NCBI GenBank assembly: GCA_029263125.1
Contig: JAJCYD010000027.1
Span: 1 to 64,000, forward strand
Reading direction: 5' to 3'
Source: Solirubrobacteraceae bacterium
Lineage (GTDB): Bacteria; Actinomycetota; Thermoleophilia; Solirubrobacterales; Solirubrobacteraceae
Length of the DNA: 64,000 bases
Shown one piece after another: positions 1 through 64,000 of the stretch. The stretch's first letter is position 1, and every line of letters begins with the position of its first letter. The translations under genes and the position numbers were made by a program. The notes beneath the pieces are model-generated. The model did not search any database. It worked only from the letters and a program-made list of their open reading frames with translations, and was not told the origin of the DNA.

Positions 1-2
1 CT

Positions 3-230
3 CAGGTCCTGGCGTTCTTCTCGATGGCCGACGGCCACCGGCCGCTGCACGGCGAGATCATGGCCGAGCTGTCGGCCACACATGACGACGTGCTCGACGC
101 CGTCATCCCCGCGGCGACCGACGTCGAGCGGATGGCCGTGCATCGCCGGGCGCTCGCGCAGTTCGCCCCGCACGGCCGCGCGGGACGGGCCTACGCGGCG
201 CTGTGGGAGGAGCTGCGCGAGAGGGTGTGA
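3..230 (+). CDS. C-terminal end of a ParA-family ATPase (partial, 5' end outside window)
   Basis: The reading frame is open from base 3 and stops at 228-230, giving 75 residues. The text QVLAFFSMADGHRPLHGE, then VLDAVIPAATDVERM and a tail rich in Ala/Arg with RAGRAYAALWEELR, resembles the C-terminal part of ParA/Soj-type chromosome-partitioning ATPases, where the conserved 'V(I/L)P.s..v..A...g.p' segment follows the last core strand. The Walker A and B motifs lie upstream of the window, so the assignment rests on the tail only. Such proteins bind ATP, dimerise on DNA and position chromosomes or other cargo. The internal ATG at 24 is not the start. An alternative is another MinD/ParA-like ATPase of unknown cargo. 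Confidence 0.55.
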   Translation, partial: QVLAFFSMADGHRPLHGEIMAELSATHDDVLDAVIPAATDVERMAVHRRALAQFAPHGRAGRAYAALWEELRERV

Positions 231-233
231 GCG

Positions 234-338
234 CTACGCGGCGTCGCTCTCGGTGCTGCCGCACTCCTTGAAGGCGTATCCGCAGGCGCTCACGGCAAGG
301 GTGGACCCGACGAGCGCGACGCAGGCGACTACGCGCAC
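234..338 (-). CDS. Tiny lipoprotein-like peptide (34 aa)
   Basis: The GTG start at 338 overlaps the TAG stop of the upstream cell-wall hydrolase gene by one base (TAGTG), an arrangement typical of translational coupling. The 34-residue product has a short hydrophobic segment VVACVALVGSTLAVSAC followed by a polar tail with a second cysteine (FKECGSTESDAA). The cysteine after AVSA could be a lipobox Cys, which would leave a mature peptide of about 16 residues. There is no homology evidence; it is called on coupling, signal-like composition and absence of any other gene here. It may instead be an untranslated 3' region. Confidence 0.35.
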   Translation of the reverse strand: MRVVACVALVGSTLAVSACGYAFKECGSTESDAA

Positions 339-2959
339 TACTCGCCGCGGTGGGCCGTCGACGCGCGCGGAGTGGGCACGCGGATCGCGTACTTCGAGGG
401 CGTCTTGGCGACATCGGGGTTGTTGATCTGGCCGATGCGGTCGATGAGCTTGATCCACTGCGTCGGCTTGAGGACCGACGCCAGCGTCTTGGCCTCCGGC
501 GAGCCGGGCGTGTAGGCGGGCTGGAAGCCGACGTGGATGTGGTCGGCGTGGTCGGCCATCGCGAGCGCGTTGTCGGCGCCCTCGTAGGTCATCAGGCTGA
601 TGATCTGATGAGGTCGCATCGTGCCCTGGAGCGTGAGCAGCCGGCGGATCGCGATGTCGGCGATCGAGCCTGCGCCCTGATGGCCGACGATCGGGATGTC
701 GTTGATCTTCGCGATGTCGACTGCGGCGCCGGCCGAGTGCGCCGAGACGTTGCCGCTCGTGGTCAGGCGGCTGTGTCCGCAGTACAGCGAGGTCACCGTC
801 GGCTTGAGCCCGCTCGCGGCGAGGAAGGCCAGCGTTGCCAGCACTCGGCGATCGATGCCACCGGACTCGATGTCACGCCTCCCGCACGAGTAGATCTCGA
901 TCCGCGGATCGGTCAGCACGCGCCGGGTGAGGGCCCGCTTGCTCAGGAGCATGACCTGACCGACTGGAGCGTTGAGCGCCTCACGACCCGACAGGGGGTT
1001 CTGGCCGCGTGCGCGGTAGATCGCCGTCGCCTCGAGCAGCTTCCAGCCGTCGAGGATCGGCTTGGGGTCGATCCGCGGGGCGCCGCGTCCGGACGGCCGG
1101 ATCTCGAAGTGCATGCGTGGGGAGACGCGCCGCGAGACGGTGCCGATGCGCCCGAGGATCGTGCCCGCGAGCACCTGGCGCCCGCGAACCAACGACTTCA
1201 GCACGACGTCGTCGGCGTCCACGTCTGGCGAGCCGAGCAGGTAGGAGCGCAGCGAGTCGTCCTCGGCGATGTCGGCCTCGAGCTCGGCGAGCTGCTTGGC
1301 GCCACCGTTGGCAAGCGCGTTCGCGCGCTCGGGATGCGCGAACAGGCGCTCCTTGCCGACGGTCTTCGGCGTCGTCTCACCCCGCGTGTCCTCGCTCGTC
1401 GTCAGTCTCGGGCGCGTGGTGGTCGGGCGGCCCGCCGTGGCTGAGCGCGTCGGCTTGGCGTCGGCGGGAAGCTGTAGCTCCTTGGCGATCGAGGCCTTGC
1501 TCTGCGTGCGGGTCTTCGGCACCGGCACGCGCTTGGCGAGCTTCTTGAGGTGCGCATAGGTATAGGTGTTGCCGAACGCGTCGGCGAGCTTGACGTAGCG
1601 TCCGAGGCGCTTGCTCGTGCCGACGGCGACGATCCGTCCGTCCTGCACGGCGATGACCGCGGAGCCCGGCTTGGCGAAGATGTCGATCCCGCGGCGCGTG
1701 CGATCGGATTCGACCGGCATCGCGGCGTTCTCGCCGACCGCGACCCGGCGGGTGGCGCGCCGCTCGGACAGGTCGTCGGCGTAGCGGGCCCTCGCGTAGA
1801 CCGGGAAGCGTCCTTGGGTCAGCCCGCTCAGCGAGCCGACGAGATCGGTCGGCAGCCCGCCGATCAGGCGAGCGCGCATGAGCACCGACTCGACGTACCA
1901 GTCGGCGTGGTTGTAGGCGAAGATCGCTTTGCGCAGGTCGTCGGCGGCGCCCGCCGCCTTGAGGTAGCGCGCCGCGGCGAAGATCGCGTCGACGGGGTTG
2001 AACGGGTCCTTGCGGCCGTCGTTGTTGGCGTCGACGCCGTACTGCTTCCATGTCTCGGGGATGAACTGCATCCAGCCAAGCGCGCCGGCCGAACTGACGT
2101 TCAGGTTGCGGCCGTAGTCGGTCTCGATCTCGTTGATCGCCGCCAGGACCTCCCAGCGCACGCCGTATTGGATGCCGGCGGCCTGATAGATCGGCAGCAG
2201 GAACACCGGAATGCGGAACTTATCGATGAAGAAGTTCGGCACGCCGATCGGGGCCGCCCCGGGCAGCGCCAGCGACATGGTCGGGTTGGCGACGGTCGGA
2301 ACGCCCGCCTCGTTGCGGATCTCCTCGCGCGTGTCCTCGTCGAGGTCGTCCACGCTTCCCCGCTCGGCGCCCGACGCGGTCTTGCCGGTCGTCTGGGCGT
2401 CGGCCTCCGGCGGCTGGCAGTCCTCGCTGGCGCGGGTCGCCAGCAGCAGCTCCAGGTAGGACACGTCGGCGAGGCGACGCTTCTTCTCGCGTGCGACCTT
2501 GATCGCGTGGCGCGCCTCGGCGAGCGTGCAGAACGGGATCGGCTTCAGCGCGCCGGCGAAGTCCACGGGGGGGATCGCCGGCCGGGTCGTCTGCGGCACG
2601 CTCGGAGCGGACTTGGCGGGGGGGCCGGAGGCAGGCGGCGCCGCCTGGGGGACCGCGGGCGGCGCAGGGGCGGGCGACGGAGGCTTGGCCGGCGTCGTCG
2701 TGGTGGTTGCCGGGGTCGTCGTGGTGGTCGGCGAAGTCGTCGTGGTGGCCGGGCCGGTCGTCCCCGGCGGATCCTGCGGCGTGGTCGTCGTGGTCGTACT
2801 CGTGGCCGGCGCGGGCTTGGTCTCAGCGGGGGCGCCCTGGGCGCCGGCGCCAGCGAGGTTGCCGCCGAGCGCGCCGCTGATCAGTCCGGCGAGGAGGAAT
2901 GCGACGATGAGGCGCGGACGGCTCACGCGCTGCGTGCTGACTGGGGGCGTCGCCTTCAT
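338..2959 (-). CDS. Exported multi-domain cell-wall hydrolase (transglycosylase, M23-like, M15-like)
   Basis: The product is about 873 aa from the ATG at 2959; an ATG eight codons upstream at 2983 is also possible. A signal peptide (RLIVAFLLAGLISGALGG) is followed by a Thr/Pro-rich linker with runs of TTTTT. A lytic-transglycosylase domain of MltB type follows (AAINEIETDYGRN with the likely catalytic Glu, then SAGALGWMQFIPETW). Next is an M23/LytM-like domain split by a long insert (GIDIFAKPGSAVIAV, TYAHLKK, then RMHFEIRP). The C-terminal third carries HSAGAAVDIA and DHADHIHVGF, a His/Asp plus His-x-His pattern like zinc M15 peptidases. The usual first M23 ligand (HxGxD) reads RRGID, so this zinc site may be dead. 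It probably remodels peptidoglycan outside the membrane. It overlaps the small gene downstream. Confidence 0.8.
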   Translation of the reverse strand: MKATPPVSTQRVSRPRLIVAFLLAGLISGALGGNLAGAGAQGAPAETKPAPATSTTTTTTPQDPPGTTGPATTTTSPTTTTTPATTTTTPAKPPSPAPAPPAVPQAAPPASGPPAKSAPSVPQTTRPAIPPVDFAGALKPIPFCTLAEARHAIKVAREKKRRLADVSYLELLLATRASEDCQPPEADAQTTGKTASGAERGSVDDLDEDTREEIRNEAGVPTVANPTMSLALPGAAPIGVPNFFIDKFRIPVFLLPIYQAAGIQYGVRWEVLAAINEIETDYGRNLNVSSAGALGWMQFIPETWKQYGVDANNDGRKDPFNPVDAIFAAARYLKAAGAADDLRKAIFAYNHADWYVESVLMRARLIGGLPTDLVGSLSGLTQGRFPVYARARYADDLSERRATRRVAVGENAAMPVESDRTRRGIDIFAKPGSAVIAVQDGRIVAVGTSKRLGRYVKLADAFGNTYTYAHLKKLAKRVPVPKTRTQSKASIAKELQLPADAKPTRSATAGRPTTTRPRLTTSEDTRGETTPKTVGKERLFAHPERANALANGGAKQLAELEADIAEDDSLRSYLLGSPDVDADDVVLKSLVRGRQVLAGTILGRIGTVSRRVSPRMHFEIRPSGRGAPRIDPKPILDGWKLLEATAIYRARGQNPLSGREALNAPVGQVMLLSKRALTRRVLTDPRIEIYSCGRRDIESGGIDRRVLATLAFLAASGLKPTVTSLYCGHSRLTTSGNVSAHSAGAAVDIAKINDIPIVGHQGAGSIADIAIRRLLTLQGTMRPHQIISLMTYEGADNALAMADHADHIHVGFQPAYTPGSPEAKTLASVLKPTQWIKLIDRIGQINNPDVAKTPSKYAIRVPTPRASTAHRGE

Positions 2960-3228
2960 GTCGCCTGGATCTGGATGCACCACATGGTTCGCGCTGAGTC
3001 CTCGCCGTCGGGTCCGTGCCCGATCGGGCGATTGGCCCGGCTATCGGCTCGCTGGCCGGCGATCCTAACCGGGGAACGCCTCCGGATCGAATGTCGTCCG
3101 TTCTCGCAGCGCTGCACTGTACGCGTCCGCGAGGTCGGAGGTGTGCGCTTGGGCTCCGCCGCGCGGGCTCAGCACATTCTCAGACAGGCCCCAGCGGTCT
3201 CGCAGCGACGGACGCGGCCGTGTCGGCC

Positions 3229-3658
3229 ATGTCCTCCACAGCACGCTCTCCGACCGCAGCACGCGCCGTCGGCCCCGAAGCCCGCGCGTGTCGACATCGT
3301 CGTTCCGGTCTACGACGAGCAGGCGATCCTCGCCCGTTCGATCCGTCGCCTGCACGCTCACCTCTCGGCGGGGATGCCGTTTGAGTGGCGCATCGTCATC
3401 GCCGACAACGCGAGCACCGACCAGACGCCGCAGATCGCGGCCGCGCTCGCCAACGACCTGCAGGGCGTCAGCACGCTGGCGCTGGCGCAGAAGGGGCGCG
3501 GCCGAGCACTGCGTGTGGCCTGGCTGGGCAGCGACGCCGAGGTCGCCTGCTACATGGACGTCCACCTGCGGAAGCGAGCGAGACCGGGCTGCAACCGTCG
3601 AGAAGAAGTCGCGTGCGTCGTCACGGGGCCAGGGTTCGTCGGACCCGTGCATAACTGA
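3229..3658 (+). pseudogene. Remnant of a family 2 glycosyltransferase
   Basis: From about 3299 the frame reads VDIVVPVYDEQAILARSI, then VIADNASTDQTPQIA and KGRGRALRVAW, the classic N-terminal half of a GT-A family 2 glycosyltransferase of the dolichol-phosphate-mannose-synthase-like kind. The natural start appears to be ATG 3229 (MSSTARSPTAARAVGPEA), which is in a different frame, so a frameshift near 3290 is needed. After YMDVH, where the metal-binding D-x-D/DVDLS segment should continue, the text turns into unrelated basic sequence and stops at 3656-3658. At least half of the enzyme and its membrane part are missing. The break lies next to a palindromic repeat, which may mark the deletion. 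It is unlikely to be functional. Confidence 0.75.
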
Positions 3659-3790
3659 CGTCTCGGTGATCGCCAGCCGCGGATGCGGCAGTTATGCATC
3701 CAGGTGATGCATAACCGCCGGATCGATGATCAAGCGGTATCGAGCCGTCACTTGTGCACGGGTGAGCCGCGAGATGGATGGCCGCATTTC
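3640..3790. repeat. Copy of the dispersed TGCAT palindromic repeat, with an extra half site
   Basis: The core at 3691-3715 is a perfect inverted repeat, GTTATGCATC, five bases, GATGCATAAC. A half site (GTGCATAAC) sits at 3648-3656 and a related TTGTGCAC box near 3752. The flanking bases after the core (CGCCGGATCGATGATCA) match the copy near 34.6 kb in order and spacing. It lies between two decayed genes. Confidence 0.7.
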
Positions 3791-3894
3791 GCGGTTACCA
3801 GCGCTCGCCAGCGCCGCCGCCCGCTGAGTCGCGATCGCCTCCATCGTGGGCGTAAGGACGTTGCTCAGGCCCCGCCCCGAAGTGGGCTGCTCGA

Positions 3895-4090
3895 CCCTTG
3901 AGAGGTAGACGGTTTCAGGATCTCGAAGAGCGCCTCGAGGAACTCGGGCGAGCGCAGCATGTCGGCCGGGCGGGCAGTCGATGTGGTTCAGCGCGACGCA
4001 GCGCGCCTGGACATTGACTCCGACGCCCAAACTCTGCGTCGAGCCGATCTGCACGCCGATCTCGCCGGCGCGAGCAGCCGCGAACGGGCG
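3895..4090 (-). pseudogene. Remnant of a large helicase/DNA-methylase-type protein
   Basis: Read on the minus strand, the frame gives IGVQIGSTQSLGVGVNVQAR followed by CVALNHIDCP. This matches the conserved motif of SNF2-like helicase domains in phage or plasmid helicase-methylases ('IGST.kmGvGtNvQ.R..alHhlD.PWRPaD'). After DCP a one-base slip is needed to continue as RPADMLRSPEFLEALFEIL. Only about 60 residues are recognisable and no start or upstream helicase motifs are present. It is a decayed piece of a mobile-element gene; the downstream part after RPAD is not clearly of the same origin. The region up to 4229 holds nothing else recognisable. Confidence 0.5.
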
Positions 4091-4229
4091 GCCCCTCGGG
4101 TGCCGCTTACGACGCTGTCAAGAGGGGCAAAGGTAAGCCGCGAATCGGAGTGCACGAAGAGCGTCGGAACGAAGAGGTTCGGCTGACCCTTCACGGCCAA
4201 TGGGTCCCGCTGCCCACGGGGCGCGCTCG

Positions 4230-4751
4230 CTATGGCCAGTCGAGCTGCGCGGCGAGCTCGGCGGGGCCGAGTTCGATCAGGCCGCTGTGTCCGACGGGTT
4301 CGTACTCGCCGCGGCGTAGACCGAGCCAGGTGACTGTCTGCTCGGCGGGGTCGACGATGAGGACCTCGTCGACGTGGTGGGCGGCGTAGAAGGGCAGCTT
4401 GTGCCATGTTTCGTCGTCGGGGGAGCGAATCTCGACGATGAGCGCGGCTGTCGGGAGCCACACGCCGCAGGCTCCGGGGCGGTGCAGTCCTCCATCGGGC
4501 ACGCGGAAGTCGTGCTCGGACTCCCCGAGGTTGAACTCGCCCATCGCGGGCTCGAGACCGGCCGCGCGCGCGAGCGGGCCGAGGAGCTCGCCGAGCTGCT
4601 GGGTGATACGAGCATGCTCGTAGCTGGGAGCCGGAACGATGTGATGGACGCCCCGCCAGACCTCGTCGAGGCGGTCGATGCCCGCGTGGCGGCGGCGCTC
4701 GAGCAGCGCTTGGAGCTCTGGTGGAGGTGTGCCCAGGACCAGCGTTCCCAT
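4230..4751 (-). CDS. Uma2-family putative restriction-endonuclease-like protein
   Basis: The product is 173 aa. The N-terminal half has a DEVWRGVHHIVPAPSYEHARI segment, and the core reads FRVPDGGLHRPG, AALIVEIRSPDDETWHKLPFYAAHHVDEVLIVDP. That is the Uma2/DUF820 signature of a PD-(D/E)XK-like fold: PD, then E-x-R/S, then K and a final D. Uma2 proteins are abundant in cyanobacteria and actinobacteria and their biological role is unsettled; nuclease activity is predicted from the fold. It stands alone between a decayed region and the pst operon. A second Uma2 paralogue lies at 18.3 kb. Confidence 0.8.
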   Translation of the reverse strand: MGTLVLGTPPPELQALLERRRHAGIDRLDEVWRGVHHIVPAPSYEHARITQQLGELLGPLARAAGLEPAMGEFNLGESEHDFRVPDGGLHRPGACGVWLPTAALIVEIRSPDDETWHKLPFYAAHHVDEVLIVDPAEQTVTWLGLRRGEYEPVGHSGLIELGPAELAAQLDWP

Positions 4752-4805
4752 CGTGTGAGGGTACCTGCGCGCTGGGATTCGCCGCGAGGATCGGTGGATC
4801 CGGGC

Positions 4806-5753
4806 TCAGCCGAAGCGGCCGGTGACGTAGTCCTCGGTCGCCTTGTTGGCGGGATTGGAGAAGATCGTCTCGGTCGTGTCCAGCTCGACGAGCTGCCCCG
4901 GCGTGCCTGACTGCTCGAGATTGAAGAAGCCCGTGACGTCGCTGGCCCGGCTGGCCTGCTGCATGTTGTGCGTGACGATCACGATCGTGTAGTTGGCCTT
5001 CAACTGCTGGATGAGATCCTCGATCGCGAGCGTCGCGACGGGATCCAGGGCCGAGCAGGGCTCGTCCATCAGCAGCACCTCCGGCTCGACGGCGGTGGCG
5101 CGCGCGATGCACAGGCGCTGCTGCTGGCCGCCCGACAGACCTCCGCCGGGGCGATCGAGGCGGTCCTTGACCTCGTTCCAGAGGTTCGCGCCACGCAGCG
5201 AACGCTCGACGATCTCGTCCAGTGCGGGCTTCTTGGTCTTCCTGCTGTTGAGCAGCAGGCCCGCGACGACGTTCTCGTAGATCGACATCGTGGGGAACGG
5301 GTTCGGGCTCTGAAAGACCATGCCGACCTGCCGGCGGACGGCGACGGGGTCCACGTTGGAGGCGTAGATGTCCTGACCGTCGATGATGACCGCCCCGTCG
5401 ACGCGCCCGCCGGGGACGAGCTCGTGCATGCGGTTCAGCGAGCGCAGGAAGGTCGACTTGCCACAGCCCGACGAGCCGATCAGCGCCGTGACCTTGTTGG
5501 GCTGGATCGTCATGTTGACGCTCTTGACCGCGTGAAAGGATCCGTAGTAGAGGTTGAGATCGGTGATCTCGATGCGCTTGGCGACGGTGGCCACGGATTC
5601 CCGGCCTTCGTGCGGCAGCACGGTCTGGACGTCCACGGACGTCGCCACGCTGTCGGTCACGTCAGGACCCTCCTTCGTGGGCGCGGTCGCACCTCGGTCG
5701 AGCTTCTCGGTGCTGTCCATGTACTCCTGGCTCCGTTCGGTCGGCTCGGCCAT
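4806..5753 (-). CDS. pstB: Phosphate ABC transporter ATP-binding protein PstB
   Basis: The product is 315 aa. The ATG at 5753 overlaps the TGA of pstA (ATGA). A variable N-terminal extension of about 70 residues precedes the ABC domain, longer than the roughly 250-residue PstB norm; an internal ATG at MDSTEKLD is a possible later start. Walker A is GSSGCGKST, the signature is [14 protein letters not shown], Walker B is [12 protein letters not shown], and the switch His is in IVTHNMQQA. PstB-typical features include NRMHELVPG and [15 protein letters not shown]. It energises high-affinity phosphate import with PstS, PstC and PstA as the last gene of that operon, and is expected to be induced by phosphate limitation through the PHO boxes upstream of pstS. 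Confidence 0.95.
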
Positions 5754-6814
5754 CAGCGGGTCTCTGTCCCAAAGCGTCGCTGGATCAGACGCGCCACGAG
5801 GCTGAGCGTCATCACCAGCACGATCAGCGTCAGCGCGGCGGCCCAGGCGCGGTCGAAGTACGGCTCGCGCTGTACGCCGGGATTCTTGTATTGGTTGAAC
5901 GCGAAGACGGCGAGGTTCTGCATCCGTCCGTCGACGGGGTTGAGGTTGACCGACGAGAACGCTCCGGTCGTGATCAGCAGCGGAGCGGTCTCGCCCATGA
6001 CGCGTGCAATGGCGAGCATCACGCCGGAGATGATGCCTCCGAGCGCCGTCGGCAGCACGACCTTTACCACGGTGCGCCACTTCGGCACGCCGAGGGCGTA
6101 GGACGCCTCGCGCAGATGGTTCGGAACGATCTTCAGCATCTCCTCGGTGGCGCGCACGACGATCGGGATCATGAGCACCGAGAGCGCGACGGCGCCGATC
6201 ACGCCCAGGCGGATGCCGGGGCCGAGAAACAGCGCGAACAGCGCGTAGGCGAAGAGCCCCGCCACGATCGACGGGATGCCGGTCATGACATCGACGAAGA
6301 AGGTGATGCTGCGCTTGAGTCGCCCGTGTCCGTACTCCTGCAGGTAGACGGCCGCCAGGATGCCGATCGGCACGGACGCCAGCGTGGCCACGCCGGTGAT
6401 CACCAGCGTTCCGAGGATGGCGTGCGAGGCGCCGCCGCCCGCGCCGACGACGTTGCGCGAGGACTCCGTGAAGAACTGGTAGTCAAAGCGGGCGAAGCCC
6501 CTGGAGACCACCGTGTACAGCAGCGAGACCAGCGGCGCGATGGCCAGCGCGAACGCCGAGCTGACGAGGAACGTGACGCCGCGGTCAGTCGCCGTCCGCG
6601 CCCCTTCCACCGCGCGCGACCACGCGTACAGGCCCACTCCGCAGAGCACAACCGCGCTCACGAGCACCAGGGCGGCATTGACGTCCGTCGCGGCGATCAG
6701 GCCCAGCGCGACGATCGCGGCGCCGATGGTCAGCCCCCGCGGACCCCACGAAGGCAGCGACCCGCGCACCAGCGAGGCTCGCGGCGGGGTGGCTGTGAGA
6801 TCCAGCGCGCTCAT
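5753..6814 (-). CDS. pstA: Phosphate ABC transporter permease PstA
   Basis: The product is 353 aa. The start ATG at 6814 overlaps the TGA of pstC. The first part has two hydrophobic segments ([16 protein letters not shown] and [18 protein letters not shown]) that precede the standard fold, so the protein is longer than the roughly 280-300 aa norm. The conserved core includes [20 protein letters not shown] and the inner-membrane EAA-type loop [20 protein letters not shown], which docks on PstB. The C-terminal VARLIQRRF tail is typical of the family. It forms the heterodimeric phosphate channel with PstC. Confidence 0.95.
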
Positions 6815-7770
6815 CGTGAGGCGTCCTCGTTGCGGGTGATGACGGCGCGAGCGGCCATGTTCACGACGAGCGTGATGGCGAACAGCGCCAGGCCGGATGC
6901 GATCAGCGCGTTGACGTCGAGTCCCGAGGACTCGGGGAAGTCCAACGCGATGTTCGCGGCGATCGTCGAGGGGTTCGTCGAGCTGATGAGGTTGAACGTG
7001 ACGACGCCCGAGACCGACAGGATGATGGCCACGGCCATCGTCTCGCCGAGCGCGCGGCCCAATCCCAGCATCGACGCGCTGATGACGGCGGACCTGCCGA
7101 ATGGCAGCACGGTCATCCGGATCATCTCCCAGCGTGTGGCGCCCAGCGCCAGCGCGCCCTCGCGGTGGATCCGTGGGGTCCGCGCGAAGACCTCGCGCGT
7201 GACCGCCGTGATGATCGGCAGGATCATCACCGCGAGCACGACGCCGACGACCAGCATCGTCCGCCCGGTGGTGGACACCGGTCCTGCGAAGAACGGGAGG
7301 AATCCGAGATGGTCGGCCAGCCACGTCTGGATCCCGAGGGCCGCCGGTCCGAGGACGGCGATGCCCCACAGCCCATAGACGATGCTCGGCACGGCCGCGA
7401 GCAGGTCGATGACGTAGCTGAGGGTGTTGGCGATCCGGCGAGGCGCGTAGTCGGTGATGAACAGCGCGACCGCGACGGCCATCGGCACCGCGAGCACGAT
7501 CGCGATCACCGCGCCGAGTACTGTTCCGAAGGCCAGCGGCGCGATGAAGTCCACCAGGCCCGTGCCTCCGGGGATGTCCTCGGGAGCGGCTTTGATCGCC
7601 GGCCAGGCTTCCTGCAGCAGGAAGATGGCGACGCCGGCCAGCAGCACCAGGATCCCGATGCCCGCGGCCGTCGCCGCGCCGGAGAAGATCCGGTCTCCCG
7701 GTCGCCGGGGCGGCGTCGGGACGCCGGCCGTGAGGGCCGCATCGGTGCTGGTGGTGGGGGTGGTGCTCAA
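6811..7770 (-). CDS. pstC: Phosphate ABC transporter permease PstC
   Basis: The product is 319 aa. A Thr/Pro-rich cytoplasmic N-terminus (about 30 residues) leads into a first membrane helix (GIGILVLLAGVAIFLLQEAW). The core has PLAFGTVLGAVIAIVLAVP, IDLLAAVPSIVYGLWG and the EAA-type loop REGALALGATRWEMIRMTVL. Residues near VALFITDYAPRRIA are characteristic of PstC. It pairs with PstA to form the phosphate permease. It starts 110 bases after pstS, across a strong hairpin at 7814-7844 that could reduce its expression relative to pstS. Confidence 0.95.
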   Translation of the reverse strand: MSTTPTTSTDAALTAGVPTPPRRPGDRIFSGAATAAGIGILVLLAGVAIFLLQEAWPAIKAAPEDIPGGTGLVDFIAPLAFGTVLGAVIAIVLAVPMAVAVALFITDYAPRRIANTLSYVIDLLAAVPSIVYGLWGIAVLGPAALGIQTWLADHLGFLPFFAGPVSTTGRTMLVVGVVLAVMILPIITAVTREVFARTPRIHREGALALGATRWEMIRMTVLPFGRSAVISASMLGLGRALGETMAVAIILSVSGVVTFNLISSTNPSTIAANIALDFPESSGLDVNALIASGLALFAITLVVNMAARAVITRNEDASR

Positions 7771-7813
7771 GTCCTCAAGTCCTCAATTCCTCGTGTCCTT
7801 GTCGTTCGCATGA

Positions 7814-7844
7814 ACGCCGCCCGGCCGCATCGGCCAGACGGCGT
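7814..7844 (-). terminator. Hairpin between pstS and pstC (attenuator or mRNA stabiliser)
   Basis: ACGCCG pairs with CGGCGT (7814-7819 and 7839-7844), and inside it GGCC pairs with GGCC (7823-7826 and 7832-7835) around a 5-base loop, with symmetric 3-base bulges. It begins about 36 bases after the pstS stop and is not followed by a T tract in the transcribed direction. By analogy with other binding-protein operons it probably keeps pstS mRNA more abundant than pstCAB. Confidence 0.5.
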
Positions 7845-7879
7845 CATGTGCGTTTCAGTCGTGCGGCGGATCGACGTCT

Positions 7880-8980
7880 CTACGTTGCGCCGATCGCGTC
7901 GACGGCGGCCTGAACCTGCTCGGCGAGCTTGGATGACAGCGGTGAAGATCCGGCCGCCTCGGCTGCGACCTTCTGGCCATCCTCGCCACCGATGTAGGCC
8001 AGGTAGGCCTTGACGAGCTCGGCGTCTTGCGGCGTGTCGTACGCCGTGCAGGCGATCTCGTAGGAGACGAGCACGATCGGGTAGGTGCCCGACTCCGTGG
8101 TGTCCCGCGCGAGCTTGTAGGTGAAGACGAACGTGCCGGGGTCGTCGGTCTCCTCGGATGCATCCAGGATCTTCGCAGCGGCCTCGGCTGACGGCCCGAC
8201 GAACTCGCCGCCCACGCCGATCTTCGCGACGCCGAGCTTTCCGGCCTGGCTCTCGTCGGCATAGCCGATCGTGCCGGATCCGCTCTCGACCGCTCCGACG
8301 ACGCCCGAGGTGCCCTGCGCGGCCTCGCCGCCCTTGACCGGCCAATCGCCGCTGACCTCGAACTTCCAGACCTTGGCCGCCGCCACGGACAGGTAGTCGG
8401 CGAAGTTCTCCGTGGTTCCGGACTCGTCGGAGCGGTGAACCGTCGAGATGCGCATGTCGGGCAGCTTGGCGCTGAGGTTGTCCGCGGCGATCTTCGGGTC
8501 GTTCCACGTCTTGATGTCGCCCTTGAAGATCGACGCGAGCGTCTCGGGCCCGAGCTGCAGGTCCTCGACGCCGTCGAGGTTGTAGACGATCGCGATCGGC
8601 GAGATGTAGACGGGAGCCTCGATGAGATTGTCCACGCCGCCGCAGCGCTTCTGTGCGCCCTTCAGCTCGTCGCCCTCCAGCGCGGCGTCGCTGCCGGCGA
8701 AGACGATCTTGCCGCCCGCGACGAACTGCTCGCGTCCGCCACCCGAGCCAACCGGGTCGTAGGACACGGTGGTGGCGGGGTTCTTCGTCTGGAAGCCGGC
8801 GGCCCATGCCTCCTGTGCGGCGGCCTGCGTGCTCGCGCCGGCGCCGGCGATGGTGCCGGACAGATCGGAGGATCCTGTGTCGCCTCCTCCGCTAGCGGTG
8901 TTGTCGTTGCCGCAGGCGGCCACGCCCAAGGCGAGCGCGCCGCAGGCAGTCAGCAGTGCGGTGAGGCGGTGGAGCTTCAA
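7880..8980 (-). CDS. pstS: Phosphate-binding lipoprotein PstS
   Basis: TTG at 8980 is preferred because AGGGGG lies seven bases before it; an in-frame ATG at 9007 adds nine residues. The product is about 366 aa. The signal ends at lipobox LGVAAC, followed by an Asn/Gly/Ser linker. The solute-binding fold shows GAGASTQAAAQEAW, then YDPVGSGGGREQFVAG, FAGSDAAL and HRSDESGTTENF, which supply the Ser/Gly/Arg/Asp phosphate contacts typical of PstS. It is anchored outside the membrane and hands phosphate to PstC and PstA. PHO-box-like repeats at 9044-9083 lie directly upstream. Confidence 0.95.
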   Translation of the reverse strand: MKLHRLTALLTACGALALGVAACGNDNTASGGGDTGSSDLSGTIAGAGASTQAAAQEAWAAGFQTKNPATTVSYDPVGSGGGREQFVAGGKIVFAGSDAALEGDELKGAQKRCGGVDNLIEAPVYISPIAIVYNLDGVEDLQLGPETLASIFKGDIKTWNDPKIAADNLSAKLPDMRISTVHRSDESGTTENFADYLSVAAAKVWKFEVSGDWPVKGGEAAQGTSGVVGAVESGSGTIGYADESQAGKLGVAKIGVGGEFVGPSAEAAAKILDASEETDDPGTFVFTYKLARDTTESGTYPIVLVSYEIACTAYDTPQDAELVKAYLAYIGGEDGQKVAAEAAGSSPLSSKLAEQVQAAVDAIGAT

Positions 8981-9043
8981 GGTCTGTCCCCCTGTGAGAG
9001 TTCCCATAGCGCTGGCGACCCTCCCAGCGCCTCGCCCGCATCC

Positions 9044-9083
9044 TGTTACGAAGCGGTGGCCGTGTTGTGAAAAGGATGTGAAG
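9044..9083 (-). promoter_or_regulatory. PHO-box-like array upstream of pstS
   Basis: Read towards pstS, the units CTTCACA, TTTCACA, GGCCACC and CGTAACA start exactly 11 bases apart (plus-strand positions 9077, 9066, 9055 and 9044). This matches the actinobacterial PhoP pattern of GTTCACC-like direct repeats with 4-base spacers. The array overlaps the last codons of the neighbouring regulator gene. Confidence 0.7.
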
Positions 9084-9405
9084 GTGCGGGATCGAGTCGA
9101 TAGCCGAAGCCCACGTGGGTGTGGATGACGTGCATGCCGGGCAATGCGTCCTGGAGCTTGGCGCGCAGCTTGTAGACGTAGACGTCGCACGAGCGGTCCC
9201 CGCGGCGCAGCGCGCCGCCCCAGACGAGGCGGTAGAGCTCCTCGCGCGAGACGATCCGGCCGGCGTTGCGTGCCAGCGCCACCAGGAGGTCGAACTCACG
9301 CACCGACAGCGTCAGCACCCGGCCGCCGGTGAGCACGAGACCCTCGCGGGCCCGGATCTCCAGATCCCCGATCCTGATCAGCTCAGCGTGACCCGCCTGC
9401 ATCAT
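9046..9405 (-). CDS. OmpR/PhoB-type winged-helix regulator lacking a receiver domain
   Basis: The product is 119 aa and consists almost entirely of a Trans_reg_C winged-helix domain: LTLSVREFDLLVALARNAG, VSREELYRLVWGG, CDVYVYKLRAKLQ and HTHVGFGYRLDP. Response regulators of this family normally carry a receiver domain of about 120 residues in front. Here the upstream DNA is instead a four-unit PHO-box-like array and the frame is closed, so the receiver is absent rather than missed. Its place between pstS and phoU and the adjacent boxes suggest it controls the phosphate operon and perhaps itself. Without a phospho-acceptor, activity must be set by abundance, by a partner such as the full regulator at 10.5 kb, or by an unseen signal. 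Confidence 0.8.
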   Translation of the reverse strand: MMQAGHAELIRIGDLEIRAREGLVLTGGRVLTLSVREFDLLVALARNAGRIVSREELYRLVWGGALRRGDRSCDVYVYKLRAKLQDALPGMHVIHTHVGFGYRLDPAPSHPFHNTATAS

Positions 9406-9441
9406 CGTGACCGGAAGCGTCGCCGCTGGTGGCCGGCGGGC

Positions 9442-9481
9442 GGTTACCGGGGCGTGAGCTCGCCGTGAAGATCGTGTGAGG
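9442..9481 (-). promoter_or_regulatory. PHO-box-like array upstream of the receiver-less regulator
   Basis: In the sense of the minus-strand gene the units are CCTCACA, CTTCACG, GCTCACG and GGTAACC. They begin 11 bases apart (plus-strand starts 9475, 9464, 9453 and 9442). They lie 37-76 bases before the start of the regulator gene, which suggests autoregulation or cross-regulation. Confidence 0.65.
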
Positions 9482-9589
9482 CCAAGCAGCGGTCGACAGC
9501 TCCGTAGCGGTGGTTGCGGCGCTGCCCACGTGGCTCATCGGCGCCAGCGCAGACGGCGCTCCCGCGCACGTGGCGGCGCTCCCGCGGAT

Positions 9590-9607
9590 CTTCACACGAG
9601 GTTCACA
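9590..9607 (+). promoter_or_regulatory. PHO-box-like direct repeat upstream of phoU
   Basis: CTTCACA (9590-9596) and GTTCACA (9601-9607) are direct repeats 11 bases apart with a 4-base spacer, about 87 bases before the phoU start. GTTCACA differs by one base from the actinobacterial GTTCACC unit. Confidence 0.6.
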
Positions 9608-9693
9608 GGCCGACAACGAGGCGCCCGTCGGCGCGTTCAGTCTCAGTCGGTATGGTCTTTGATCCATGCGGCATCGGCTGAGCTCACACGCGT

Positions 9694-10368
9694 ATGGCGA
9701 CTAGCCGAGCCTCCTTTCAGGAAGAGCTCCTGCGACTCGAGGAGCAGGCGCTCGGCGGCCTGGACATGGTCGTCGGAATCCTCGATTCCGCGCTCGAATC
9801 GCTCACCCAGCACGACGCGGAGCTCGCCGCGATCGTCGTTGCGAGCGACGACCGCATCAACGGCCGCTACCTGGAGGTCCATCAGGGTGTGCTGTCGCTA
9901 TTGGCGCTCCAAGCGCCGGTCGCGGGCGACCTGCGCCTCGTGGCCGCCCTGCTGCATCTCGTCAAGCACCTCGAGCGCATCGGCGACCAGTGCACGAACA
10001 TCGCCAAGATGGTCCCGTTGCTGGGCCACGACCCGCCGACGGACTCGGCGATCGTCACGCGCATCGACGAGATGGGCGGTCATGCACGCTCGCTCGTGCG
10101 TCAGGCGCGCCAGTCCTTCGCGCTGCGCGACCCCGAGCTGGCGCTCGACCTGGGTCGCCAGGACGACACGATCGATCGGCTCAATCGCGAGATCTTCCGC
10201 CGCGCGATCGAGATCGGAGGCGACGACGCCGATCTGCGCGAGTGGGCGATGTCGATGATCCTCGTCGCTCGCGCCATCGAGCGCATCGGCGACAACGCGG
10301 TCGACATCGGCGAGCAGGCGGTCTTCGTCGTCACCGGCCTCTTCCGCGAGCTCAGCCACAACCGGTAG
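9694..10368 (+). CDS. phoU: PhoU phosphate signalling protein
   Basis: The product is 224 aa, the usual PhoU length, built of two three-helix bundles. Each bundle carries the metal-binding E/DxxxD pattern: DDRINGRYLEVHQ with HLVKHLERIGDQCTNIAKM in the first, and QDDTIDRLNREIF with VARAIERIGDNAVDIGEQ in the second. PhoU restrains the Pst transporter and the phosphate sensor kinase when phosphate is plentiful. It is transcribed away from pst and towards the response regulator at 10480. No sensor kinase gene is present in the window. Confidence 0.95.
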   Translation: MATSRASFQEELLRLEEQALGGLDMVVGILDSALESLTQHDAELAAIVVASDDRINGRYLEVHQGVLSLLALQAPVAGDLRLVAALLHLVKHLERIGDQCTNIAKMVPLLGHDPPTDSAIVTRIDEMGGHARSLVRQARQSFALRDPELALDLGRQDDTIDRLNREIFRRAIEIGGDDADLREWAMSMILVARAIERIGDNAVDIGEQAVFVVTGLFRELSHNR

Positions 10369-10406
10369 GGCTGACGGGAGAACCCCGCAGTTTGCGAGCG
10401 CTCGGC

Positions 10407-10424
10407 TGTGAACATCCTGTGATC
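10407..10424 (+). promoter_or_regulatory. PHO-box-like repeat upstream of the response regulator
   Basis: TGTGAAC (10407-10413) and TGTGATC (10418-10424) are 11 bases apart with a 4-base spacer. A TACACT -10-like hexamer follows at 10464-10469, ten bases before the ATG at 10480, so the transcript has little or no leader. Confidence 0.45.
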
Positions 10425-10479
10425 ACGGGGCTTGTGGACTGCCAATGCGTCGGTATCGACCCCTACACTGCGCCGTGTC

Positions 10480-11316
10480 ATGAGCGAACTGAAGGCAGCA
10501 CCGACCACTGACACGCTGCGGGTCGCCGTCATCGACAGCGATTCGGGTTTCGTGCAGGTGCTGACCAAGCGCCTCGATCGCCTCGGCTGGGAGCACCTCG
10601 TGCTCACCGGCGGCCTGCCGGTGGACCGCCTTGTCGCGATGCGGTTGGGGGCGCTCGTCATCGACCTGGCCCTGCTGGGCCAGCACGCCTGGGAGTACCT
10701 CGAGCGCGTCGCGGTGGAGCTGCCGTCGCTGCCGATCGTCGTCTGCACGGGCCAGTCGACCGTCGCCCAGCGCGTTCGCGGGCTGCGCCTCGGCGCCGAC
10801 GACTGGATCGGCAAGCCCTGCCATCCGGAGGAGCTGATCGCTCGCATCGAGGCCGTCTCGCGCCGGCGGCGCAAGGCCGACTCTCCCAACGCCGGCGACC
10901 CCGTGCTGGCGGGCGAGATCGAGGTCCGGCCCGACCAGTTCCAGGCCTTTGCCCGCGGCACGTCGATCGATCTCACGCGCAGGGAGTTCGAGCTGATCGC
11001 CCTGCTTTCGGGCGCCGACGGGCGCGTGCTGGAGCGCGAGGAGATCTACCAGCGCGTCTGGGGCTACACGATGGCCCACGGCGACCGATCCGTCGATGTC
11101 TTCGTGCGCAAGCTGCGCTCCAAGCTGCAGCAGGCGTCACCGCAGTGGAGCTACATCCACACGCACTTCGGCGTCGGCTACCGCTTCGCCGCCGAGCCGA
11201 GCGACGCCGCGACGCCGGCTGCCGAGCCGGTGCCGGCCCCCGTGGTGCATGCGGGCGTCGAGAGCATCGCCGGCGCCGGCGATGAGCCGCGCGAGCTCAG
11301 CGCCTCGCTGCGCTGA
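10480..11316 (+). CDS. OmpR/PhoB-family response regulator, probable phosphate regulator
   Basis: The product is 278 aa. The receiver domain covers about residues 10-125: acidic pocket in VAVIDSDSG, likely phospho-acceptor Asp in ALVIDLALLG, switch Thr in IVVCTGQS, and the conserved Lys in DDWIGKPCHPEEL. A winged-helix domain follows (LTRREFELIALLSGADG, REEIYQRVWGY, VDVFVRKLRSKLQ, HTHFGVGYRFA). An Ala/Pro-rich C-terminal tail of about 45 residues is extra to the family. Location after phoU and the PHO-box-like repeat point to phosphate control. The ATG at 10480 is preferred over an in-frame upstream ATG because the promoter-like hexamer lies between them. Confidence 0.88.
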   Translation: MSELKAAPTTDTLRVAVIDSDSGFVQVLTKRLDRLGWEHLVLTGGLPVDRLVAMRLGALVIDLALLGQHAWEYLERVAVELPSLPIVVCTGQSTVAQRVRGLRLGADDWIGKPCHPEELIARIEAVSRRRRKADSPNAGDPVLAGEIEVRPDQFQAFARGTSIDLTRREFELIALLSGADGRVLEREEIYQRVWGYTMAHGDRSVDVFVRKLRSKLQQASPQWSYIHTHFGVGYRFAAEPSDAATPAAEPVPAPVVHAGVESIAGAGDEPRELSASLR

Positions 11317-11361
11317 TCGTCGTCTCGCTGGCCGCGCGCTCGTGGGCACTAGCCTGTGGGT

Positions 11362-11721
11362 ATGTCGACCGCGCTGGCTCGCAACGCCGGGATCGTCGTC
11401 CTGCTGGGGCTCGTCGTCTGGCTCGTCCCGGGCGGGGGAGAGGGCGCCGACCTCGTCGGCAGGATCCTCAACGCGATCTTCATCGTCGTCGCGGTGATGA
11501 TCATCGGGTCGCTCTATCGTCGCTACCGCGGAGAGATCTTCGGTCTCGGGGACCAGTGGCGCCTCGCGCTGTACGCCTCCGTGGGCGTCGCGCTGCTGAC
11601 CGTCTCGGTCACCGGCCGGCTATGGGCGACCGGCGCCGGCGCGCTGATCTGGGTGGCGCTCGTCGGGGCGTCGTCGTACACGCTGTACGTGATCTGGCAG
11701 CGATACCGCTCCTACGCCTGA
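11362..11721 (+). CDS. Small integral membrane protein, function unknown
   Basis: The product is 119 aa with about four predicted membrane segments: AGIVVLLGLVVWLVPG, AIFIVVAVMIIGSLY, LALYASVGVALLTVSV and ALIWVALVGASSYTLYVIW. The first two are separated by a polar loop, and RRYRGEIFGLGDQWR lies between segments two and three. A TAGCCT hexamer at 11350-11355 is six bases before the ATG at 11362, consistent with a leaderless transcript. I do not recognise the family. It separates the phosphate regulator from the TadE-like cluster and shows no clear link to either. Confidence 0.7.
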   Translation: MSTALARNAGIVVLLGLVVWLVPGGGEGADLVGRILNAIFIVVAVMIIGSLYRRYRGEIFGLGDQWRLALYASVGVALLTVSVTGRLWATGAGALIWVALVGASSYTLYVIWQRYRSYA

Positions 11722-11821
11722 CGCTGGGCCGAGCGCGTTTGCGCTGACGCGTCGCAGGATCGCGCGTCAATCGTCACACCCACGTGGTGATTGGTGACAC
11801 GCGTCGCGGGAGGGTTCGGGC

Positions 11822-12184
11822 ATGGCCCACGTCCCCCACCGAAGGCTTCGCGGTGAAGGCGGGCAGGCGACCGTCGAGCTCGTCGCGCTGCTGCCGCTGC
11901 TGGCCGTGCTGGCGGCGCTGCTGTGGCAGGCCGTCGTCGCCGGCCAGGCCGTGTGGTTCGCCGGCTCGGCGGCTCGTGCCGCCGCTCGGGCCGATGCGGT
12001 CGGCGGTGATGTTCGCGTCGCCGCGCGCGGCGTCCTGCCGGCTCGCCTGAGAGACGACGTGCGGGTCGACCGCCTCGACGGCGGCGACGGTGTGCGTGTG
12101 GCGATCGAGATCCCGTCGGTCGTCGGTGCGCTGCGGCTGGGATCGGTCTCGGCACGGGCGCAGCTTCGGGATCAGACGCGATGA
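11822..12184 (+). CDS. TadE-like pilus/secreted-surface pseudopilin protein
   Basis: The product is 120 aa. A basic N-terminus is followed by GEGGQATVELVALLPLLAVL, the TadE signature in which a Glu four to five residues after the G-Q starts a single hydrophobic helix. The rest (about 75 residues) is a small extracytoplasmic domain rich in Ala, Arg and Val. TadE-like proteins are minor pseudopilins or accessory proteins of Flp/Tad pili. It is the first gene of a four-gene unit with overlapping stops and starts up to 14530. The core Tad motor and secretin-like genes are not in the window. Confidence 0.7.
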   Translation: MAHVPHRRLRGEGGQATVELVALLPLLAVLAALLWQAVVAGQAVWFAGSAARAAARADAVGGDVRVAARGVLPARLRDDVRVDRLDGGDGVRVAIEIPSVVGALRLGSVSARAQLRDQTR

Positions 12185-12525
12185 CGAGGTGGCACTCGGC
12201 ATCCGGCCAGGCGTCGATCGAGGTGGTGCTGCTCGCGCCGCTGCTCGTCGCCGTCGTGCTGGCCGCCGCGCAGGTGCTGGCGGCCGGCGCCGCGGGCGAG
12301 CTCGCCGATCACGCCGCGCAGGCGGGAGCCGTGGCGATCCTCCAGGGCGCAGACCCCAAGGCGGCCGCGCTGGACGCCGTGCCCGGCTGGTCGCAGCGGC
12401 GTATGACGGTCCGGGTGGACGGCCGCCGCGTGCGCGTGCGGCTGCGTCCGCCATCGCCGATCGCCGGGCTCGGCGGCGTCCTGGAGGCCGAGCGCCACGC
12501 GGACGCGGGACCGAAGACGCCATGA
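12181..12525 (+). CDS. Second TadE-like protein
   Basis: The product is 114 aa; the ATG at 12181 overlaps the previous TGA. The N-terminus SASGQASIEVVLLAPLLVAVV again has the G-Q-x-S/T-x-E plus hydrophobic helix pattern, followed by an exported Ala-rich domain. It is probably a paralogue of the preceding gene and a partner in the same surface structure. The next gene overlaps by four bases. Confidence 0.65.
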   Translation: MTRWHSASGQASIEVVLLAPLLVAVVLAAAQVLAAGAAGELADHAAQAGAVAILQGADPKAAALDAVPGWSQRRMTVRVDGRRVRVRLRPPSPIAGLGGVLEAERHADAGPKTP

Positions 12526-13229
12526 GGATGCTGCGCGGCGTGATCGACCACTTCGTGACGCCGCTCGGCGGGCCCCGGCCGGCGGCTCACGGGGACTTCG
12601 CCTCCCCGGGCGAAGGACCGGACGGTGCGTGCGCGGAGCTCGTGCCGCGCACGCCGTCCGGCATCGGCCTGCTGTGTGCCCCGGCCGATGCGCGAGCGCT
12701 TGCCGCCGCGCTGAGCCTGGCGCTGGCGAGTCGCTGCCGGGCGCCGGTCGCGATGATCTGCGTGTGGACGGCCGCGGCGCCGGCCGCCGGGCCGCGCGGG
12801 CGCGTCCCGGCGCTGCCGCCGGCGCGCAGGCTGGCGACGGCGCTGGATCGCCGTCGCCTGCACGCTCGAGCATCGGGCCGGCTGGTCACGGTGTCGCTGC
12901 CGCCCGATCCCGCCGACGCCGCCGATCACGCGCGTCGCGCGATCGCCGCCGCCGGCCCCGCGACCGTGGTGCTCGCGGTGGGAGGTCCGCGAAACGCCAG
13001 CCTCGACGAGCTGCTCTTCGAGCAGGACCGCGTCGTCGTCGCCGTGTCGAGCGGCATCGATCCGGGGGTCGCCCACTTGGCGGCGCTGGACGTCGAGGCC
13101 GGTCACGGGCGCGTCAGCGTGCGCGATGGGACGCTCACGCCGGTGGCTCGCGCGCTCGCGGGCGCGGGGCTGGGTGCAGCGCGGTCGGCCCGCCGAACGT
13201 TCGCCTCGCCGCTGGAGGCGACGACGTGA
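12522..13229 (+). CDS. Hypothetical Ala/Arg-rich protein of the TadE-like cluster
   Basis: The product is 235 aa from the ATG at 12522 (ATGA overlap with the gene before). No signal peptide or membrane helix is evident. A segment IGLLCAPADARALAAALSLALASRCRAP, split by low-complexity, and later ATVVLAVGGPRNASLDELLFEQDRVVVAVS give alternating hydrophobic strands and helices. That looks like a Rossmann-like fold with no visible Walker motif. It may be a degenerate CpaE/septum-site-like receiver-ATPase, but this is a guess. Its position between TadE-like and TadG-like genes is the main clue. Confidence 0.55.
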   Translation: MRMLRGVIDHFVTPLGGPRPAAHGDFASPGEGPDGACAELVPRTPSGIGLLCAPADARALAAALSLALASRCRAPVAMICVWTAAAPAAGPRGRVPALPPARRLATALDRRRLHARASGRLVTVSLPPDPADAADHARRAIAAAGPATVVLAVGGPRNASLDELLFEQDRVVVAVSSGIDPGVAHLAALDVEAGHGRVSVRDGTLTPVARALAGAGLGAARSARRTFASPLEATT

Positions 13230-14530
13230 GTCCCGGCATGCGCGCCGAGACCGGCCAGGCGACGATCCTCATGCTCGGCGTCGCGATGGCGATCCTCGTG
13301 GGAGCGCTCGCGCTCGGAGCCATCGCCAAGGGAATCGGCGTTCGCAGCGACGAGCAGCGTGCCGCCGATCTCGCCGCGCTCGCCGGCGCCCGCGCGATGC
13401 ACGATGCCTATCCGCGGCTGTTCGAGCCCGCGACGCTGCGCGGTCATCCCAATCCCGCGCACCTGGAACGCGCCGCATACCTCCAGCGGGGCCGCGCGGC
13501 GGCGCGTGCCACGGCGGGGCGCAACGGGGCTCGCGCGGTCGAGGTGAGCATGCCCGACGCGGCTACGTTCGCCCCGGTCCGCCTTCGCGTCGTCGTCCGC
13601 GACCCGATCGACGTGGGCGACGGCGAGCACGTCGCGGCGCGCGCGGAGGCGGAGGCCGAGCTCGCGCCGCCGTCTGATGGGGCGTTCGCGACCGGCGCGG
13701 GCGAGTACGGCGGTCCGCTGGAGCTGCGCCAGGGCAAGCCGATGCGCCCCGACGTCGCCCGAGCGTTTGACCGGATGGCCGTCGCGGCGCGCGCCGATGG
13801 CCTCGCGCTCGTCGTCGTCAGCGGCTTTCGCTCCAACGCCGAGCAGGCGGTGCTGTTCGCCCGCCATCCCGATCCGAAGTGGGTCGCGCGCCCTGGAACC
13901 TCGTTGCATCGCCTGGGCACGGAGCTCGACCTTGGTCCGAGCGCCGCCTACGGCTGGCTGGCGGCGAACGCCAAGCGCTTTCACTTCGTCCAGCGGTACG
14001 CGTGGGAGCCGTGGCACTACGGATTCGCGCTCAACGCAGGCAGTGCGTCGGTGGGCTTCGGCGGCGGCGGCGACGGCGCGCGTGCCGCCACGCTGCCGTC
14101 CTTCGTGCCGGCGCAGTTCGCCAAGCCCCTGGCTCGCGCGGCACAGCGCTGGAACATCTCTTCGGCGCTGCTCGGCGCTCAGCTCTACGCCGAATCCAAC
14201 TTCAACCCGTTCGCGCGGTCGAGAGCCGGGGCGCAGGGCATCGCGCAGTTCATGCCCGCCACCGCCCGCGCGATGGGCCTGCGCGACCCGTTTGATGCGC
14301 AGGCGTCGATCGATGCCCAGGCGCACCTCATGCGCGACCTGCTGCGCCGGTTCGGATCCGTCCCGCTCGCGCTGGCCGCCTACAACGCCGGCCCGGCGCC
14401 GGTCGCCGCCTGCGGCTGCGTGCCGCCGTACCCCGAGACGCGGGGCTACGTGGCGCGGATCCTCGGCATGCTCGGCGGCGCGGGGGAGGCGGTCCCAGGC
14501 GGGGGCCTGGAGGTGCGGCTCGTCGCCTGA
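13226..14530 (+). CDS. TadG-like, VanY carboxypeptidase and SLT transglycosylase fusion
   Basis: The product is 434 aa from the GTG at 13226, which overlaps the previous stop (GTGA). Residues 1-60 are TadE/TadG-like: ETGQATILMLGVAMAILVG, then RSDEQRAADLAALAGARA. Residues about 160-275 form a D-Ala-D-Ala carboxypeptidase (M15B/VanY) domain with SGFRSNAEQAVLF, SLHRLGTELDLG and EPWHYGF; these supply the zinc His-Asp-His set. Residues about 300-410 are an SLT lytic transglycosylase: GAQLYAESNFNPFARS with catalytic Glu, AGAQGIAQFMPATA and ALAAYNAGP. It is probably membrane-anchored and cuts both peptide and glycan of peptidoglycan, perhaps opening the wall for a Flp-type surface fibre. Confidence 0.8.
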   Translation: MSPGMRAETGQATILMLGVAMAILVGALALGAIAKGIGVRSDEQRAADLAALAGARAMHDAYPRLFEPATLRGHPNPAHLERAAYLQRGRAAARATAGRNGARAVEVSMPDAATFAPVRLRVVVRDPIDVGDGEHVAARAEAEAELAPPSDGAFATGAGEYGGPLELRQGKPMRPDVARAFDRMAVAARADGLALVVVSGFRSNAEQAVLFARHPDPKWVARPGTSLHRLGTELDLGPSAAYGWLAANAKRFHFVQRYAWEPWHYGFALNAGSASVGFGGGGDGARAATLPSFVPAQFAKPLARAAQRWNISSALLGAQLYAESNFNPFARSRAGAQGIAQFMPATARAMGLRDPFDAQASIDAQAHLMRDLLRRFGSVPLALAAYNAGPAPVAACGCVPPYPETRGYVARILGMLGGAGEAVPGGGLEVRLVA

Positions 14531-14547
14531 GGCGCCGTCAACCTCAG
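14527..14547. terminator. Small hairpin between convergent genes
   Basis: CTGAGG and CCTCAG (6-bp arms, 9-base loop) span the stop of the fusion gene and the bases just after the convergent lipoprotein gene. It is weak and has no T tract. Confidence 0.3.
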
Positions 14548-15153
14548 CTAGGGACTGGCCTCCCAGTCCGGCCTGATGTCAGGGTCCAAGCGCAGACTGT
14601 CGAGGATCCGCCAGGCCACCCGGCGCACCCGCTCGGGAGCCGAGCGGCCGATGACCACGAGCACGTGAAACGCTCGGCCGGCGTCGCTGAAGCCGAACCA
14701 GTGATCGGTGACCGGCAGCTCGCGCACGAAGCATGCTGTGAACGTCGAGCCGTCCGGGAAACGCTGCGGCCGAAACCGATCGGGACGCGGGGGATAGCTC
14801 GCGTCGTTGATGCGCAGGGAGCCCTTCCCTCCCTCCAGGAGGGTCACGAGCGCGTCGCGCTCTGAGAACTCGGGCAGCCCCGACGGGCTCCGACAGACGA
14901 TTCCAGAACGGGTGCCCTTGAGGGTGGAGAAGGTGGCGAGCGTCAGGATCTCGCGTGGATCGAACAGGTCGGGTCTGAGCGGGCGCGCGGCGCGATGCCA
15001 TCCCGTGGGGAAGCTCACCGCATACCCCCATTCGATGCTCTGATACGAGGTCCAGTCCCCCGGCGTTGCGTCCCCGGCTGAGCGGACCGACTGTCCGCCG
15101 CAGGCCGCGAGCACCGCGGACAAGACGACAGGGACCATGCTCGCGCGTCGCAT
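14548..15153 (-). CDS. Putative lipoprotein of unknown function
   Basis: The product is 201 aa from the ATG at 15153; a start eight codons upstream is possible. The signal SMVPVVLSAVLAAC ends in a lipobox Cys followed by GGQSVRSAGD. The mature part has SYQSIEWGYAVSFPTGWHRA, a motif seen in many small exported actinobacterial proteins of the PsbP/DUF1795-like kind, then a C-terminal FHVLVVIGRSAPERVRRVAW. Enzymatic motifs are absent. It is isolated from its neighbours and convergent with the TadG-like gene. Confidence 0.7.
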   Translation of the reverse strand: MRRASMVPVVLSAVLAACGGQSVRSAGDATPGDWTSYQSIEWGYAVSFPTGWHRAARPLRPDLFDPREILTLATFSTLKGTRSGIVCRSPSGLPEFSERDALVTLLEGGKGSLRINDASYPPRPDRFRPQRFPDGSTFTACFVRELPVTDHWFGFSDAGRAFHVLVVIGRSAPERVRRVAWRILDSLRLDPDIRPDWEASP

Positions 15154-15177
15154 TCGACCTCCACGGTTAAGATGCAA

Positions 15178-15485
15178 TCCGTTCTTGCACTACGGTCTCG
15201 AGCCAGTGAGAGGTCCAGGGCTCCGGTCGAGTGGTCGAGTGGTCGAGTTGTGCGTGAAGCCACGGGCGAGCGGCCGCCGCTGCGGCATCTTCGCTTCATC
15301 GCGCTGCTCGGCATGCGATGGCCTGCAGCGGGCAGCGCTGACCGCCGAGGGCGTCGCCTTGACGGGGTCGACGGGACCGCGGCCTCAGCGGATCTGCCTG
15401 CTGCGCTGCAAGAACCCAACGTCGTTGCCAGCACGTCTGGGCGCGTTCTGCACGACAGACGTGCATAACCCGCCCAAGCCCTGCC
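15178..15485. other. Gene-free region containing one palindromic repeat
   Basis: About 300 bases without a convincing gene. Its right part holds a copy of the dispersed TGCAT palindrome (15445-15469). The left part contains a short direct duplication (GAGTGGTCGAGTGGTCGAG, near 15230). No RNA gene was found. Confidence 0.6.
15420..15478 (-). repeat. Copy of the dispersed TGCAT palindromic repeat
   Basis: The core at 15445-15469 is GTTCTGCACG, five bases, CGTGCATAAC, with 9 of 10 arm positions complementary. On the minus strand it is followed by CGCGCCCAGACGTGCTGG, like the tail of the copies near 19.1 kb. Confidence 0.65.
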
Positions 15486-16454
15486 TCATGATCGGTCCTC
15501 GACTCCGCCACGCCCATGCGGTTCGTCGAGATCGAGCACCGGGCCGGCCGGCACGACCCGAGAGGGATTGATGCCGCCGTGGGTCATGTAGTAGTGGCGC
15601 TTGATCTGGTCGAGGTCGACGGTGGCCGCGACGCCCGGCCACTGATACAGCTCGCGCAGGTAACCCGACAGGTGCGGATAGTCGGCGATGCGCCGCAGGT
15701 TGCACTTGAAATGTCCGACGTACACGGGGTCGAAGCGCAGCAGCGTCGTGAACAGGCGCCAGTCGGCCAGCGTCGGCTGATCGGCGACGAGGTAGCGCCG
15801 CGTCGCGAGGTGCTCGTCGAGCGCGTCGAGCGTGTCGAAGAGCGGGAACACGGCCTCTTCGTAGGCCTCCTGCGTGGACGCGAAGCCCGAGCGGTAGACG
15901 CCGTTGTTGACGTTCTCATAGACGCGCTCGTTGATCGCGTCGATCTCGTCGCGCAGCTGCTGCGGATAGAGGTCGAGATCGGGCACGGCGGCGAACGCGT
16001 CGAATGCCGAGTTGAGCATCACGATGATGTCGGCCGACTCGTTGTTGACGATGCGCCCGGTCTGCGTGTCCCACAGGACCGGCACCGTGATCCGTGCGTC
16101 GAAGCCCGGGTCGGTGGCGGTGTAGGCCTGCGCGAGGTGTGACCAGCCGTTGACTTTGTCCTCGGTCGTGCCCGGAGCGCCGGTGAACGTCCAGCCGCGC
16201 TTGTCACGGATGGGGTCGACGATCGACATGCCGATCGCGGCCTGCAGGCCCTTGAGCTCGCGCAGGATCACCGTGCGGTGAGCCCATGGGCAGGCCAGCG
16301 ACACGTACAGGTGATAGCGCCCGGCCTGCGCCGGATAGTCCGAGCTGCCGTCGGCGGTCACCCAGTCGCGAAACGAGCTTGACTGCCGGTTGAAGCGGCC
16401 GCCGTCGGCGCGCTCGCCACGGCCGAAGGTCTCGGTTGCCAGGAGATCGCTCAT
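15486..16454 (-). CDS. Glutathionyl/mycothiolyl-hydroquinone reductase (ECM4/YqjG-like GST)
   Basis: The product is 322 aa, the usual length of this xi-class GST family. The catalytic motif is LACPWAHRTVI (Cys-Pro-Trp-Ala), preceded by RYHLYVSLACPW. The C-terminal half has NNGVYRSGFASTQEAYE, ADWRLFTTLLRFD and NLRRIADYPHL, which are hallmarks of the group. Members reduce thiol-conjugated hydroquinones back to the free hydroquinone. Actinobacteria usually carry mycothiol rather than glutathione, so the in-vivo thiol is uncertain. It overlaps the dioxygenase gene upstream (ATGA) and so belongs to the same quinone-handling operon. Confidence 0.9.
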   Translation of the reverse strand: MSDLLATETFGRGERADGGRFNRQSSSFRDWVTADGSSDYPAQAGRYHLYVSLACPWAHRTVILRELKGLQAAIGMSIVDPIRDKRGWTFTGAPGTTEDKVNGWSHLAQAYTATDPGFDARITVPVLWDTQTGRIVNNESADIIVMLNSAFDAFAAVPDLDLYPQQLRDEIDAINERVYENVNNGVYRSGFASTQEAYEEAVFPLFDTLDALDEHLATRRYLVADQPTLADWRLFTTLLRFDPVYVGHFKCNLRRIADYPHLSGYLRELYQWPGVAATVDLDQIKRHYYMTHGGINPSRVVPAGPVLDLDEPHGRGGVEDRS

Positions 16455-17401
16455 GATGTCGCTCCCGACGGCGCCGGCGCCCAGCCCGCGCGTGGGTCGG
16501 GCAGCGGCGTCAGCCGCGCGGCGATCTGCTCGCGACGCGGCTCCAGGAACGGCGGCAGGATAAGCGTGGTTCCGAGCTCTTCGACGGGTCCGTCGACGGT
16601 GAAGCCGGGCTCCAGCGTGGCAAGCTCGTAGAGCACACCGCCGGGCTCGCGAAAGTACAGCGAGTGGAAGTAGTGGCGGTCGACGAACCCGCTGCTCGGC
16701 ACGCGAGCCTCGGCTACGCGCTCGATCCATCCCGGCAGATCCTCGTCGGTCGTGCCGAAGGCGACGTGATGTACGACCCCGGCGCTCTGGCGGCCGCGAT
16801 TCTCCGGCGCCGGATCGAACGCGATCCAGCTGCCACGGCGCTCGCCGCGCAGCTGGAAGCGGTCCTCGTCGCCGATGCGCTCGGCGCCCATCAGCTGCTC
16901 CAACATCCGCGCGCTGCCGTCGGGGCGGTGGCTGTAGGCGCGCACGCCCTCGAAGCCCTGCAGCGCATGCTCGGCCGGCACGTCGGGGTGCTCGGCGATC
17001 AGCGCCGGATCGTTCGAGGAGGAGACGACGAGCTCGTGCTCGAGCCCCTCGGGGTCGGCGAAGCGCACCGAGTCGCCGTCGCCGCGCGTCACCGTGACGC
17101 CCTCGTCCGTCAGGCGCGAAGCCCAGAACGCGAGCGCGTCCGCACAGCCCACGCGCCAGACGATGCGATGCACCATTCCCGCGCCAGGGCGCCCTGGAAC
17201 AGCACCGGGATACTCGAAGAACGTCAGGTCGGCGCCCGGCCGGGCATGCTCGTCGCCGTAGAAGAGGTGGTAGACGCTGGGATCGTCCTGGTTGACGGTC
17301 TTGGCGATCATCCGCAGCCCGAGCACGCGCGTGTAGAAGTCGACGTTGCCGGGGGCGTCGCCGGTGATGGCGGAGATGTGGTGGATGCCGTCGAGTCGCA
17401 T
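16451..17401 (-). CDS. VOC-family ring-cleaving dioxygenase (MhqO/MhqA-like)
   Basis: The product is 316 aa with two vicinal-oxygen-chelate repeats. The metal ligands are visible as the His in LDGIHHISAI, the His in VVHHVAFG and the Glu in GVLYELATL. The N-terminus GIHHISAITGDAPGNVDFYT matches hydroquinone-cleaving dioxygenases of the PcpA/LinE/MhqO group, which use Fe(II). AAGGAG lies six bases before the ATG at 17401. The reductase gene downstream supplies a related activity. A palindrome at 17432-17445 is the likely repressor site. Confidence 0.88.
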   Translation of the reverse strand: MRLDGIHHISAITGDAPGNVDFYTRVLGLRMIAKTVNQDDPSVYHLFYGDEHARPGADLTFFEYPGAVPGRPGAGMVHRIVWRVGCADALAFWASRLTDEGVTVTRGDGDSVRFADPEGLEHELVVSSSNDPALIAEHPDVPAEHALQGFEGVRAYSHRPDGSARMLEQLMGAERIGDEDRFQLRGERRGSWIAFDPAPENRGRQSAGVVHHVAFGTTDEDLPGWIERVAEARVPSSGFVDRHYFHSLYFREPGGVLYELATLEPGFTVDGPVEELGTTLILPPFLEPRREQIAARLTPLPDPRAGWAPAPSGATS

Positions 17402-17431
17402 GGTGCTCCTTATACCCAGCCGCGAGAAATA

Positions 17432-17445
17432 GTTGCACGCGCAAC
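17432..17445 (-). promoter_or_regulatory. MarR-type operator before the dioxygenase/reductase operon
   Basis: The sequence GTTGCACGCGCAAC is an imperfect dyad 31 bases upstream of the dioxygenase start. Read in the gene direction (GTTGCGCGTGCAAC) it matches the operator-like palindrome at 35442-35455 at 13 of 14 positions. Confidence 0.65.
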
Positions 17446-17539
17446 CATACCAATGCTGGGCCGGTTGCTGGCTATGGCGTGGTCGCGCGGGCCGCTGCAC
17501 GCAGAGCACCATCGCGCTGCGCGGGACCGCCAGCACCGG

Positions 17540-18169
17540 TCATCGCCTGGCAGATCCCGCGCCGCGGCGCTGCTTGGCGACGACACCCGTGCTCGTCGTG
17601 ACCTTGCCCTGAAACAGCCATGAGGTCTGACGCAGCGAGAACGCAAGGTCACACGCCTCGACGGCCGAGACCGCGTCCTTGGGGATGACGACGTCATACC
17701 AGCGCAGCGCCGCGCTCGCGGCGGTGTAGTGCACACAGATGTTCGCGACGGTGCCGCACAGCACGATCGTCTGGACGTGCCACAGCCTGAGCATGTGGTC
17801 AAGCTCGGTGCCATAGAACGCGTCGTAGCGGACCTTCTGCACCACCAGTTCGCCCGCGGCCGGTGCGAGCTCGTCGATCATCTCCCAGCCCCACGTCCCA
17901 CGCAGCGCGTGCGCGGGCCAGATCGCAAACTCGGGATCCCCCGGATCGTGCGTGTCCTGGCTGAAGGCGACGCGCATCCCGCTCTCGCGCGCGAAATCGA
18001 GGAGGCGGCGGATCGCGGGCACGGTGCTCGGCGCGCTCTTGACCTGCAGCGTGCCCTCGTCGCGCACGAAGTCGTTCTGCATGTCGATGATCACGAGCGC
18101 GGTGCTCGCCGGGTCCAGCACGACGCGCTTGTGCACCTCGTAGTCGGGAATCTCAACCTTCGTGGGCAT
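17540..18169 (-). CDS. Isochorismatase-family cysteine hydrolase
   Basis: The product is 209 aa. The catalytic triad is visible: Asp in LVIIDMQNDFV, Lys in VVQKVRYDAFYG and Cys in LCGTVANICVHYTA. The sequence is closest in feel to nicotinamidase-like or N-carbamoyl-amide hydrolases; the substrate cannot be told from the sequence. The position between the quinone operon and a Uma2 gene gives no pathway. The last 15 residues are basic and low in complexity. Confidence 0.85.
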   Translation of the reverse strand: MPTKVEIPDYEVHKRVVLDPASTALVIIDMQNDFVRDEGTLQVKSAPSTVPAIRRLLDFARESGMRVAFSQDTHDPGDPEFAIWPAHALRGTWGWEMIDELAPAAGELVVQKVRYDAFYGTELDHMLRLWHVQTIVLCGTVANICVHYTAASAALRWYDVVIPKDAVSAVEACDLAFSLRQTSWLFQGKVTTSTGVVAKQRRGAGSARR

Positions 18170-18302
18170 GCGCTTGGTCCTCTCGGCGATCGGTCGCGCT
18201 AGGCGACGGTGACGTCAACCCGTGTTCTGGCCAACCTGACGGTCCCTGGTGACGCAGCCCGTGGTGGTACACATGTCGCACGCATCGACGGACTATGGGT
18301 GG

Positions 18303-18890
18303 CTATGACTCCGGGCTGACGTCCCGGGGCGGCAGGAGGTCCGCGACCTCGACCGTCAACGGCAGGCGCATGGCGGTGACGGTCTCCGTGTCAGTTGCCA
18401 CCTCGATGTGGTCATAGCGGCCACCGACGGGGTCGCGGTGGATGACAAGCCGGCGGCCGCTGAGATCGAGCACCCAGTACTCCGGGATGGCTGCTTCCGC
18501 GTAGATCTCGGCCTTGCGTCCGAGGTCGATGCGGCGGGACGTCACGCTGACCTCGATGACCAGCAGCGCTTCTGGGTGGGCGGTGGCGTCCCAGCTGGTT
18601 GCCGGCACGACGGCGAGATCGGGTTCGGGCTGGCTGATCGGGCTGACGACGTTCAAAGGGCATTGCGGGCTGACCTCGAGACCGGCTGCGGCCGCGATCG
18701 GGGCGAGCAGCGTGGTCAGCCGGCAGATCGCCACCGTGTGGTGCCAGCCCTGCGGGCTCATCTCGACCAGGACCCCGTCGAGCAGCTCGATGTGATCGTC
18801 CTCGCCGAGGATCTCCGCATTGACCATCGCATCGACATCCTCGACGGTGAGCGGATGCACCGGGAGCGAGGGGTCGACGGAGACGGCCAT
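18303..18890 (-). CDS. Uma2-family putative endonuclease-like protein
   Basis: The product is 195 aa. The pattern of the family is complete: LTVEDVDAMVNAEILGEDD, HIELLDGVLVEMSPQGWHH, then QPEPDLAVVP, LLVIEVSVTS, RKAEIYAEAAIPEYWVLDL. These give the P-D, E-x-S and K elements of a PD-(D/E)XK fold. It is a paralogue of the gene at 4230-4751 and likewise single, with no obvious partner. The function of Uma2 proteins is not settled. Confidence 0.85.
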   Translation of the reverse strand: MAVSVDPSLPVHPLTVEDVDAMVNAEILGEDDHIELLDGVLVEMSPQGWHHTVAICRLTTLLAPIAAAAGLEVSPQCPLNVVSPISQPEPDLAVVPATSWDATAHPEALLVIEVSVTSRRIDLGRKAEIYAEAAIPEYWVLDLSGRRLVIHRDPVGGRYDHIEVATDTETVTAMRLPLTVEVADLLPPRDVSPES

Positions 18891-19313
18891 GCGGCCGATC
18901 GTACTCCCGACGGCTGCCTCCGACCAGGCGTTGATGGCTCACTCACCGGCCGGCGTCGATCTGTGCGAACCCATGACCGCAGCGTCACGCCCAAGGTGTC
19001 ACAGAACAACACGCGAACGTCACGAATCGGCGCGAGCCAACAGCAATCGTCTGGTCAGTCGGCGCATGGGATGGGTGCACTTATCCGCCCAGATCGGCTG
19101 GGGTGGTGGGGTGATGTGTGCGCGTGGGCGGGTTCTGCATGTCGTGGATGCCGCTTGCGCCCAGGTCGGCTGGGTTGCCGGGGCGAGGCCTGCATCTGGG
19201 CGGGTCTTGCATGACGTTGATGCCAAACCCGCCCAGGCTCCGCGGCCGGCGGATCGCCACCGCCTGATCGACGCGGCCGGCGGCGAAGGCGCCGATGGCG
19301 GCGGCGGGATTGC
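18891..19313. other. Long gene-free region with tandem degenerate repeats
   Basis: No gene is convincing here. The part from about 19065 to 19240 has three related blocks, each with a GCATG...ATG palindrome-like piece followed by CGCCCAG and GGCTGG. Two of them carry the 9-7-9 palindrome spacing. The rest (18891-19060) shows nothing recognisable. Confidence 0.6.
19065..19240 (+). repeat. Tandem copies of the dispersed TGCAT palindromic repeat
   Basis: Copy one: GTTCTGCAT (19132-19140), seven bases, ATGCCGCTT. Copy two: GTCTTGCAT (19204-19212), seven bases, ATGCCAAAC. A weaker block at 19068-19105 shares the CGCCCAGATCGGCTGG tail. These are more degenerate than the copies at 3.7 and 15.4 kb. 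Confidence 0.55.
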
Positions 19314-19360
19314 CGCTGTCCTGTTCTGTGGTCGTCCTGTGACCACAGGGCAGGACAGCG
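19314..19360. promoter_or_regulatory. Long near-perfect palindrome directly upstream of uvrC
   Basis: Outer arms CGCTGTCCTG and CAGGACAGCG (10 bp) and inner arms CTGTGGTC and GACCACAG (8 bp) are both perfect. They are separated by a two-base mismatch on each side, with a 7-base centre. It ends eight bases before the TATCCT hexamer, so it covers the expected -35 region. Confidence 0.6.
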
Positions 19361-19382
19361 CCCGATCTATCCTCGATCGTGC

Positions 19383-21281
19383 ATGGCGACCACCCCCGAA
19401 TCCACGCGCGACAGCCGCCTCGCCGAGCAGCGCCGCCACCTTCCCGACGGCCCCGGCGTTTACCTGTTCCGAGACGACAAGGGCGTCGTCATCTACGTCG
19501 GCAAGGCGATCTCGATCCGCAAGCGCGTCGCCGGCCACTTCACCAACGCGCGAGGCGGCGGGGCCACGCGCGGGGCGGTCGAGATGGTCAGCCGGATCCA
19601 TCAGATCGAGTTCCTCCTGGTGGCCTCCGAAGCCGAGGCGCTGCTCACCGAGAACACGTTCATCAAGGAGTACAAGCCGCGCTTCAACGTCCGCCTGCGC
19701 GACGACAAGTCCTATCCCTTCCTCGCCATCTCGCTCGACGAGGAGTTCCCACGCGTCTACTTCACGCGCGAGCGCCATCGCAAGGACCGCGCCTACTTCG
19801 GGCCCTACTCCAACGCCAAGAAGGTCCGCGGCACGCTTGACCTGCTGCAGAAGGTCTTCGCGTTTCGCTCCTGCCCCGCCACCGAGCCGGGACGGCGCAG
19901 CGGCTCGCCGTGCCTGGACTTCTACATCAAGCGCTGCGGCGCGCCGTGCGTCGGCTACCAATCACAGCAGGAGTACCGCCAGGCGATCGACGGCGTCATC
20001 GACTTCCTCTCCGGCCGCTACCGCCAGATCGAGCACGACCTCGAGCTGCGGATGAAGGCTGCGAGCGCCGCCGAGGAATTCGAGCAGGCCGCACTGGAGC
20101 GCAACCGCCTCAAAGCGGTCAAGAGCCTGCTCGAGCGCCAGCGCGTGGCCAACGAGTCAGTCGGCACCCTCGACGCGATCGCCATCGCCACCGACGGCAC
20201 GGACGCCAACGCGCAGGTCTTCCAGATCCGCGACGGCGTGCTGTCCGATCGTCAGTCCTTCTATCTCGCAAACGAGACCGGCCGCGAGCGCGGCGAGGTC
20301 GCCGTCGAGTTCATCCTGCAGTACTACGACGCGACGATGGCGATCCCGGCGCAGGTCATCGTCCAGCTCGACGTCCCGGACACGGCCGCGCTCGGCGAGG
20401 CGCTGGCGACCCGGCGCGGATCGCGCGTCGAGGTCAGAGCGGCGGAGCGCGGGGACAAGCGGCGCATCCTCGAGCTCGCCGAGCGCAACGCGAAGCTCGC
20501 CCTGGACCAGGAGCGCCTGCGCGACGAGCGCCGCCGCCAGCAGCGTGTCGAGGCGCTGGATGGCCTGCAGTCGGCGCTGGGCATGGACGCGCTGCCGCTG
20601 CGCATCGAGTGCTTTGACATCTCCAACCTCATGGGCACCAACACCGTCGCGTCGATGGTCGTCTTCGAGGCCGGTGCCCCGAAGAAGGCCGACTACCGCC
20701 GCTTCACCATCCGCTCGACGGCCGAGGGCGTGCCCGACGACGTCGCCGCGATGGCGGAGGTGCTCGGGCGGCGGCTGGCTCGCTGGGAGTCCGAGCAGGA
20801 TCTCAGCCCCAACGACCCCAAGCGCAATGAGTCCTTCGCCACGCTGCCGGGCCTGATCGTCATCGACGGCGGCCCCGGCCAGCTGTCGGCCGGCATCAAC
20901 GCGCTGCAGGGCTTCATCGACAGGGGCGTCACGGTCGTCAGCCTCGCCAAGCGCGTCGAGGAGATCTTCCAGCCCGGGCGCCGATCGCCGCTGCTGCTGG
21001 CTCACGACACCCCCGAGCTGCAGCTCCTGCAACGGGTGCGCGACGAGGCGCACCGCTTCGCGATCACCCATCACCGCGTCCGGCGCGACCGCGAGATGAC
21101 CGCGTCGGCATTGGACGGCCTGCCCGGAGTCGGGCCCAAGCGCAAGCGCGCGCTGCTCAAGCACTTCGGCTCGCCCGACAGCGTGCTCGCGGCGTCGCGC
21201 GAGGCGCTGGAAGCGGTGTCGGGAATGCCCTCGAAGGTCGCGCGCGACGTGTACTCATATCTGAATCGCACATCCGGTTGA
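19383..21281 (+). CDS. uvrC: UvrABC excinuclease subunit C
   Basis: The product is 632 aa, a typical length. The N-terminal GIY-YIG nuclease reads GPGVYLFRDD, VVIYVGKAISIRKRV and LLTENTFIKEY. A Cys-rich patch (CPATEPG, CLDFYIKRCGAPC) follows, then the UVR motif, the RNase H-like nuclease (ECFDISNLMGTN, VIDGGPGQL) and the C-terminal HhH pair (DGLPGVGPKRKRALLKHFG, VSGMPSKVA). It makes both incisions in nucleotide excision repair with UvrA and UvrB. TATCCT at 19368-19373 lies nine bases before the ATG, so the mRNA is nearly leaderless. Confidence 0.97.
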   Translation: MATTPESTRDSRLAEQRRHLPDGPGVYLFRDDKGVVIYVGKAISIRKRVAGHFTNARGGGATRGAVEMVSRIHQIEFLLVASEAEALLTENTFIKEYKPRFNVRLRDDKSYPFLAISLDEEFPRVYFTRERHRKDRAYFGPYSNAKKVRGTLDLLQKVFAFRSCPATEPGRRSGSPCLDFYIKRCGAPCVGYQSQQEYRQAIDGVIDFLSGRYRQIEHDLELRMKAASAAEEFEQAALERNRLKAVKSLLERQRVANESVGTLDAIAIATDGTDANAQVFQIRDGVLSDRQSFYLANETGRERGEVAVEFILQYYDATMAIPAQVIVQLDVPDTAALGEALATRRGSRVEVRAAERGDKRRILELAERNAKLALDQERLRDERRRQQRVEALDGLQSALGMDALPLRIECFDISNLMGTNTVASMVVFEAGAPKKADYRRFTIRSTAEGVPDDVAAMAEVLGRRLARWESEQDLSPNDPKRNESFATLPGLIVIDGGPGQLSAGINALQGFIDRGVTVVSLAKRVEEIFQPGRRSPLLLAHDTPELQLLQRVRDEAHRFAITHHRVRRDREMTASALDGLPGVGPKRKRALLKHFGSPDSVLAASREALEAVSGMPSKVARDVYSYLNRTSG

Positions 21282-21307
21282 CCGGGCGACACGCAAGAAT
21301 CGGTGAC

Positions 21308-22213
21308 GTGAGCGCCATCGACAAGCCCCCACCGACATTCGCCCTCGAGGACCTCGTCGTCATCACCGGATTCTCGGGAGCCGGCAAGTCCACGGCGCTG
21401 AACGTCTTCGAGGACACGGGCTACTTCTGTGTCGACAACCTCCCGCCGGAGATGATCGGCAGCCTCGTCGAGCTGTTCGTCCACGAGGGCTCCAAGGTCG
21501 AGCGCGCCGCGATCGTCTCAGACGTGCGCGGCGGCGACCTCTTCGATGCGCTGAGCGTCGTGCTCGACGAGCTGGTGGCGCGCGGGGTCAAGCACCACGT
21601 CCTGTTCCTCGACGCCGACGAGGAGACGCTGCTCGGGCGCTACAAGGAGACCCGCCGGCGCCACCCGCTCAGTCCGACCGGCTCGGTCGCGCACGGGATC
21701 GCCGCCGAGCGCGAGGCGCTCGCGCCGTTCCGGGCGCGGGCCGACCTCGTGCTGGACACCAGCGGGATCAGCGCCGCGACGCTGCGCCGGCGCGTCATCG
21801 ACGAGTTCCTGCCGCGCCAGTCGCGCTCCAAGCTTGCGTTGACGTTCACCTCGTTCGGACACAAGCACGGCCTGCCGCGGGACGCCGACACCGTGATCGA
21901 CGTGCGCTTCCTGCCCAACCCGCACTGGGAGCCCGAGCTGCGCCCGCTGACCGGCTTCGACCCGCAGGTCGTCGAGCACATCGACAAGGGAGGCACGTTG
22001 CAGGCGTTTTACGAACGGCTCGATCCGCTGCTGGACTTCCTGATCCCCGAGTACATCGCCGAGGGCAAGGCCCACCTGGGGATCGCCATCGGCTGCACCG
22101 GCGGGCGTCACCGCTCGGTCGCCGTCGCCGAGGCGCTGGCGAAGCGCTATCGCTCCCGCGACGACGTCGAGGTCGAGGTCGCCCATCGCGACGTCGGGCG
22201 GCTGGCGCGATGA
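21308..22213 (+). CDS. rapZ: RapZ-like nucleotide-binding protein (YvcJ family)
   Basis: The product is 301 aa from the GTG at 21308. Walker A is ITGFSGAGKSTALN, followed by the signature GYFCVDNLPPEMI, RGGDLFD, RRRHPLSP and the C-terminal IGCTGGRHRSVAVAEAL. The family binds ATP/GTP and, in some bacteria, small RNAs. It follows uvrC by 26 bases, the common actinobacterial order. The usual next genes (yvcK and whiA) are absent; instead a VOC protein overlaps its stop. Confidence 0.93.
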   Translation: MSAIDKPPPTFALEDLVVITGFSGAGKSTALNVFEDTGYFCVDNLPPEMIGSLVELFVHEGSKVERAAIVSDVRGGDLFDALSVVLDELVARGVKHHVLFLDADEETLLGRYKETRRRHPLSPTGSVAHGIAAEREALAPFRARADLVLDTSGISAATLRRRVIDEFLPRQSRSKLALTFTSFGHKHGLPRDADTVIDVRFLPNPHWEPELRPLTGFDPQVVEHIDKGGTLQAFYERLDPLLDFLIPEYIAEGKAHLGIAIGCTGGRHRSVAVAEALAKRYRSRDDVEVEVAHRDVGRLAR

Positions 22214-22575
22214 TCGTCCACGTCGCCTTCGAGGTCACCGATCTCGCTCGCTCGGCGCGCTTCTACGACGCGATTTTCACCTCGCTCGGCGCCCGGCGGA
22301 TGTTCGAAACCGGCGGCGCGATCGCCTACGGCCGCGATCGCGAGCAGTTCTGGATCGTTGCGCGCGGGCGCAGGCCGGCGCCGAGCTACGGCCACGTCGC
22401 GCTCGCCGCAGCCGGCCGCGCGGCGGTCAACGGCGCCCATGCCGCGGGCCTCGAGCATGGGGGCAGCGACGACGGCGCCCCGGGGCCGCGCCCGCAGTAC
22501 GGCACGTCGTACTACGCCGGCTATCTGCTGGACCCCGACGGGCTGCGCGTCGAGCTCGTGGCGGGGGCGCGGTGA
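22210..22575 (+). CDS. VOC-superfamily (glyoxalase-like) protein
   Basis: The product is 121 aa, starting in an ATGA overlap with rapZ. It begins with HVAFEVTDLARSARFYDAIF and ends SYYAGYLLDPDGLRVELVA, the single-module VOC pattern with a candidate metal His at residue 4, His in YGHVALAA and Glu near the C-terminus. Homodimeric VOC proteins include glyoxalase I, dioxygenases and fosfomycin or bleomycin resistance proteins; the substrate here is unknown. Coupling to rapZ is unusual. Confidence 0.8.
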   Translation: MIVHVAFEVTDLARSARFYDAIFTSLGARRMFETGGAIAYGRDREQFWIVARGRRPAPSYGHVALAAAGRAAVNGAHAAGLEHGGSDDGAPGPRPQYGTSYYAGYLLDPDGLRVELVAGAR

Positions 22576-22796
22576 CCGGCGAGCCGGAGGGCGAGCCCGA
22601 GCCCGAAGAGCTCCCTGTGCGGCTGATCGTTGCCGCGTACCTGATGGCGTTGCTCTGCGCCGTCGTGCCGCTGATCGTCCTCGGCGCGGGATTTGCGGGC
22701 GTCGTGGTGTTCAACCGCGGCAAGCGAAGCGCCGGCGCGGGCGTCATCGCGGTCGCGGTGCTGAGCGCGGCGATCGGCATCGCGCTGCGAACCTGA
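22572..22796 (+). CDS. Small two-helix membrane protein
   Basis: The product is 74 aa, with the GTG at 22572 overlapping the previous stop. An acidic Glu/Pro-rich head (EPEGEPEPEELPVR) precedes two membrane segments (IVAAYLMALLCAVVPLIVLG and GAGVIAVAVLSAAIGIAL). I do not recognise the family. It ends the uvrC-rapZ unit; the P-II gene follows after about 150 bases. Confidence 0.65.
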   Translation: MTGEPEGEPEPEELPVRLIVAAYLMALLCAVVPLIVLGAGFAGVVVFNRGKRSAGAGVIAVAVLSAAIGIALRT

Positions 22797-22945
22797 CACG
22801 CGGTCCAACTGCGGCGAGCGATCGTTGTACACCCGGGCCATAGACCCGGCGCGATCTTTGTCCATGCGTAGGAGGTGGCGCCCGGCCCGGGCGGCGAGCC
22901 TGGTCGCGCACGTCATCTCGCGACTGCAGGGAGGGGTTGAGGACC

Positions 22946-23299
22946 GTGAAGCTCGTGATCGCCGTCGTGCGACCGGACAAGGCCAACGACGTGCTCGAAG
23001 CGCTCTACCGCGCCGAGGTGCGCGGCCTCTCGCTGAGCCGCGTGCAGGGCCATGGCGGTGAGCTCGAACGCGTCGAGACCTACCGCGGCGCGACCGTCAA
23101 GATGGGGTTGACCGACAAGGTTCGCTTCGAGATCGCGGTCTCCGACGAGTTCGTCGAGCCGACGATCGACGCCCTCTGCGAGGGCGGGCAGACCGGCGAG
23201 GTGGGGGACGGGAAGATCTTCGTCGTGGCGCTGGAGCGCGTCGTGCGCATCCGCACCGGTGAGCGCGATCACGGCGCCGTGACGCCGGTCGGCTCGTGA
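22946..23299 (+). CDS. glnB: P-II family nitrogen regulator, divergent T-loop
   Basis: The product is 117 aa from the GTG at 22946, chosen because GGGAGGGG sits about nine bases upstream; a TTG three codons earlier touches that RBS. The fold markers are MKLVIAVVRPDKANDVLEAL, GQTGEVGDGKIFVVALE and the end RIRTGER. In the T-loop the usual YRGAEY reads YRGATV, so the Tyr51 modified by uridylylation or adenylylation is missing and Glu50 is also changed. The stop overlaps the amtB start (GTGA), so its role is probably control of AmtB. Confidence 0.88.
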   Translation: MKLVIAVVRPDKANDVLEALYRAEVRGLSLSRVQGHGGELERVETYRGATVKMGLTDKVRFEIAVSDEFVEPTIDALCEGGQTGEVGDGKIFVVALERVVRIRTGERDHGAVTPVGS

Positions 23300-24603
23300 G
23301 AGCGCTGCAGGCCGCGGCCGGCGTGGACGCCGGCGACACGGCGTGGATGCTCGCCGCGACGGCGCTCGTCCTGCTGATGACGCCGGCGCTGGGCCTGTTC
23401 TACGCGGGACTGGTGCGCGAGAAGAACACGCTGAACACGTTCATGATGTGCGTCGCCGCGCTGTCGGTCGCGACGATCTGCTTCGCGCTCGTCGGCTACT
23501 CGCTGGCCTTCGACGGTGACGGCTCGCTCGTCGGCGGGCTGGGACACGTCTTCCTGCAGGGCGTCGGCTTCGAGCCGCGCGACGGGACGACGATCCCGCA
23601 CCTGCTGTTCTTCGCCTTCCAGACGACGTTCTGCATCATCACGACCGCCCTGGTCTCCGGAGCGGTCGTGGAGCGGATGCGCTTCGGGCCGTTTCTGATC
23701 TTCGCGGCCCTGTGGTCGATCCTCGTGTACTCCGTGCTGGCGCACTGGGCCTTCGGCGGCGGCTGGCTGCAGGCGGGCGGCACGCTGGACTTCGCCGGTG
23801 GCATCCCGGTCGAGATGGGATCGGGCTTCTCCGCGCTGGCGGCCGCCCTCGTCGTCGGGGCGCGCAAGGACTACGGCCGCCAGGCGCTGCTGCCCCACAA
23901 CGCGATGTACGTGCTCGTCGGCGCCGGCCTGCTGTGGTTCGGCTGGTTCGGCTTCAACGGCGGCAGCGGGTTCGGCGCCAACGACGCCAGCGTGCTGGCC
24001 TTCGTGAACACGCTGCTGACTCCGGCCGCCGCGCTGCTCGTGTGGTTCGTGCTCGATCTCCTGCGCGGTCGCCAGGTGACGGCGATCGGCGCGGCGACGG
24101 CGATCATCGTCGGCTGTGTGGCGATCACGCCGGCCGGCGGCTTCATCAGCCCGGGGTGGGCGCTCGTGCTCGGCGGGCTGGCCGCCCTGCCCAGCTACGC
24201 GGTGATCGTGTGGCGCACGCGGACGCGCGTCGACGAGACGCTCGACGTGCTGGCCGCTCACGGCATCGCGGGCCTCACCGGCATCGTGTTCATCGGCGTC
24301 GTCGCACAGATGTCCTGGAACGGCGTCTCCGACGGCCTCCTGTACGGCAACGCCGAGCAGCTCGGCTCCCAGCTGCTCGCGGTGCTCGCGGCGCCCGCGT
24401 ATGCCTTCGGCGCGACGTATGCGCTGCTGCGGATCATCGGGGCGTTCACCGCGCTGCGCGGCCCCGACCGCGACGAGGCCGTCGGCATGGACATCATCCA
24501 CCACGGCGAGGAGGCCTACGTGCGCGGCGAGGGCGCGATTCTGATCACACCCGAGGGCAGCGTCGAGGATGAGCTGGCCGCCGTCGGTCCCGGGTCGCGA
24601 TAG
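23296..24603 (+). CDS. amtB: Ammonium transporter AmtB
   Basis: The product is 435 aa with eleven predicted membrane helices. It starts with an exported N-terminus (AGVDAGDTAWMLAATALVLL) and shows TPALGLFYAGLVREKNTLN. The twin His of the pore are in VLAHWAFGGGWLQ and VLAAHGIAGLTGIVF. The cytoplasmic C-terminus after HHGEEAYVRGEG is the P-II docking region. It conducts ammonium or ammonia and is sandwiched between two P-II genes. Confidence 0.96.
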   Translation: MRALQAAAGVDAGDTAWMLAATALVLLMTPALGLFYAGLVREKNTLNTFMMCVAALSVATICFALVGYSLAFDGDGSLVGGLGHVFLQGVGFEPRDGTTIPHLLFFAFQTTFCIITTALVSGAVVERMRFGPFLIFAALWSILVYSVLAHWAFGGGWLQAGGTLDFAGGIPVEMGSGFSALAAALVVGARKDYGRQALLPHNAMYVLVGAGLLWFGWFGFNGGSGFGANDASVLAFVNTLLTPAAALLVWFVLDLLRGRQVTAIGAATAIIVGCVAITPAGGFISPGWALVLGGLAALPSYAVIVWRTRTRVDETLDVLAAHGIAGLTGIVFIGVVAQMSWNGVSDGLLYGNAEQLGSQLLAVLAAPAYAFGATYALLRIIGAFTALRGPDRDEAVGMDIIHHGEEAYVRGEGAILITPEGSVEDELAAVGPGSR

Positions 24604-24653
24604 CGGGTGTACGGTGCGATCACACGATCCACGAGGGGCGATGAGGTGACTGC

Positions 24654-25019
24654 ATGAAGATGGTGATGGCGTACATCCGCCACGAGGCGTTCGAGCCGAT
24701 CCGCGCCGACCTGCTCGTCAAGGGCTTTCCGTCGCTGTCGGTCAGCGAGGTCAAGGGCTCCGGGCGCCAGAAGGGGATCACCGAGCGCTACCGCGGCGCG
24801 GAGCTGACGAACTACCTGCGCCCGAAGGTCAAGATCGAGTGCGTCGTCGCAGCCGGGGACGTTCGCACGGTCGTCGACACGATCCTCGTGCACGCGCGCA
24901 CCGGCGGCGTCGGAGACGGCAAGGTCTTCGTGCTGCCCGTCGAGGAGGCCTATCGCGTGCGTACCGGTGAGGCGGGCGAGGAGATCCTCCAGGCGCATGC
25001 GAGCGACGCGCAGGAGTAG
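24654..25019 (+). CDS. Second P-II family nitrogen regulator
   Basis: The product is 121 aa with a GAGGGGCGATGAGG region before the ATG. It has the canonical T-loop entry GSGRQKGITERYRGAEL, keeping Gln39 and Glu50, but Leu replaces Tyr51. ATP-binding parts are TGGVGDGKVFVLPVEEAYRVRTGE. The missing Tyr means control by direct binding of ATP, ADP and 2-oxoglutarate rather than covalent modification. It lies 50 bases after amtB and probably forms one operon with it. Confidence 0.9.
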   Translation: MKMVMAYIRHEAFEPIRADLLVKGFPSLSVSEVKGSGRQKGITERYRGAELTNYLRPKVKIECVVAAGDVRTVVDTILVHARTGGVGDGKVFVLPVEEAYRVRTGEAGEEILQAHASDAQE

Positions 25020-25128
25020 CGCCCCTCCAGGCGCACACCCGATTCCCAGCAAACTCGTACACGGCTCTTATGTGGGCCTGGGACCGTCGATGGCGTAGCG
25101 CGTACTGCCACCGAACGAAAGGTCCTTC

Positions 25129-25839
25129 ATGAGCCCACGCAAGATCGTCGCCGTCGCCATCAGCGGCGCGCTGCTTGCGGGCGGCGGCATCGCCGTCGCC
25201 GCGGTCACCAAGAGCGACCGCGAGCAGGCGATCATCGACGACGCCGCCAAGCGCCTGGACGTCACCCCCAAGCAACTGACCGACGCGCTGTCGGCCGCGG
25301 AGAACGCGCAGCTCGACAAGGCCGTCAAGGACGGTGAGCTGACGCAGGCGCAGGCCGATGCGATCAAGGCGCGCCGCAAGCAGTCCGGACGCGTCCTCGG
25401 CGGCGGTCGACCCGGGCCGGGACACCGTGGCGGCGGTCGTCATGGCGGGCGCGGGAACCGTGGCGCGCTCGGAGCCGATCTCGCCAAGGCGCTCGGCATC
25501 AGCCAGACTGAGCTGCGCACCCAGCTGCGCGACGGCAAGAGCGTGGCCGACATCGCCAAGGCCGAGGGCAAGACCCTGGCCAGCGTGAAGTCCGCGGTCA
25601 AGGCGGCCACCAAGACCCGCCTGGACAAGGCCGTCAAGGACGGCGACATCACCCAGACGCAGGCCGACCGCATGCTCGATCGCTTCGACAAGGCGTTCGA
25701 TCATCTTGGCAAGCGTCGTCATGGTCCGCGTGGCAACGCTGACCCCGATGCCAACCCCAATGCCGAGCCGGGGGCGTTTCGCCCGAACCCGGCCGATCCG
25801 GCCGACGTCGTGCCGGCGGGAGACACCGTCACCTCCTGA
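25129..25839 (+). CDS. Exported protein with duplicated KAVKDGxxTQxQAD motif
   Basis: The product is 236 aa. The signal-like N-terminus is RKIVAVAISGALLAGGGIAVAA. The unit LDKAVKDGELTQAQADAI occurs near residue 64 and again as LDKAVKDGDITQTQADRM near 165. Each is preceded by a helical LDVTPKQL- or LGISQTEL-type segment, so the protein is an internal duplication. A Gly/Arg/His-rich spacer separates the units, and a Pro/Asn/Asp-rich tail ends it. Similar exported proteins are common in actinobacteria, with unknown function. GAAAGG precedes the ATG. Confidence 0.75.
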   Translation: MSPRKIVAVAISGALLAGGGIAVAAVTKSDREQAIIDDAAKRLDVTPKQLTDALSAAENAQLDKAVKDGELTQAQADAIKARRKQSGRVLGGGRPGPGHRGGGRHGGRGNRGALGADLAKALGISQTELRTQLRDGKSVADIAKAEGKTLASVKSAVKAATKTRLDKAVKDGDITQTQADRMLDRFDKAFDHLGKRRHGPRGNADPDANPNAEPGAFRPNPADPADVVPAGDTVTS

Positions 25840-25846
25840 CCAACCA

Positions 25847-25875
25847 CCGCCGGGCGGTCACCGACCGCTCGGCGG
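25847..25875. terminator. Strong bidirectional terminator-like hairpin
   Basis: CCGCCG-G-GCGGTC pairs with GACCGC-T-CGGCGG around a 3-base loop, twelve Watson-Crick pairs plus one G-T. It lies between the convergent genes ending at 25839 and 25899. Confidence 0.7.
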
Positions 25876-25898
25876 CGAAGGTCCGGGCTGTGGTCTGA

Positions 25899-26746
25899 CT
25901 AGCAGCCAATGACGTTGCCGGCACTGAACGGCGGGTCGCCCACGCGTCGCCCTCGGGAATCGGTGATCCACTGCGCTTCGGGAGCGCAGTCGATGATCGC
26001 GTACGCGAGCTGCTCGCCGCGGTCGCGCCCCGCGTCCATGCTCTCCATCCGCCATTGGAAGTCGGTGAACGACAAGCGGGGTGTTCGGATGCCTCGTGGA
26101 TGGTCAGCGTTCACGCGCACCGCCACCTGGATCATCGTGCCTGCGCGACGGTAGGCCTGTGAGAGCCGGGATTCCTCTGCCTGAACGGCTCCTTGCGGCA
26201 GCCACTGGGCTTCGCGTGCAGAGATGGCAAGTCCGCTTGGCGCCGAGCGCGGTCCTTGTCGCGTGCGGTTGGCGAGCTTGAGGGTGAAGGCGTAGCTCCC
26301 CTTGTCAGGCGGTGGCGTGGCGGTGCGCAGGGTCACGCACAGCAGCCCGTTGCGGATCTTGACGCTGGCCGAGGTGAGATCGGTCCAGGGCTTGGAGCCA
26401 GGTGTCGGTCGCACGGTTCCGGGCGGCGGTCGAACGGGCCTGCCACCGGGGTCGCGGAGACGCTGAACTTCAGCGTCACCTTCGGGATCGGTCACTCGCG
26501 TTTCGCGACCGCCAGCACATCGCGTCAGCACAGGGTCGCCGGCGCGGCGCTCCAGGGAGCCTGCTGGATCGCCGTTCGCGCCGCTGCCGGCGTCGCCGCA
26601 GCTGCCAGTCCGGCCGCTGCGAGCCCCGTGGCCAGCGCCGCGCTGAGCCCGTTGCCGACCTGAAAACCAATCACGAGGTCATCGTTGACGTTGTTGCCAG
26701 AACGGTGCGACGCTGCCCTACCCGTCGCGTACCGACGCCGTGCCAC
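25899..26746 (-). pseudogene. Secreted hypothetical protein, apparently frameshifted
   Basis: Two minus-strand frames together look like one exported protein. The frame from 26746 to 26525 has a signal peptide (GLSAALATGLAAAGLAAAAT ending in a PAAA site) and stops. The frame ending at 25899 then carries DPEGDAEVQRL, WTDLTSASVKIRNGLLCVTL, YAFTLKLANRT and a C-terminal AYAIIDCAPEAQW with two Cys. Joining them needs a frameshift near 26530; taken separately, the second lacks any export signal. It could be a true pseudogene, a sequencing slip, or two genes. The family is not recognised; the start of the joined gene is unclear. Confidence 0.45.
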
Positions 26747-26761
26747 TCTAACCTGCGCTCA

Positions 26762-27766
26762 ATGAACGTCGCCGCAGCAGATCCCCCCGCCGCGGTCGGA
26801 CCGCGCGGCGGCGTCGATCTCGGCGGCACGAAGATCCAGACCGTGGTCGTCGATGCCGAGCACGAGGTGCTCGGCGAGGCGCGGCGGCCGACGCCGACCA
26901 CGGGCGACCCGTCCGGCGTGGCCGCCGAGATCTCGGCATGCATGTGCGACGCGGCGGAGGACGCGGGCCTTGCGACGAGCGAGCTTGAGCATGTGGGTGT
27001 CGGATCTCCGGGATCCATCGACGCGCGCGCCGGCACGGTCTCCAGCGCCAGCAACCTGCCGGGCTGGGCGCACCTCACCTACGAGCTGGGCTCCGCGCTC
27101 GCCGACGAGCTCGGCACGCCGGTCGCGCTCGGTAACGACGTCCAGGTCGCGACCGACGCCGAGGTTCGCCTCGGCGCGGGTCGTGGCCATCAGTCGGTGC
27201 TCGGCGTCTTCTGGGGCACGGGCGTCGGCGGTGGGATCGTGCTCGACGGCAAGGCGTGGCACGGGCAGGGCGCGGCCGGCGAGATCGGCCACGTCTGCGT
27301 GCAGATGCGCGACGGCCTGCGCTGTCCCTGCGGGCGGCTCGGGTGCATGGAGGCCTACGCCGGCCGTGGCGCGATGGAGCGACGCGCGCGCGAGCTGCAC
27401 GCACTGGGCGCACCGACCAAGCTCCTGAAGATCACGCGCAAGAAGGGGCGCGACCGGATGACCAGCGGCGTCTGGGAGAAGGCGCTCAAGAAGAAGGATC
27501 CGCTCGCCGACGAGCTGATCCGTGACGCGGTGACGGCGCTGGGCGCCGGCGTCGCCTCCGTCGTCAACGTGCTCGACATCGAGGTCGTCATCCTCGGCGG
27601 CGGGCTCGGCGTGCGTCTCGGAGAGCCCTATGCCGACAAGATCGCCGTCGCGATGGCGCCCCACCTGTTCAACGACCAGCGTCCGCCGCCCGTGCTTGTG
27701 GCGGCGCTTGGCGATCTCGGCGGAGCGATCGGCGCCAGCCTGCTGACACCGGGCGAGCCGGCGTAG
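26762..27766 (+). CDS. ROK-family glucokinase
   Basis: The product is 334 aa. Phosphate-binding VDLGGTKIQTVVVD, catalytic Asp in ALGNDVQVATDAE, WGTGVGGGIVLDG and the zinc motif CPCGRLGCMEAYAG identify a ROK sugar kinase. An insert of about 30 basic residues (LLKITRKKGRDRM) sits in the C-terminal lobe. It likely phosphorylates glucose and feeds the gap-pgk-tpiA-gpmI cluster 0.6 kb downstream. TAACCT at 26749-26754 is seven bases before the ATG. Confidence 0.88.
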   Translation: MNVAAADPPAAVGPRGGVDLGGTKIQTVVVDAEHEVLGEARRPTPTTGDPSGVAAEISACMCDAAEDAGLATSELEHVGVGSPGSIDARAGTVSSASNLPGWAHLTYELGSALADELGTPVALGNDVQVATDAEVRLGAGRGHQSVLGVFWGTGVGGGIVLDGKAWHGQGAAGEIGHVCVQMRDGLRCPCGRLGCMEAYAGRGAMERRARELHALGAPTKLLKITRKKGRDRMTSGVWEKALKKKDPLADELIRDAVTALGAGVASVVNVLDIEVVILGGGLGVRLGEPYADKIAVAMAPHLFNDQRPPPVLVAALGDLGGAIGASLLTPGEPA

Positions 27767-29320
<1,554 letters not shown>

Positions 29321-29324
29321 CACC

Positions 29325-30461
29325 GTGAGGACCCTCGAGGATCTGGGAGACGTCAGCGGCCTGCGCGGGCTCGTGCGCGTGGACTTCAACGTGCCGCTGG
29401 CCGACGGCGAGGTCTCCGACGATGCGCGCATCCAGGCCGCGCTGCCGACGATCAACGAGCTGCGCGACGCGGGGACGAGGCTGCTGCTGGTCTCGCACCT
29501 CGGGCGGCCCAAGGCGCGCGAGGCGCAGTTCTCGCTGCGGCCCGTCGCCGACTACCTGGCCGGCCTGCTCGGCACGGAGGTCGCGCTCGCGCCGGACCTG
29601 GACGCGGTGCCCGACGGCGACGTGGTCATGCTGGAGAACATCCGCTACGAGCCGGGCGAGACGAAGAACGATCCCGAGCTGTCAGCCCGCCTCGGCGCGC
29701 TGGCGGACTTCTACGTCAACGACGCGTTCGGCGCCGCGCATCGCGCCCACGCTTCGACGGTCGGCGTCGTCGAGCACGTCGAGCGCTCGGCGGCCGGCAG
29801 GCTGCTGCAGCGCGAGGTGCAGACGCTGTCGGGGATCCTCGCGGATCCCGGCCGGCCGCTCGTCGCGATCGTCGGCGGCGCGAAGGTGACCGACAAGATC
29901 GGCGTCATCGACGCGTTCCTCAAGGTCGCCGACACGATCCTCATCGGCGGCGCGATGAGCTACCCGTTCTTTGCGTCCCAAGGTCACGAGGTCGGCGGCT
30001 CGCTGTGCGAGGCCGAGGGCGTCGAGCCCGCCGCCCGCGCGCTGGCGGCGGCCGGCGGCAAGCTGCGCCTGCCGGTCGACCACGTCCTCGGCGCGGCGTT
30101 CTCGGCCGACACCGAGCCGATCGACTGCGACGAGATCGACGTCCCGGAGGGCCTCATGGGCCTGGACATCGGCCCGAAGACGGCCGAGCTCTACGCCGCG
30201 GAGATCGCGTCCGCCGGCACGGTCTTCTGGAATGGCCCGATGGGCGCCTTCGAGCTGGCGCCGTTTGCGGCCGGCACGCGCGCGATCGCCGAGGCGGTCG
30301 CGGCGACCGACGCCGTCACCGTCGTCGGCGGCGGCGACAGCGCCGCGGCGCTCGCGCAGTTCGGCCTCGATGACCAGATCACGCACATGTCCACGGGCGG
30401 CGGCGCGTCGCTGCAGCTGCTGGAAGGCAAGACGCTGCCCGGCCTGGAGGTCCTGTCCTAG
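29325..30461 (+). CDS. pgk: Phosphoglycerate kinase
   Basis: The product is 378 aa from the GTG at 29325. The substrate basic patch includes VRVDFNVPLADG and SHLGRPK; the nucleotide site includes VGGAKVTDKIGVI, FWNGPMGAFE and VGGGDSAAAL. It transfers phosphate from 1,3-bisphosphoglycerate to ADP. It is slightly shorter than the roughly 395 aa norm. Its TAG stop overlaps the tpiA GTG by one base. Confidence 0.97.
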   Translation: MRTLEDLGDVSGLRGLVRVDFNVPLADGEVSDDARIQAALPTINELRDAGTRLLLVSHLGRPKAREAQFSLRPVADYLAGLLGTEVALAPDLDAVPDGDVVMLENIRYEPGETKNDPELSARLGALADFYVNDAFGAAHRAHASTVGVVEHVERSAAGRLLQREVQTLSGILADPGRPLVAIVGGAKVTDKIGVIDAFLKVADTILIGGAMSYPFFASQGHEVGGSLCEAEGVEPAARALAAAGGKLRLPVDHVLGAAFSADTEPIDCDEIDVPEGLMGLDIGPKTAELYAAEIASAGTVFWNGPMGAFELAPFAAGTRAIAEAVAATDAVTVVGGGDSAAALAQFGLDDQITHMSTGGGASLQLLEGKTLPGLEVLS

Positions 30462-31222
30462 TGGCCCGCACGCCGTTCATCGCCGGCAACTGGAAGATGC
30501 ACAAGACCGTCGCCGACGCCGAGGACTACATCCAGGCGCTGCTGCCGCTCGTCTCCTCGATCGACGGCGTCGACGTCGCGATCTGCGTCCCGTTCACCGA
30601 CCTGCAGGCGATGGTCGACTCCACTCGCGGCTCGCGGGTGGAGGTCTTCGCGCAGAACATGCACGAGGCCGAGAAGGGCGCGTTCACGGGCGAGGTCACG
30701 GCGGCGATGCTTACCGAGATCGACGTCCACGGCGTCGTGCTCGGGCACTCCGAGCGCCGCGAGTACTACAACGAGACCGACCGCGCCCTGGCACAGAAGC
30801 TCGTCAGCGCGCTGGACGCCGGGCTGCACCCGATCCTCTGCGTCGGCGAGACCGAGCAGGAGCGCGAGCGCGGCGACACCGAGCGCAAGCTGCGCCACCA
30901 GGTTCAGGAGGGCCTTGAGCGCCTGACCGCCCAGCAGATCGCGCAGATCACGATCGCCTACGAGCCGATCTGGGCAATCGGCACCGGCAAGGTCGCGACG
31001 CCCGACCAGGCGCAGGAGGCGTGCGCCTTCGTCCGCGCGCTGGTCGGCGACAGGGCAGCGGACGCCGCGGACGTCGTGCGGGTCCTCTACGGCGGTTCGG
31101 TCAATGCCGCCAACGCCGCGGAGCTGCTGGCGCTGGCGGACATCGACGGGGCGCTGGTGGGCGGCGCTTCGCTGGACGCGGAGACCTTCTCGCAGATCGT
31201 CGCCGCGGCGGTCGCGAGCTAG
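30461..31222 (+). CDS. tpiA: Triosephosphate isomerase
   Basis: The product is 253 aa. Catalytic residues are visible: Lys in AGNWKMHKT, His in VVLGHSERR and Glu in AYEPIWAIGTGK. The phosphate loop is VLYGGSVNAAN. It starts with GTG in a TAGTG overlap with pgk. It interconverts dihydroxyacetone phosphate and glyceraldehyde 3-phosphate. In many relatives secG follows tpiA; here a 161-base gap leads to gpmI and secG lies at 50.3 kb. Confidence 0.98.
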   Translation: MARTPFIAGNWKMHKTVADAEDYIQALLPLVSSIDGVDVAICVPFTDLQAMVDSTRGSRVEVFAQNMHEAEKGAFTGEVTAAMLTEIDVHGVVLGHSERREYYNETDRALAQKLVSALDAGLHPILCVGETEQERERGDTERKLRHQVQEGLERLTAQQIAQITIAYEPIWAIGTGKVATPDQAQEACAFVRALVGDRAADAADVVRVLYGGSVNAANAAELLALADIDGALVGGASLDAETFSQIVAAAVAS

Positions 31223-31383
31223 GGCCCGAGCATGAGTACCTGCGGTGTCTGGCCACCGTCTCGCGGCGCCAGACGACACACGCGATGCTCGACGGGACGG
31301 CGCCCGCCTGCGCTCGCGCGCGTCGCCTGGCATCCACGGTCCGGCAGCCAGACCCGCGCACCTGTTCCTGCTCGGACCCGTAG

Positions 31384-32913
31384 GTGACCGACCGGCCGCC
31401 GCTGCCCGCCGTCTGCATCGTCGTCCTCGACGGCTGGGGGCTGGCGCCGGACAGTCCCGGCAACGCCGTCTCGCTGGCTTCCACGCCGGTCTTCGACGCG
31501 TTGTGGGCGCGCTACCCGCACACGACGCTGACGGCGTGCGGGTCGGCCGTCGGCCTGCCGGAGGGCCAGATGGGCAACTCCGAGGTCGGCCATCTCAACC
31601 TCGGCGCGGGAGCGATCGTCAAGCAGGACCTGACGCTCATCGACGAGGCGGCAAGACAGCCCGACTTCGGCGGCAACGAGGTGCTGCTGGCTGCGATGTC
31701 CGGAGCGCAGCGCGTGCATCTGGTCGGCCTGGTCTCCGACGGCGGCGTGCACTCGAGCATCGAGCATCTGGGCGGGTTGATCGAGATGGCGTCGCGCGCC
31801 GATGTCGCCGATCTCGTCATCCACGCGATCACCGACGGGCGCGACACGTTGCCGACCGGGGGAGCCGGCTATCTGCAGACCGTCGAGGGCTGGTGTGCCG
31901 CAGCGGGCAACGCGCGCGTGGCGAGCGTCGTCGGGCGCTTCTACGCGATGGACCGCGACAGCCGCTGGCAGCGCGTGCAGCAGGCCTACGACCTGTTCGT
32001 CCACGGCGACGGCGAGCATCGGGCGCCGACGGCGTCCGACGCGGTCCGCGCGGCATACGCGCGCGGCGAGACCGATGAGTTCGTCGCGGCGACCCGCGTG
32101 GGCGCCGAGGGCGCGATCCGGCCGGGCGACAGCGTGATCGCGTTCAACTTCCGTCCCGACCGCATGCGCGAGCTGAGCAGTGCGCTGGCGGCGCCGCGGT
32201 GCCCCGGCATCGACCGCCGTGGTGCGCAGCAGATCGAGCGTTACACGACGCTGACCGACTACGGCGACGCCGCCGGCGAGCACCCGGTCGCGTTCGTCTC
32301 CCAGCGGCCGACGGTGACGCTGCCAAGCGTCGTCGCCGCTGCAGGCGGCCACCAGCTGCACGTCGCCGAGACCGAGAAGTACCCGCATGTGACCTACTTC
32401 TTCGGCGGCGGCAAGGAGCAGCCGGAGGAGGGCGAGCGGCGCGAGCTCGTCGCGTCGCCGCGCGACGTGCCCACCTATGACCACAAGCCCCAGATGAGCG
32501 CACACGAGGCCACCGAGGCGTTCGTGTCGGCGTGGAACGACGAGCCGTTTCGCTTCGCGCTGATCAACTTCGCCAACGCGGACATGGTCGGGCACACGGG
32601 CGTCATTCCCGCCGCGGTGACCGCGATCGAGACGGTCGACGCGTGTCTGGCCCGGATCGTCGAGGCCGTGCAGGGCAGTGGGGGAGCGTGCATCGTGACC
32701 GCCGATCACGGCAACGCCGACCACATGCTCGAGCCCGACGGCTCGCCGAACACCGCCCACTCGCTGAACCCGGTGCCGATCGTGGTCACGGTCGACGGGG
32801 CGAGCCTGGACCCCGCCGGCGGCATCCTCGCCGACGTCGCGCCCACCGCACTTGACCTGCTCGGCATCTCGCAGCCACCCGAGATGACGGGCCGCTCGTT
32901 GATCGCCGAGTAG
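31384..32913 (+). CDS. gpmI: 2,3-bisphosphoglycerate-independent phosphoglycerate mutase
   Basis: The product is 509 aa from the GTG at 31384. Metal-binding starts with VLDGWGLAPDS, the phospho-Ser is in GQMGNSEVGHLNLG, and substrate residues are in LVSDGGVHS, HAITDGRDT and GRFYAMDRD. The C-terminal metal site is NFANADMVGHTG and TADHGNADHM. It converts 3- to 2-phosphoglycerate in lower glycolysis with Mn. It completes the cluster. Confidence 0.97.
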   Translation: MTDRPPLPAVCIVVLDGWGLAPDSPGNAVSLASTPVFDALWARYPHTTLTACGSAVGLPEGQMGNSEVGHLNLGAGAIVKQDLTLIDEAARQPDFGGNEVLLAAMSGAQRVHLVGLVSDGGVHSSIEHLGGLIEMASRADVADLVIHAITDGRDTLPTGGAGYLQTVEGWCAAAGNARVASVVGRFYAMDRDSRWQRVQQAYDLFVHGDGEHRAPTASDAVRAAYARGETDEFVAATRVGAEGAIRPGDSVIAFNFRPDRMRELSSALAAPRCPGIDRRGAQQIERYTTLTDYGDAAGEHPVAFVSQRPTVTLPSVVAAAGGHQLHVAETEKYPHVTYFFGGGKEQPEEGERRELVASPRDVPTYDHKPQMSAHEATEAFVSAWNDEPFRFALINFANADMVGHTGVIPAAVTAIETVDACLARIVEAVQGSGGACIVTADHGNADHMLEPDGSPNTAHSLNPVPIVVTVDGASLDPAGGILADVAPTALDLLGISQPPEMTGRSLIAE

Positions 32914-32918
32914 TCGTC

Positions 32919-33656
32919 GTGACGGTGCTCGCGGCAGCCGTCGCGGTGTTCGTCGGCGCGGGGCTGCAATCGGCGACGGGCTTCGGCTTCGCGCTCGTCT
33001 CGGCACCGGTCCTCTTCGCCCTACTTGGGCCGCAGGAAGCCGTCAGCGCCGGGGCGCTGCTGGGGGTCGAGCTCAGCGCGCTGACCCTGGCGACCGAGCG
33101 GCGCGTGCCGGACGTGCTGCACGGCGAGGCGTTCGCGCTCGTCGCCTGGTCGCTGCCCGGGCTGGCGCTCGGCGCTCTCGCGCTGCGGGAACTGCCCGAT
33201 CACGTGCTGTCGGCACTCGTCGCAGCCGGGGTGATCGGTGCGCTGATCCTGCGCCTGCGCGCGCGCAACCGGCCGCGGACCGGCGGACCGGCGCCGCGCA
33301 GGCCGTGGCGCACGGCCGCGGCGGGGGTGAGCTCCGGTGCGCTGAGCACCTCGACGTCGCTCAGCGGGCCGCCGCTCGTGCTGCTGCTGCTCGCCCGCGC
33401 GGAGTCGCCCTCACAGATGCGTGACACCCTCGCCGCCGTGTTCGTGGCGCTGGCGGCGCTCAGCGTCGGCGCGCTCCTGATCGCCGGCGCGTTCGCGGTG
33501 CCCTCCGGCCTGGTCGCGCTGCTGGCCGCGGCCGTCGTCGGACAGGTCCTCGGCCGCCGCGGGTTCGAGCTGCTCGGCGGCCACCGGCACGAGAACGCGG
33601 TCCTCGCGGTGCTCGCCATGACGGCTGTCCTCGCCTTGGCGTCGAGCATCGTCTAG
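32919..33656 (+). CDS. TauE/SafE-family membrane permease
   Basis: The product is 245 aa with about eight hydrophobic segments. The opening VFVGAGLQSATGFGFALVSAP is the TauE/SafE signature (GxxxSxTGFGxA), and GVSSGALSTSTSLSGPPLVL is its repeat in the second half. The family is proposed to export sulfite or organosulfonates; the substrate is not predictable. GTG at 32919 is five bases after gpmI, so co-transcription is likely but a link with glycolysis is unclear. Confidence 0.85.
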   Translation: MTVLAAAVAVFVGAGLQSATGFGFALVSAPVLFALLGPQEAVSAGALLGVELSALTLATERRVPDVLHGEAFALVAWSLPGLALGALALRELPDHVLSALVAAGVIGALILRLRARNRPRTGGPAPRRPWRTAAAGVSSGALSTSTSLSGPPLVLLLLARAESPSQMRDTLAAVFVALAALSVGALLIAGAFAVPSGLVALLAAAVVGQVLGRRGFELLGGHRHENAVLAVLAMTAVLALASSIV

Positions 33657-33892
33657 CACACGCGTCCGCACGATCTTCTGGTGCTACCGGGCGTGGCGCC
33701 GGCGTCGATGCGCACCGATGAGCAGTCCGAGCGTCAACCCGCCACCACCGGCCAGCGCTGCTGGCCGACCCCGCTCATCCGGCTGCGATCCGTGACCGGC
33801 GGCTCGCTGGTGAGGGACACGAGTCGATTCGAGCGCATGTCCCGACTACGGGCGCCGGTGGCCGCGAGGTCCGCGGCTCCACCCGGTGGCGA

Positions 33893-34362
33893 TCAGCTGT
33901 TCGCGCGGCGCACGCGCTTGCGCAGCGCCAGCAGGTTCTTGATCGCCGAACCCTTCTCGGCCGGCGCCGACTCCGGCGTCTTGGCTCCCCAGCCGTCGAA
34001 CTCCGCGGGACCATGGTCGCGACCGTGTTCGGTCATCAGCGTCACCCAGTCGTCCAGCCGTGCCGGCGACAGCGTCATGGGCGTGGTCGTGCCGATCACC
34101 ATCCATGTGCGCCCGCCGTCCTTCTTGTCGCGCGCGCCGCCCTGGAACTCGTAGTCGGTCACGCTGCGTAGGTGGCGCAGCAGCGAGCGCACCTCCTCCT
34201 CGCCGGGCGCGGTGTACTCGAAGTCCAGTTGCAAGGGCGTCTGCTCGTCGACGCCGCGCGCCGTCAGCGCCGCCCACGACTTCGGGTTGACCTCCAGGTG
34301 CGCCTTGAGCAGGCGCTCGAACTTGTCGGGGCTGGCCTCGATGACGCCAACCCTAGCCTGAG
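33893..34362 (-). CDS. RraB-like protein without a clear start codon
   Basis: The frame includes PDKFERLLKAHLEVNPKSW, then LDFEYTAPGEEEVRSLLRHL, TWMVIGTTTPMTLSPARLDD and AEFDGWGAK. This order fits the RraB/DUF695-type domain (regulator of ribonuclease activity). The N-terminal part is open as far as about 34362, but no in-frame ATG or GTG precedes it; the first usable start is TTG at 34234, which would remove the conserved head. The true 5' end may have been cut when the repeat-bearing DNA at 34.6 kb arrived. End coordinate is the limit of recognisable similarity. Confidence 0.55.
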
Positions 34363-34746
34363 ATGGTTGATGGTGAACGGGCGTGCCCGCGGGGACAGGC
34401 CATGGCGGATGACGGGCGTCGCACGGACCGAAGCCGGTCCCGGTTGCGGCGGTGAGGATGGGGGTGGCGATCGGGCGCCGGCCGCTGCCGGCGACTTCGT
34501 GCGCGCGGCCGACCTGGAGCGGCTGGTGGCCGACTATCCGCGTTCGGGCATAGCGGTACAGGCGGTGGACGCTGAGACCGCTGTGCCGGCACAGGTGCAG
34601 AAGCGACGGATCGATCCTTCACCGTTTCGGATCCGTCGGTTGTGCATCACAGTGATGCATGAGCGCCGCCTGGATCAGCAGGCGACCGCGACCCGGCAGT
34701 TGTGCACCACGCACCGAGAGGATCCGGCCTCACGGACGTGCGGAGC
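34363..34746. other. Gene-free region with a palindromic repeat
   Basis: No gene is supported. From about 34625 to 34735 it carries a copy of the dispersed repeat. The left part (34363-34600) shows no recognisable coding or RNA feature. Confidence 0.55.
34625..34735 (+). repeat. Copy of the dispersed TGCAT palindromic repeat
   Basis: Core GTTGTGCATC (34639-34648), five bases, GATGCATGAG (34654-34663). It is followed by CGCCGCCTGGATCAGCAGG and a second TTGTGCAC box about 50 bases on, the same order as the copy at 3.7 kb. Confidence 0.65.
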
Positions 34747-35421
34747 CTACGGAGCGGCGTGCCTGACGGCGCCGGGGCTCGCAAGCCGCTGCTCAACCCA
34801 GGCGCGCATCGGCGCCGCCGCCCGCGGGTCGATGTGATGAGCGCCGCAGTGCTCGTGGTACTCGACCTGAAGGCCGGCTTCCTCCAGGCGTGCCCGCGCG
34901 TCGTGCGCGAACTGCACCCTGATGATCGGGTCGCGGCTGCCATGGACGATGAGCACCGGGACGTCGAGGGCGTTGGCGAGATCCAGATCCCAGCCGTCGA
35001 CGGTTGGGATGAACCCGCTCATCGCCAGCACGCCGGCGGGCGACGGGCGCCCGGGACCGAAGCCGACGGCATAGGACATGACGCACCCCTGGGAGAAGCC
35101 GCCGAGCACCGTGCGCTCCCAGCCGATGTCGTGGTCGGCCAGCCAGCCGTCAAGGAAGCCGGTCAGCCGCCGGTACGTCGCGAGGAACGTCGGCGGATCC
35201 GGAAAGCCGACGCGCGGCACGTGGTACCACCAGCGCCCGCCACCGGGGCCCGGCAGCGGCGCGCCGGGCGTCAGCCCGACGAGCCTGCGCTCCGGATCCA
35301 GGGCATCGAGCACGGGCACGAGGTCGGCCTCGTCGGCGCCCCGGCCGTGCAGCAGGACAAGTGCTCCCCGCGGTTCCTGCGCGCTCTCGCGAACGAGATG
35401 CACGAGCGGCTCCTCGTTCAC
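34747..35421 (-). CDS. Alpha/beta-hydrolase carboxylesterase/phospholipase (MhqD-like)
   Basis: The product is 224 aa from the GTG at 35421. The fold begins ALVLLHGRGADEADLVPV, with nucleophile GGFSQGCVMSYA, Asp in IVHGSRDPIIRV and His in HCGAHHIDP. This is the small carboxylesterase/phospholipase group that includes MhqD, whose gene belongs to the MhqR quinone-stress regulon of Bacillus. It is divergent from a MarR gene and shares with it a palindrome at 35442-35455, 21 bases before this start. Confidence 0.85.
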   Translation of the reverse strand: MNEEPLVHLVRESAQEPRGALVLLHGRGADEADLVPVLDALDPERRLVGLTPGAPLPGPGGGRWWYHVPRVGFPDPPTFLATYRRLTGFLDGWLADHDIGWERTVLGGFSQGCVMSYAVGFGPGRPSPAGVLAMSGFIPTVDGWDLDLANALDVPVLIVHGSRDPIIRVQFAHDARARLEEAGLQVEYHEHCGAHHIDPRAAAPMRAWVEQRLASPGAVRHAAP

Positions 35422-35441
35422 GTCCGCGACCCCGTCGTATC

Positions 35442-35455
35442 GTTGTGCGTGCAAC
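35442..35455. promoter_or_regulatory. MarR-type operator between esterase and marR genes
   Basis: GTTGTGCGTGCAAC is a dyad centred between the divergent starts at 35421 and 35479. One base differs from the operator at 17432-17445 read in its gene direction. Confidence 0.65.
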
Positions 35456-35478
35456 CAGCATGTTCTATCGTGAGTGGC

Positions 35479-35967
35479 ATGGCGACGATGTCCAGCGTAG
35501 GACAGTCCCACCTGCTGAGCCCCCTGGAGCTGCGCGCTTGGCGCGGGATGCTGCGCGCTCATGCCGTCCTCGCCAAGGCGCTCGACGCCCAGCTCGAGGA
35601 GGCGCACAACCTCCAGCTGAGCTCCTACGAGGTGCTCATGTACCTCGCCGACGCCGAGCACGAGCGGATGCGCATGTGCGACCTCGCCTCGTCGATCCTG
35701 CTCAGCCGCAGCGGGCTGACGCGCCTCGTGGATCGCCTCGCGCGCGAGGGCCTGATCGAACGCGTGGCATGCGACGCCGACGCGCGCGGGCAGTTCGCCA
35801 AGCTCACGCCGGCGGGCCGCGAGAAGCTCGCCGCCGCGCGCATCACCCATCTCGCGGGCGTGCGCGCCCTCTTCCTGGAGCGCTTCACCCCCGAGGAGCT
35901 CGAGATGCTCGGCGGGGCGTGGGATCGCGTCATCGACGGCGCGGGCTACTCCTGCTGCAAGACTTGA
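35479..35967 (+). CDS. MarR-family transcriptional regulator (MhqR-like candidate)
   Basis: The product is 162 aa from the ATG at 35479; GTG at 35470 is an alternative. A winged helix-turn-helix core is visible: LQLSSYEVLMYLADAEHE, MCDLASSILLSRSGLTRLVD, REGLIERVACDADARGQFAK and LTPAGREKL. The helical ends form the dimer. It probably represses its own gene, the esterase and, at 17.4 kb, the dioxygenase/reductase operon. Two cysteines near the C-terminus (GYSCCKT) could sense electrophilic quinones. Confidence 0.85.
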   Translation: MATMSSVGQSHLLSPLELRAWRGMLRAHAVLAKALDAQLEEAHNLQLSSYEVLMYLADAEHERMRMCDLASSILLSRSGLTRLVDRLAREGLIERVACDADARGQFAKLTPAGREKLAAARITHLAGVRALFLERFTPEELEMLGGAWDRVIDGAGYSCCKT

Positions 35968-35983
35968 CACGTACCCACTTAGG
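35963..35983 (+). promoter_or_regulatory. HAIR-like (HspR) element and -35 box before hsp20
   Basis: CTTGACA, seven bases, ACTTAGG has the 7-7-7 layout of the HAIR operator CTTGAGT-N7-ACTCAAG, matching 5 of 7 positions in each half. It includes TTGACA; TATCCT at 35989-35994 may be the -10. Confidence 0.45.
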
Positions 35984-36030
35984 TTTTGTATCCTGGGGGC
36001 ATCAGAGCAGTCCAGACCCAGGAGGTTCTC

Positions 36031-36522
36031 ATGGCACTTGTACGTTGGGATACCGCGCGTGAGCTCGACTCGCTGCAGGGCGAGATGAACCGGCTCTTCT
36101 CGAGCTTCTTCGACACCCCCGCGACCAAGGGCGCCGCCAATGCCAGCGGGCGCCGCTGGATTCCCGCGATGGATCTCATCGAGGCAAAGGAGCAGTTCGT
36201 GCTCCACGCCGATCTGCCCGGCATCGCCGAGGGCGATGTCAACGTCGAGGTCGAGAACAACGTCCTCACGATCAGCGGCGAGCGCAAGACCGAGCACGAG
36301 GAGCAGCACGAGGGCTACTACCGCCTCGAGCGGGCCACCGGGGCGTTCTCGCGCTCCCTGAGCCTGCCGGAGGGCATCGATCCCGACACCGTCACGGCGA
36401 GCTTCGAGCAGGGCGTGCTGACGGTGCGCATCCCCAAGCCCGCGCAGGCCGAGCCTCGCAAGGTGACGATCGGCGTCGGCGCCAGCGCAGGCCAGGACAC
36501 GATCGAGGCCCAGGCCGCGTAG
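36031..36522 (+). CDS. Hsp20/alpha-crystallin small heat-shock protein
   Basis: The product is 163 aa. AGGAGG lies a few bases before the ATG. The alpha-crystallin domain runs from about residue 45 to 140: IPAMDLIEAKEQFVLHADLPG, VNVEVENNVLTISGER, GAFSRSLSLPEGID and the terminal strand ASFEQGVLTVRIPK. It forms oligomers that hold unfolded proteins without ATP. A HAIR-like element suggests HspR heat-shock control. Confidence 0.95.
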   Translation: MALVRWDTARELDSLQGEMNRLFSSFFDTPATKGAANASGRRWIPAMDLIEAKEQFVLHADLPGIAEGDVNVEVENNVLTISGERKTEHEEQHEGYYRLERATGAFSRSLSLPEGIDPDTVTASFEQGVLTVRIPKPAQAEPRKVTIGVGASAGQDTIEAQAA

Positions 36523-36541
36523 CTCGTAGGCTGCGGGGCGC

Positions 36542-37741
36542 ATGAGCGCCCTGCAGATCCTGCACCGCGACCCCGGCTCGCAGGCGCGGGCCGGGGTTCT
36601 GCGCACGGCTCACGGCGCGGTGCGCACGCCGGCGTTCGTGCCGCTGGCGACGAAGGGGACCGTCAAGGGGCTGGCGCCGCACGAGGTCGCCGGCCTCGGC
36701 TACGACATGGTCCTCGGCAACACCTTCCACCTCTTCCTCGATCCGGGCCCCGAGCTGATCGAGCACTTCGGCGGCCTGCACGAGTTCATGGCCTGGCGCT
36801 CGCCGATCATCACCGACTCCGGAGGCTTTCAGGTCTTCTCGATGGGCCACGGGACCGTCGCCGACGAGATCAAGGGCCGCGCCCCCACCGGCGCTGACCG
36901 GATGGGCCGCGTGCTGTCGATCGAGGAGGACGGCGTGCGCTTTCGCTCCTATGTCAACGGCGAGGAGCGGTTCATGGGGCCGGAGACCTCGATGGGCGTG
37001 CAGGCCGCGCTCGGGTCAGATCTCGCGCTCGTGTTCGACGAGTGCACGCCGCTGAACGTCGATCGCGACTACACGGCACGCTCGACCGAGCGCACGCACC
37101 GCTGGCTGGACCGCTGCCTGACGTGGCACGACGAGTTCGGTCCCGCAGGCCAGCTCGTCTACGGCATCGTGCAGGGCGGTGTCCACGAGGACCTGCGCAT
37201 CGCCTCGGCGCAGGAGGTCGCGTCGCGGCCCGTCGGGGGGATCGCGATTGGCGGCTCGCTCGGAGCCGACAAGCCGCAGATGTACGAGGTCGTCCGGTGG
37301 GCCATCTGCGCGCTCGGCGACGACGCCCGCCCACGCCATCTGCTCGGCATCGGCGACGTCGACGACCTCATCCGCGGCGTGGAGCTCGGGATCGACACGT
37401 TTGACTGCGCGATGCCCACGCGCCTGGGGCGCCATGGCGTCGCCCTCGTCCCCGACCCCGGCAAGCGCTGGCGCGTGGATCTCACGGCAGCGCGCTGGAA
37501 GCACTCGCGTGAGCCGATCATGGAGGGCTGCCCGTGCCCGTCCTGCGAAGCGGGGCACACGCGCGGCTACCTGCGCTATCTGCTGCGCCAGCGCGAGCTC
37601 ACCGCGCTGCGGCTGTTGACGGTCCACAACCTCGCGTTCATCGCGCGGCTGATGACCGAGCTGCGCGGCGCGATCGCCGCCGGAACGCTGGCCGAGCGGG
37701 CGGCGGCGCTGCGCGGCGGCGCCGCGCCCCGGGCGGCGTGA
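36542..37741 (+). CDS. tgt: tRNA-guanine transglycosylase
   Basis: The product is 399 aa. The base-binding Asp is in IITDSGGFQVFS, QGG recognition in YGIVQGGVHEDLR, the nucleophile Asp in DTFDCAMPTRLGRHG, and zinc is held by CPCPSCEAGH and the His in LLTVHNLAF. It swaps guanine-34 for a queuine precursor in GUN tRNAs, part of queuosine synthesis. No other queuosine gene lies in the window. TAGGCT at 36527-36532 lies nine bases before the ATG. It is convergent with the kinase gene, with a 2-base gap. Confidence 0.97.
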   Translation: MSALQILHRDPGSQARAGVLRTAHGAVRTPAFVPLATKGTVKGLAPHEVAGLGYDMVLGNTFHLFLDPGPELIEHFGGLHEFMAWRSPIITDSGGFQVFSMGHGTVADEIKGRAPTGADRMGRVLSIEEDGVRFRSYVNGEERFMGPETSMGVQAALGSDLALVFDECTPLNVDRDYTARSTERTHRWLDRCLTWHDEFGPAGQLVYGIVQGGVHEDLRIASAQEVASRPVGGIAIGGSLGADKPQMYEVVRWAICALGDDARPRHLLGIGDVDDLIRGVELGIDTFDCAMPTRLGRHGVALVPDPGKRWRVDLTAARWKHSREPIMEGCPCPSCEAGHTRGYLRYLLRQRELTALRLLTVHNLAFIARLMTELRGAIAAGTLAERAAALRGGAAPRAA

Positions 37742-37743
37742 GG

Positions 37744-38949
37744 TCAGCGCGTGTTGTCGTCGATCAGCGTGTTCATCTGATCGGTGATCTTGCTGACGCT
37801 GTCGCCGTCGACGGGGGTGATCCGGACCTCGCCCGAGCCGCCCTGTCCGCCTCCGACGGCGAAGGCGATCGCCGCCGCGACGAGACCGAGCACGAGCACG
37901 AGGGCCACGCCGCGATTCATGCCGCGGCGAGGGCTCGGCTCGCGCCGCCGGGGGGAGACCGGCACGTCGAGATCGGGCTCATAGGCGGGCGGCGGGGGGT
38001 CGCGCGGAGCCTGCGGCTCCAGGCGCCGGGAGCGCTGGCGCGGGGCGGCCCGGGTAGCGGCCTCGTCGTCGGAGGCCAGCAGCGCGGTCGCGGCGGTCGG
38101 CGACGCTCCCGCGGGAGCGATGCCGCGCGCTCCGTCGTGCAGCGCGCGGCGCATGTCCTCGGCGCTGGAGTAGCGCTGACCGGGCTCCAGGGCGAGCGCC
38201 TGCTGCACCGCGATCGCCAGCGCGGCCGGGACGTCCGGGGTCATCTCGTCGAGGCGCACCGGATCGGCGCGCTGCTGCAGGAGCGCCAGCTCGGTCAACG
38301 ACGCCGCCTCGTAGGGGAGGTGGCCCGACAGCAACTGGTAGGTCACGACGCCGAGGCCGTAAATGTCCGCCTCGGGGCCGACGTCGGCGCCGGAGGCCTG
38401 CTCGGGCGCGAGGTATGCGGCGGTTCCCAGCACCGACCCCGCCTGGGTGATCTGCGAGGTGCCGCCGATCATCGCCTTGGCGATCCCGAAATCGGCGAGC
38501 TTGACGGACCCCTCGTCGGAGCGCAGGATGTTGCCCGGCTTGACGTCGCGATGCACGACGTTCATGCGGTGCGCGTGGACGAGGCCGCGGCAGGCGCCGT
38601 CGAGGAGCTCCAGCGTGTCGGCGACGCCGAGGCGCGTCTCGTCGCGCAGGATCTCGGCACCGGAGCGCCCGCGGATGTACTCCATGACGATGTAGTGGCG
38701 ACCGCTGGGCTCGTCGAGGCCGAAGTCGAACACCTGCACGATGTTCGGGTGCACGAGGCGTGCGGCGGACAGCGCTTCGCGCTTGAATCGCGAGATGAAC
38801 TGGCTGTCTTCAGCCAGGTGCTCGGCGAGCAGCTTGACGGCGACCTGGCGCTCCAGCCGGCGGTCCAGCGCGATCAGGACGGTCGACATGCCGCCGTAGC
38901 CCAGCCGGTCGCCGAGCTCGTAGCGACCTGCGATCAGCTCGGAGCTCAT
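37744..38949 (-). CDS. Membrane Ser/Thr protein kinase (PknB-like, no PASTA domains)
   Basis: The product is 401 aa. The kinase domain covers residues 1-270: glycine loop LGYGGMSTVLIA, Lys in QVAVKLLAEH, catalytic NVVHRDVKPGNIL, DFG in LADFGIAKAM, and GTAAYLAPEQASG. A Pro/Arg-rich linker leads to a single membrane helix (VALVLVLGLVAAAIAFAVGG) and a short outer tail of about 35 residues. PASTA repeats of typical PknB are absent. It overlaps the lipoprotein gene upstream (ATGA), so the two are probably functionally linked. Confidence 0.93.
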   Translation of the reverse strand: MSSELIAGRYELGDRLGYGGMSTVLIALDRRLERQVAVKLLAEHLAEDSQFISRFKREALSAARLVHPNIVQVFDFGLDEPSGRHYIVMEYIRGRSGAEILRDETRLGVADTLELLDGACRGLVHAHRMNVVHRDVKPGNILRSDEGSVKLADFGIAKAMIGGTSQITQAGSVLGTAAYLAPEQASGADVGPEADIYGLGVVTYQLLSGHLPYEAASLTELALLQQRADPVRLDEMTPDVPAALAIAVQQALALEPGQRYSSAEDMRRALHDGARGIAPAGASPTAATALLASDDEAATRAAPRQRSRRLEPQAPRDPPPPAYEPDLDVPVSPRRREPSPRRGMNRGVALVLVLGLVAAAIAFAVGGGQGGSGEVRITPVDGDSVSKITDQMNTLIDDNTR

Positions 38950-39515
38950 GGTTGGCCCGGGGGGCTGGCGCCACCACCGGCTGGCGGCGGATTCGCGGGC
39001 GGCGGTGGTGGCGGGGGTGGCGTGACGGGCGGCGGCGTCACCGGGGGCGGCGTTGTCGGGGGCTCGGTGGGCTGGGTTTGCGTGGGCTGGGTTTGCGTGG
39101 GCTGCGTCTGCGTGGGCGTGGGCGGAGTCTCGGTCGGCTGGGTCTGTGTTTCGGTCGTCTGCGGCTCGGTGGTCTGCGTCTGCGTCTCGGTCGCGGTGGT
39201 ACCCGTCGTGCACTCCTCGGTCGCGATCTCCCGCAGCCGCTCGCCGGCGTCGCCGAGGCTGCTGCGCAGGCGCGCGTCGACGGTCGACGGCAGCGCTGAG
39301 ATGCCCTCGTCGACATCGCGAAGCTGGCCGTCGACGTCCTCGCAGCGGCCGTCCTGCACGGCTTGGCGGACATCGGTGATCTGGCTCATGAGCTCGCCGG
39401 CGCTTGCGGCCGGAATGCCGCCCTTCGTGCTGGTGCCCGAACAGGAGGCCAGCATCGCGGCTGCGATCCCGAGCAGAAGGGCAGTGGTGTGAGGCAGGAC
39501 GCGGCGCATGGTCAT
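38946..39515 (-). CDS. Lipoprotein with Thr/Gln/Pro-rich repeat tail
   Basis: The product is 189 aa. The signal ends LGIAAAMLASCSG, a lipobox. Residues 30-105 contain a helical domain with two Cys (RCEDVDG and ECTTG). The rest is low complexity: TETQTQTTE-type and PTQTQ repeats followed by PPP runs and a Gly/Pro end, suited to span the cell wall. It is coupled on both sides (ATGA with the kinase and with the phosphoesterase gene) and may be the extracytoplasmic partner of the kinase. Confidence 0.8.
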   Translation of the reverse strand: MTMRRVLPHTTALLLGIAAAMLASCSGTSTKGGIPAASAGELMSQITDVRQAVQDGRCEDVDGQLRDVDEGISALPSTVDARLRSSLGDAGERLREIATEECTTGTTATETQTQTTEPQTTETQTQPTETPPTPTQTQPTQTQPTQTQPTEPPTTPPPVTPPPVTPPPPPPPPANPPPAGGGASPPGQP

Positions 39516-40243
39516 TGACCGTACCCCAGGCGCTCGGCAAGCGAATCGGGAAGGCGGGCGGCACGGATCGCCGCGGCGGCGCCGGCGATGTCGTACTCCA
39601 CGCGCCGCCAGCTCGCCTGCCAGCGGTCGAGGTCCAGCAGCAGCCAGGCGGCCCGCGGGTCCCCGTCGCGCGGCTGGCCCACCGATCCGGGGTTCAGCAG
39701 CCACTCGCCCGAGCCGATGTCCAGGTGGTCGCCGTTCCGGCGGGGCTCGCCGGTCGCGACGTCGCCTTCGGGGCGCACGAAGGACAGGGCGACATGGGAA
39801 TGTCCGATCAGGGCCACGCGCTGGGGCTGCACGTCGAGGCACAGCTCCGCGAGCAACGCGCTGAGCACGTACTCCCACACGGGGTCTCGCGGACTGGCGT
39901 GATACAGGCCGACCGCGCCCTCCTCGCCGGACGTGCGCAGCGCCGACAGGAACTCGAGGTTGGCCGTGGTGATCGTCTCCTGCGTCCAGCGCGCCGCGAG
40001 CGCCGCGCCCGTTGAGAACTCGTCGAGACCGATCTCGCCCGTCACGCCGAGGTCGTGGTTGCCGGCCAGGCAGATCGCTGCGTGACGCCGCGCCAGCTCG
40101 ACGCAGGCGTTCGGCTCGGCGCCGTATCCGACGAGATCGCCGAGGCACCACATTTCCTCGGCGCCGGCGGCTTCGGCGTCGGCAAGCACCGCCTCGAAGG
40201 CGTGCCGGTTGCCGTGGATGTCGGAGAGGATCGCGACCTGCAT
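39512..40243 (-). CDS. Calcineurin-like metallophosphoesterase (YfcE/MJ0936-like)
   Basis: The product is 243 aa from the ATG at 40243. Metal motifs are complete: VAILSDIHGNRHAF, CLGDLVGYG, CLAGNHD, ALIGHSHVAL. The family hydrolyses phosphodiesters of unknown natural substrate. It ends in an ATGA overlap with the lipoprotein gene and is divergent from the M48 gene, whose start is only 16 bases away. Confidence 0.9.
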   Translation of the reverse strand: MQVAILSDIHGNRHAFEAVLADAEAAGAEEMWCLGDLVGYGAEPNACVELARRHAAICLAGNHDLGVTGEIGLDEFSTGAALAARWTQETITTANLEFLSALRTSGEEGAVGLYHASPRDPVWEYVLSALLAELCLDVQPQRVALIGHSHVALSFVRPEGDVATGEPRRNGDHLDIGSGEWLLNPGSVGQPRDGDPRAAWLLLDLDRWQASWRRVEYDIAGAAAAIRAARLPDSLAERLGYGQ

Positions 40244-40247
40244 CTCG

Positions 40248-40253
40248 TACAGT
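40248..40253 (+). promoter_or_regulatory. -10 box of a leaderless promoter before the M48 protease
   Basis: TACAGT ends six bases before the GTG at 40260, placing the transcript start at or next to the start codon. The site lies within 10 bases of the divergent phosphoesterase start. Confidence 0.45.
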
Positions 40254-40259
40254 GAGATC

Positions 40260-41480
40260 GTGGATCGTGCCCGCCTGCGCTGGCCAGTGGCAATCGCGGC
40301 CGCCGTCGTCGTTGCGGAGGTGGCGGTCCTGCTCCTGCGACCTCGCGAAGGCGTCATCGAGCCAGCTGGCGTTCGCGCAGAATCGTACTTCAGCGCTGCG
40401 GAGATCGAGCGGGCTCGCGACTACAACCGCCCGCAGCTGGCGCTCTACGGCGGAGGCCTCGTCGTGCAGATCGGCGTGCTCGGCCTGCTGATCGCGCGGC
40501 CGCCGCGCCGGCTGTCCGGGCAATTTCGCCGGCCAGTGCTCGCGGCGGCCGTCACCGGCGCGGCGCTGTCGGTGACGATCTCCGCGTCCGTGCTGCCGCT
40601 GAAGGTGGTCGGACGCGAGCGCGCTCGCGACTATGGGCTGATCACGCAGGGCTGGGGCGGCTACGCTCGCGACCAGGCCGTGGCGTGGGGCATTGGCGGG
40701 ACGATCGCGGGCGTCGGCGCGGCAGCCGGAGTCGCGCTGATCCGGCGCTTCCCGCGCCGCTGGTGGATCCCCGGGTCGGCGGTCGCCGTCGCGTTCGGCG
40801 TCATCACGATCTACGCGGGTCCGGTGGTGCTCGACCCGCTGTTCAACACGTTCAAGGTGCTGCGGGCGGGCGAGGTGCGCTCGGACGTGCTCGAGCTCGC
40901 TCGCAAGGCGGGCGTCGACGTGGGAGAGGTCTACGTGTCCGACGCGAGCCGCCGCACCACGGCCGCAAACGCCTACGTCACGGGCCTCGGCCATACCAAG
41001 CGCGTCGTGCTCTACGACACGCTGATCGAGAACTTCTCCCGCGACGAGCTGCGCCTCGTGGTCGCACACGAGCTCGGCCACGTCCACTACGACGACGTGC
41101 CCACAGGGCTGCTGTACCTCGCGCTCGTCGCACCCTTCGGGATGTTCGCCATCGCTCGCCTGACAGGCCGCATGACCGGCGACGCCACGGCGGGTCCGGC
41201 GATCCTGCCGGCGCTGGCCCTCAGCATCACGCTCGTCACGACGACGATCACGATCGTCTCCAACCAGTACAGCCGCGCGATCGAGGCGCGCGCGGACTCC
41301 TTCGCCCTGCAGACCACCCGCGAACCGCAGACGTTCATCTCCTTCGAGCGGCGGATCGCGCTGCGCAACCTGTCAGACCCCGACCCCCCGGACTGGATCA
41401 CGTTCCTGCTGTCGACGCATCCGTCGACCGTGGCGCGTATCGGGCTCGGCGTCACATTCGACCGCGAGGAGGCCCGCTGA
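40260..41480 (+). CDS. M48-family membrane zinc protease (CAAX protease/HtpX-like)
   Basis: The product is 406 aa from the GTG at 40260. N-terminal membrane helices (WPVAIAAAVVVAEVAVLLL, LALYGGGLVVQIGVLGLLIA) precede further helices and the catalytic VVAHELGHVHYDD, with the third ligand likely the Glu of SRAIEARADSFAL. YVSDASRRTTAANAYVTGLG is typical of Ste24-type members. It probably acts in membrane-protein quality control. A small membrane gene overlaps or abuts downstream. Confidence 0.92.
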   Translation: MDRARLRWPVAIAAAVVVAEVAVLLLRPREGVIEPAGVRAESYFSAAEIERARDYNRPQLALYGGGLVVQIGVLGLLIARPPRRLSGQFRRPVLAAAVTGAALSVTISASVLPLKVVGRERARDYGLITQGWGGYARDQAVAWGIGGTIAGVGAAAGVALIRRFPRRWWIPGSAVAVAFGVITIYAGPVVLDPLFNTFKVLRAGEVRSDVLELARKAGVDVGEVYVSDASRRTTAANAYVTGLGHTKRVVLYDTLIENFSRDELRLVVAHELGHVHYDDVPTGLLYLALVAPFGMFAIARLTGRMTGDATAGPAILPALALSITLVTTTITIVSNQYSRAIEARADSFALQTTREPQTFISFERRIALRNLSDPDPPDWITFLLSTHPSTVARIGLGVTFDREEAR

Positions 41481-41481
41481 C

Positions 41482-41652
41482 GTGCTGACCGATCCTAAGA
41501 CCTGGCGCGGCCTGTCCTCGCTGCTGCTCGTCATCTTCATCGTCGCATTGATCGTCGGCGGCTCGGACATCCCGCAATGGGGCTGGCTGGCGCTGCTTGG
41601 CAGCGGCGTGACGTTCGCGGTCGAGCTCGTGCTCATGCGCCGCGCGACGTAG
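41482..41652 (+). CDS. Very small two-helix membrane protein (56 aa)
   Basis: GTG at 41482 follows the M48 stop by one base. The product begins VLTDPKTWRGLSSLL and has two hydrophobic stretches (SLLLVIFIVALIVGG and LALLGSGVTFAVELVLM). Its end overlaps the last 20 bases of the convergent DUF998 gene. Immediate spacing and membrane character suggest it partners the protease. No homology is claimed. Confidence 0.5.
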   Translation: MLTDPKTWRGLSSLLLVIFIVALIVGGSDIPQWGWLALLGSGVTFAVELVLMRRAT

Positions 41653-42241
41653 CGATCTCCCGCGCGAAGCGCCACTGAAACGCGCATCCGACGAGCAGGA
41701 ACCCACGCTGGCCGATGCCCGGCGCGTCCAGCCCCAGCGCGACGAGCGCCGGCACGATCAGCGCCAGCCCCACCGCGAGCAGGACGACGGTCACGCGGTA
41801 GCCGCGCCGGGCGATGAGCCGCAACGACGCGCCCGACGCGAGCATCAGGCCGACGAGGGCCGCGAGCGTGCCTGCGTCGTGCAGCCGGCCGCCCGTCGTG
41901 CGCTGCACGCCCTCGGGCAGCACGCCGGCGACGGTCTGCGTCGCGAAGACGGCCGCCATCGCGATGCCGGCGGCGGCGAAGCCCAGGCCGAAAACGGCGA
42001 CGGCGCGAGCGATCGCACGGCGATCAGGCGGCCCGGCGTGCCGGGCGAGCAGCGCGCCGGCCGCCAACGCGATCGTCCACGCGACGAACGCGGCGATCTG
42101 CACCGCAGCCGTCGAGCCGTGCGCGTACTCGCTGATGAAGTGATCGGCCGGCGGCAGGTCGCCGCGCAGCGGGTGCTGGAGCGCGACGAGGCCGACGAAC
42201 GCGCTCAGGCCGGCGAGGACGGTCAGCTCGAGGCGACGCAC
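41633..42241 (-). CDS. DUF998-family membrane protein
   Basis: The product is 202 aa with about six membrane segments. The DUF998 cues are HFISEYAHGSTAAVQIAAF near the start, GGRLHDAGTLAALVGLML in the middle and GIGQRGFLLVGCAFQW near the end. The function is unknown. It overlaps the small gene on the other strand by 20 bases at their 3' ends. Confidence 0.75.
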   Translation of the reverse strand: MRRLELTVLAGLSAFVGLVALQHPLRGDLPPADHFISEYAHGSTAAVQIAAFVAWTIALAAGALLARHAGPPDRRAIARAVAVFGLGFAAAGIAMAAVFATQTVAGVLPEGVQRTTGGRLHDAGTLAALVGLMLASGASLRLIARRGYRVTVVLLAVGLALIVPALVALGLDAPGIGQRGFLLVGCAFQWRFAREIATSRGA

Positions 42242-42284
42242 ATAGCGACACTACGACGGCGAGCCGCGATGCGGCTCACGCGAC

Positions 42285-42599
42285 CTATTCGTCGTCGCTC
42301 TCGCTGTTGTCGGCATCGAACTCCGGCAGGTTCTTGATGCCCTCGCGCGTCGCCCACTTCGACCACGAGTCCTCCAGCGCGTCGGCGAGCTCGCGCATGA
42401 ACTTCGGCGACAGGTTGACCCGCGAGACGACGACGCCCGGGATCTCCTCGGCGTCGATCTCGTGGTCGACGCGGGCGAAGGTGATCGTGAACTCGTAGTC
42501 GGAGAAGGAGACGTTCGCGAAGTTCGCGTAATGCCCCGCCATGATCTCCGGCGAGAAGTGGATGTTGATGTGCCGCTCGGGCTCGTCGTCTTGCGCCAT
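42285..42599 (-). CDS. DUF3467 protein
   Basis: The product is 104 aa: INIHFSPEIMAGHYANFANV, FTITFARVDHE, VVVSRVNLSPKFMRELADAL. That is the DUF3467 pattern, small cytoplasmic proteins of unknown role. The C-terminus is acidic (DADNSESDDE). It is divergent from rlmH with a 21-base gap. Confidence 0.85.
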   Translation of the reverse strand: MAQDDEPERHINIHFSPEIMAGHYANFANVSFSDYEFTITFARVDHEIDAEEIPGVVVSRVNLSPKFMRELADALEDSWSKWATREGIKNLPEFDADNSESDDE

Positions 42600-42620
42600 A
42601 TGCGCGACTAGTATCGCAGC

Positions 42621-43028
42621 GTGCGCCTCATCGTCCTCGCCGTCGGGCGCCTGCGGCCGCCCTACGCCGACGATGTCGCGCACTACCTCAAGCTCATCTC
42701 CCGCCACGCGCGGATCGAGACGATCGAGGTTCGCCAGGAGGAGCGCGTGGTGGGCCGAATTCCGCCGAGCACGTTCGTCTCGCTGCTGCATCGCGAGGGC
42801 GAGCAGTTCGACTCGCTGTCCTTCAGCCGCTTTTTGGAGGACCGGCGGCAGGCCGGCCGCGACGTCTGCTTCGTCATCGGCGGGGCGCTCGGGCTGGATC
42901 TCGACGGCGTCGAGCACCGCTTCTCGCTGGGCCCGTTGACCCTGCCCCACCAGCTCGCCCGCGTGGTGCTGCTCGAGCAGCTCTACCGCGCCCACAAGAT
43001 CCTCGCCGGCGAGCCCTACCACTACTGA
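42621..43028 (+). CDS. rlmH: 23S rRNA pseudouridine-1915 N3-methyltransferase
   Basis: The product is 135 aa from a GTG. The SPOUT features are LIVLAVGRLRPPYADDV, FVIGGALGLD, and the C-terminal knot HQLARVVLLEQLYRAHKI ending in GEPYHY, which is nearly universal in RlmH. TAGTAT at 42609-42614 ends six bases before the start, a leaderless promoter. argS starts 14 bases downstream with its own TACGCT hexamer. Confidence 0.96.
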   Translation: MRLIVLAVGRLRPPYADDVAHYLKLISRHARIETIEVRQEERVVGRIPPSTFVSLLHREGEQFDSLSFSRFLEDRRQAGRDVCFVIGGALGLDLDGVEHRFSLGPLTLPHQLARVVLLEQLYRAHKILAGEPYHY

Positions 43029-43042
43029 CGTACGCTGGCAGC

Positions 43043-44677
43043 GTGGAGACCCCCCTTTCGCAGCTGCGCGCCGCCGTGCAGGCGGCCTCGGCGGTCGTCG
43101 CCGGCGCCGATGTCCGCTCGCGCACCCCGCCGACGCTCGACCAGCCCAGGAAGCCCGGCTTCGGCGACTACGCCACGAACGCGGCGATGCTGCTCGCGCC
43201 GCTGGCCGGCGTCGCGCCACGCGACGTCGCCGCGACGCTCGCCCAGGATCTCGCCACGCGGCTGGAGACGGCGCTCGATCGCGTCGAGGTCGCGGGGCCG
43301 GGCTTCCTGAACCTCTTCATGTCCGACGCGTGGTGCGTGCAGGCGCTCGAGCATGTGCTGGCGGCGGGCGACGCCTACGGCGGCGGTGGCGCGGACCCGG
43401 CGCAGCGCATCGACGTCGAGTTCGTCTCGGCGAACCCGACCGGGCCGATGACCGCCGCGGGCGCGCGGCACGCCGCGTACGGCGATGCGTTGTCGCGGCT
43501 GCTGGAGTTCTGCGGCCACGACGTCACCCGCGAGTACTACGTCAACGACTTCGGCAGCCAGATTCGCCGCCTGGGGGAGTCCATCCAGGCTCGCGCGCGC
43601 CGTGACGAGGTTCCCGAGAACGGGTATGCGGGGGAGTACGTCGTCGGCCTCGCGGAGCGGATCCCCGGTGCGGCGACCGACGACGTCGACGCCGTCGCCG
43701 CGCGCGGCGCGCAGCTGCTGCTGGAGCAGATCCGCGCGTCGATGCAGGCGATGCGCGTCGAGTTCGACGTGTGGTTCTCCGAAGCCACGCTGCACGACGG
43801 CGACCCGTCGCCCGTCGCGCACGCCTTCCAGAAGCTCGATGACGAGGGCCAGAGCTACCACCACGAGGGCGCGCTGTGGCTGAGCACGTCTGACCACGGC
43901 GACGACAAGAACCGCGTGCTCGTGCGTTCGACGGGCGAGCACACGTACTTCGCCTCGGACATCGCCTACCACCTCGACAAGATCGAGCGCGGCTTCGACC
44001 GGCTGATCGACGTGTGGGGAGCCGATCACCACGGCTACGCCGGCCGCATGCACGCCGCGTTCGCCGCGCTTGGCCAGCCCGCCGAGGCACTGGAGCTCGT
44101 GATCATGCAGTTCGTCAACCTCGTCGAACGCGGCGAGGCGACGTCGATGTCCAAGCGCCGCGGCGACTTCGTGACGCTCGACGAGCTCGTCGAGCAGATC
44201 GGCGTGGACGCCACGCGGTTCTTCATGCTCCAGCGCTCGCACGACACGGTCGTCGATCTGGACCTGGACCTCGCACGCTCGCAGTCAAGCGACAACCCCG
44301 TCTACTACGTCCAGTACGCCCATGCGCGGATCGCGTCGATCCTCGCGAAGGCCGGCGCCGAGCGCGTCGCGGCGGCGCTCGACGAGGCGCCGTCGTTCGC
44401 CGGGGCGCTGGATCCCGCCGAGCGCACGCTGATCAAGAAGCTGCTCGTCTTCGGCGAGGAGGTGCAGGAGGCCGCCGCCCGGCGCGCCCCGCACCGCATC
44501 GCCGCCTACGCACTGGAGCTCGCGCAGACCTTCACGGCGTTCTATCGCGACTGCCAGGTCGTCGGCGCCGAGGGCGAGGGCGTGGAGTCCCTGCGGCTGG
44601 CGCTCGGGGTCGCCGCGCAGCGCACGATCGCCCGCTCGCTGGACCTGCTCGGTGTCAGCGCCCCGCAGTCGATGTGA
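43043..44677 (+). CDS. argS: Arginyl-tRNA synthetase with altered HIGH motif
   Basis: The product is 544 aa from a GTG; TACGCT at 43031-43036 ends six bases before it. Class I ArgRS cues are FVSANPTGPMTAAGARHAAY, REYYVNDFGSQIRRLG, WGADHHGYAGRMHAAF, the KMSKS-like SMSKRRGDFVTL and the DALR end domain (VYYVQYAHARI, LELAQTFTAFYRDCQV). In the normal motif NPTGPLHVGHGRG the HVGH is here TAAG, so both histidines of the HIGH signature are replaced. The remaining sequence is well kept. It may be a lineage feature or a paralogue with changed activity. Confidence 0.85.
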   Translation: METPLSQLRAAVQAASAVVAGADVRSRTPPTLDQPRKPGFGDYATNAAMLLAPLAGVAPRDVAATLAQDLATRLETALDRVEVAGPGFLNLFMSDAWCVQALEHVLAAGDAYGGGGADPAQRIDVEFVSANPTGPMTAAGARHAAYGDALSRLLEFCGHDVTREYYVNDFGSQIRRLGESIQARARRDEVPENGYAGEYVVGLAERIPGAATDDVDAVAARGAQLLLEQIRASMQAMRVEFDVWFSEATLHDGDPSPVAHAFQKLDDEGQSYHHEGALWLSTSDHGDDKNRVLVRSTGEHTYFASDIAYHLDKIERGFDRLIDVWGADHHGYAGRMHAAFAALGQPAEALELVIMQFVNLVERGEATSMSKRRGDFVTLDELVEQIGVDATRFFMLQRSHDTVVDLDLDLARSQSSDNPVYYVQYAHARIASILAKAGAERVAAALDEAPSFAGALDPAERTLIKKLLVFGEEVQEAAARRAPHRIAAYALELAQTFTAFYRDCQVVGAEGEGVESLRLALGVAAQRTIARSLDLLGVSAPQSM

Positions 44678-44687
44678 CGCGGCAGGC

Positions 44688-45146
44688 TTAGTCGTACTGC
44701 ACGAGGTCGTCGTCGAGGCGCCTGGCATCGTCGTCGCTCAGGCGTGCGGCGGAGTCGTCGGCGATGCCGGCGGGAGAGCGTCTGCGCCAGCTCGGCAGCA
44801 GGAGCGCCAGGCCGCCTGCGAGCACGGCCAGCAGCGCAAACGGCACGGCATAGGCGGACAGCCCGAATCCGCCGCTGTCGGGAAGCGCGAGCACCCCGTC
44901 GCCGTACTCCTGCACGAGCGCGGCCTTGATCCGCGGCTTGTCCAGGCCCTTGGCGATCATGCCGCGGATCAGCGCCCGTTCACGGTCGGCCTGATCGCTC
45001 TCGGCGATGTTCAGCGGGATCTTGCAGGTCACGCACATGACCTCGTCCTCGATGTCCACGAGCGATGCCTTTGGCGCGGCGGCCACCGCGCCTGCGGGAG
45101 CCGCGAGCGCGGCCGCGAGCGCGCACAGCAGCGCGGCGAGCCTCAT
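44688..45146 (-). CDS. ccmH: Cytochrome c maturation protein CcmH (CcmL/NrfF-like)
   Basis: The product is 152 aa. After a signal peptide (AALLCALAAALAAPAGAVAA) comes the redox motif EVMCVTCKIPLNIAESDQA, with the LVQEYGDGVL end of the domain. One membrane helix (YAVPFALLAVLAGGLALLLP) and an acidic cytoplasmic tail follow. It keeps apocytochrome CxxCH thiols reduced. It overlaps the thioredoxin-like gene upstream. Confidence 0.92.
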   Translation of the reverse strand: MRLAALLCALAAALAAPAGAVAAAPKASLVDIEDEVMCVTCKIPLNIAESDQADRERALIRGMIAKGLDKPRIKAALVQEYGDGVLALPDSGGFGLSAYAVPFALLAVLAGGLALLLPSWRRRSPAGIADDSAARLSDDDARRLDDDLVQYD

Positions 45147-45685
45147 CGCAGGGCCGTGTCCAGCGCCCTGTCGAGGCGCTGCTGGCTGATCTGGCCGCGG
45201 TTGAGGTCGGCGACGCGGCCCTGCGCGTCGATGACGAAGGTCTCCGGCAGGCGCCGTGTTCCGTACTGCTCGGCGAGCTTGGTGCCGATGTCGCGGACGT
45301 TGGGATAGTCGATCCCGTACTTCTTGACGAAGTCCAGCGAATCCGATGTCGCGTCCTGGTAGGTCACGCCGAGCACGGTGCCCTTGCCCTCGCGCTGCAG
45401 CCGGCGCTGGGCGGATGCGAGCACCGGAGCTTCGGCCTTGCACGGATCACACCACGACGCCCAGAAGTTCAGCACCACGACCTGGCCGCGCAGATCGGCG
45501 AGCGATCGCGTGCCCTTCGCGCCGAGCAGCGGCAGCTCGCGGCTGGGCGCGGGCGGCCGCTTGCCCTCGGCGACGGCCTGCTCGATGGACGTGTCGTCTG
45601 AGCGCGAGACGAGTCCGTATCCGAGCAGCCCGACGAGCGCCAGTCCGATGACGGCGCAGACGATCGCAAGGGCCACGCGCTTCAT
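45143..45685 (-). CDS. Membrane-anchored thioredoxin-like protein (CcmG/ResA/DsbE)
   Basis: The product is 180 aa. One N-terminal membrane helix (LAIVCAVIGLALVGLLGYG) is followed by a thioredoxin fold with active site NFWASWCDPCKAEAP, GVTYQDATSDSL and cis-Pro in RRLPETFVIDAQG. It supplies reductant for cytochrome c maturation outside the membrane. It overlaps ccmH by four bases. CcmE and CcmF are 1.6 kb away on the other strand. Confidence 0.93.
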   Translation of the reverse strand: MKRVALAIVCAVIGLALVGLLGYGLVSRSDDTSIEQAVAEGKRPPAPSRELPLLGAKGTRSLADLRGQVVVLNFWASWCDPCKAEAPVLASAQRRLQREGKGTVLGVTYQDATSDSLDFVKKYGIDYPNVRDIGTKLAEQYGTRRLPETFVIDAQGRVADLNRGQISQQRLDRALDTALR

Positions 45686-45732
45686 GACCGGTGAGGGTAG
45701 AGCCGCGCGCGCACGGGCCGCGCCAGAGGGCC

Positions 45733-45738
45733 TAGAAT
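45733..45738 (+). promoter_or_regulatory. -10 box of the tRNA-Gly promoter
   Basis: TAGAAT ends nine bases before the first base of the tRNA. Confidence 0.4.
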
Positions 45739-45747
45739 CGGCGGCGC

Positions 45748-45820
45748 GCGGACGTAGCTCAGTTGGCAGAGCGTTGGCTTCCCAAGCCAAAGGTCGCGGG
45801 TTCGACCCCCGTCGTCCGCT
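45748..45820 (+). tRNA. tRNA-Gly (anticodon CCC)
   Basis: A full cloverleaf of 73 bases is readable: acceptor GCGGACG with CGTCCGC, D stem GCTC/GAGC, anticodon stem TTGGC/GCCAA with loop TTCCCAA (anticodon CCC, reads GGG), and T stem GCGGG/CCCGT with TTCGACC. The discriminator base is T. CCA is not encoded. It lies between the two groups of cytochrome c maturation genes. Confidence 0.95.
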
Positions 45821-45934
45821 TGCGCCATTCGGTTCGCTCCCGAACCTAAGTTCTTCCGAAATTGCTGGACATGGCGCGTCCACGCCATCACGATTGGCGG
45901 CTCGGCGTAACCAGCGACCGTCAGGGGCACCCGC

Positions 45935-46351
45935 ATGGCCGTGCAGACCCATGGACCCAACGTCTTCGAGTTCGTCCACGATGACACGAAGATCACGTTC
46001 TCCCCGGGTGCGATGGACCATGATGCGGTGCTGGACTACACGGGCCCGATGGGGCGCTACAGCTTCACCGGCGACCAGATCGAGGCTCGGAAGAGCGCCC
46101 GCGGCCTGGAGGTCAGCGTCACGCTCGACCAGGTCTCCCATCTGCGCATGATCACGCTCACGCTGTTCGTCCCGGACATGGAGCTCGACGACTCGGCCGA
46201 ACGGTCCTTTCGCACGGTCGGCATCCACGCGACGCATCGCCGTTCGATGACCGGCGGCCTCGGCGTCGCGCTGAGCTCCGAGCCGCTGGAGTTCGACGGC
46301 TCCGCGCGCCTGATCGAATTCCGCGCGGCCGAGTCGCCGCAACTGCTGTAG
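45935..46351 (+). CDS. Hypothetical beta-rich protein
   Basis: The product is 138 aa. Alternating polar and hydrophobic residues dominate: NVFEFVHDDTKITFSPGAMD, GRYSFTGDQIEAR, HLRMITLTLFVPD and GSARLIEFRA. This suggests a beta-barrel or sandwich of the kind found in small actinobacterial proteins of no assigned role. There is no signal or membrane helix. It follows the tRNA and is convergent with the coiled-coil gene. Confidence 0.6.
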   Translation: MAVQTHGPNVFEFVHDDTKITFSPGAMDHDAVLDYTGPMGRYSFTGDQIEARKSARGLEVSVTLDQVSHLRMITLTLFVPDMELDDSAERSFRTVGIHATHRRSMTGGLGVALSSEPLEFDGSARLIEFRAAESPQLL

Positions 46352-46389
46352 CTGACCGCGGCAGGCGCCCTGCGGGCGCCGGCTCAGCT
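46350..46389. terminator. Bidirectional terminator-like hairpin
   Basis: GGCGCCC and GGGCGCC (46364-46370 and 46374-46380) form a perfect 7-bp stem with a 3-base loop. AGCTGA and TCAGCT (46350-46355 and 46384-46389) form an outer stem. It separates convergent genes. Confidence 0.7.
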
Positions 46390-46854
46390 TGAGGTGAGCG
46401 TGTCCTTGAGGCGCGCCAGGGGTCCGTCGCTGGGCGTGGGCAGCAGCCGCACGACCGACTGAAGGTCGCGCGCCATCTGCTCGATCGGCGAGCGCATCGA
46501 GTGCACCTCGGCCTCGACGGCCCGCATGCGCTCGTTGAGGTCGGCATCGATGGCGTCCATCCGGTCGGTGATCGCCTGCTCGAGCTGGGCCAGCTCGGAG
46601 ACGTGGACTTCGATGCGCTCCAGCGGCGCTTTCACACCCTCCAGCTCGTCCTGCAACCTGGCGACGCCGATGCGCAGCTCTCCGGCGTGCTCGTCGACAG
46701 AGGACAGACGCTCCGCGATGACACCCTGCAGCGTCAGCAGCGACGCGGCGATGGCCTCGATATCGGTGACGACACGCTGCGGCGCGCGCAGCGGGGACAG
46801 CAGTGCTCCCAGCAGGCCATGCGGCTCCGAGCTCCCGGAGCGGTCATCGGACAT
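46384..46854 (-). CDS. Coiled-coil protein of unknown function
   Basis: The product is 156 aa. After a short Gly/Leu-rich head (LLGALLSPLRAPQRVV) about 100 residues are helical with heptad-like spacing: IAERLSSVDEHAGELRIGV, LQDELEGVKAPLERIEVHV, ITDRMDAIDADLNERM. A small tail follows. No catalytic or membrane features. It may be a scaffold or stress-related protein; there is no partner evidence. Confidence 0.65.
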   Translation of the reverse strand: MSDDRSGSSEPHGLLGALLSPLRAPQRVVTDIEAIAASLLTLQGVIAERLSSVDEHAGELRIGVARLQDELEGVKAPLERIEVHVSELAQLEQAITDRMDAIDADLNERMRAVEAEVHSMRSPIEQMARDLQSVVRLLPTPSDGPLARLKDTLTSS

Positions 46855-46875
46855 CGGCTCTCCCTCGGTCGGCGG

Positions 46876-47118
46876 CTACCACGCCTGCACAGTGTCGCAG
46901 TGCGGGCATCGCACAGAGGTCGACACGGGAGCGACGAACAGGAACCCGCATCCGCAGGAATAGCACGCGCGGTCGTCAGGCCCGCCGGCGTCGCGCATGC
47001 GGCGCTCGGCGGGATGCATGGGCTCCGGCCGCGGTGGCGGCAGCGGCACGACGTGCAGGCGACGGCCCGTCGAGGTGCGATGCGGTGCGGGGGATTGGGT
47101 GATCGTCATGCGGGACAT
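46876..47118 (-). CDS. Small zinc-ribbon protein
   Basis: The product is 80 aa from the ATG at 47118. The C-terminal half has CYSCGCGFLFVAPVSTSV followed by CPHCDTVQAW, a two-CxxC zinc ribbon. The N-terminus is Pro/Arg-rich. Such proteins often bind nucleic acid or act as chaperone adaptors; the role here is unknown. It lies 21 bases upstream of the coiled-coil gene and may be co-transcribed with it. Confidence 0.6.
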   Translation of the reverse strand: MSRMTITQSPAPHRTSTGRRLHVVPLPPPRPEPMHPAERRMRDAGGPDDRACYSCGCGFLFVAPVSTSVRCPHCDTVQAW

Positions 47119-47251
47119 GGCTCTATCGGCAAGGACTCCGCGGTACGCAATAGGTTTCTGTGTTCGATGGACGTTTCCTGTCTGGCTGAGGTTCTGACGC
47201 GAGTGCGCGACCGGATGGCCGACGTCGCGGGAATGCGATACTGACGGCGTC

Positions 47252-47662
47252 GTGCAGCCTGCCCGCAAACGCAAGATCCGTCTCGTCGTCGCGCTCAGCG
47301 CCGCGGTCATGCTGGCCGTCGCCCTGGTCTACACGAGCGTGAGCTCGTCCAGCAAGGCGGTGTCGCCGAGCCAGCTCGTGATCGCGCAGGTCGGCCAGTC
47401 CTACCAACTCACCGGCAAGGTCGAAGATGGCTCGGTGCGCACGACGCCCGACGGCGTGGACTTCCGCGTCCGCGATCGCGATGGCTCGACGTCAGTGCCG
47501 GTCAGCTACACCGGCGTCGTGTCCGACGCATTCCGCGAGGACCGCGAGGTCATCGTGAAGGTGCGCAAGGAGGGCGCGACGTTCGTCGGCGAGCATGACT
47601 CGCTGATCACGAAGTGCCCGTCGAAGTTCACCGAGGACGCCACGAAGTCCCAGAAGAGCTGA
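47252..47662 (+). CDS. ccmE: Cytochrome c maturation heme chaperone CcmE (Cys variant)
   Basis: The product is 136 aa from a GTG. A membrane anchor (LVVALSAAVMLAVALVYTSV) precedes the OB-fold (GQSYQLTGKVEDGSV, DFRVRDRDGS, VSYTGVVSDAFREDREVIVK). The heme-attachment site, HxxxY in Proteobacteria, reads LITKCPSKFTED. It therefore belongs to the CxxxY-type variant with Cys as ligand, and the Tyr has become Phe. It transfers heme to CcmF, whose gene begins five bases downstream. Confidence 0.88.
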   Translation: MQPARKRKIRLVVALSAAVMLAVALVYTSVSSSSKAVSPSQLVIAQVGQSYQLTGKVEDGSVRTTPDGVDFRVRDRDGSTSVPVSYTGVVSDAFREDREVIVKVRKEGATFVGEHDSLITKCPSKFTEDATKSQKS

Positions 47663-47666
47663 GCCC

Positions 47667-49934
47667 GTGGCGACCGTCGGCCGCGCGCTACTGATCATCG
47701 CCCTCTGCGTGGCGCTGTACGGCGTCGTCGCATCCATCTACGGGGCCCGCCGCGACAAGCCGCAGTGGGTGGCCTCGGGCCGCAGGGCCGTCTATGTCGT
47801 GGCAGCGCTGTGCAGCGGGGCGTTCGCCATCCTCGAGCTCGCGTTCCTGCGCTCGGACTTCTCCTTCGCGACGGTCGCCAGCCACTCCTCGACGACGACG
47901 CCGACCTTCTACAAGGCGGCGGCCGCCTGGTCCTCACAGGAGGGCTCGCTGCTGCTGTGGGTCTGGCTGCTGTCGATGTGGTCGAGCCTGGTGCTGTTTC
48001 TCACGCGGCGGCACCTGCGGCGAGTCGCGCCCTATGCGACCGCCGTCCTGCTGGGGTTCGCGGCCTTCTTCGCGGCGCTGCTGGTCTTCTTGGAGACGCC
48101 GTTCGGCGTCCTCGCCGCCGTCCCCGCGGAGGGCAACGGCCTGAACCCGCTGCTGCGCCACCCGAGCATGATGATCCACCCGCCGATGCTGTACTCGGGC
48201 TACACGCTGTTCGCGATCCCGTTCGCGTTCGCGATCGGCGCCCTGGTCACGCGGCAGGTCGGCGCCGCCGACTGGATCAAGTCGACGCGGCGCTTCGCGC
48301 TCGCCGCCTGGTTCTTCCTCGGCGTCGGCATCCTGCTTGGCGCGCGCTGGTCCTACGCCGAGCTGGGGTGGGGCGGCTATTGGGCCTGGGATCCGGTCGA
48401 GAACGCCTCGCTGCTGCCATGGCTGACCGGCACGGCGTTCATCCACTCGATCATGATCCAGGAGAAGCGTGGGATGTTGAAGATCTGGAACGTCTCGCTC
48501 GTGCTCGCGACCGGGGTCCTGTCGATCATGGGCACGTTCCTCGTGCGCTCGGGGATCCTCGACTCGATCCACGCCTTCGGCGCGTCGACGCTCGGCGTGC
48601 CGTTCGTGATCCTCATCGCGATCATGATCGCGGGGTCGATCGGGCTCGTGGTGTGGCGTCGCGAGGCCCTGCGCTCGGAGAATCGCCTGGACTCGCTGCT
48701 GTCGCGCGAGGCGATCTTCCTGGCCAACAACCTCGTGCTCGTCGCGATGGCGTTCGTCGTCTTCTGGGGCACGTTCTGGCCGCTGATCGCCGAGGCGCTG
48801 ACCGGCGATCGGCGGGCGCTTGGCCCGCCATGGTTCGATCGCTACACGGTGCCGTTGGCGCTGATGCTCGTGCTGCTCAGCGGCATCGGGCCGGTGATCG
48901 CCTGGCGCAAGGCGACGGCCTCCAACGCCCGGCGAAACTTCGTCGTCCCGCTCGGCGCGGCGATCGGGACGGGCGTGGTGCTCGCCGTGCTGGGCGCAGC
49001 GCAGCGCCCGCTGGCATTCGGGATGTTCATCTGTGGCGCGTTCGTGGTCGCGAGCGTCGGGCAGGAGTTCTGGCGCGGGATCGGTGTGCGCCGCACGATG
49101 ACCGGCGAGAAGCCGCCGGCGGCGCTCGTCTCGCTGGTTGCCCGCAACCGGCGGCGCTACGGCGGCTATCTCGTGCATGTCGGCATGGCGGTGCTCTTCG
49201 TCGGCGTGGCCGCGTCGACGGCCTTCAACGACGCGCGCGATGTGCGCCTCGACGTCGGCCAGAGCGTCACCGTCGGTGACGACGTCTTCACCTACGACGA
49301 GGCCACGTCGCGGATCTCGACGACGAGCGACGGGCGGCTGGAGAAGATCTCCTTCGGCTCGGTCATGACCGTCAAGCGCGACGGCGAGACGATCAGCACG
49401 CTGCGACCCGAGCGCAGCTACTTCCCGTCGCGTGACACCACGCTCGGCCCGGTCGGGCGGTTCTTCGAGGGCGAGGCGACCAGCGAGGTCGGCCTGCAGG
49501 CGGGCCTGCGGGGTGACCTGTGGGCGGCGATGACACCCGACAAGCAGTCGCTGATGCCACAGATCGAGGAGGGCGACCGGGTCTTCGCCGCCGCGGCGGG
49601 CAAGCTGCCGGGCGCGGTCGAGGCGCGCCTGCTCGGTGAGGCGCTGCGTGGCATCGCCGGTCGCTATATCGCCGATCCGCCGCCGGCGACGTTCCGGCTG
49701 ATCACCTCACCGCTGGTCACCTGGATCTGGCTCGGAGCGATCATCGTCTTCCTCGGTGGGCTGATCGCGATCTGGCCGGGCCAGCGCGACGCGCAGCGGC
49801 GGACCGCGAAGGCGCGCCTAGCCGCGCGGGTGGCCAAGGATCTGGGCGGGCCCAAGGATCTGGGCGGGCCGGCTCGCGGACCGCAGGCGGTGTCCGCCAC
49901 CGGGCCCGCGCCGGGCGGCGACGCGCAGCGGTAG
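47667..49934 (+). CDS. ccmF: Cytochrome c heme lyase subunit CcmF
   Basis: The product is 755 aa from a GTG, with about 14 membrane helices. The WWD-type motif is ELGWGGYWAWDPVENASLLP, preceded by HPSMMIHPPMLYSGYTLF, which holds heme-ligand histidines. A large loop (residues about 520-670) faces outside. The C-terminal tail has a tandem AKDLGGP/KDLGGP repeat of 18 bases. It joins heme from CcmE to apocytochrome with CcmH. Confidence 0.95.
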   Translation: MATVGRALLIIALCVALYGVVASIYGARRDKPQWVASGRRAVYVVAALCSGAFAILELAFLRSDFSFATVASHSSTTTPTFYKAAAAWSSQEGSLLLWVWLLSMWSSLVLFLTRRHLRRVAPYATAVLLGFAAFFAALLVFLETPFGVLAAVPAEGNGLNPLLRHPSMMIHPPMLYSGYTLFAIPFAFAIGALVTRQVGAADWIKSTRRFALAAWFFLGVGILLGARWSYAELGWGGYWAWDPVENASLLPWLTGTAFIHSIMIQEKRGMLKIWNVSLVLATGVLSIMGTFLVRSGILDSIHAFGASTLGVPFVILIAIMIAGSIGLVVWRREALRSENRLDSLLSREAIFLANNLVLVAMAFVVFWGTFWPLIAEALTGDRRALGPPWFDRYTVPLALMLVLLSGIGPVIAWRKATASNARRNFVVPLGAAIGTGVVLAVLGAAQRPLAFGMFICGAFVVASVGQEFWRGIGVRRTMTGEKPPAALVSLVARNRRRYGGYLVHVGMAVLFVGVAASTAFNDARDVRLDVGQSVTVGDDVFTYDEATSRISTTSDGRLEKISFGSVMTVKRDGETISTLRPERSYFPSRDTTLGPVGRFFEGEATSEVGLQAGLRGDLWAAMTPDKQSLMPQIEEGDRVFAAAAGKLPGAVEARLLGEALRGIAGRYIADPPPATFRLITSPLVTWIWLGAIIVFLGGLIAIWPGQRDAQRRTAKARLAARVAKDLGGPKDLGGPARGPQAVSATGPAPGGDAQR

Positions 49935-50215
49935 TGGACATCGTCGCGCTGCTGGTCATCCTCGCCGTGATCGCCGCCGCGGCAGCGATCGTGTCGGCGC
50001 CCCTGCGCGGCGACGTGCCGCGCGAGGGGAGCGACCCGCGGGGCGATCGCCTCGCCGAGCTCGAAGCCCGCAAGGAGGCCAAGTACCGCGAGATCCGCGA
50101 CGCGGAGATGGACTTCAGGACGGGCAAGCTCTCCGAGGACGACCATCGGACGTTAGATCGTCAGCTGCGCGCCGAGGCGATGGACGTCCTGCGGGCGATC
50201 GACGACGAGGGCTGA
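49934..50215 (+). CDS. CcmI-like small membrane protein
   Basis: The product is 93 aa, starting with a GTG in a TAGTG overlap with ccmF. One N-terminal helix (IVALLVILAVIAAAAAIVSA) is followed by ELEARKEAKYREIRDAEMDF and GKLSEDDHRTLDRQLR. The pattern 'E.R.....i.D.e.D...GKls..d...' is that of the N-terminal segment of CcmI/CycH. TPR repeats are missing. It may assist apocytochrome handling. Confidence 0.7.
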   Translation: MDIVALLVILAVIAAAAAIVSAPLRGDVPREGSDPRGDRLAELEARKEAKYREIRDAEMDFRTGKLSEDDHRTLDRQLRAEAMDVLRAIDDEG

Positions 50216-50259
50216 GCCCGCGGGCGCATCGCGCTCGGTTCGAGCGATACCCTGCCGGC

Positions 50260-50484
50260 ATGGTCAATCTCCTGTCGGTCGTCCAGGTCGCGCTCTCGGT
50301 CGTCGTCATCTTCCTGGTGTTGATGCATTCGGGAAAGGACGCCGGTCTGTCGGGCGCCTTCGGGGTCGGCACCGGCGCCGGTCCGTTCGGCGGCGGCTCG
50401 CTGGTCGAGCGAAACCTCAATCGCTGGACCGTCGGGTTCGCGATCGCGTTCGTCTTGAACACGATCGTGCTGCTGAAGCTCTGA
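50260..50484 (+). CDS. secG: Preprotein translocase subunit SecG
   Basis: The product is 74 aa with two membrane helices. VVQVALSVVVIFLVLMHSGK and the Gly-rich GLSGAFGVGTGAGPFGGGS are typical SecG features; LNRWTVGFAIAFVLNTIVLL is helix two. It is an accessory subunit of SecYEG. TACCCT at 50248-50253 ends six bases before the ATG, a leaderless promoter. Confidence 0.93.
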   Translation: MVNLLSVVQVALSVVVIFLVLMHSGKDAGLSGAFGVGTGAGPFGGGSLVERNLNRWTVGFAIAFVLNTIVLLKL

Positions 50485-50488
50485 GCGG

Positions 50489-50797
50489 CTAGCAGCGAGC
50501 GGCCGTCGGTCGCCGCGCGAGTGCTCGCGATCGCCACGACTGCCGAGTCCCCTGCGCGCCGGCAAGGCCACGGGCGCGCATTCGCAGGAGCCCGACGAGT
50601 TCCGCCGTGCGCACGAACGGGTCGGCGGCGACACTGCCGTCGGTGAGATCGAGGGCCGCGCGAGGGACGCCGTCGACCTCGGCCAGCAGGGCTGGGCCGG
50701 TGATCGGCTCGCGGCTGTCGAGGATCGCGAGATCGGCGACCGCGCGAACGTCGTCGCCGCCTGCGTGCCGGATGACGATGCTGCTCTCGGTGTCCAT
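50489..50797 (-). CDS. Hypothetical protein with acetyltransferase-like start
   Basis: The product is 102 aa from the ATG at 50797 with GAAGGAGCT upstream. IVIRHAGGDDVRAVADLAILD and ITGPALLAEVDGVPRAALDL resemble the first strands of GNAT acetyltransferases, as seen in a common group of short actinobacterial proteins. The acetyl-CoA-binding loop is absent. The last 20 residues are basic. It may be a stress or dormancy-associated hypothetical; confidence is low. Confidence 0.55.
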   Translation of the reverse strand: MDTESSIVIRHAGGDDVRAVADLAILDSREPITGPALLAEVDGVPRAALDLTDGSVAADPFVRTAELVGLLRMRARGLAGAQGTRQSWRSRALARRPTAARC

Positions 50798-50905
50798 GTC
50801 AGAGCTCCTTCGGGTTGATCGGGCCACTGGGCCTCGGCACGAGGCTCGCATCCCCCACTCATGAGCACAAACGACATTCAGAGGTGTCTGCGATAAGGTC
50901 AGCTA

Positions 50906-51874
50906 ATGCTTGACGTCAAGCGCCTGCGGGTGCTGCGCGAGGTCGCGGCGCGTGGGTCCTTCTCCGCCGCGGCCGAGGCGCTGGCCTACACGCAGTCCGC
51001 GGTCTCCCAGCAGATCGCGACGCTCGAACGCGAGGCGGGCACCGTGCTCGTCGATCGCAGGGCGCGCGGTGTGCGATTGACCGAGGCCGGCAGCGCCCTC
51101 GTGCGTCATGCCGACGTCATCCTCGCGCGGCTCGCCGACGCCGAAGCCGAGCTCGAAGCGATCGCCGGCGTGCGTGGAGGGCGGCTGCGCCTCGTCTCAT
51201 TTCCGACCGCCGGCGCGACGATCGCTCCCCGAGCGATCGGGCGCTTTCGCGAGCAGCACCCCGGCGTCGAGGTGACGCTGCAGCCGCGCGAGCCCGCCGA
51301 CGGTCTCGACTGCCTGAAGGCGGGGGAGTGCGACATCGCGCTGACGATCGAAGCGGGCTTCGAGCCGATCGCCGACACGGCCATCCAGCGCCATCACCTG
51401 CTTGACGATCCGCTCTATGTCTGCCTGGCCGCGCGCCATCCGGTGGCCGCCAAGGCCCGGCTGCGCCTGGTCGACCTCGCCGACGAATCCTGGATCATGG
51501 GAGTGCCCGGCACGTGCCCCGACGACCTGATCTTGCGGCGCGCCTGTCAGATCGCCGGCTTTGAGCCGCGCACCGCCTTTCAGTCCGACGACTACTCCGC
51601 GATCCAGGGCTTCGTCGCGGCGGGCGTCGGCGTCTGCTTCATCCCCGACCTTGCCCTGATCGCCGTGCGCGACGATGTCGTGATCCGCAGAGTGGAGGGC
51701 CCGCCGTTCGCGCGCCGCGTCCTCGCGGCAACCCTCGCGGGGGCGTTCGTGTCACCGGCTGCGGCGGCAATGCTTGAGATCCTCGTCGAGGTCGGGGCGG
51801 AGTTCGAGGCGTGCAACCGGGGGTTGGCCGACATCGGCCGATCGGCACAGACGTCGGTGGCGGTCGCGCCATGA
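50906..51874 (+). CDS. LysR-family transcriptional regulator
   Basis: The product is 322 aa. The N-terminal helix-turn-helix is LRVLREVAARGSFSAAAEAL and YTQSAVSQQIATLEREAG. The effector domain starts GGRLRLVSFPTAGATIAPRA and continues with LKAGECDIALTIE and GVGVCFIPDLAL. The target cannot be told; the divergent neighbour at 50489-50797 is the usual first guess. The C-terminal tail after EACNRG is slightly longer than usual. Confidence 0.92.
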   Translation: MLDVKRLRVLREVAARGSFSAAAEALAYTQSAVSQQIATLEREAGTVLVDRRARGVRLTEAGSALVRHADVILARLADAEAELEAIAGVRGGRLRLVSFPTAGATIAPRAIGRFREQHPGVEVTLQPREPADGLDCLKAGECDIALTIEAGFEPIADTAIQRHHLLDDPLYVCLAARHPVAAKARLRLVDLADESWIMGVPGTCPDDLILRRACQIAGFEPRTAFQSDDYSAIQGFVAAGVGVCFIPDLALIAVRDDVVIRRVEGPPFARRVLAATLAGAFVSPAAAAMLEILVEVGAEFEACNRGLADIGRSAQTSVAVAP

Positions 51875-52046
51875 TCGCGCGTCCGGTGATCCAGACGGCC
51901 CGACCGTTCGCTGTAGCAGTCAACGGCGGGCGCCATCCCCCTGAACGCCCTACCGTCCCGCAGGTGCCGCGCGGTCGCCCTACCCCTGCCGCGGCGGCCG
52001 CGCCGCACCTGCCGCGTTGATCGTCACGCGACCTCGACCGTCCGAG

Positions 52047-52211
52047 TCAGACGACGCGCGACATCCGGTCGTACACGGGCTCGCCCGCGCGGGCATGGGC
52101 GGTCTGGCAGATCGCCATGGATGTCGACGAGCCGATCGACACGGGTACGACGACGTGGTGAACGACGCTGGTGATCGCGAACTGTCCCGGTGCGAGTTCG
52201 AGGGCATCCAT
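52047..52211 (-). pseudogene. N-terminal remnant of cytochrome bd oxidase subunit I (cydA)
   Basis: The frame from the ATG at 52211 reads MDALELAPGQFAITSVVHHV, then VVPVSIGSSTSMAICQTAHA. It aligns with the conserved CydA start ('MdaL.LARwQFgiTt.yHflFVPltIGls...a..QT') including the His of the heme site. It stops after RMSRVV at 52047, about 54 residues instead of 450 or more. The region 51875-52046 shows no more of the gene. A bd oxidase gene was probably here and has been deleted; the remnant may be a fossil or an artefact of rearrangement next to the stress genes. Confidence 0.7.
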
Positions 52212-52218
52212 GACGCCG

Positions 52219-53175
52219 CTACTGCGCGACCGGCGGGACGAGGAGGACGGGACGCCCGGCGCCGCGCGCAATGGCCTCGGCGTTTGAGCCGAGCAGCGCG
52301 GCGGCGATGCGAGAGCGCCCGCGCGTGCCGGCCACGATGATCGCGGCGTCACGCTCGTCGGCCGTCTCGACGATCGCCGTCGGCACGTTGCGCGACGTCT
52401 TCACGGCCTCGGTCACGCACGACGACCAGCCGGCCGAGGTCAGGATGGCGCCGTCCTCGCTCGCCTGGCCGGCGGCGCGCAGGCGGGCGGCCTCGTCGAG
52501 GCCTTCAGCGCCCTTGCGGACGACGTCGTCGGGGACGGCGAGCATCGCGACGCCGACCACGCAGGTTGCCGTCTCCCAGACGCTGACGACCACGGCGGGT
52601 CGCGGGAGCAGCAGCGCCGACGCCGCCGTGACGGCCCGGGTGGCGGTCGGCGAGCCGTCGGACGCGAAGATCGCGGGCTCTGAGTCGCCTGCCGGCATGG
52701 CGTCGGCGGGCACGAGGAGCAGCGGGCGGTGCGCGCGGTGCGCAAGCGCTCGCGCCTGACGCCCGAGCGTCCCGACGCGGGCGTGTGCGTCCTCGGTCGT
52801 CCCGGCGACGATGATGCCGACGTCGAACTCGTCGGCGGCGGAGATGATCTCCTGCCACGCGAACTGGTCCTCCGGGCACACCTGGCGGGTGACGTGGACG
52901 CCGTGCGCATCGAGGACGTCCGCCGCGGCTTGCGCCGTCCGCATCGCGGCCTGGCGGGCGGCGTCGCGCAGGTCCACGCGCGCGTCGTAGAGCGCGTCGA
53001 TCGTCGATTCGAAGAGCCCCAGGGCGGGGGGCTCCCACGTCGCCAGCACGATGGCGGGGCGGTCGCCGAGCAGTGACACGGCGACCTCGGCGAGGCGCGC
53101 GGCAGCGGCGGGATCGGTTCCGGCGCAGAGCAGTGTCGGGCCGGGATGCTGTGGGCTGAGGGATTGATCGGCCAT
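52219..53175 (-). CDS. Tandem universal stress protein
   Basis: The product is 318 aa with two USP domains. The first begins PTLLCAGTDPAAAARLAEVA and includes DVGIIVAGTTEDAHARVG; the second begins PAIFASDGSPTATRAVTAAS and ends AAIIVAGTRGRSRIAAALLG with GRPVLLVPP. The second keeps the G-x2-G-x9-G nucleotide loop, so it may bind ATP; the first is less complete. Tandem USPs are typical of hypoxia and dormancy regulons in actinobacteria. It is divergent from a CBS gene; an ATCCGCA palindrome lies between. Confidence 0.92.
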   Translation of the reverse strand: MADQSLSPQHPGPTLLCAGTDPAAAARLAEVAVSLLGDRPAIVLATWEPPALGLFESTIDALYDARVDLRDAARQAAMRTAQAAADVLDAHGVHVTRQVCPEDQFAWQEIISAADEFDVGIIVAGTTEDAHARVGTLGRQARALAHRAHRPLLLVPADAMPAGDSEPAIFASDGSPTATRAVTAASALLLPRPAVVVSVWETATCVVGVAMLAVPDDVVRKGAEGLDEAARLRAAGQASEDGAILTSAGWSSCVTEAVKTSRNVPTAIVETADERDAAIIVAGTRGRSRIAAALLGSNAEAIARGAGRPVLLVPPVAQ

Positions 53176-53232
53176 GGTGTTGACCGTATGAACCGCTGAC
53201 GCGCCGCGCGTCCGTGGTTGTCCACATGGCGT

Positions 53233-53251
53233 ATCCGCAAGACCTGCGGAT
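53233..53251. promoter_or_regulatory. Palindrome between the divergent USP and CBS genes
   Basis: ATCCGCA, five bases, TGCGGAT is a perfect 7-bp inverted repeat, 58 bases before the USP start and 34 before the CBS start. It does not match the DosR box of mycobacteria. Confidence 0.4.
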
Positions 53252-53284
53252 GTGCGCTGCCGGGCGTGCTGGTTGGCTTGGGTC

Positions 53285-53704
53285 ATGACCGAACACGCCG
53301 ACACATCCGACCGCGTCCGCACCGACGACACCGACGGCCTGATCGTCGCCGACGTCATGCACGACTCGTACGCCACGCTGCCGGTGACCGCCACGGTCGC
53401 CGATGCGCGGGCCTGGTTTGCCGCCGGCGCCCGCCACCGGCTCGCGCTCGTCACCGACGGCGCGCGCTACGTCGGCTGCCTGACGGCCCTCGACATCCCG
53501 GACGCCGTCGACGCCGATGCGTCCGTCGCCGCGATCGCGCGCCACGGCCGCACGCTCGCGCCGGACGCGACCGCGGCGTCTGGCTACGACGTCGTGCTCA
53601 AAGCCGGTGCCGGGCGCGTGCCGGTCGTCGACGACGACGGGCACCTCGTCGGCGTCCTCGCGATCACGACCGACGCGCGCTACTTCGCCTGCCGCGAGCG
53701 CTGA
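53285..53704 (+). CDS. CBS-domain-pair protein
   Basis: The product is 139 aa. Two CBS modules are visible: VMHDSYATLPVTATVADARAW with RLALVTDGARYVGCLTALDI, and AGRVPVVDDDGHLVGVLAIT. Stand-alone CBS pairs bind adenine nucleotides; Hrp1 (Rv2626c) of Mycobacterium is a hypoxia-induced example. The second module lacks its usual first strand. It is transcribed divergently from the USP gene. Confidence 0.88.
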   Translation: MTEHADTSDRVRTDDTDGLIVADVMHDSYATLPVTATVADARAWFAAGARHRLALVTDGARYVGCLTALDIPDAVDADASVAAIARHGRTLAPDATAASGYDVVLKAGAGRVPVVDDDGHLVGVLAITTDARYFACRER

Positions 53705-53963
53705 GCAGGTCGCTGGGCGCCCCGGTGCTCTCGCATGCGCCGTTGCGAGCCTCATGCGGTCGCGTCGCCTGCCGCAGAACACCCCTCAGCTCTCCTCGAG
53801 CACCGCGTAGACGGGGCGCTCGGCGACGTCGATGGCGCCCTCGCCCAGCCGGACCGCTCGCGCACGCTCGAACTCCAACCGCCGATCGTGCGCGGCGAAC
53901 TACGAATCCCGCGTGTGGAAGTACCCCATTGGCAGCGCATGCGCGGGGTCCTAGCTTCAGAGC
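53705..53963. other. Intergenic DNA with traces of coding sequence
   Basis: About 260 bases. On the minus strand RLGEGAIDVAERPVYAVLEE reads like the end of an old gene, but no start or family can be named. TAGCTT at 53952-53957 is six bases before an ATG at 53964. Confidence 0.4.
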
Positions 53964-54122
53964 ATGCTCGTTGACTGCCCCGCCGCCGACGGAGACGCCG
54001 TCGCCTCGCCGCCGCCGGATGGCCGTTGGGTCCTGCTGGGCCAGCGGCGCGGCGCCGCAATGGCTTCCAACGGCGCTCTGGATCGGGTACGCGAGCCCGC
54101 AGAACGCGTCGAGGCGTCATGA
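53964..54122 (+). CDS. Short ORF coupled to the FAD oxidoreductase gene
   Basis: A 52-residue frame begins six bases after a TAGCTT hexamer and ends in an ATGA overlap with the oxidoreductase. It contains DGRWVLLGQRRGAAMASNG and no known motif. The promoter spacing and coupling suggest translation, perhaps as a leader that admits ribosomes to the next gene. It may still be only a leader region. Confidence 0.4.
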   Translation: MLVDCPAADGDAVASPPPDGRWVLLGQRRGAAMASNGALDRVREPAERVEAS

Positions 54123-55456
54123 CCGATGCTGACCAGCCCACGCGCGTGCTCATTGCCGGCGGCGGCATCGCCGGCCTTGAGTTGCTGCTCGCGCTGCGCG
54201 TGTTCGCCGGCTCGCGCGTCGCGATCACGCTGCTGAGCTCGGACGCCGAGCTGGCACCGCGCGCGATGACCGTTGCCGAGCCGTTCGGCCGCGGTGGCGG
54301 GCGGTCGTTCTCATGGACCGATATCACGCGCGACCAGAACGCCAAGCTCGTGATCGACAGGCTCGTCGCCGTCGACACGGCCGCGACGATCGTGTTCACG
54401 CACGGTGGCCGCCGGGTGCCGTACGACATCCTCGTGCTCGCCTCCGGGGCACGTCGCGTGGCGCCGTTGGCCGGGGCCCTGACATTCGCCTCCGACGACG
54501 CCTCCGGACCGGGTGCTCCGGAGGCGTTGCGCGCGATCGTCGCGAGGGTCGTGGCGGGCGACGCGTCGAGCCTGGCGTTCGCGCTGGCGTCGCCGTCGAC
54601 CTGGCCGCTTCCGCTGTACGAGCTCGCGCTGCTCACCGCGCATGAGCTACGCGAGCACGGCAGCGACGCGACGATCCGGCTTGTGACGCCCGAGGATCGG
54701 CCCCTGGGTCTGTTTGGGCAGGCGGCCGCCGATGCGGTGCGTCCGCTGCTCGACGCTCGCGAGGTCGAGCTGATGACGGGCGCTCGCCCGCTCGGCGTTC
54801 TCGACGGCGGACTACGGGTCCCGGACGGCTTCATCGACGCCGACCACGTCGTCACGCTCGCCGCGATCGAGGCGCGAACGGTGCCCGGTCTGCCTGTCGA
54901 TCGCGCCGGATTCATCCCCGTCGATCTGCATGGGCGCGTCAGCGGCGAGCCCGACGTCTACGCCGCCGGCGAGGCGACGTCGTTTCCGCTGCGCCAGGGC
55001 GGTCTCGCCTGCCAGCAGGCGGACGCCGTGGCCGAGGCGATCGCCGCCACATGCGGCGCCGGCAACGACCCGCGACCGTTTCGACCCGTGCTGCGTGGCC
55101 GGCTGCTCACCAGCGGCGCCCCGCTGTACCTGCAAAGTCGTCCGTCGGGGCAGAGCGTCGCGTCGACACGCGCGCTGTGGTCTCCGCCCGCAAAAGTCGC
55201 AGGTCGCTTCGCCGGGCCCTATCTCGCGACCGCGCGCCCGGGACGGATCGCGAGCGCGCCGCTCGCCGAGTTGGTCCCAACCGCCGCGGGATCACCACCG
55301 GAGGACCGCGACGCCATCTCCCTCGCTCTCCAGCTCGCCGACGCGCATGCGCGACAGGGAGACGCCGAAGGGTGGCTCCAGGCGCTGGAGGCCGCACGCG
55401 CGCTGGATCCCGCTGCGGCGATGCCCCGCTCCGCCATGGAGGTGCGCCTCCCATGA
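54119..55456 (+). CDS. FAD-dependent pyridine-nucleotide-disulphide-type oxidoreductase
   Basis: The product is 445 aa. The FAD Rossmann motif is RVLIAGGGIAGLELLLALRV, followed by PYDILVLASGARR; the second FAD contact is EPDVYAAGEATSFPLRQG. It looks like the sulfide:quinone reductase/NDH-2 group by layout, but catalytic cysteines of SQR are not in place and no NADH site is clear. The stop overlaps the kinase gene start (ATGA). Electron donor and acceptor are unknown. Confidence 0.85.
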   Translation: MTDADQPTRVLIAGGGIAGLELLLALRVFAGSRVAITLLSSDAELAPRAMTVAEPFGRGGGRSFSWTDITRDQNAKLVIDRLVAVDTAATIVFTHGGRRVPYDILVLASGARRVAPLAGALTFASDDASGPGAPEALRAIVARVVAGDASSLAFALASPSTWPLPLYELALLTAHELREHGSDATIRLVTPEDRPLGLFGQAAADAVRPLLDAREVELMTGARPLGVLDGGLRVPDGFIDADHVVTLAAIEARTVPGLPVDRAGFIPVDLHGRVSGEPDVYAAGEATSFPLRQGGLACQQADAVAEAIAATCGAGNDPRPFRPVLRGRLLTSGAPLYLQSRPSGQSVASTRALWSPPAKVAGRFAGPYLATARPGRIASAPLAELVPTAAGSPPEDRDAISLALQLADAHARQGDAEGWLQALEAARALDPAAAMPRSAMEVRLP

Positions 55457-57087
55457 GCTCTGGCGGCCCGCGCGCCTGCACCGATCATCCGTCGCGCACG
55501 GTGCCGGAGGCGCTCAGCCGCGCAGCGTTTCATCCCGGGGCGCCGTCGGTGACCCTGTGCGAGACGCACACGGCGTGGGTCTTCCTCGCAGGCCAGCGCG
55601 CGTACAAGATCAAGAAGCCCGTTCAGACGGCATTTCTGGACTTCAGCACACTTGAGCGGCGCCTCATTGCCTGCATGGAGGAGGTGCGCGTCAACCACGA
55701 GCTCGCACCCGGCGTCTGCCTGGGCGTGCGTGCGGCCATCCCCGTGTCGGACTCCTACGTGCTCGTGGACGCTCCCGATCCGCGTGCCGAGGAGTACGTC
55801 ATCGAGATGCGGCGCTTCGACGAGATGCGTTCGATGGCCGTCCTGGTCGAGCACGGCGCGCTCACCGACGACGACGTCCGCGCTGTGGGCCGGCGCCTCG
55901 CCGACTTCCACCGCAGCGCAGAAGTCGTGAACCCCGTCGATCACGCCGGCGATGTGCTGCGCGCGTGCGAGGGCAACCTCAGCGAACTGCTCGCCGTCGC
56001 CGACGACGCGACTGCTCGCCGCATCCTGTCCGCCGAGCGATTCTCGGCCGCGTACGTGGTCACCCACCGCGATGAGCTGGCCGCCCGCGCGGACGCCGGC
56101 CACGTGCGCGACGGCCATGGCGACCTGCGCGCGGAGCACATCGTGCTCGAGGAGCCACTTGTGATCGTCGACCGCCTGGAGTTCGACGCCCGCCTGCGCG
56201 AGATCGACGTCGCCGACGACCTCGCGTTCCTGCTCATGGACCTCGAGCACATCGGAGCCCCCGACGCCGCCCGGCTGCTCGTGGAGTCCTATCGGGATGC
56301 CGGGGGAGACCCCGGCAGCGACGAGCTGCTGGCGTTCTACGGCTCCTACCGTGCACTGGTTCGAGCCAAGGTCGCGCTGCTGCGGGCAGCGCAGCTCGAC
56401 GACGCCGAGGACGCGGCGGCCGCTCGTGGGCGAGCTGAGCAGCTGCTCGATCTCGCCGAGCGCTTGGCGTGGCGTGCGCGCGGCCAGCTCGTCCTCACGA
56501 TCAGCGGTCCGCCTGCGAGCGGGAAGTCCACACTGGCCGCCGCTCTGGCGCGGCGTAGCGGTCTGCCGGTCCTCTCCTCCGACGGTGAGCGCAAGCGCTG
56601 CCGCGGGCTGGCATTGACGTCCGCGGCACCGGCCGCGGCGTACACACCGGGCGCGCGCGCCCGCATCTACGGTGAGCTTGGCGCGCGCGCCCGCGCGGAG
56701 CTCGCCGTCGGTCGTGGGGCAATCATCGACGCGACATTCGGGGACCGCTGCCTGCGCGCCGCGTTTCGCGAGGGTCTGGGCCAGGATCAGCCGCTCGGCG
56801 CAGTCGAATGCGTTGCGCCACGCTCGCTGCGCGCCCGCTGGGCTCGCCACCGCGACGCGGCGAAAGCCGCCGGCTCGGATGCTGGGCCCGACATCGTCGC
56901 GCGTCTCGGGACAGAGCACACCGGCTGGGACGAACTCCCCGACGAAGTCATGCTCGACGTGCGCTCGGCCATCGATGCCGACCTGCTCGTCGATGAGATC
57001 GCCGACTGGCTCGACACCCGCGCATCCGTGGTTTTCCGAGCAGGCTCGCGGCACAGCACTGAAGTCGCCGCCGATGCACCGGATTAG
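55453..57087 (+). CDS. APH-like phosphotransferase fused to an AAA kinase (Rv2004c-like)
   Basis: The product is 544 aa. Residues about 30-340 form an aminoglycoside-phosphotransferase-like domain: AWVFLAGQRAYKIKKPVQTA, VIEMRRFDEMRSM, and VRDGHGDLRAEHIVLEE with the catalytic Asp. Residues about 345-520 form a P-loop kinase: TISGPPASGKSTLAAAL, then GRGAIIDATFGDR. This architecture is that of Rv2004c, a DosR-regulon protein of Mycobacterium. The substrate is unknown. It overlaps the oxidoreductase gene and is followed after 36 bases by a CBS gene. Confidence 0.9.
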   Translation: MSSGGPRACTDHPSRTVPEALSRAAFHPGAPSVTLCETHTAWVFLAGQRAYKIKKPVQTAFLDFSTLERRLIACMEEVRVNHELAPGVCLGVRAAIPVSDSYVLVDAPDPRAEEYVIEMRRFDEMRSMAVLVEHGALTDDDVRAVGRRLADFHRSAEVVNPVDHAGDVLRACEGNLSELLAVADDATARRILSAERFSAAYVVTHRDELAARADAGHVRDGHGDLRAEHIVLEEPLVIVDRLEFDARLREIDVADDLAFLLMDLEHIGAPDAARLLVESYRDAGGDPGSDELLAFYGSYRALVRAKVALLRAAQLDDAEDAAAARGRAEQLLDLAERLAWRARGQLVLTISGPPASGKSTLAAALARRSGLPVLSSDGERKRCRGLALTSAAPAAAYTPGARARIYGELGARARAELAVGRGAIIDATFGDRCLRAAFREGLGQDQPLGAVECVAPRSLRARWARHRDAAKAAGSDAGPDIVARLGTEHTGWDELPDEVMLDVRSAIDADLLVDEIADWLDTRASVVFRAGSRHSTEVAADAPD

Positions 57088-57123
57088 CGTCGGCAACATC
57101 ACGATCACTCAAGGAGAGAAACG

Positions 57124-57558
57124 ATGCTCACCACCGTTCCGCTCAAGTCGGTCGCCGGCCTGCACCGGCCCGTCAGCGAGATCATGCACCACGGCTTCGT
57201 CGCCCTACCGGCCAGCGCAACACTGGCGGAGGTCGCGGTTGCCATGCGCGACAACACGGTCCACGCCGTCCTCATCACCGGTACCGACGAGACGCCGCTC
57301 GGCTGGGTGACAAGCCGCGGGATCCTCCACAACCAGGCCCGCGACTGGACGGTCGCGACGAGCGCCGCGGACGCCATCACCGAACCCGCCGCCAGTGTCT
57401 CGATGTCGGCGACGGTCGGTGATGCGATGACGGTGTTCATCGCGACGGGCGCCAGTCACGTGCTCGTCGGCGCGACAACCGCTCCCGGCGAGCCCCTCGG
57501 CGTCATCGCCGACAGCGACCTCGTCGCGTTCATGGCGGCGCCGCCGGCCGGTGGCTAG
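57124..57558 (+). CDS. CBS-domain-pair protein
   Basis: The product is 144 aa with AAGGAGAGAAACG before the ATG. CBS one: VSEIMHHGFVALPASATLAE with VLITGTDETPLGWVTSRGI. CBS two: ATVGDAMTVFIATGASHVLV with GEPLGVIADSDLVAFM. It is the last gene of the oxidoreductase-kinase unit and a likely nucleotide sensor for it. Confidence 0.9.
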   Translation: MLTTVPLKSVAGLHRPVSEIMHHGFVALPASATLAEVAVAMRDNTVHAVLITGTDETPLGWVTSRGILHNQARDWTVATSAADAITEPAASVSMSATVGDAMTVFIATGASHVLVGATTAPGEPLGVIADSDLVAFMAAPPAGG

Positions 57559-57696
57559 TCGTCGGCCTGGCGGCCGGCGAGGATGAGCTCGCGGAGCTCG
57601 GCGGGTACAGCGCCGCCGCGGGCCCAAGACCTCGGGCGCCAACGCACGTGGCCTCATCGTGCTGGTCGTCGTCCTGATGCTCGTGGGCAACCCCTG

Positions 57697-57724
57697 TTGA
57701 CGACGTCCCGGCACGGCGTATCCT
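57697..57724 (+). promoter_or_regulatory. Promoter before the HypC-like gene
   Basis: TTGACG (57697-57702), 16 bases, TATCCT (57719-57724). The hexamer ends six bases before the ATG at 57731, so transcription should start at or beside the start codon. Confidence 0.55.
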
Positions 57725-57730
57725 GGCTGG

Positions 57731-58027
57731 ATGGCCGACGATCACGCAAACTTGCCGGATGCCATGAGCCTGGCGGATCTCACGCTCCCTTCCAGCTGCG
57801 ACGCCACCACCGGCTGCATCACGTGTGGCGACGTCGCGCTCCCGCTCACGGTGCTGCGCGTCGACGAGGTTCGAGGGCTCGCGCTCTGTGCCGATGACGA
57901 GGGGAAGTCTGAAACCGTCGAGACGGCTCTCGTCGCTCCGGTCGGGCCGGGAGATCGACTCCTGGTGCACGCCGGCACGGCCATTGCGCTGCTGCCCGGG
58001 GAGGGCCGCGACGAGGTAGGTGCGTAG
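57731..58027 (+). CDS. HypC/HupF-like hydrogenase maturation chaperone
   Basis: The product is 98 aa. The second half has CITCGDVALPLTVLRVDEVR, then VETALVAPVGPGDRLLVHAG, the HypC pattern of a beta-barrel with 'V.PGD.vlvHaG.Ai'. HypC normally begins with Met-Cys; here a 28-residue extension precedes the Cys-x-x-Cys. HypC carries the Fe(CN)2CO unit during NiFe-hydrogenase assembly. No other hyp or hydrogenase gene is in the window. Confidence 0.75.
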   Translation: MADDHANLPDAMSLADLTLPSSCDATTGCITCGDVALPLTVLRVDEVRGLALCADDEGKSETVETALVAPVGPGDRLLVHAGTAIALLPGEGRDEVGA

Positions 58028-58448
58028 CCGCTCCCCAGCCCGGCGTACCGAACGCTGGCACACGGCGTTCGACAACGAGTTCGGGGGCGACGCCCAGGGC
58101 TGCTCGTGTGCGATCGATGATGCGCGGGGCCGATGTGGTCGTCGTGTGCACGCTCGATCACCGCAACGCCGCTGACGCACGCCGCCGATGGCAGCCGCGC
58201 GCCACGGGGCGCCGCGACACTGCCATCGCGCCTACGGCGCGAGCTCGATGACGGATGTGGTCTGCCGGCACGCAGGCCGCGGTTCCGTAGCGAGAGATGG
58301 CGCCGCGACAGTAGATGTCGCGTGTCTATAGCATGCGCGCTCAGATGAGGTGCCGTGCATCCATCGGCTCGATGTGCCGCGAGTTCCCGACAGGTGGGTT
58401 GATGAGTCAGTGCGACGAGGCTTTACGCAGATACCGCGATCACGTGCG
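58028..58448. other. Gene-free region before the ABC transporter operon
   Basis: About 420 bases with no convincing gene. A plus-strand fragment reads ERWHTAFDNEFGGDAQG and is not recognised. TAGCATGCGCGCTCA near 58330 has no clear promoter partner. Confidence 0.5.
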
Positions 58449-59468
58449 ATGCGTCATCGCTGGGTGCGCGTCCGACGGCGCCCGGGTGGTCGGCGGGCGG
58501 GCGGGCGCCTGCTGGCGACATACGTGCCGACGGTTCTGCTCGTCATCACGATCGTCTTCCTGTTGCCCCGGGCGATGCCCGGGGACCCGTTGGCCGCGCT
58601 GCAGGATCCGGCGAGCGGCGCGTTCGTCGACGACGCGCAGACGCGCGCCAACCTGCGGGCCTACTACGGGCTCGACCGTTCGCTGGCAGCGCAGTACGTC
58701 AACTATCTCGGGTCCCTGGCGAAGGGCGATCTCGGCTGGTCGATCGCCCGTCAGGAGCCGGTGACCGCGCTCATCGGCAAGCATCTGCCGTGGACGCTGC
58801 TGCTCGTCGGCGTGTCGCTGACACTCGCCTCCGGACTGAGCTTCGTCGCCGGCATGGCGGCGGCGTGGCGCCGCGGACGGCGCGGAGACCGGACGATCGT
58901 GACCGCGCTCACCGCACTCAACGCGGTGCCCGAGTATGCGCTGGCCGTCACCCTGCTGATCCTCTTCGGCCTCGTCATGCCGGTGCTGCCGCTGTACGGC
59001 GCGCGGACGACGTTTGGCGAGTACGGCTCCTGGCTCGCCGAGGTCGGCGACGTCGCGGCGCATCTCGTGCTGCCCGCCGCCGCGCTGACGATCTCGCTGA
59101 TCGGGGCCAAGTTCCTGCTCGTGCGCAACACGGTGGTCTCGACGTTGGGCCAGGACTACATGGTGCTCGCTCGCGCCAAGGGCCTGCCGGAGCGGATGCT
59201 GAAGTATCGCCACGCGGGGCGCAACGCGCTGCTGCCGTTCCTCACGCTCGTAGGCATCCAGACGGGCTTTGCCGTCAGCGGCGCGGTCTTCGTGGAGAGC
59301 GTGTTCGCCTATCCCGGGATGGGCTCGCTCATCCTCAGCGCCGTCGAGACCCGCGACTACCCGGTGCTCGAGGCGAGCTTCCTCGTCCTTGCCGCCGTCG
59401 TGCTGACGGTGAACTTCGCGCTCGAGTCGATCTACGCGCGGGTGGATCCGCGGGTCGGCCGAGCATGA
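58449..59468 (+). CDS. Peptide/nickel-type ABC transporter permease (DppB/OppB-like)
   Basis: The product is 339 aa from the ATG at 58449. A basic head leads to TM1 (LLATYVPTVLLVITIVFLLP), followed by MPGDPLAALQDP and the BPD_transp_1 core. The EAA-type loop is ARAKGLPERMLKYRHAGRN; the C-terminal helices end VLTVNFALESIYARVDPRVG. It forms the import channel with the next gene, whose ATG overlaps its stop. Confidence 0.92.
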   Translation: MRHRWVRVRRRPGGRRAGGRLLATYVPTVLLVITIVFLLPRAMPGDPLAALQDPASGAFVDDAQTRANLRAYYGLDRSLAAQYVNYLGSLAKGDLGWSIARQEPVTALIGKHLPWTLLLVGVSLTLASGLSFVAGMAAAWRRGRRGDRTIVTALTALNAVPEYALAVTLLILFGLVMPVLPLYGARTTFGEYGSWLAEVGDVAAHLVLPAAALTISLIGAKFLLVRNTVVSTLGQDYMVLARAKGLPERMLKYRHAGRNALLPFLTLVGIQTGFAVSGAVFVESVFAYPGMGSLILSAVETRDYPVLEASFLVLAAVVLTVNFALESIYARVDPRVGRA

Positions 59469-60355
59469 GTGCGGTCCCCGGCGCGGTCGCCGTCATCCGC
59501 CGGCGCTCAGGCGACCGCGCCGCACGCGCGATGGGCGCGCCGCAGATCGTCCTCGGCGCCGGGTTCGTGGTGCTCGCCCTGCTGGCGGGCGCGCTGGCGC
59601 CATACGACCCGGGCGCTGCGGCGGGCGAGCCGCTGGAGGCACCCAGCCTTGCGCATCTGCTGGGCACGAACTCGGTCGGGCAGGACCTGATCAGCCAGCT
59701 GCTGCTGGGCACGCGGACCTCGCTGTTCGTGGCGGCCTTCGCCGGGGTCGGCACGATCCTGCTGGGCGCCACGGTCGGCCTGCTCGCGGGCTGGCGCGGC
59801 GGCCTTGTCGACCGCGTGCTGATGCGGGTCGTCGACGTCGTCCTCGTGATCCCGAAGCTGCCGCTGCTGATCGCCGTCGCCGCCTATGCGGGCGCGCGGC
59901 TGTGGGCGATCGCGCTGATCATCGCCGTGACGATGTGGGCGCCGAGCGCTCGCGTGCTGCGCTCGCAGGTCCTGTCGCTGCGCTCGCGCGCCCACCTGCG
60001 CGCGGCGGTCGGCTTTGGCGCGGGCACCTCGCACGTGCTGCGCCGTCACGTCGTGCCCGAGCTCGCGCCGCTGCTGGCCTCGGGACTCGTCGCGGCCTGC
60101 GGGCACGCCATCGCCATCGAGGCGGGGCTTGCGTTCCTGGGGCTCGGCGATCCTTCGCGCGCGAGTTGGGGAGCCACGATGCGCGACGCCCTGGACTTCC
60201 CCGGCCTCGCCTACACGACGGCGTGGACATGGTGGCTCCTGCCGCCGGTGGCGGCGATCTGCCTCGTGCTGCTGGGCCTGACGTTCCTCGGCATCCGCAT
60301 CGAGCGCTGGACGAGTCCCCGCCTGGCGCGCCATCCCGGAGGTGCGTCGTCATGA
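59465..60355 (+). CDS. Peptide/nickel-type ABC transporter permease (DppC/OppC-like)
   Basis: The product is 296 aa. The signature HLLGTNSVGQDLISQLLLGT and RTSLFVAAFAGVGTILLGAT are typical of DppC. The EAA-type loop is RAAVGFGAGTSHVLRRHVVP, and LAFLGLGDPSRASWGATMRD closes the core. The start overlaps the previous stop (ATGA) and the end overlaps the ATPase gene. It is the second half of the channel. Confidence 0.93.
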   Translation: MSAVPGAVAVIRRRSGDRAARAMGAPQIVLGAGFVVLALLAGALAPYDPGAAAGEPLEAPSLAHLLGTNSVGQDLISQLLLGTRTSLFVAAFAGVGTILLGATVGLLAGWRGGLVDRVLMRVVDVVLVIPKLPLLIAVAAYAGARLWAIALIIAVTMWAPSARVLRSQVLSLRSRAHLRAAVGFGAGTSHVLRRHVVPELAPLLASGLVAACGHAIAIEAGLAFLGLGDPSRASWGATMRDALDFPGLAYTTAWTWWLLPPVAAICLVLLGLTFLGIRIERWTSPRLARHPGGASS

Positions 60356-62172
60356 CGAACGCCGCAATCGAGCTGGGCGACCTGCGCGTCACGTACGGCG
60401 GTCCGCCGCCGGTGCACGCGGTCGACGGCGTCAGCCTGCGTGTCGAGCCGGGCGAGGTCGTCGGGCTGCTCGGTGAGTCCGGCTCGGGCAAGTCGACGAT
60501 CGCGCACGCGCTGCTGGGGCTCGTCGAGGGAGCGCAGGTGGACGGCGAGATGTCGCTTGACGGAATCGACCTGCGTGCGCTTGACGCGCGCGGCTGGCGC
60601 GAGGTCCGCTGGCGGCGTCTGGCGCTCGGATTTCAGTCGCCGGCCGCGCTCAACCCGGTGCTGCGGGTCGGCGACCAGATCGCCGAGCCGCTGCGCCTGC
60701 ACCTCGGGCTCGCCGCCGGCCGGGCGACGGAGCGCGCGTGCGAGCTGCTCGAGGACGTCGGGCTCGGCGACTGGGCGGCCGATCGACTCCCGCACGAGCT
60801 GTCGGGCGGCCAACGCCGGCTCGTGCTGCTCGCGATGGCGCTGAGCTGCGACCCCGAGGCGGTGGTGCTGGACGAGCCGACGTCGGGCCTGGACCCGCGG
60901 ACGCGTGAGCAGGTCGTCGCGCTGCTCGGCCGCTGGCGTGCGCGGCAGCGCGCGGCGCTGCTCGTCCTCAGCCATGACGTGGAGGCGCTGCGGGCGGTCG
61001 CCGACCGCGTTGCGGTGCTGTACCGCGGCAGCCTCGCGGAGACCGGTCCGGCGGCCGTCGTGCTCGACGATCCGCGCCATCCATACGCGCGCGGGCTGCT
61101 GGACTCGCGGCCGACGCTGGCGACGGTCAAGGACCTGCGCGGCATCCGCGGCGAGGTTCCCGACCAGACCCAACGGATCACGGGCTGCCCGTTCTATGGG
61201 CGTTGCACGCAGGGCCTGGACGGCGTATGCACCGACCAACGGCCGGGGCTTCTCGCGCTCGCCGGCGAGGACGCAGGACGGCTCGTGGCGTGCGCTCGCG
61301 GCGGCCTCGTGACCGTGCTCGCCGCCCGCGACATCCGCAAGGCATACGTTCGCAAGGGCTCGCGCGGTCGCGGAGATGTGGTGCTCGACGGCGTCAGCCT
61401 CGACGTCCGCGAGGGCGAGGTCGTCGGCGTCGTCGGGGCGACGGGCGCCGGCAAGTCGACGCTCGCCCAGTGCCTGCTCGGACTGTTGCCGGCCGACGGC
61501 GGGAGCGTGGCCCTCGACGGTCGCGACCTGCTCGGCGCGGACCGGGTCACGCTACGCGCGATGCGCCGGCGAGCGCAGATGCTCTTTCAGGACCCCTACG
61601 AGGCGCTGTCGCCGCGGATGACGATCGGCGCCGCGGTACGCGAGCCACTGGACGTGCACGGCATCGGCGACGCGGCGGCGCGCCTGGAGGCGGTCCGCGC
61701 GGTCGTCACGAGCTGCCGGCTTCCGTCCGGCGATGCGTTCCTGGCGCGCCATACCCACGAGCTGTCGGGCGGGCAGCTGCAGCGCGTGGCGCTGGCGCGC
61801 GCGCTCGTGCTCGAGCCCAAGCTGCTCGTGGCCGACGAGCCCGTCGCGATGCTCGATCCCAGCGAGCAGGCGAAGATGATGCACCTCCTCAAGACGCTGC
61901 AGGTGCAGCGCGGCATGGCGATGATCCTCATCGCCCACGATCTCGCGGTCGTGCTGCGCGTCGCCGATCGGGTGCTCGTGCTCGACGGCGGACGCGTCGT
62001 CGAGGAGGGCACCGGCAGCCGCCTGCTGTCGGCGCCTGGCCACCCGGTGACCCGCGCGCTGCTCGCGGCGTCCGGCCGCGATGAGCTCTTCGGCGCGCCG
62101 GCAGGCGCGCCCGAGTCCGGTGATGATCCCGACCAGGAGGAGGAGTACGGATGGATATCTCAAGAGGTGTGA
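60352..62172 (+). CDS. Fused double ABC ATPase (DppD-DppF type)
   Basis: The product is 606 aa holding two complete nucleotide-binding domains. Domain one: GLLGESGSGKSTIAH, LSGGQRRLVLLAMAL, VVLDEPTSGLDP and the CPFYGRC...C iron-sulfur-like oligopeptide-transporter motif near residue 285. Domain two: GVVGATGAGKSTLAQ, LSGGQLQRVALARAL, LLVADEPVAMLDP. In most systems DppD and DppF are separate genes. The fusion removes the need for pairing. It powers the preceding permeases. Confidence 0.93.
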   Translation: MTNAAIELGDLRVTYGGPPPVHAVDGVSLRVEPGEVVGLLGESGSGKSTIAHALLGLVEGAQVDGEMSLDGIDLRALDARGWREVRWRRLALGFQSPAALNPVLRVGDQIAEPLRLHLGLAAGRATERACELLEDVGLGDWAADRLPHELSGGQRRLVLLAMALSCDPEAVVLDEPTSGLDPRTREQVVALLGRWRARQRAALLVLSHDVEALRAVADRVAVLYRGSLAETGPAAVVLDDPRHPYARGLLDSRPTLATVKDLRGIRGEVPDQTQRITGCPFYGRCTQGLDGVCTDQRPGLLALAGEDAGRLVACARGGLVTVLAARDIRKAYVRKGSRGRGDVVLDGVSLDVREGEVVGVVGATGAGKSTLAQCLLGLLPADGGSVALDGRDLLGADRVTLRAMRRRAQMLFQDPYEALSPRMTIGAAVREPLDVHGIGDAAARLEAVRAVVTSCRLPSGDAFLARHTHELSGGQLQRVALARALVLEPKLLVADEPVAMLDPSEQAKMMHLLKTLQVQRGMAMILIAHDLAVVLRVADRVLVLDGGRVVEEGTGSRLLSAPGHPVTRALLAASGRDELFGAPAGAPESGDDPDQEEEYGWISQEV

Positions 62173-63938
62173 TGCGCATGACGGCGGCGCTGTTCGTCGC
62201 GACCGCGCTCGGGCTCGCCGCCTGCGGCGGCGGCGACGAAGCCGGCACGGGCGCCGCGAAGGACACGCCCGCGGGCGGCACGTCGAGCGCCGCGGCGCAA
62301 CCGGGTTCGGTCGCGTCGCTGCGGCTGGCCGGCGGTCCGTGGGGCTATCCGCAACCGTTCTCCTATGTCCGCGGCCCGGGTCTCGTGTACACCGAGCTGA
62401 TCTTCGACACGCTGCTGTGGAAGGACTCGCGCGGAAAGCCGATGGGCTGGCTGGCGAAGTCCTGGAAGACCAGCGCCGACGGCCGCACGTGGACCTTCAA
62501 GCTGCGCGACGGCGTCACGTGGCAGGACGGCCGTCCGCTGACGGCGCGCGACGTCGCGTTCACCTTCCGGTACTTCACGAAGGGCGCCGGGTCGATCTCG
62601 CCGGGGATCGTGCGGGGGCTGCCGATCAGTGATGTCCAGGCCCGCGGGGACAGCACCGTGGTGTTCAGCCTGCCCAAGCCGTTCGCACCCTTCGCGGAGA
62701 CGATCGCGGGCCGCGTGCCGATCGTTCCCGAACACATCTGGGCCGACGTCAAGGACCCGCAGAAGTTCCGCGGACCCAAGGCCGTGACCGGCTCCGGGCC
62801 CTACACGCTGAAGTCCTACGACGCCGCCACCGGCAGCTACCTCTTCGAAGCCAACAAGGACTTCTTCCTCGGCGAGCCGGTCGTCAAGCGGCTGGAGTTC
62901 GTACCTGCCAAGGACGAGCTGCTGGCACTGCGCCGCGGCGAGCTGAGCATCGGGTCCACGGGCCTGGAGGACGCGCTCCCGGACGCAGCCGTCGAGCCCT
63001 TCAGCAAGGCCCCCTACGGAAAGCTCGACGCGCCGGGCGAGTGGACCCGGGCGCTGCACTTCAACCTGGAGAAGGGCTTCCCCTACGACAAGCGCAGCTA
63101 CCGCCAGGCGGTCGCCTACGCGATCGACCGCCAGGACCTCGTCAAGCGCGTGCTGCTCGGTCGCGGCGAGGTCGGCAGCACCGGCGCGCTGGCCCCGTCC
63201 AATCGCTACACAGCGAAGGATCTTCCGACCTACGACCACGACCTGGCCCGCGCGGGCCGGCTGCTTGACGAGATCGGCCTGCGCGATCGCGACGGCGACG
63301 GCATGCGCGACCTGCCCAACGGCAAGCCCTTCAGGCCGGTGTTGCTGACGAGCTCCTTCCAGTCGCCCAAGGCGGCCGAGCTGATTCGCCAGGACCTCCG
63401 TGCGGCGAAGCTCGACGTGCGGCTTCGCAGCCTCGACCGGGCGGCGGCCGACGCGGCCACCGCCGCCGGGCGCTACACGATGGCGCTGCTCGGCTACGGC
63501 GGCCTCGGCGGCGAGCCCGACAACCTGCGTACGCGCATGGGCGTCCAGCCGCCCGGTGGCGCCGGCGGAAAGCCGGCAGGCGCCGCGGCGGCAGGCAAGG
63601 GCGCGGGCGGCGCGGCCAAGGGCAAGGGCAAGGGCAAGGGAGGCGACTTCACGCGCGTCTTCGGATTCACGAACCCGCGCTATGCCAGCCTCGCCAACCA
63701 GCAGCTGACGGCGACCGATGACAAGAAGCGCCGCAGCGCGTTGGACGAGATGCAACGCATCCTCGCCGAGGAGCTGCCGCTGCTCTCGCTCTACGTCCCC
63801 CGACGCACCGAGTTCTTCCGCAAGGACCAGTTCGATGCGTGGTACTACACCCCGGGAGGCGTCTTCGGAGGCTATCCCGGACCGATCAACAAGCACGTGT
63901 TCGTCACGGGCAAGAAGTCCGGCCTCCCAGGGGCCTGA
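62151..63938 (+). CDS. Family 5 extracellular solute-binding lipoprotein
   Basis: The product is 595 aa; GAGGAGGAG precedes the ATG at 62151, which lies inside the ATPase gene. The signal ends LGLAACGGGD, a lipobox. The SBP_bac_5 core includes SWKTSADGRTWTFKLRDGVT, FAPFAETIAGRVPIVPEHIW and YRQAVAYAIDRQDLVKRVL. Near residues 465-495 an insert of Gly, Ala and Lys (GKGAGGAAKGKGKGKGG) interrupts the fold. It captures peptides, nickel or opines outside the cell; the ligand is unknown. Confidence 0.93.
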   Translation: MDISRGVMRMTAALFVATALGLAACGGGDEAGTGAAKDTPAGGTSSAAAQPGSVASLRLAGGPWGYPQPFSYVRGPGLVYTELIFDTLLWKDSRGKPMGWLAKSWKTSADGRTWTFKLRDGVTWQDGRPLTARDVAFTFRYFTKGAGSISPGIVRGLPISDVQARGDSTVVFSLPKPFAPFAETIAGRVPIVPEHIWADVKDPQKFRGPKAVTGSGPYTLKSYDAATGSYLFEANKDFFLGEPVVKRLEFVPAKDELLALRRGELSIGSTGLEDALPDAAVEPFSKAPYGKLDAPGEWTRALHFNLEKGFPYDKRSYRQAVAYAIDRQDLVKRVLLGRGEVGSTGALAPSNRYTAKDLPTYDHDLARAGRLLDEIGLRDRDGDGMRDLPNGKPFRPVLLTSSFQSPKAAELIRQDLRAAKLDVRLRSLDRAAADAATAAGRYTMALLGYGGLGGEPDNLRTRMGVQPPGGAGGKPAGAAAAGKGAGGAAKGKGKGKGGDFTRVFGFTNPRYASLANQQLTATDDKKRRSALDEMQRILAEELPLLSLYVPRRTEFFRKDQFDAWYYTPGGVFGGYPGPINKHVFVTGKKSGLPGA

Positions 63939-63949
63939 AAGGAGATCCC

Positions 63950-64000
63950 ATGAGCACCGTCCTAACAGCAGAAGATCACGTCACGCTCGATGAGCGGACG
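63950..64000 (+). CDS. Start of the next gene (partial)
   Basis: GAAAGGAGA lies a few bases before an ATG at 63950, and the frame is open to the window end (MSTVLTAEDHVTLDERT). The start follows the binding-protein stop by 11 bases, so it belongs to the same operon. Seventeen residues are too few to name a function. Confidence 0.6.
   Translation, partial: MSTVLTAEDHVTLDERT

Follow-up and report, generated by a model that had tools for sequence, protein, structure and literature searches.

A palindrome in front of uvrC in a Solirubrobacteraceae bacterium is probably a solo copy of a dispersed repeat derived from the start site of an AbiEi-nuclease gene

The gene uvrC of a Solirubrobacteraceae bacterium is preceded by a long palindrome, and the question raised by this locus is whether the palindrome serves uvrC or stands there for another reason. 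Around it, the window, which is the whole 64,000-nucleotide stretch of DNA that was analysed, contains the following features.

19313..19361 (19314-19360 in the preliminary description), no strand: palindrome of the GTCCTG family, 49 nt, probably a solo copy of the start-site palindrome of the AbiEi-nuclease gene on contig C24 of the source genome (score 21, 0 of 300 shuffles as good)
19368..19373, plus strand: TATCCT, -10-like motif of uvrC with a putative promoter role; TAT[CG]CT is kept in 6 of 6 genus mates
19383..21281, plus strand: uvrC coding region, with ATG at 19383; mRNA probably leaderless
18303..18890, minus strand: Uma2-family gene (putative restriction endonuclease fold), divergent neighbour; Pfam PF05685, E 4e-27

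Direct reading of the letters, CGCTGTCCTG TT CTGTGGTC - GTCCTGT - GACCACAG GG CAGGACAGCG, confirmed the 47-base near-perfect palindrome reported in the preliminary description, with two 20-nt arms (19314-19333 and 19341-19360) that are 90% complementary and separated by a spacer of 7 nt. As the two-base interruption of the arms is T.G at both positions, a single strand folds into one long hairpin. Folding of 101 nt around the palindrome gave -59.5 kcal/mol (z -5.3), equalled by none of 200 shuffles. The palindrome ends seven bases before TATCCT, one fewer than had been given. When strict symmetry alone was scored it was the best palindrome of the window, with 18 of 22 positions symmetric, yet the same value was reached by 9 of 100 dinucleotide-shuffled versions of the complete window, and the earlier judgement that it is too symmetric for chance is thus suggestive, not decisive, on symmetry alone. 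The decisive evidence against chance is recurrence elsewhere in the genome, where near-identical 45-nt copies were found (E 2.7e-10). A chance palindrome, for which the equally symmetric shuffled windows could be cited, is refuted by this dispersed family and is hardly conceivable.

We compared the region between uvrC and the divergent Uma2-family gene, in which the palindrome sits, with that of related bacteria. TAT[CG]CTCG lies a few bases 5' of the uvrC start codon in 6 of 6 genus mates searched, while the palindrome is absent upstream of uvrC in all six; it is also absent from the 200 nt inspected in 12 further named relatives, and a thirteenth, L072, has the same uvrC upstream sequence as the genus mate G002. 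As the genus mates keep the -10-like motif without the palindrome, this comparison indicates that the palindrome is not part of the uvrC promoter, to which it had been assigned. The proximity of the -10-like box to the start codon suggests that the uvrC mRNA is leaderless. Since the copy occupies the expected -35 region and spares the conserved -10 motif, an effect on uvrC expression is possible, and the palindrome was probably inserted in a single lineage, with a neutral or mild regulatory effect. A LexA site or other damage operator of uvrC was considered and rejected, as neither the 6 genus mates nor the 12 further relatives have the palindrome there, and a unique uvrC operator is ruled out by the dispersed family. 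The preliminary description had named absence before uvrC in close relatives, together with uniqueness to this genome, as the outcome that would speak against it; the absence was observed, whereas the family proved not to be unique to the source genome.

A search of the genome with the exact pattern proposed earlier found it to be unique, but looser searches revealed further copies: BLASTN with the uvrC palindrome found 4 further places in the source genome (E<=4.5e-4), and a covariance model built from 15 copies gave 16 matches there on both strands, representing at least eight places. Across the order Solirubrobacterales, to which named relatives of its uvrC assign the source genome, the model had matches in 42 of 232 genomes; at most 25 candidates were scored per genome, so that copy numbers per genome are lower bounds. 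Genus mates had 0-2 matches versus the 16 of the source genome. In six genomes 74 copies were read, 68 of which lie outside called genes. According to a home-made and crude codon-usage gene caller, 30 of the 74 have convergent neighbours, 30 tandem and 8 divergent ones, and 6 overlap a called gene; five of the eight divergent copies belong to the source genome, where they make up 5 of 8 copies, and 30 of the 66 copies of the other five genomes lie between convergent genes. In the gap between thiE and thiO the source genome has a copy, and the syntenic genus mates G001 and G002 have a shorter intergenic region without one. No target-site duplication was defined for the palindrome copies. Apart from a tRNA, no Rfam family was found in the window at gathering scores, nor was any found at E<=5 in eight repeat loci.

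Consensus and pairing profiles were derived from 70 of the 74 copies, those of exactly 49 nt. The stem GTCCTG...CAGGAC is almost invariant, and around it the copies follow a sub-consensus particular to each genome, with paired variation at several other stem positions; within one genome it is the sequence of the copies that is conserved, not the stem alone. The solo copies pair at offsets 2-23 from the dyad and fall to background level at 24. Paired changes of this kind need no RNA role, as the DNA site of a protein dimer would explain them. Some copies occur in groups: loci L160, L162, L163 and L166 of G056 are tandem arrays of the GTCCTG repeat with a spacing of 71-73 nt, and loci L199, L205 and L207 of G225 contain pairs, direct or inverted, 141 nt apart, the spacer sequence being partly shared.

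The owner of the palindrome family is a gene for a protein of about 300 aa that combines an AbiEi antitoxin/repressor module with a Vsr/homing-endonuclease-like nuclease module. In the source genome it is G000:C24:71183-72061, which is adjoined by the C24 copy of the palindrome; in G011 and G225 the AbiEi-nuclease gene is bracketed by two direct copies of the palindrome, and in G006 by two direct copies of a different palindrome. AbiEi_4 (PF13338) scored above the cut-off in three of four proteins examined, the N-terminal ~180 aa match PADLOC AbiEi models (E 1.8e-21), and the nuclease part of all four has a REase_MTES_1575 (PF18741) or DUF559 domain. Domains of the MTES_1575 type have been described as Vsr-like nucleases (PMC3710099). 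Sequence search found no solved homologues of the protein. The C24 protein has 304 aa, and E241 and H248 are among its invariant residues. A structure model of the C24 protein (mean pLDDT 87) matches the AbiEi fold of 6y8q and, more weakly, the catalytic domain of the homing endonuclease I-Bth0305I (3r3p; Foldseek E 2.6e-3, TM 0.80 normalised by 3r3p); the match to 1cw0 is weaker (Foldseek E 0.3). Many of these bacteria have several genes per genome that combine AbiEi with DUF559 or MTES_1575.

The palindrome has a fixed place at these genes. In 26 of 29 genes of the clade concerned (group A), an in-frame start codon stands exactly 27 nt before the domain anchor, at the dyad position, and the palindrome is centred on the first base of that codon. 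With this centre, which was set by scanning offsets, at least 14 of 23 pairs were formed at the start codon in 24 of the 29 genes versus 21 of 230 control windows, and 21 of the 24 have an identical palindrome centre. Group A was not blind, as its genes were found partly through the repeats (G000, G011, G225, G228 and G229). Other AbiEi-nuclease genes of the order, whose palindromes are unrelated in sequence, passed in 30 of 42 cases versus 48 of 333 controls, and 27 of these 30 centres are in codon phase; group B, composed of family-search hits, weaker clade-search matches and own-order genes, was mostly blind to the repeats. The regions fetched from the locus list that also supplied the own-order genes were a hand-picked 40. 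In the rest of the phylum there was no clear signal (7 of 30 versus 16 of 240 controls; rank test p 0.69). The pairing profile of the clade genes is like that of the solos, with weak pairing at offsets 8-13, and in most clade genes the palindrome is preceded by GGGG(G)GCGA, which may be a -35 element.

Of the 71 genes in groups A and B, 67 had sufficient sequence and length for a search of the gene end, and 11 of these 67 have a second direct copy there whose score exceeds the 99.9th percentile of 4422 mismatched pairs; this copy often lies over the stop codon. For the C24 gene of the source genome the 3' copy scored 14, which is below the 99th percentile and not significant. At loci L404, L405 and L406 of G014 a palindrome lies over the stop codon of the AbiEi-nuclease gene, and its match to the start palindrome is about as good in inverted as in direct orientation, or better.

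AbiEi-nuclease genes thus have paired inverted repeats of about 23 bp at their own promoter region, with the dyad on the start codon and pairing to offset 23. In the type IV toxin-antitoxin system of S. agalactiae, AbiEi is described as binding a 49-bp site over the transcription start, made of two inverted repeats of 23 bp with 3 bp between them (PMC7319586), and the 47-49 bp of the palindromes equal this operator size of 23+3+23 bp. The N-terminal part of the present protein is likewise AbiEi-like; the differences are that AbiEi is fused here to a nuclease, that the copies are dispersed, and that the putative operator lies on the start codon. We hold an operator role of the palindrome with moderate confidence. 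The earlier suggestion of an operator for an unknown damage regulator is therefore apt as to kind, the uvrC palindrome apparently copying the one at the start site of a regulator-nuclease gene of AbiEi type in the same genome and having the size of the published AbiEi operator. It is not supported as to a damage regulator of uvrC, since the palindrome is absent there in all six genus mates.

To what extent do the solo copies belong to the gene of their own genome? Against the score of 21 for the C24 gene palindrome, the uvrC palindrome scored 6-11.5 with those of three other AbiEi genes of the source genome. Among ten genomes, the solos ranked the palindrome of their own gene 1st of 29 in five (G000, G011, G116, G225 and G060), 2nd in G229 and G054 and 4th in G227, while in G212 and G211 the solos failed to match the gene sampled from their genome (ranks 16 and 19 of 29); G227, G211 and G060 were represented by a single solo each, copies bracketing genes and the copy of the own gene were left out, and G056, with a broken gene alone, was unranked. 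The clade gene is present in 14 of 18 repeat-rich genomes versus 7 of 214 others (p 3e-14), in a table with counts read by hand, related genomes that are not independent and thresholds set after seeing the data (a best E<=1e-6 for the repeat and at least 190 bits for the protein, with a partial gene in G060 counted as well). Repeat-rich G002, G078, G082 and G215, three of which are 54-72% complete, had no clade gene above threshold, and at least three genomes with a clade gene (G052, G053 and G057) had no GTCCTG repeat match. Taken together, these comparisons are strong sequence evidence for a dispersed family and for its link to the AbiEi-nuclease start site.

The repeats of the window are not restricted to the GTCCTG family. 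A second solo family with the core TGGGCGGG...CCCGCCCA lies upstream of uvrC, and a third, GAGTGGCG...CGCCACTC, of the same size as the GTCCTG palindrome, was found in the thiE/thiO gap of the genus mate G006.

19121..19168, no strand: palindrome P1, second solo family, part of a 72-bp direct repeat; match to the L267 start palindrome equalled by 1 of 300 shuffles
19193..19240, no strand: palindrome P2, second solo family; match to the L267 start palindrome with a score of 15, equalled by 0 of 300 shuffles
15433..15482, no strand: further, weaker member of the second solo family; match to the L267 start palindrome equalled by 7 of 300 shuffles
L224 2179-2229 and L252-L262 (G006): third solo family; AbiEi-nuclease gene bracketed by two copies

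L267 (G000:C52) is another AbiEi-nuclease gene of the source genome, of the AbiEi-DUF559 type, with palindromes at L267 2604-2653 and 2677-2725. P1 and P2, the two copies that make up the 72-bp direct repeat, match the L267 start palindrome and not that of C24, so the repeat-rich DNA upstream of uvrC mentioned in the preliminary description is probably of the same AbiEi-nuclease palindrome kind. The third family is dispersed in G006 only, where 12 of 14 further places examined are palindromic and two look like chance matches in coding DNA. A palindrome at window positions 3679-3728, with 17 of 22 symmetric positions, resembles P1 and P2 (0 of 300 shuffles as good); its similarity to the L267 start palindrome is not significant.

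We consider it probable that the uvrC palindrome is a solo copy of a dispersed, genome-specific repeat derived from the operator or start site of a gene for an AbiEi-type protein with a Vsr/EDxHD homing-endonuclease-like nuclease. The sequence comparisons behind this reading are that the palindrome spans the start codon with its dyad on the first base, that some genes have a second copy at the 3' end, that solos tend to match the gene of their own genome best, and that across the order the repeat is found together with the gene clade; that the nuclease mobilises the repeat is inferred. The AbiEi module would bind the palindrome as a dimer and autorepress, and the nuclease module would cut DNA at or near the palindrome. 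Repair or recombination would then place new copies of the palindrome between genes, either by itself or together with the gene, and there the solos would remain as repeats, mostly in gaps between genes. The gene-palindrome pair would in this way behave like a REP-RAYT system with an unrelated enzyme. More tentatively, and with somewhat less than even confidence, we propose that Solirubrobacterales harbour a class of selfish elements. Here the gene for an AbiEi repressor joined to a nuclease of homing type would begin exactly on its own operator's dyad, would often have its end within another copy, and would spread copies of the operator through the genome. The operator would be promoter switch and mobile unit in one, and each gene lineage would have its own. 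With an operator sequence for each lineage, several such families could coexist in one genome, as do two in the window.

Other explanations of the repeats were weighed against this origin from an AbiEi-nuclease start site. A transposase or other element that escaped detection might move REP-like repeats, in which case the AbiEi-nuclease genes would have done no more than capture a palindrome as start site, and the ~72 nt tandem arrays and the inverted or direct pairs about 141 nt apart do resemble REP dimers and clusters. We consider this unlikely, as the Y1 transposase (PF01797) was found in 0 of 11 genomes tested, unrelated palindromes, each with its own AbiEi-nuclease gene, occupy the identical start-codon position, and two of these palindromes, GTCCTG and GAGTGGCG of G006, have solo families of their own. 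Quite unlikely, in our estimate, is a genuine regulon, in which an AbiEi-type protein would regulate uvrC and other neighbours through fixed, selected operators: the palindrome is operator-like and most of the source-genome copies stand between divergent genes, where promoters are, but its absence before uvrC in every genus mate and from thiE/thiO in G001 and G002 argues against selection at these sites, and at the 30 of 66 convergent-gene copies of the other genomes there is no promoter to act on.

A transcription terminator or RNA-stabilising hairpin common to many genes would account for the very stable hairpin and for the many copies between convergent and tandem genes (30 of 74 each). We regard it as very improbable, since the uvrC copy lacks a T-run and sits between divergent genes, as do seven others of the 74, conservation within a genome concerns sequence rather than the stem alone, and the palindrome is also centred on start codons. 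A terminator that insulates uvrC, as had been considered earlier, does not describe a property shared by the family, 5 of 8 source-genome copies lying between divergent genes according to the crude gene caller.

The repeats are like the REP/RAYT systems (REPtrons, REPINs; PMC3733652) in being short multicopy palindromes that are mostly intergenic, single, paired or arrayed, and genome-specific, with a dedicated gene bracketed by copies. They differ in length, 47-49 bp versus 20-40 in REPs, and in their partner, an AbiEi-nuclease with the palindrome centred on its start codon. The 11 genomes that lacked a Y1/HUH (RAYT-type) transposase were searched alongside control genomes, 5 of 14 of which were positive, and the per-genome consensus contains no fixed unpaired GTAG or CGTC tag. 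CGTC-tagged REPs are likewise palindromic repeats without a known transposase, but have stems of 8-9 bp and unpaired tags and are reported from five phyla; PMC3733652 reports them without a dedicated enzyme, and a word search of its text gave no Actinobacteria. The EDxHD/Vsr-like I-Bth0305I (3r3p) resembles the present protein in the predicted C-terminal fold and in the mobile-gene lifestyle suspected here, and differs in that the latter has an AbiEi DNA-binding part and a gene bracketed by palindromes, not one interrupting an intron or host gene.

How REP-like palindromes come to lack a transposase is a known puzzle, and the partner proposed here is a repressor-nuclease, not a transposase. 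In the open PMC literature, which misses most subscription papers and preprints, no description of such a palindrome/repressor-nuclease system was found. The scattered copies of a nuclease gene's start site hint that soil bacteria may harbour a type of small mobile DNA not yet described. A possible role is thereby suggested for AbiEi genes with DUF559 or MTES_1575 domains, and a route for selfish operators into host promoters. If the selfish-element reading is true, stray copies would bring uvrC, thiE/thiO and thrC within reach of a selfish repressor. At thiO, a conserved stretch with a GGGCTGAGA core precedes the gene in this genus, just 3' of the repeat (L153 at about 2600-2720, and L221, L222 and L224); we take this core to be typical of TPP riboswitches.
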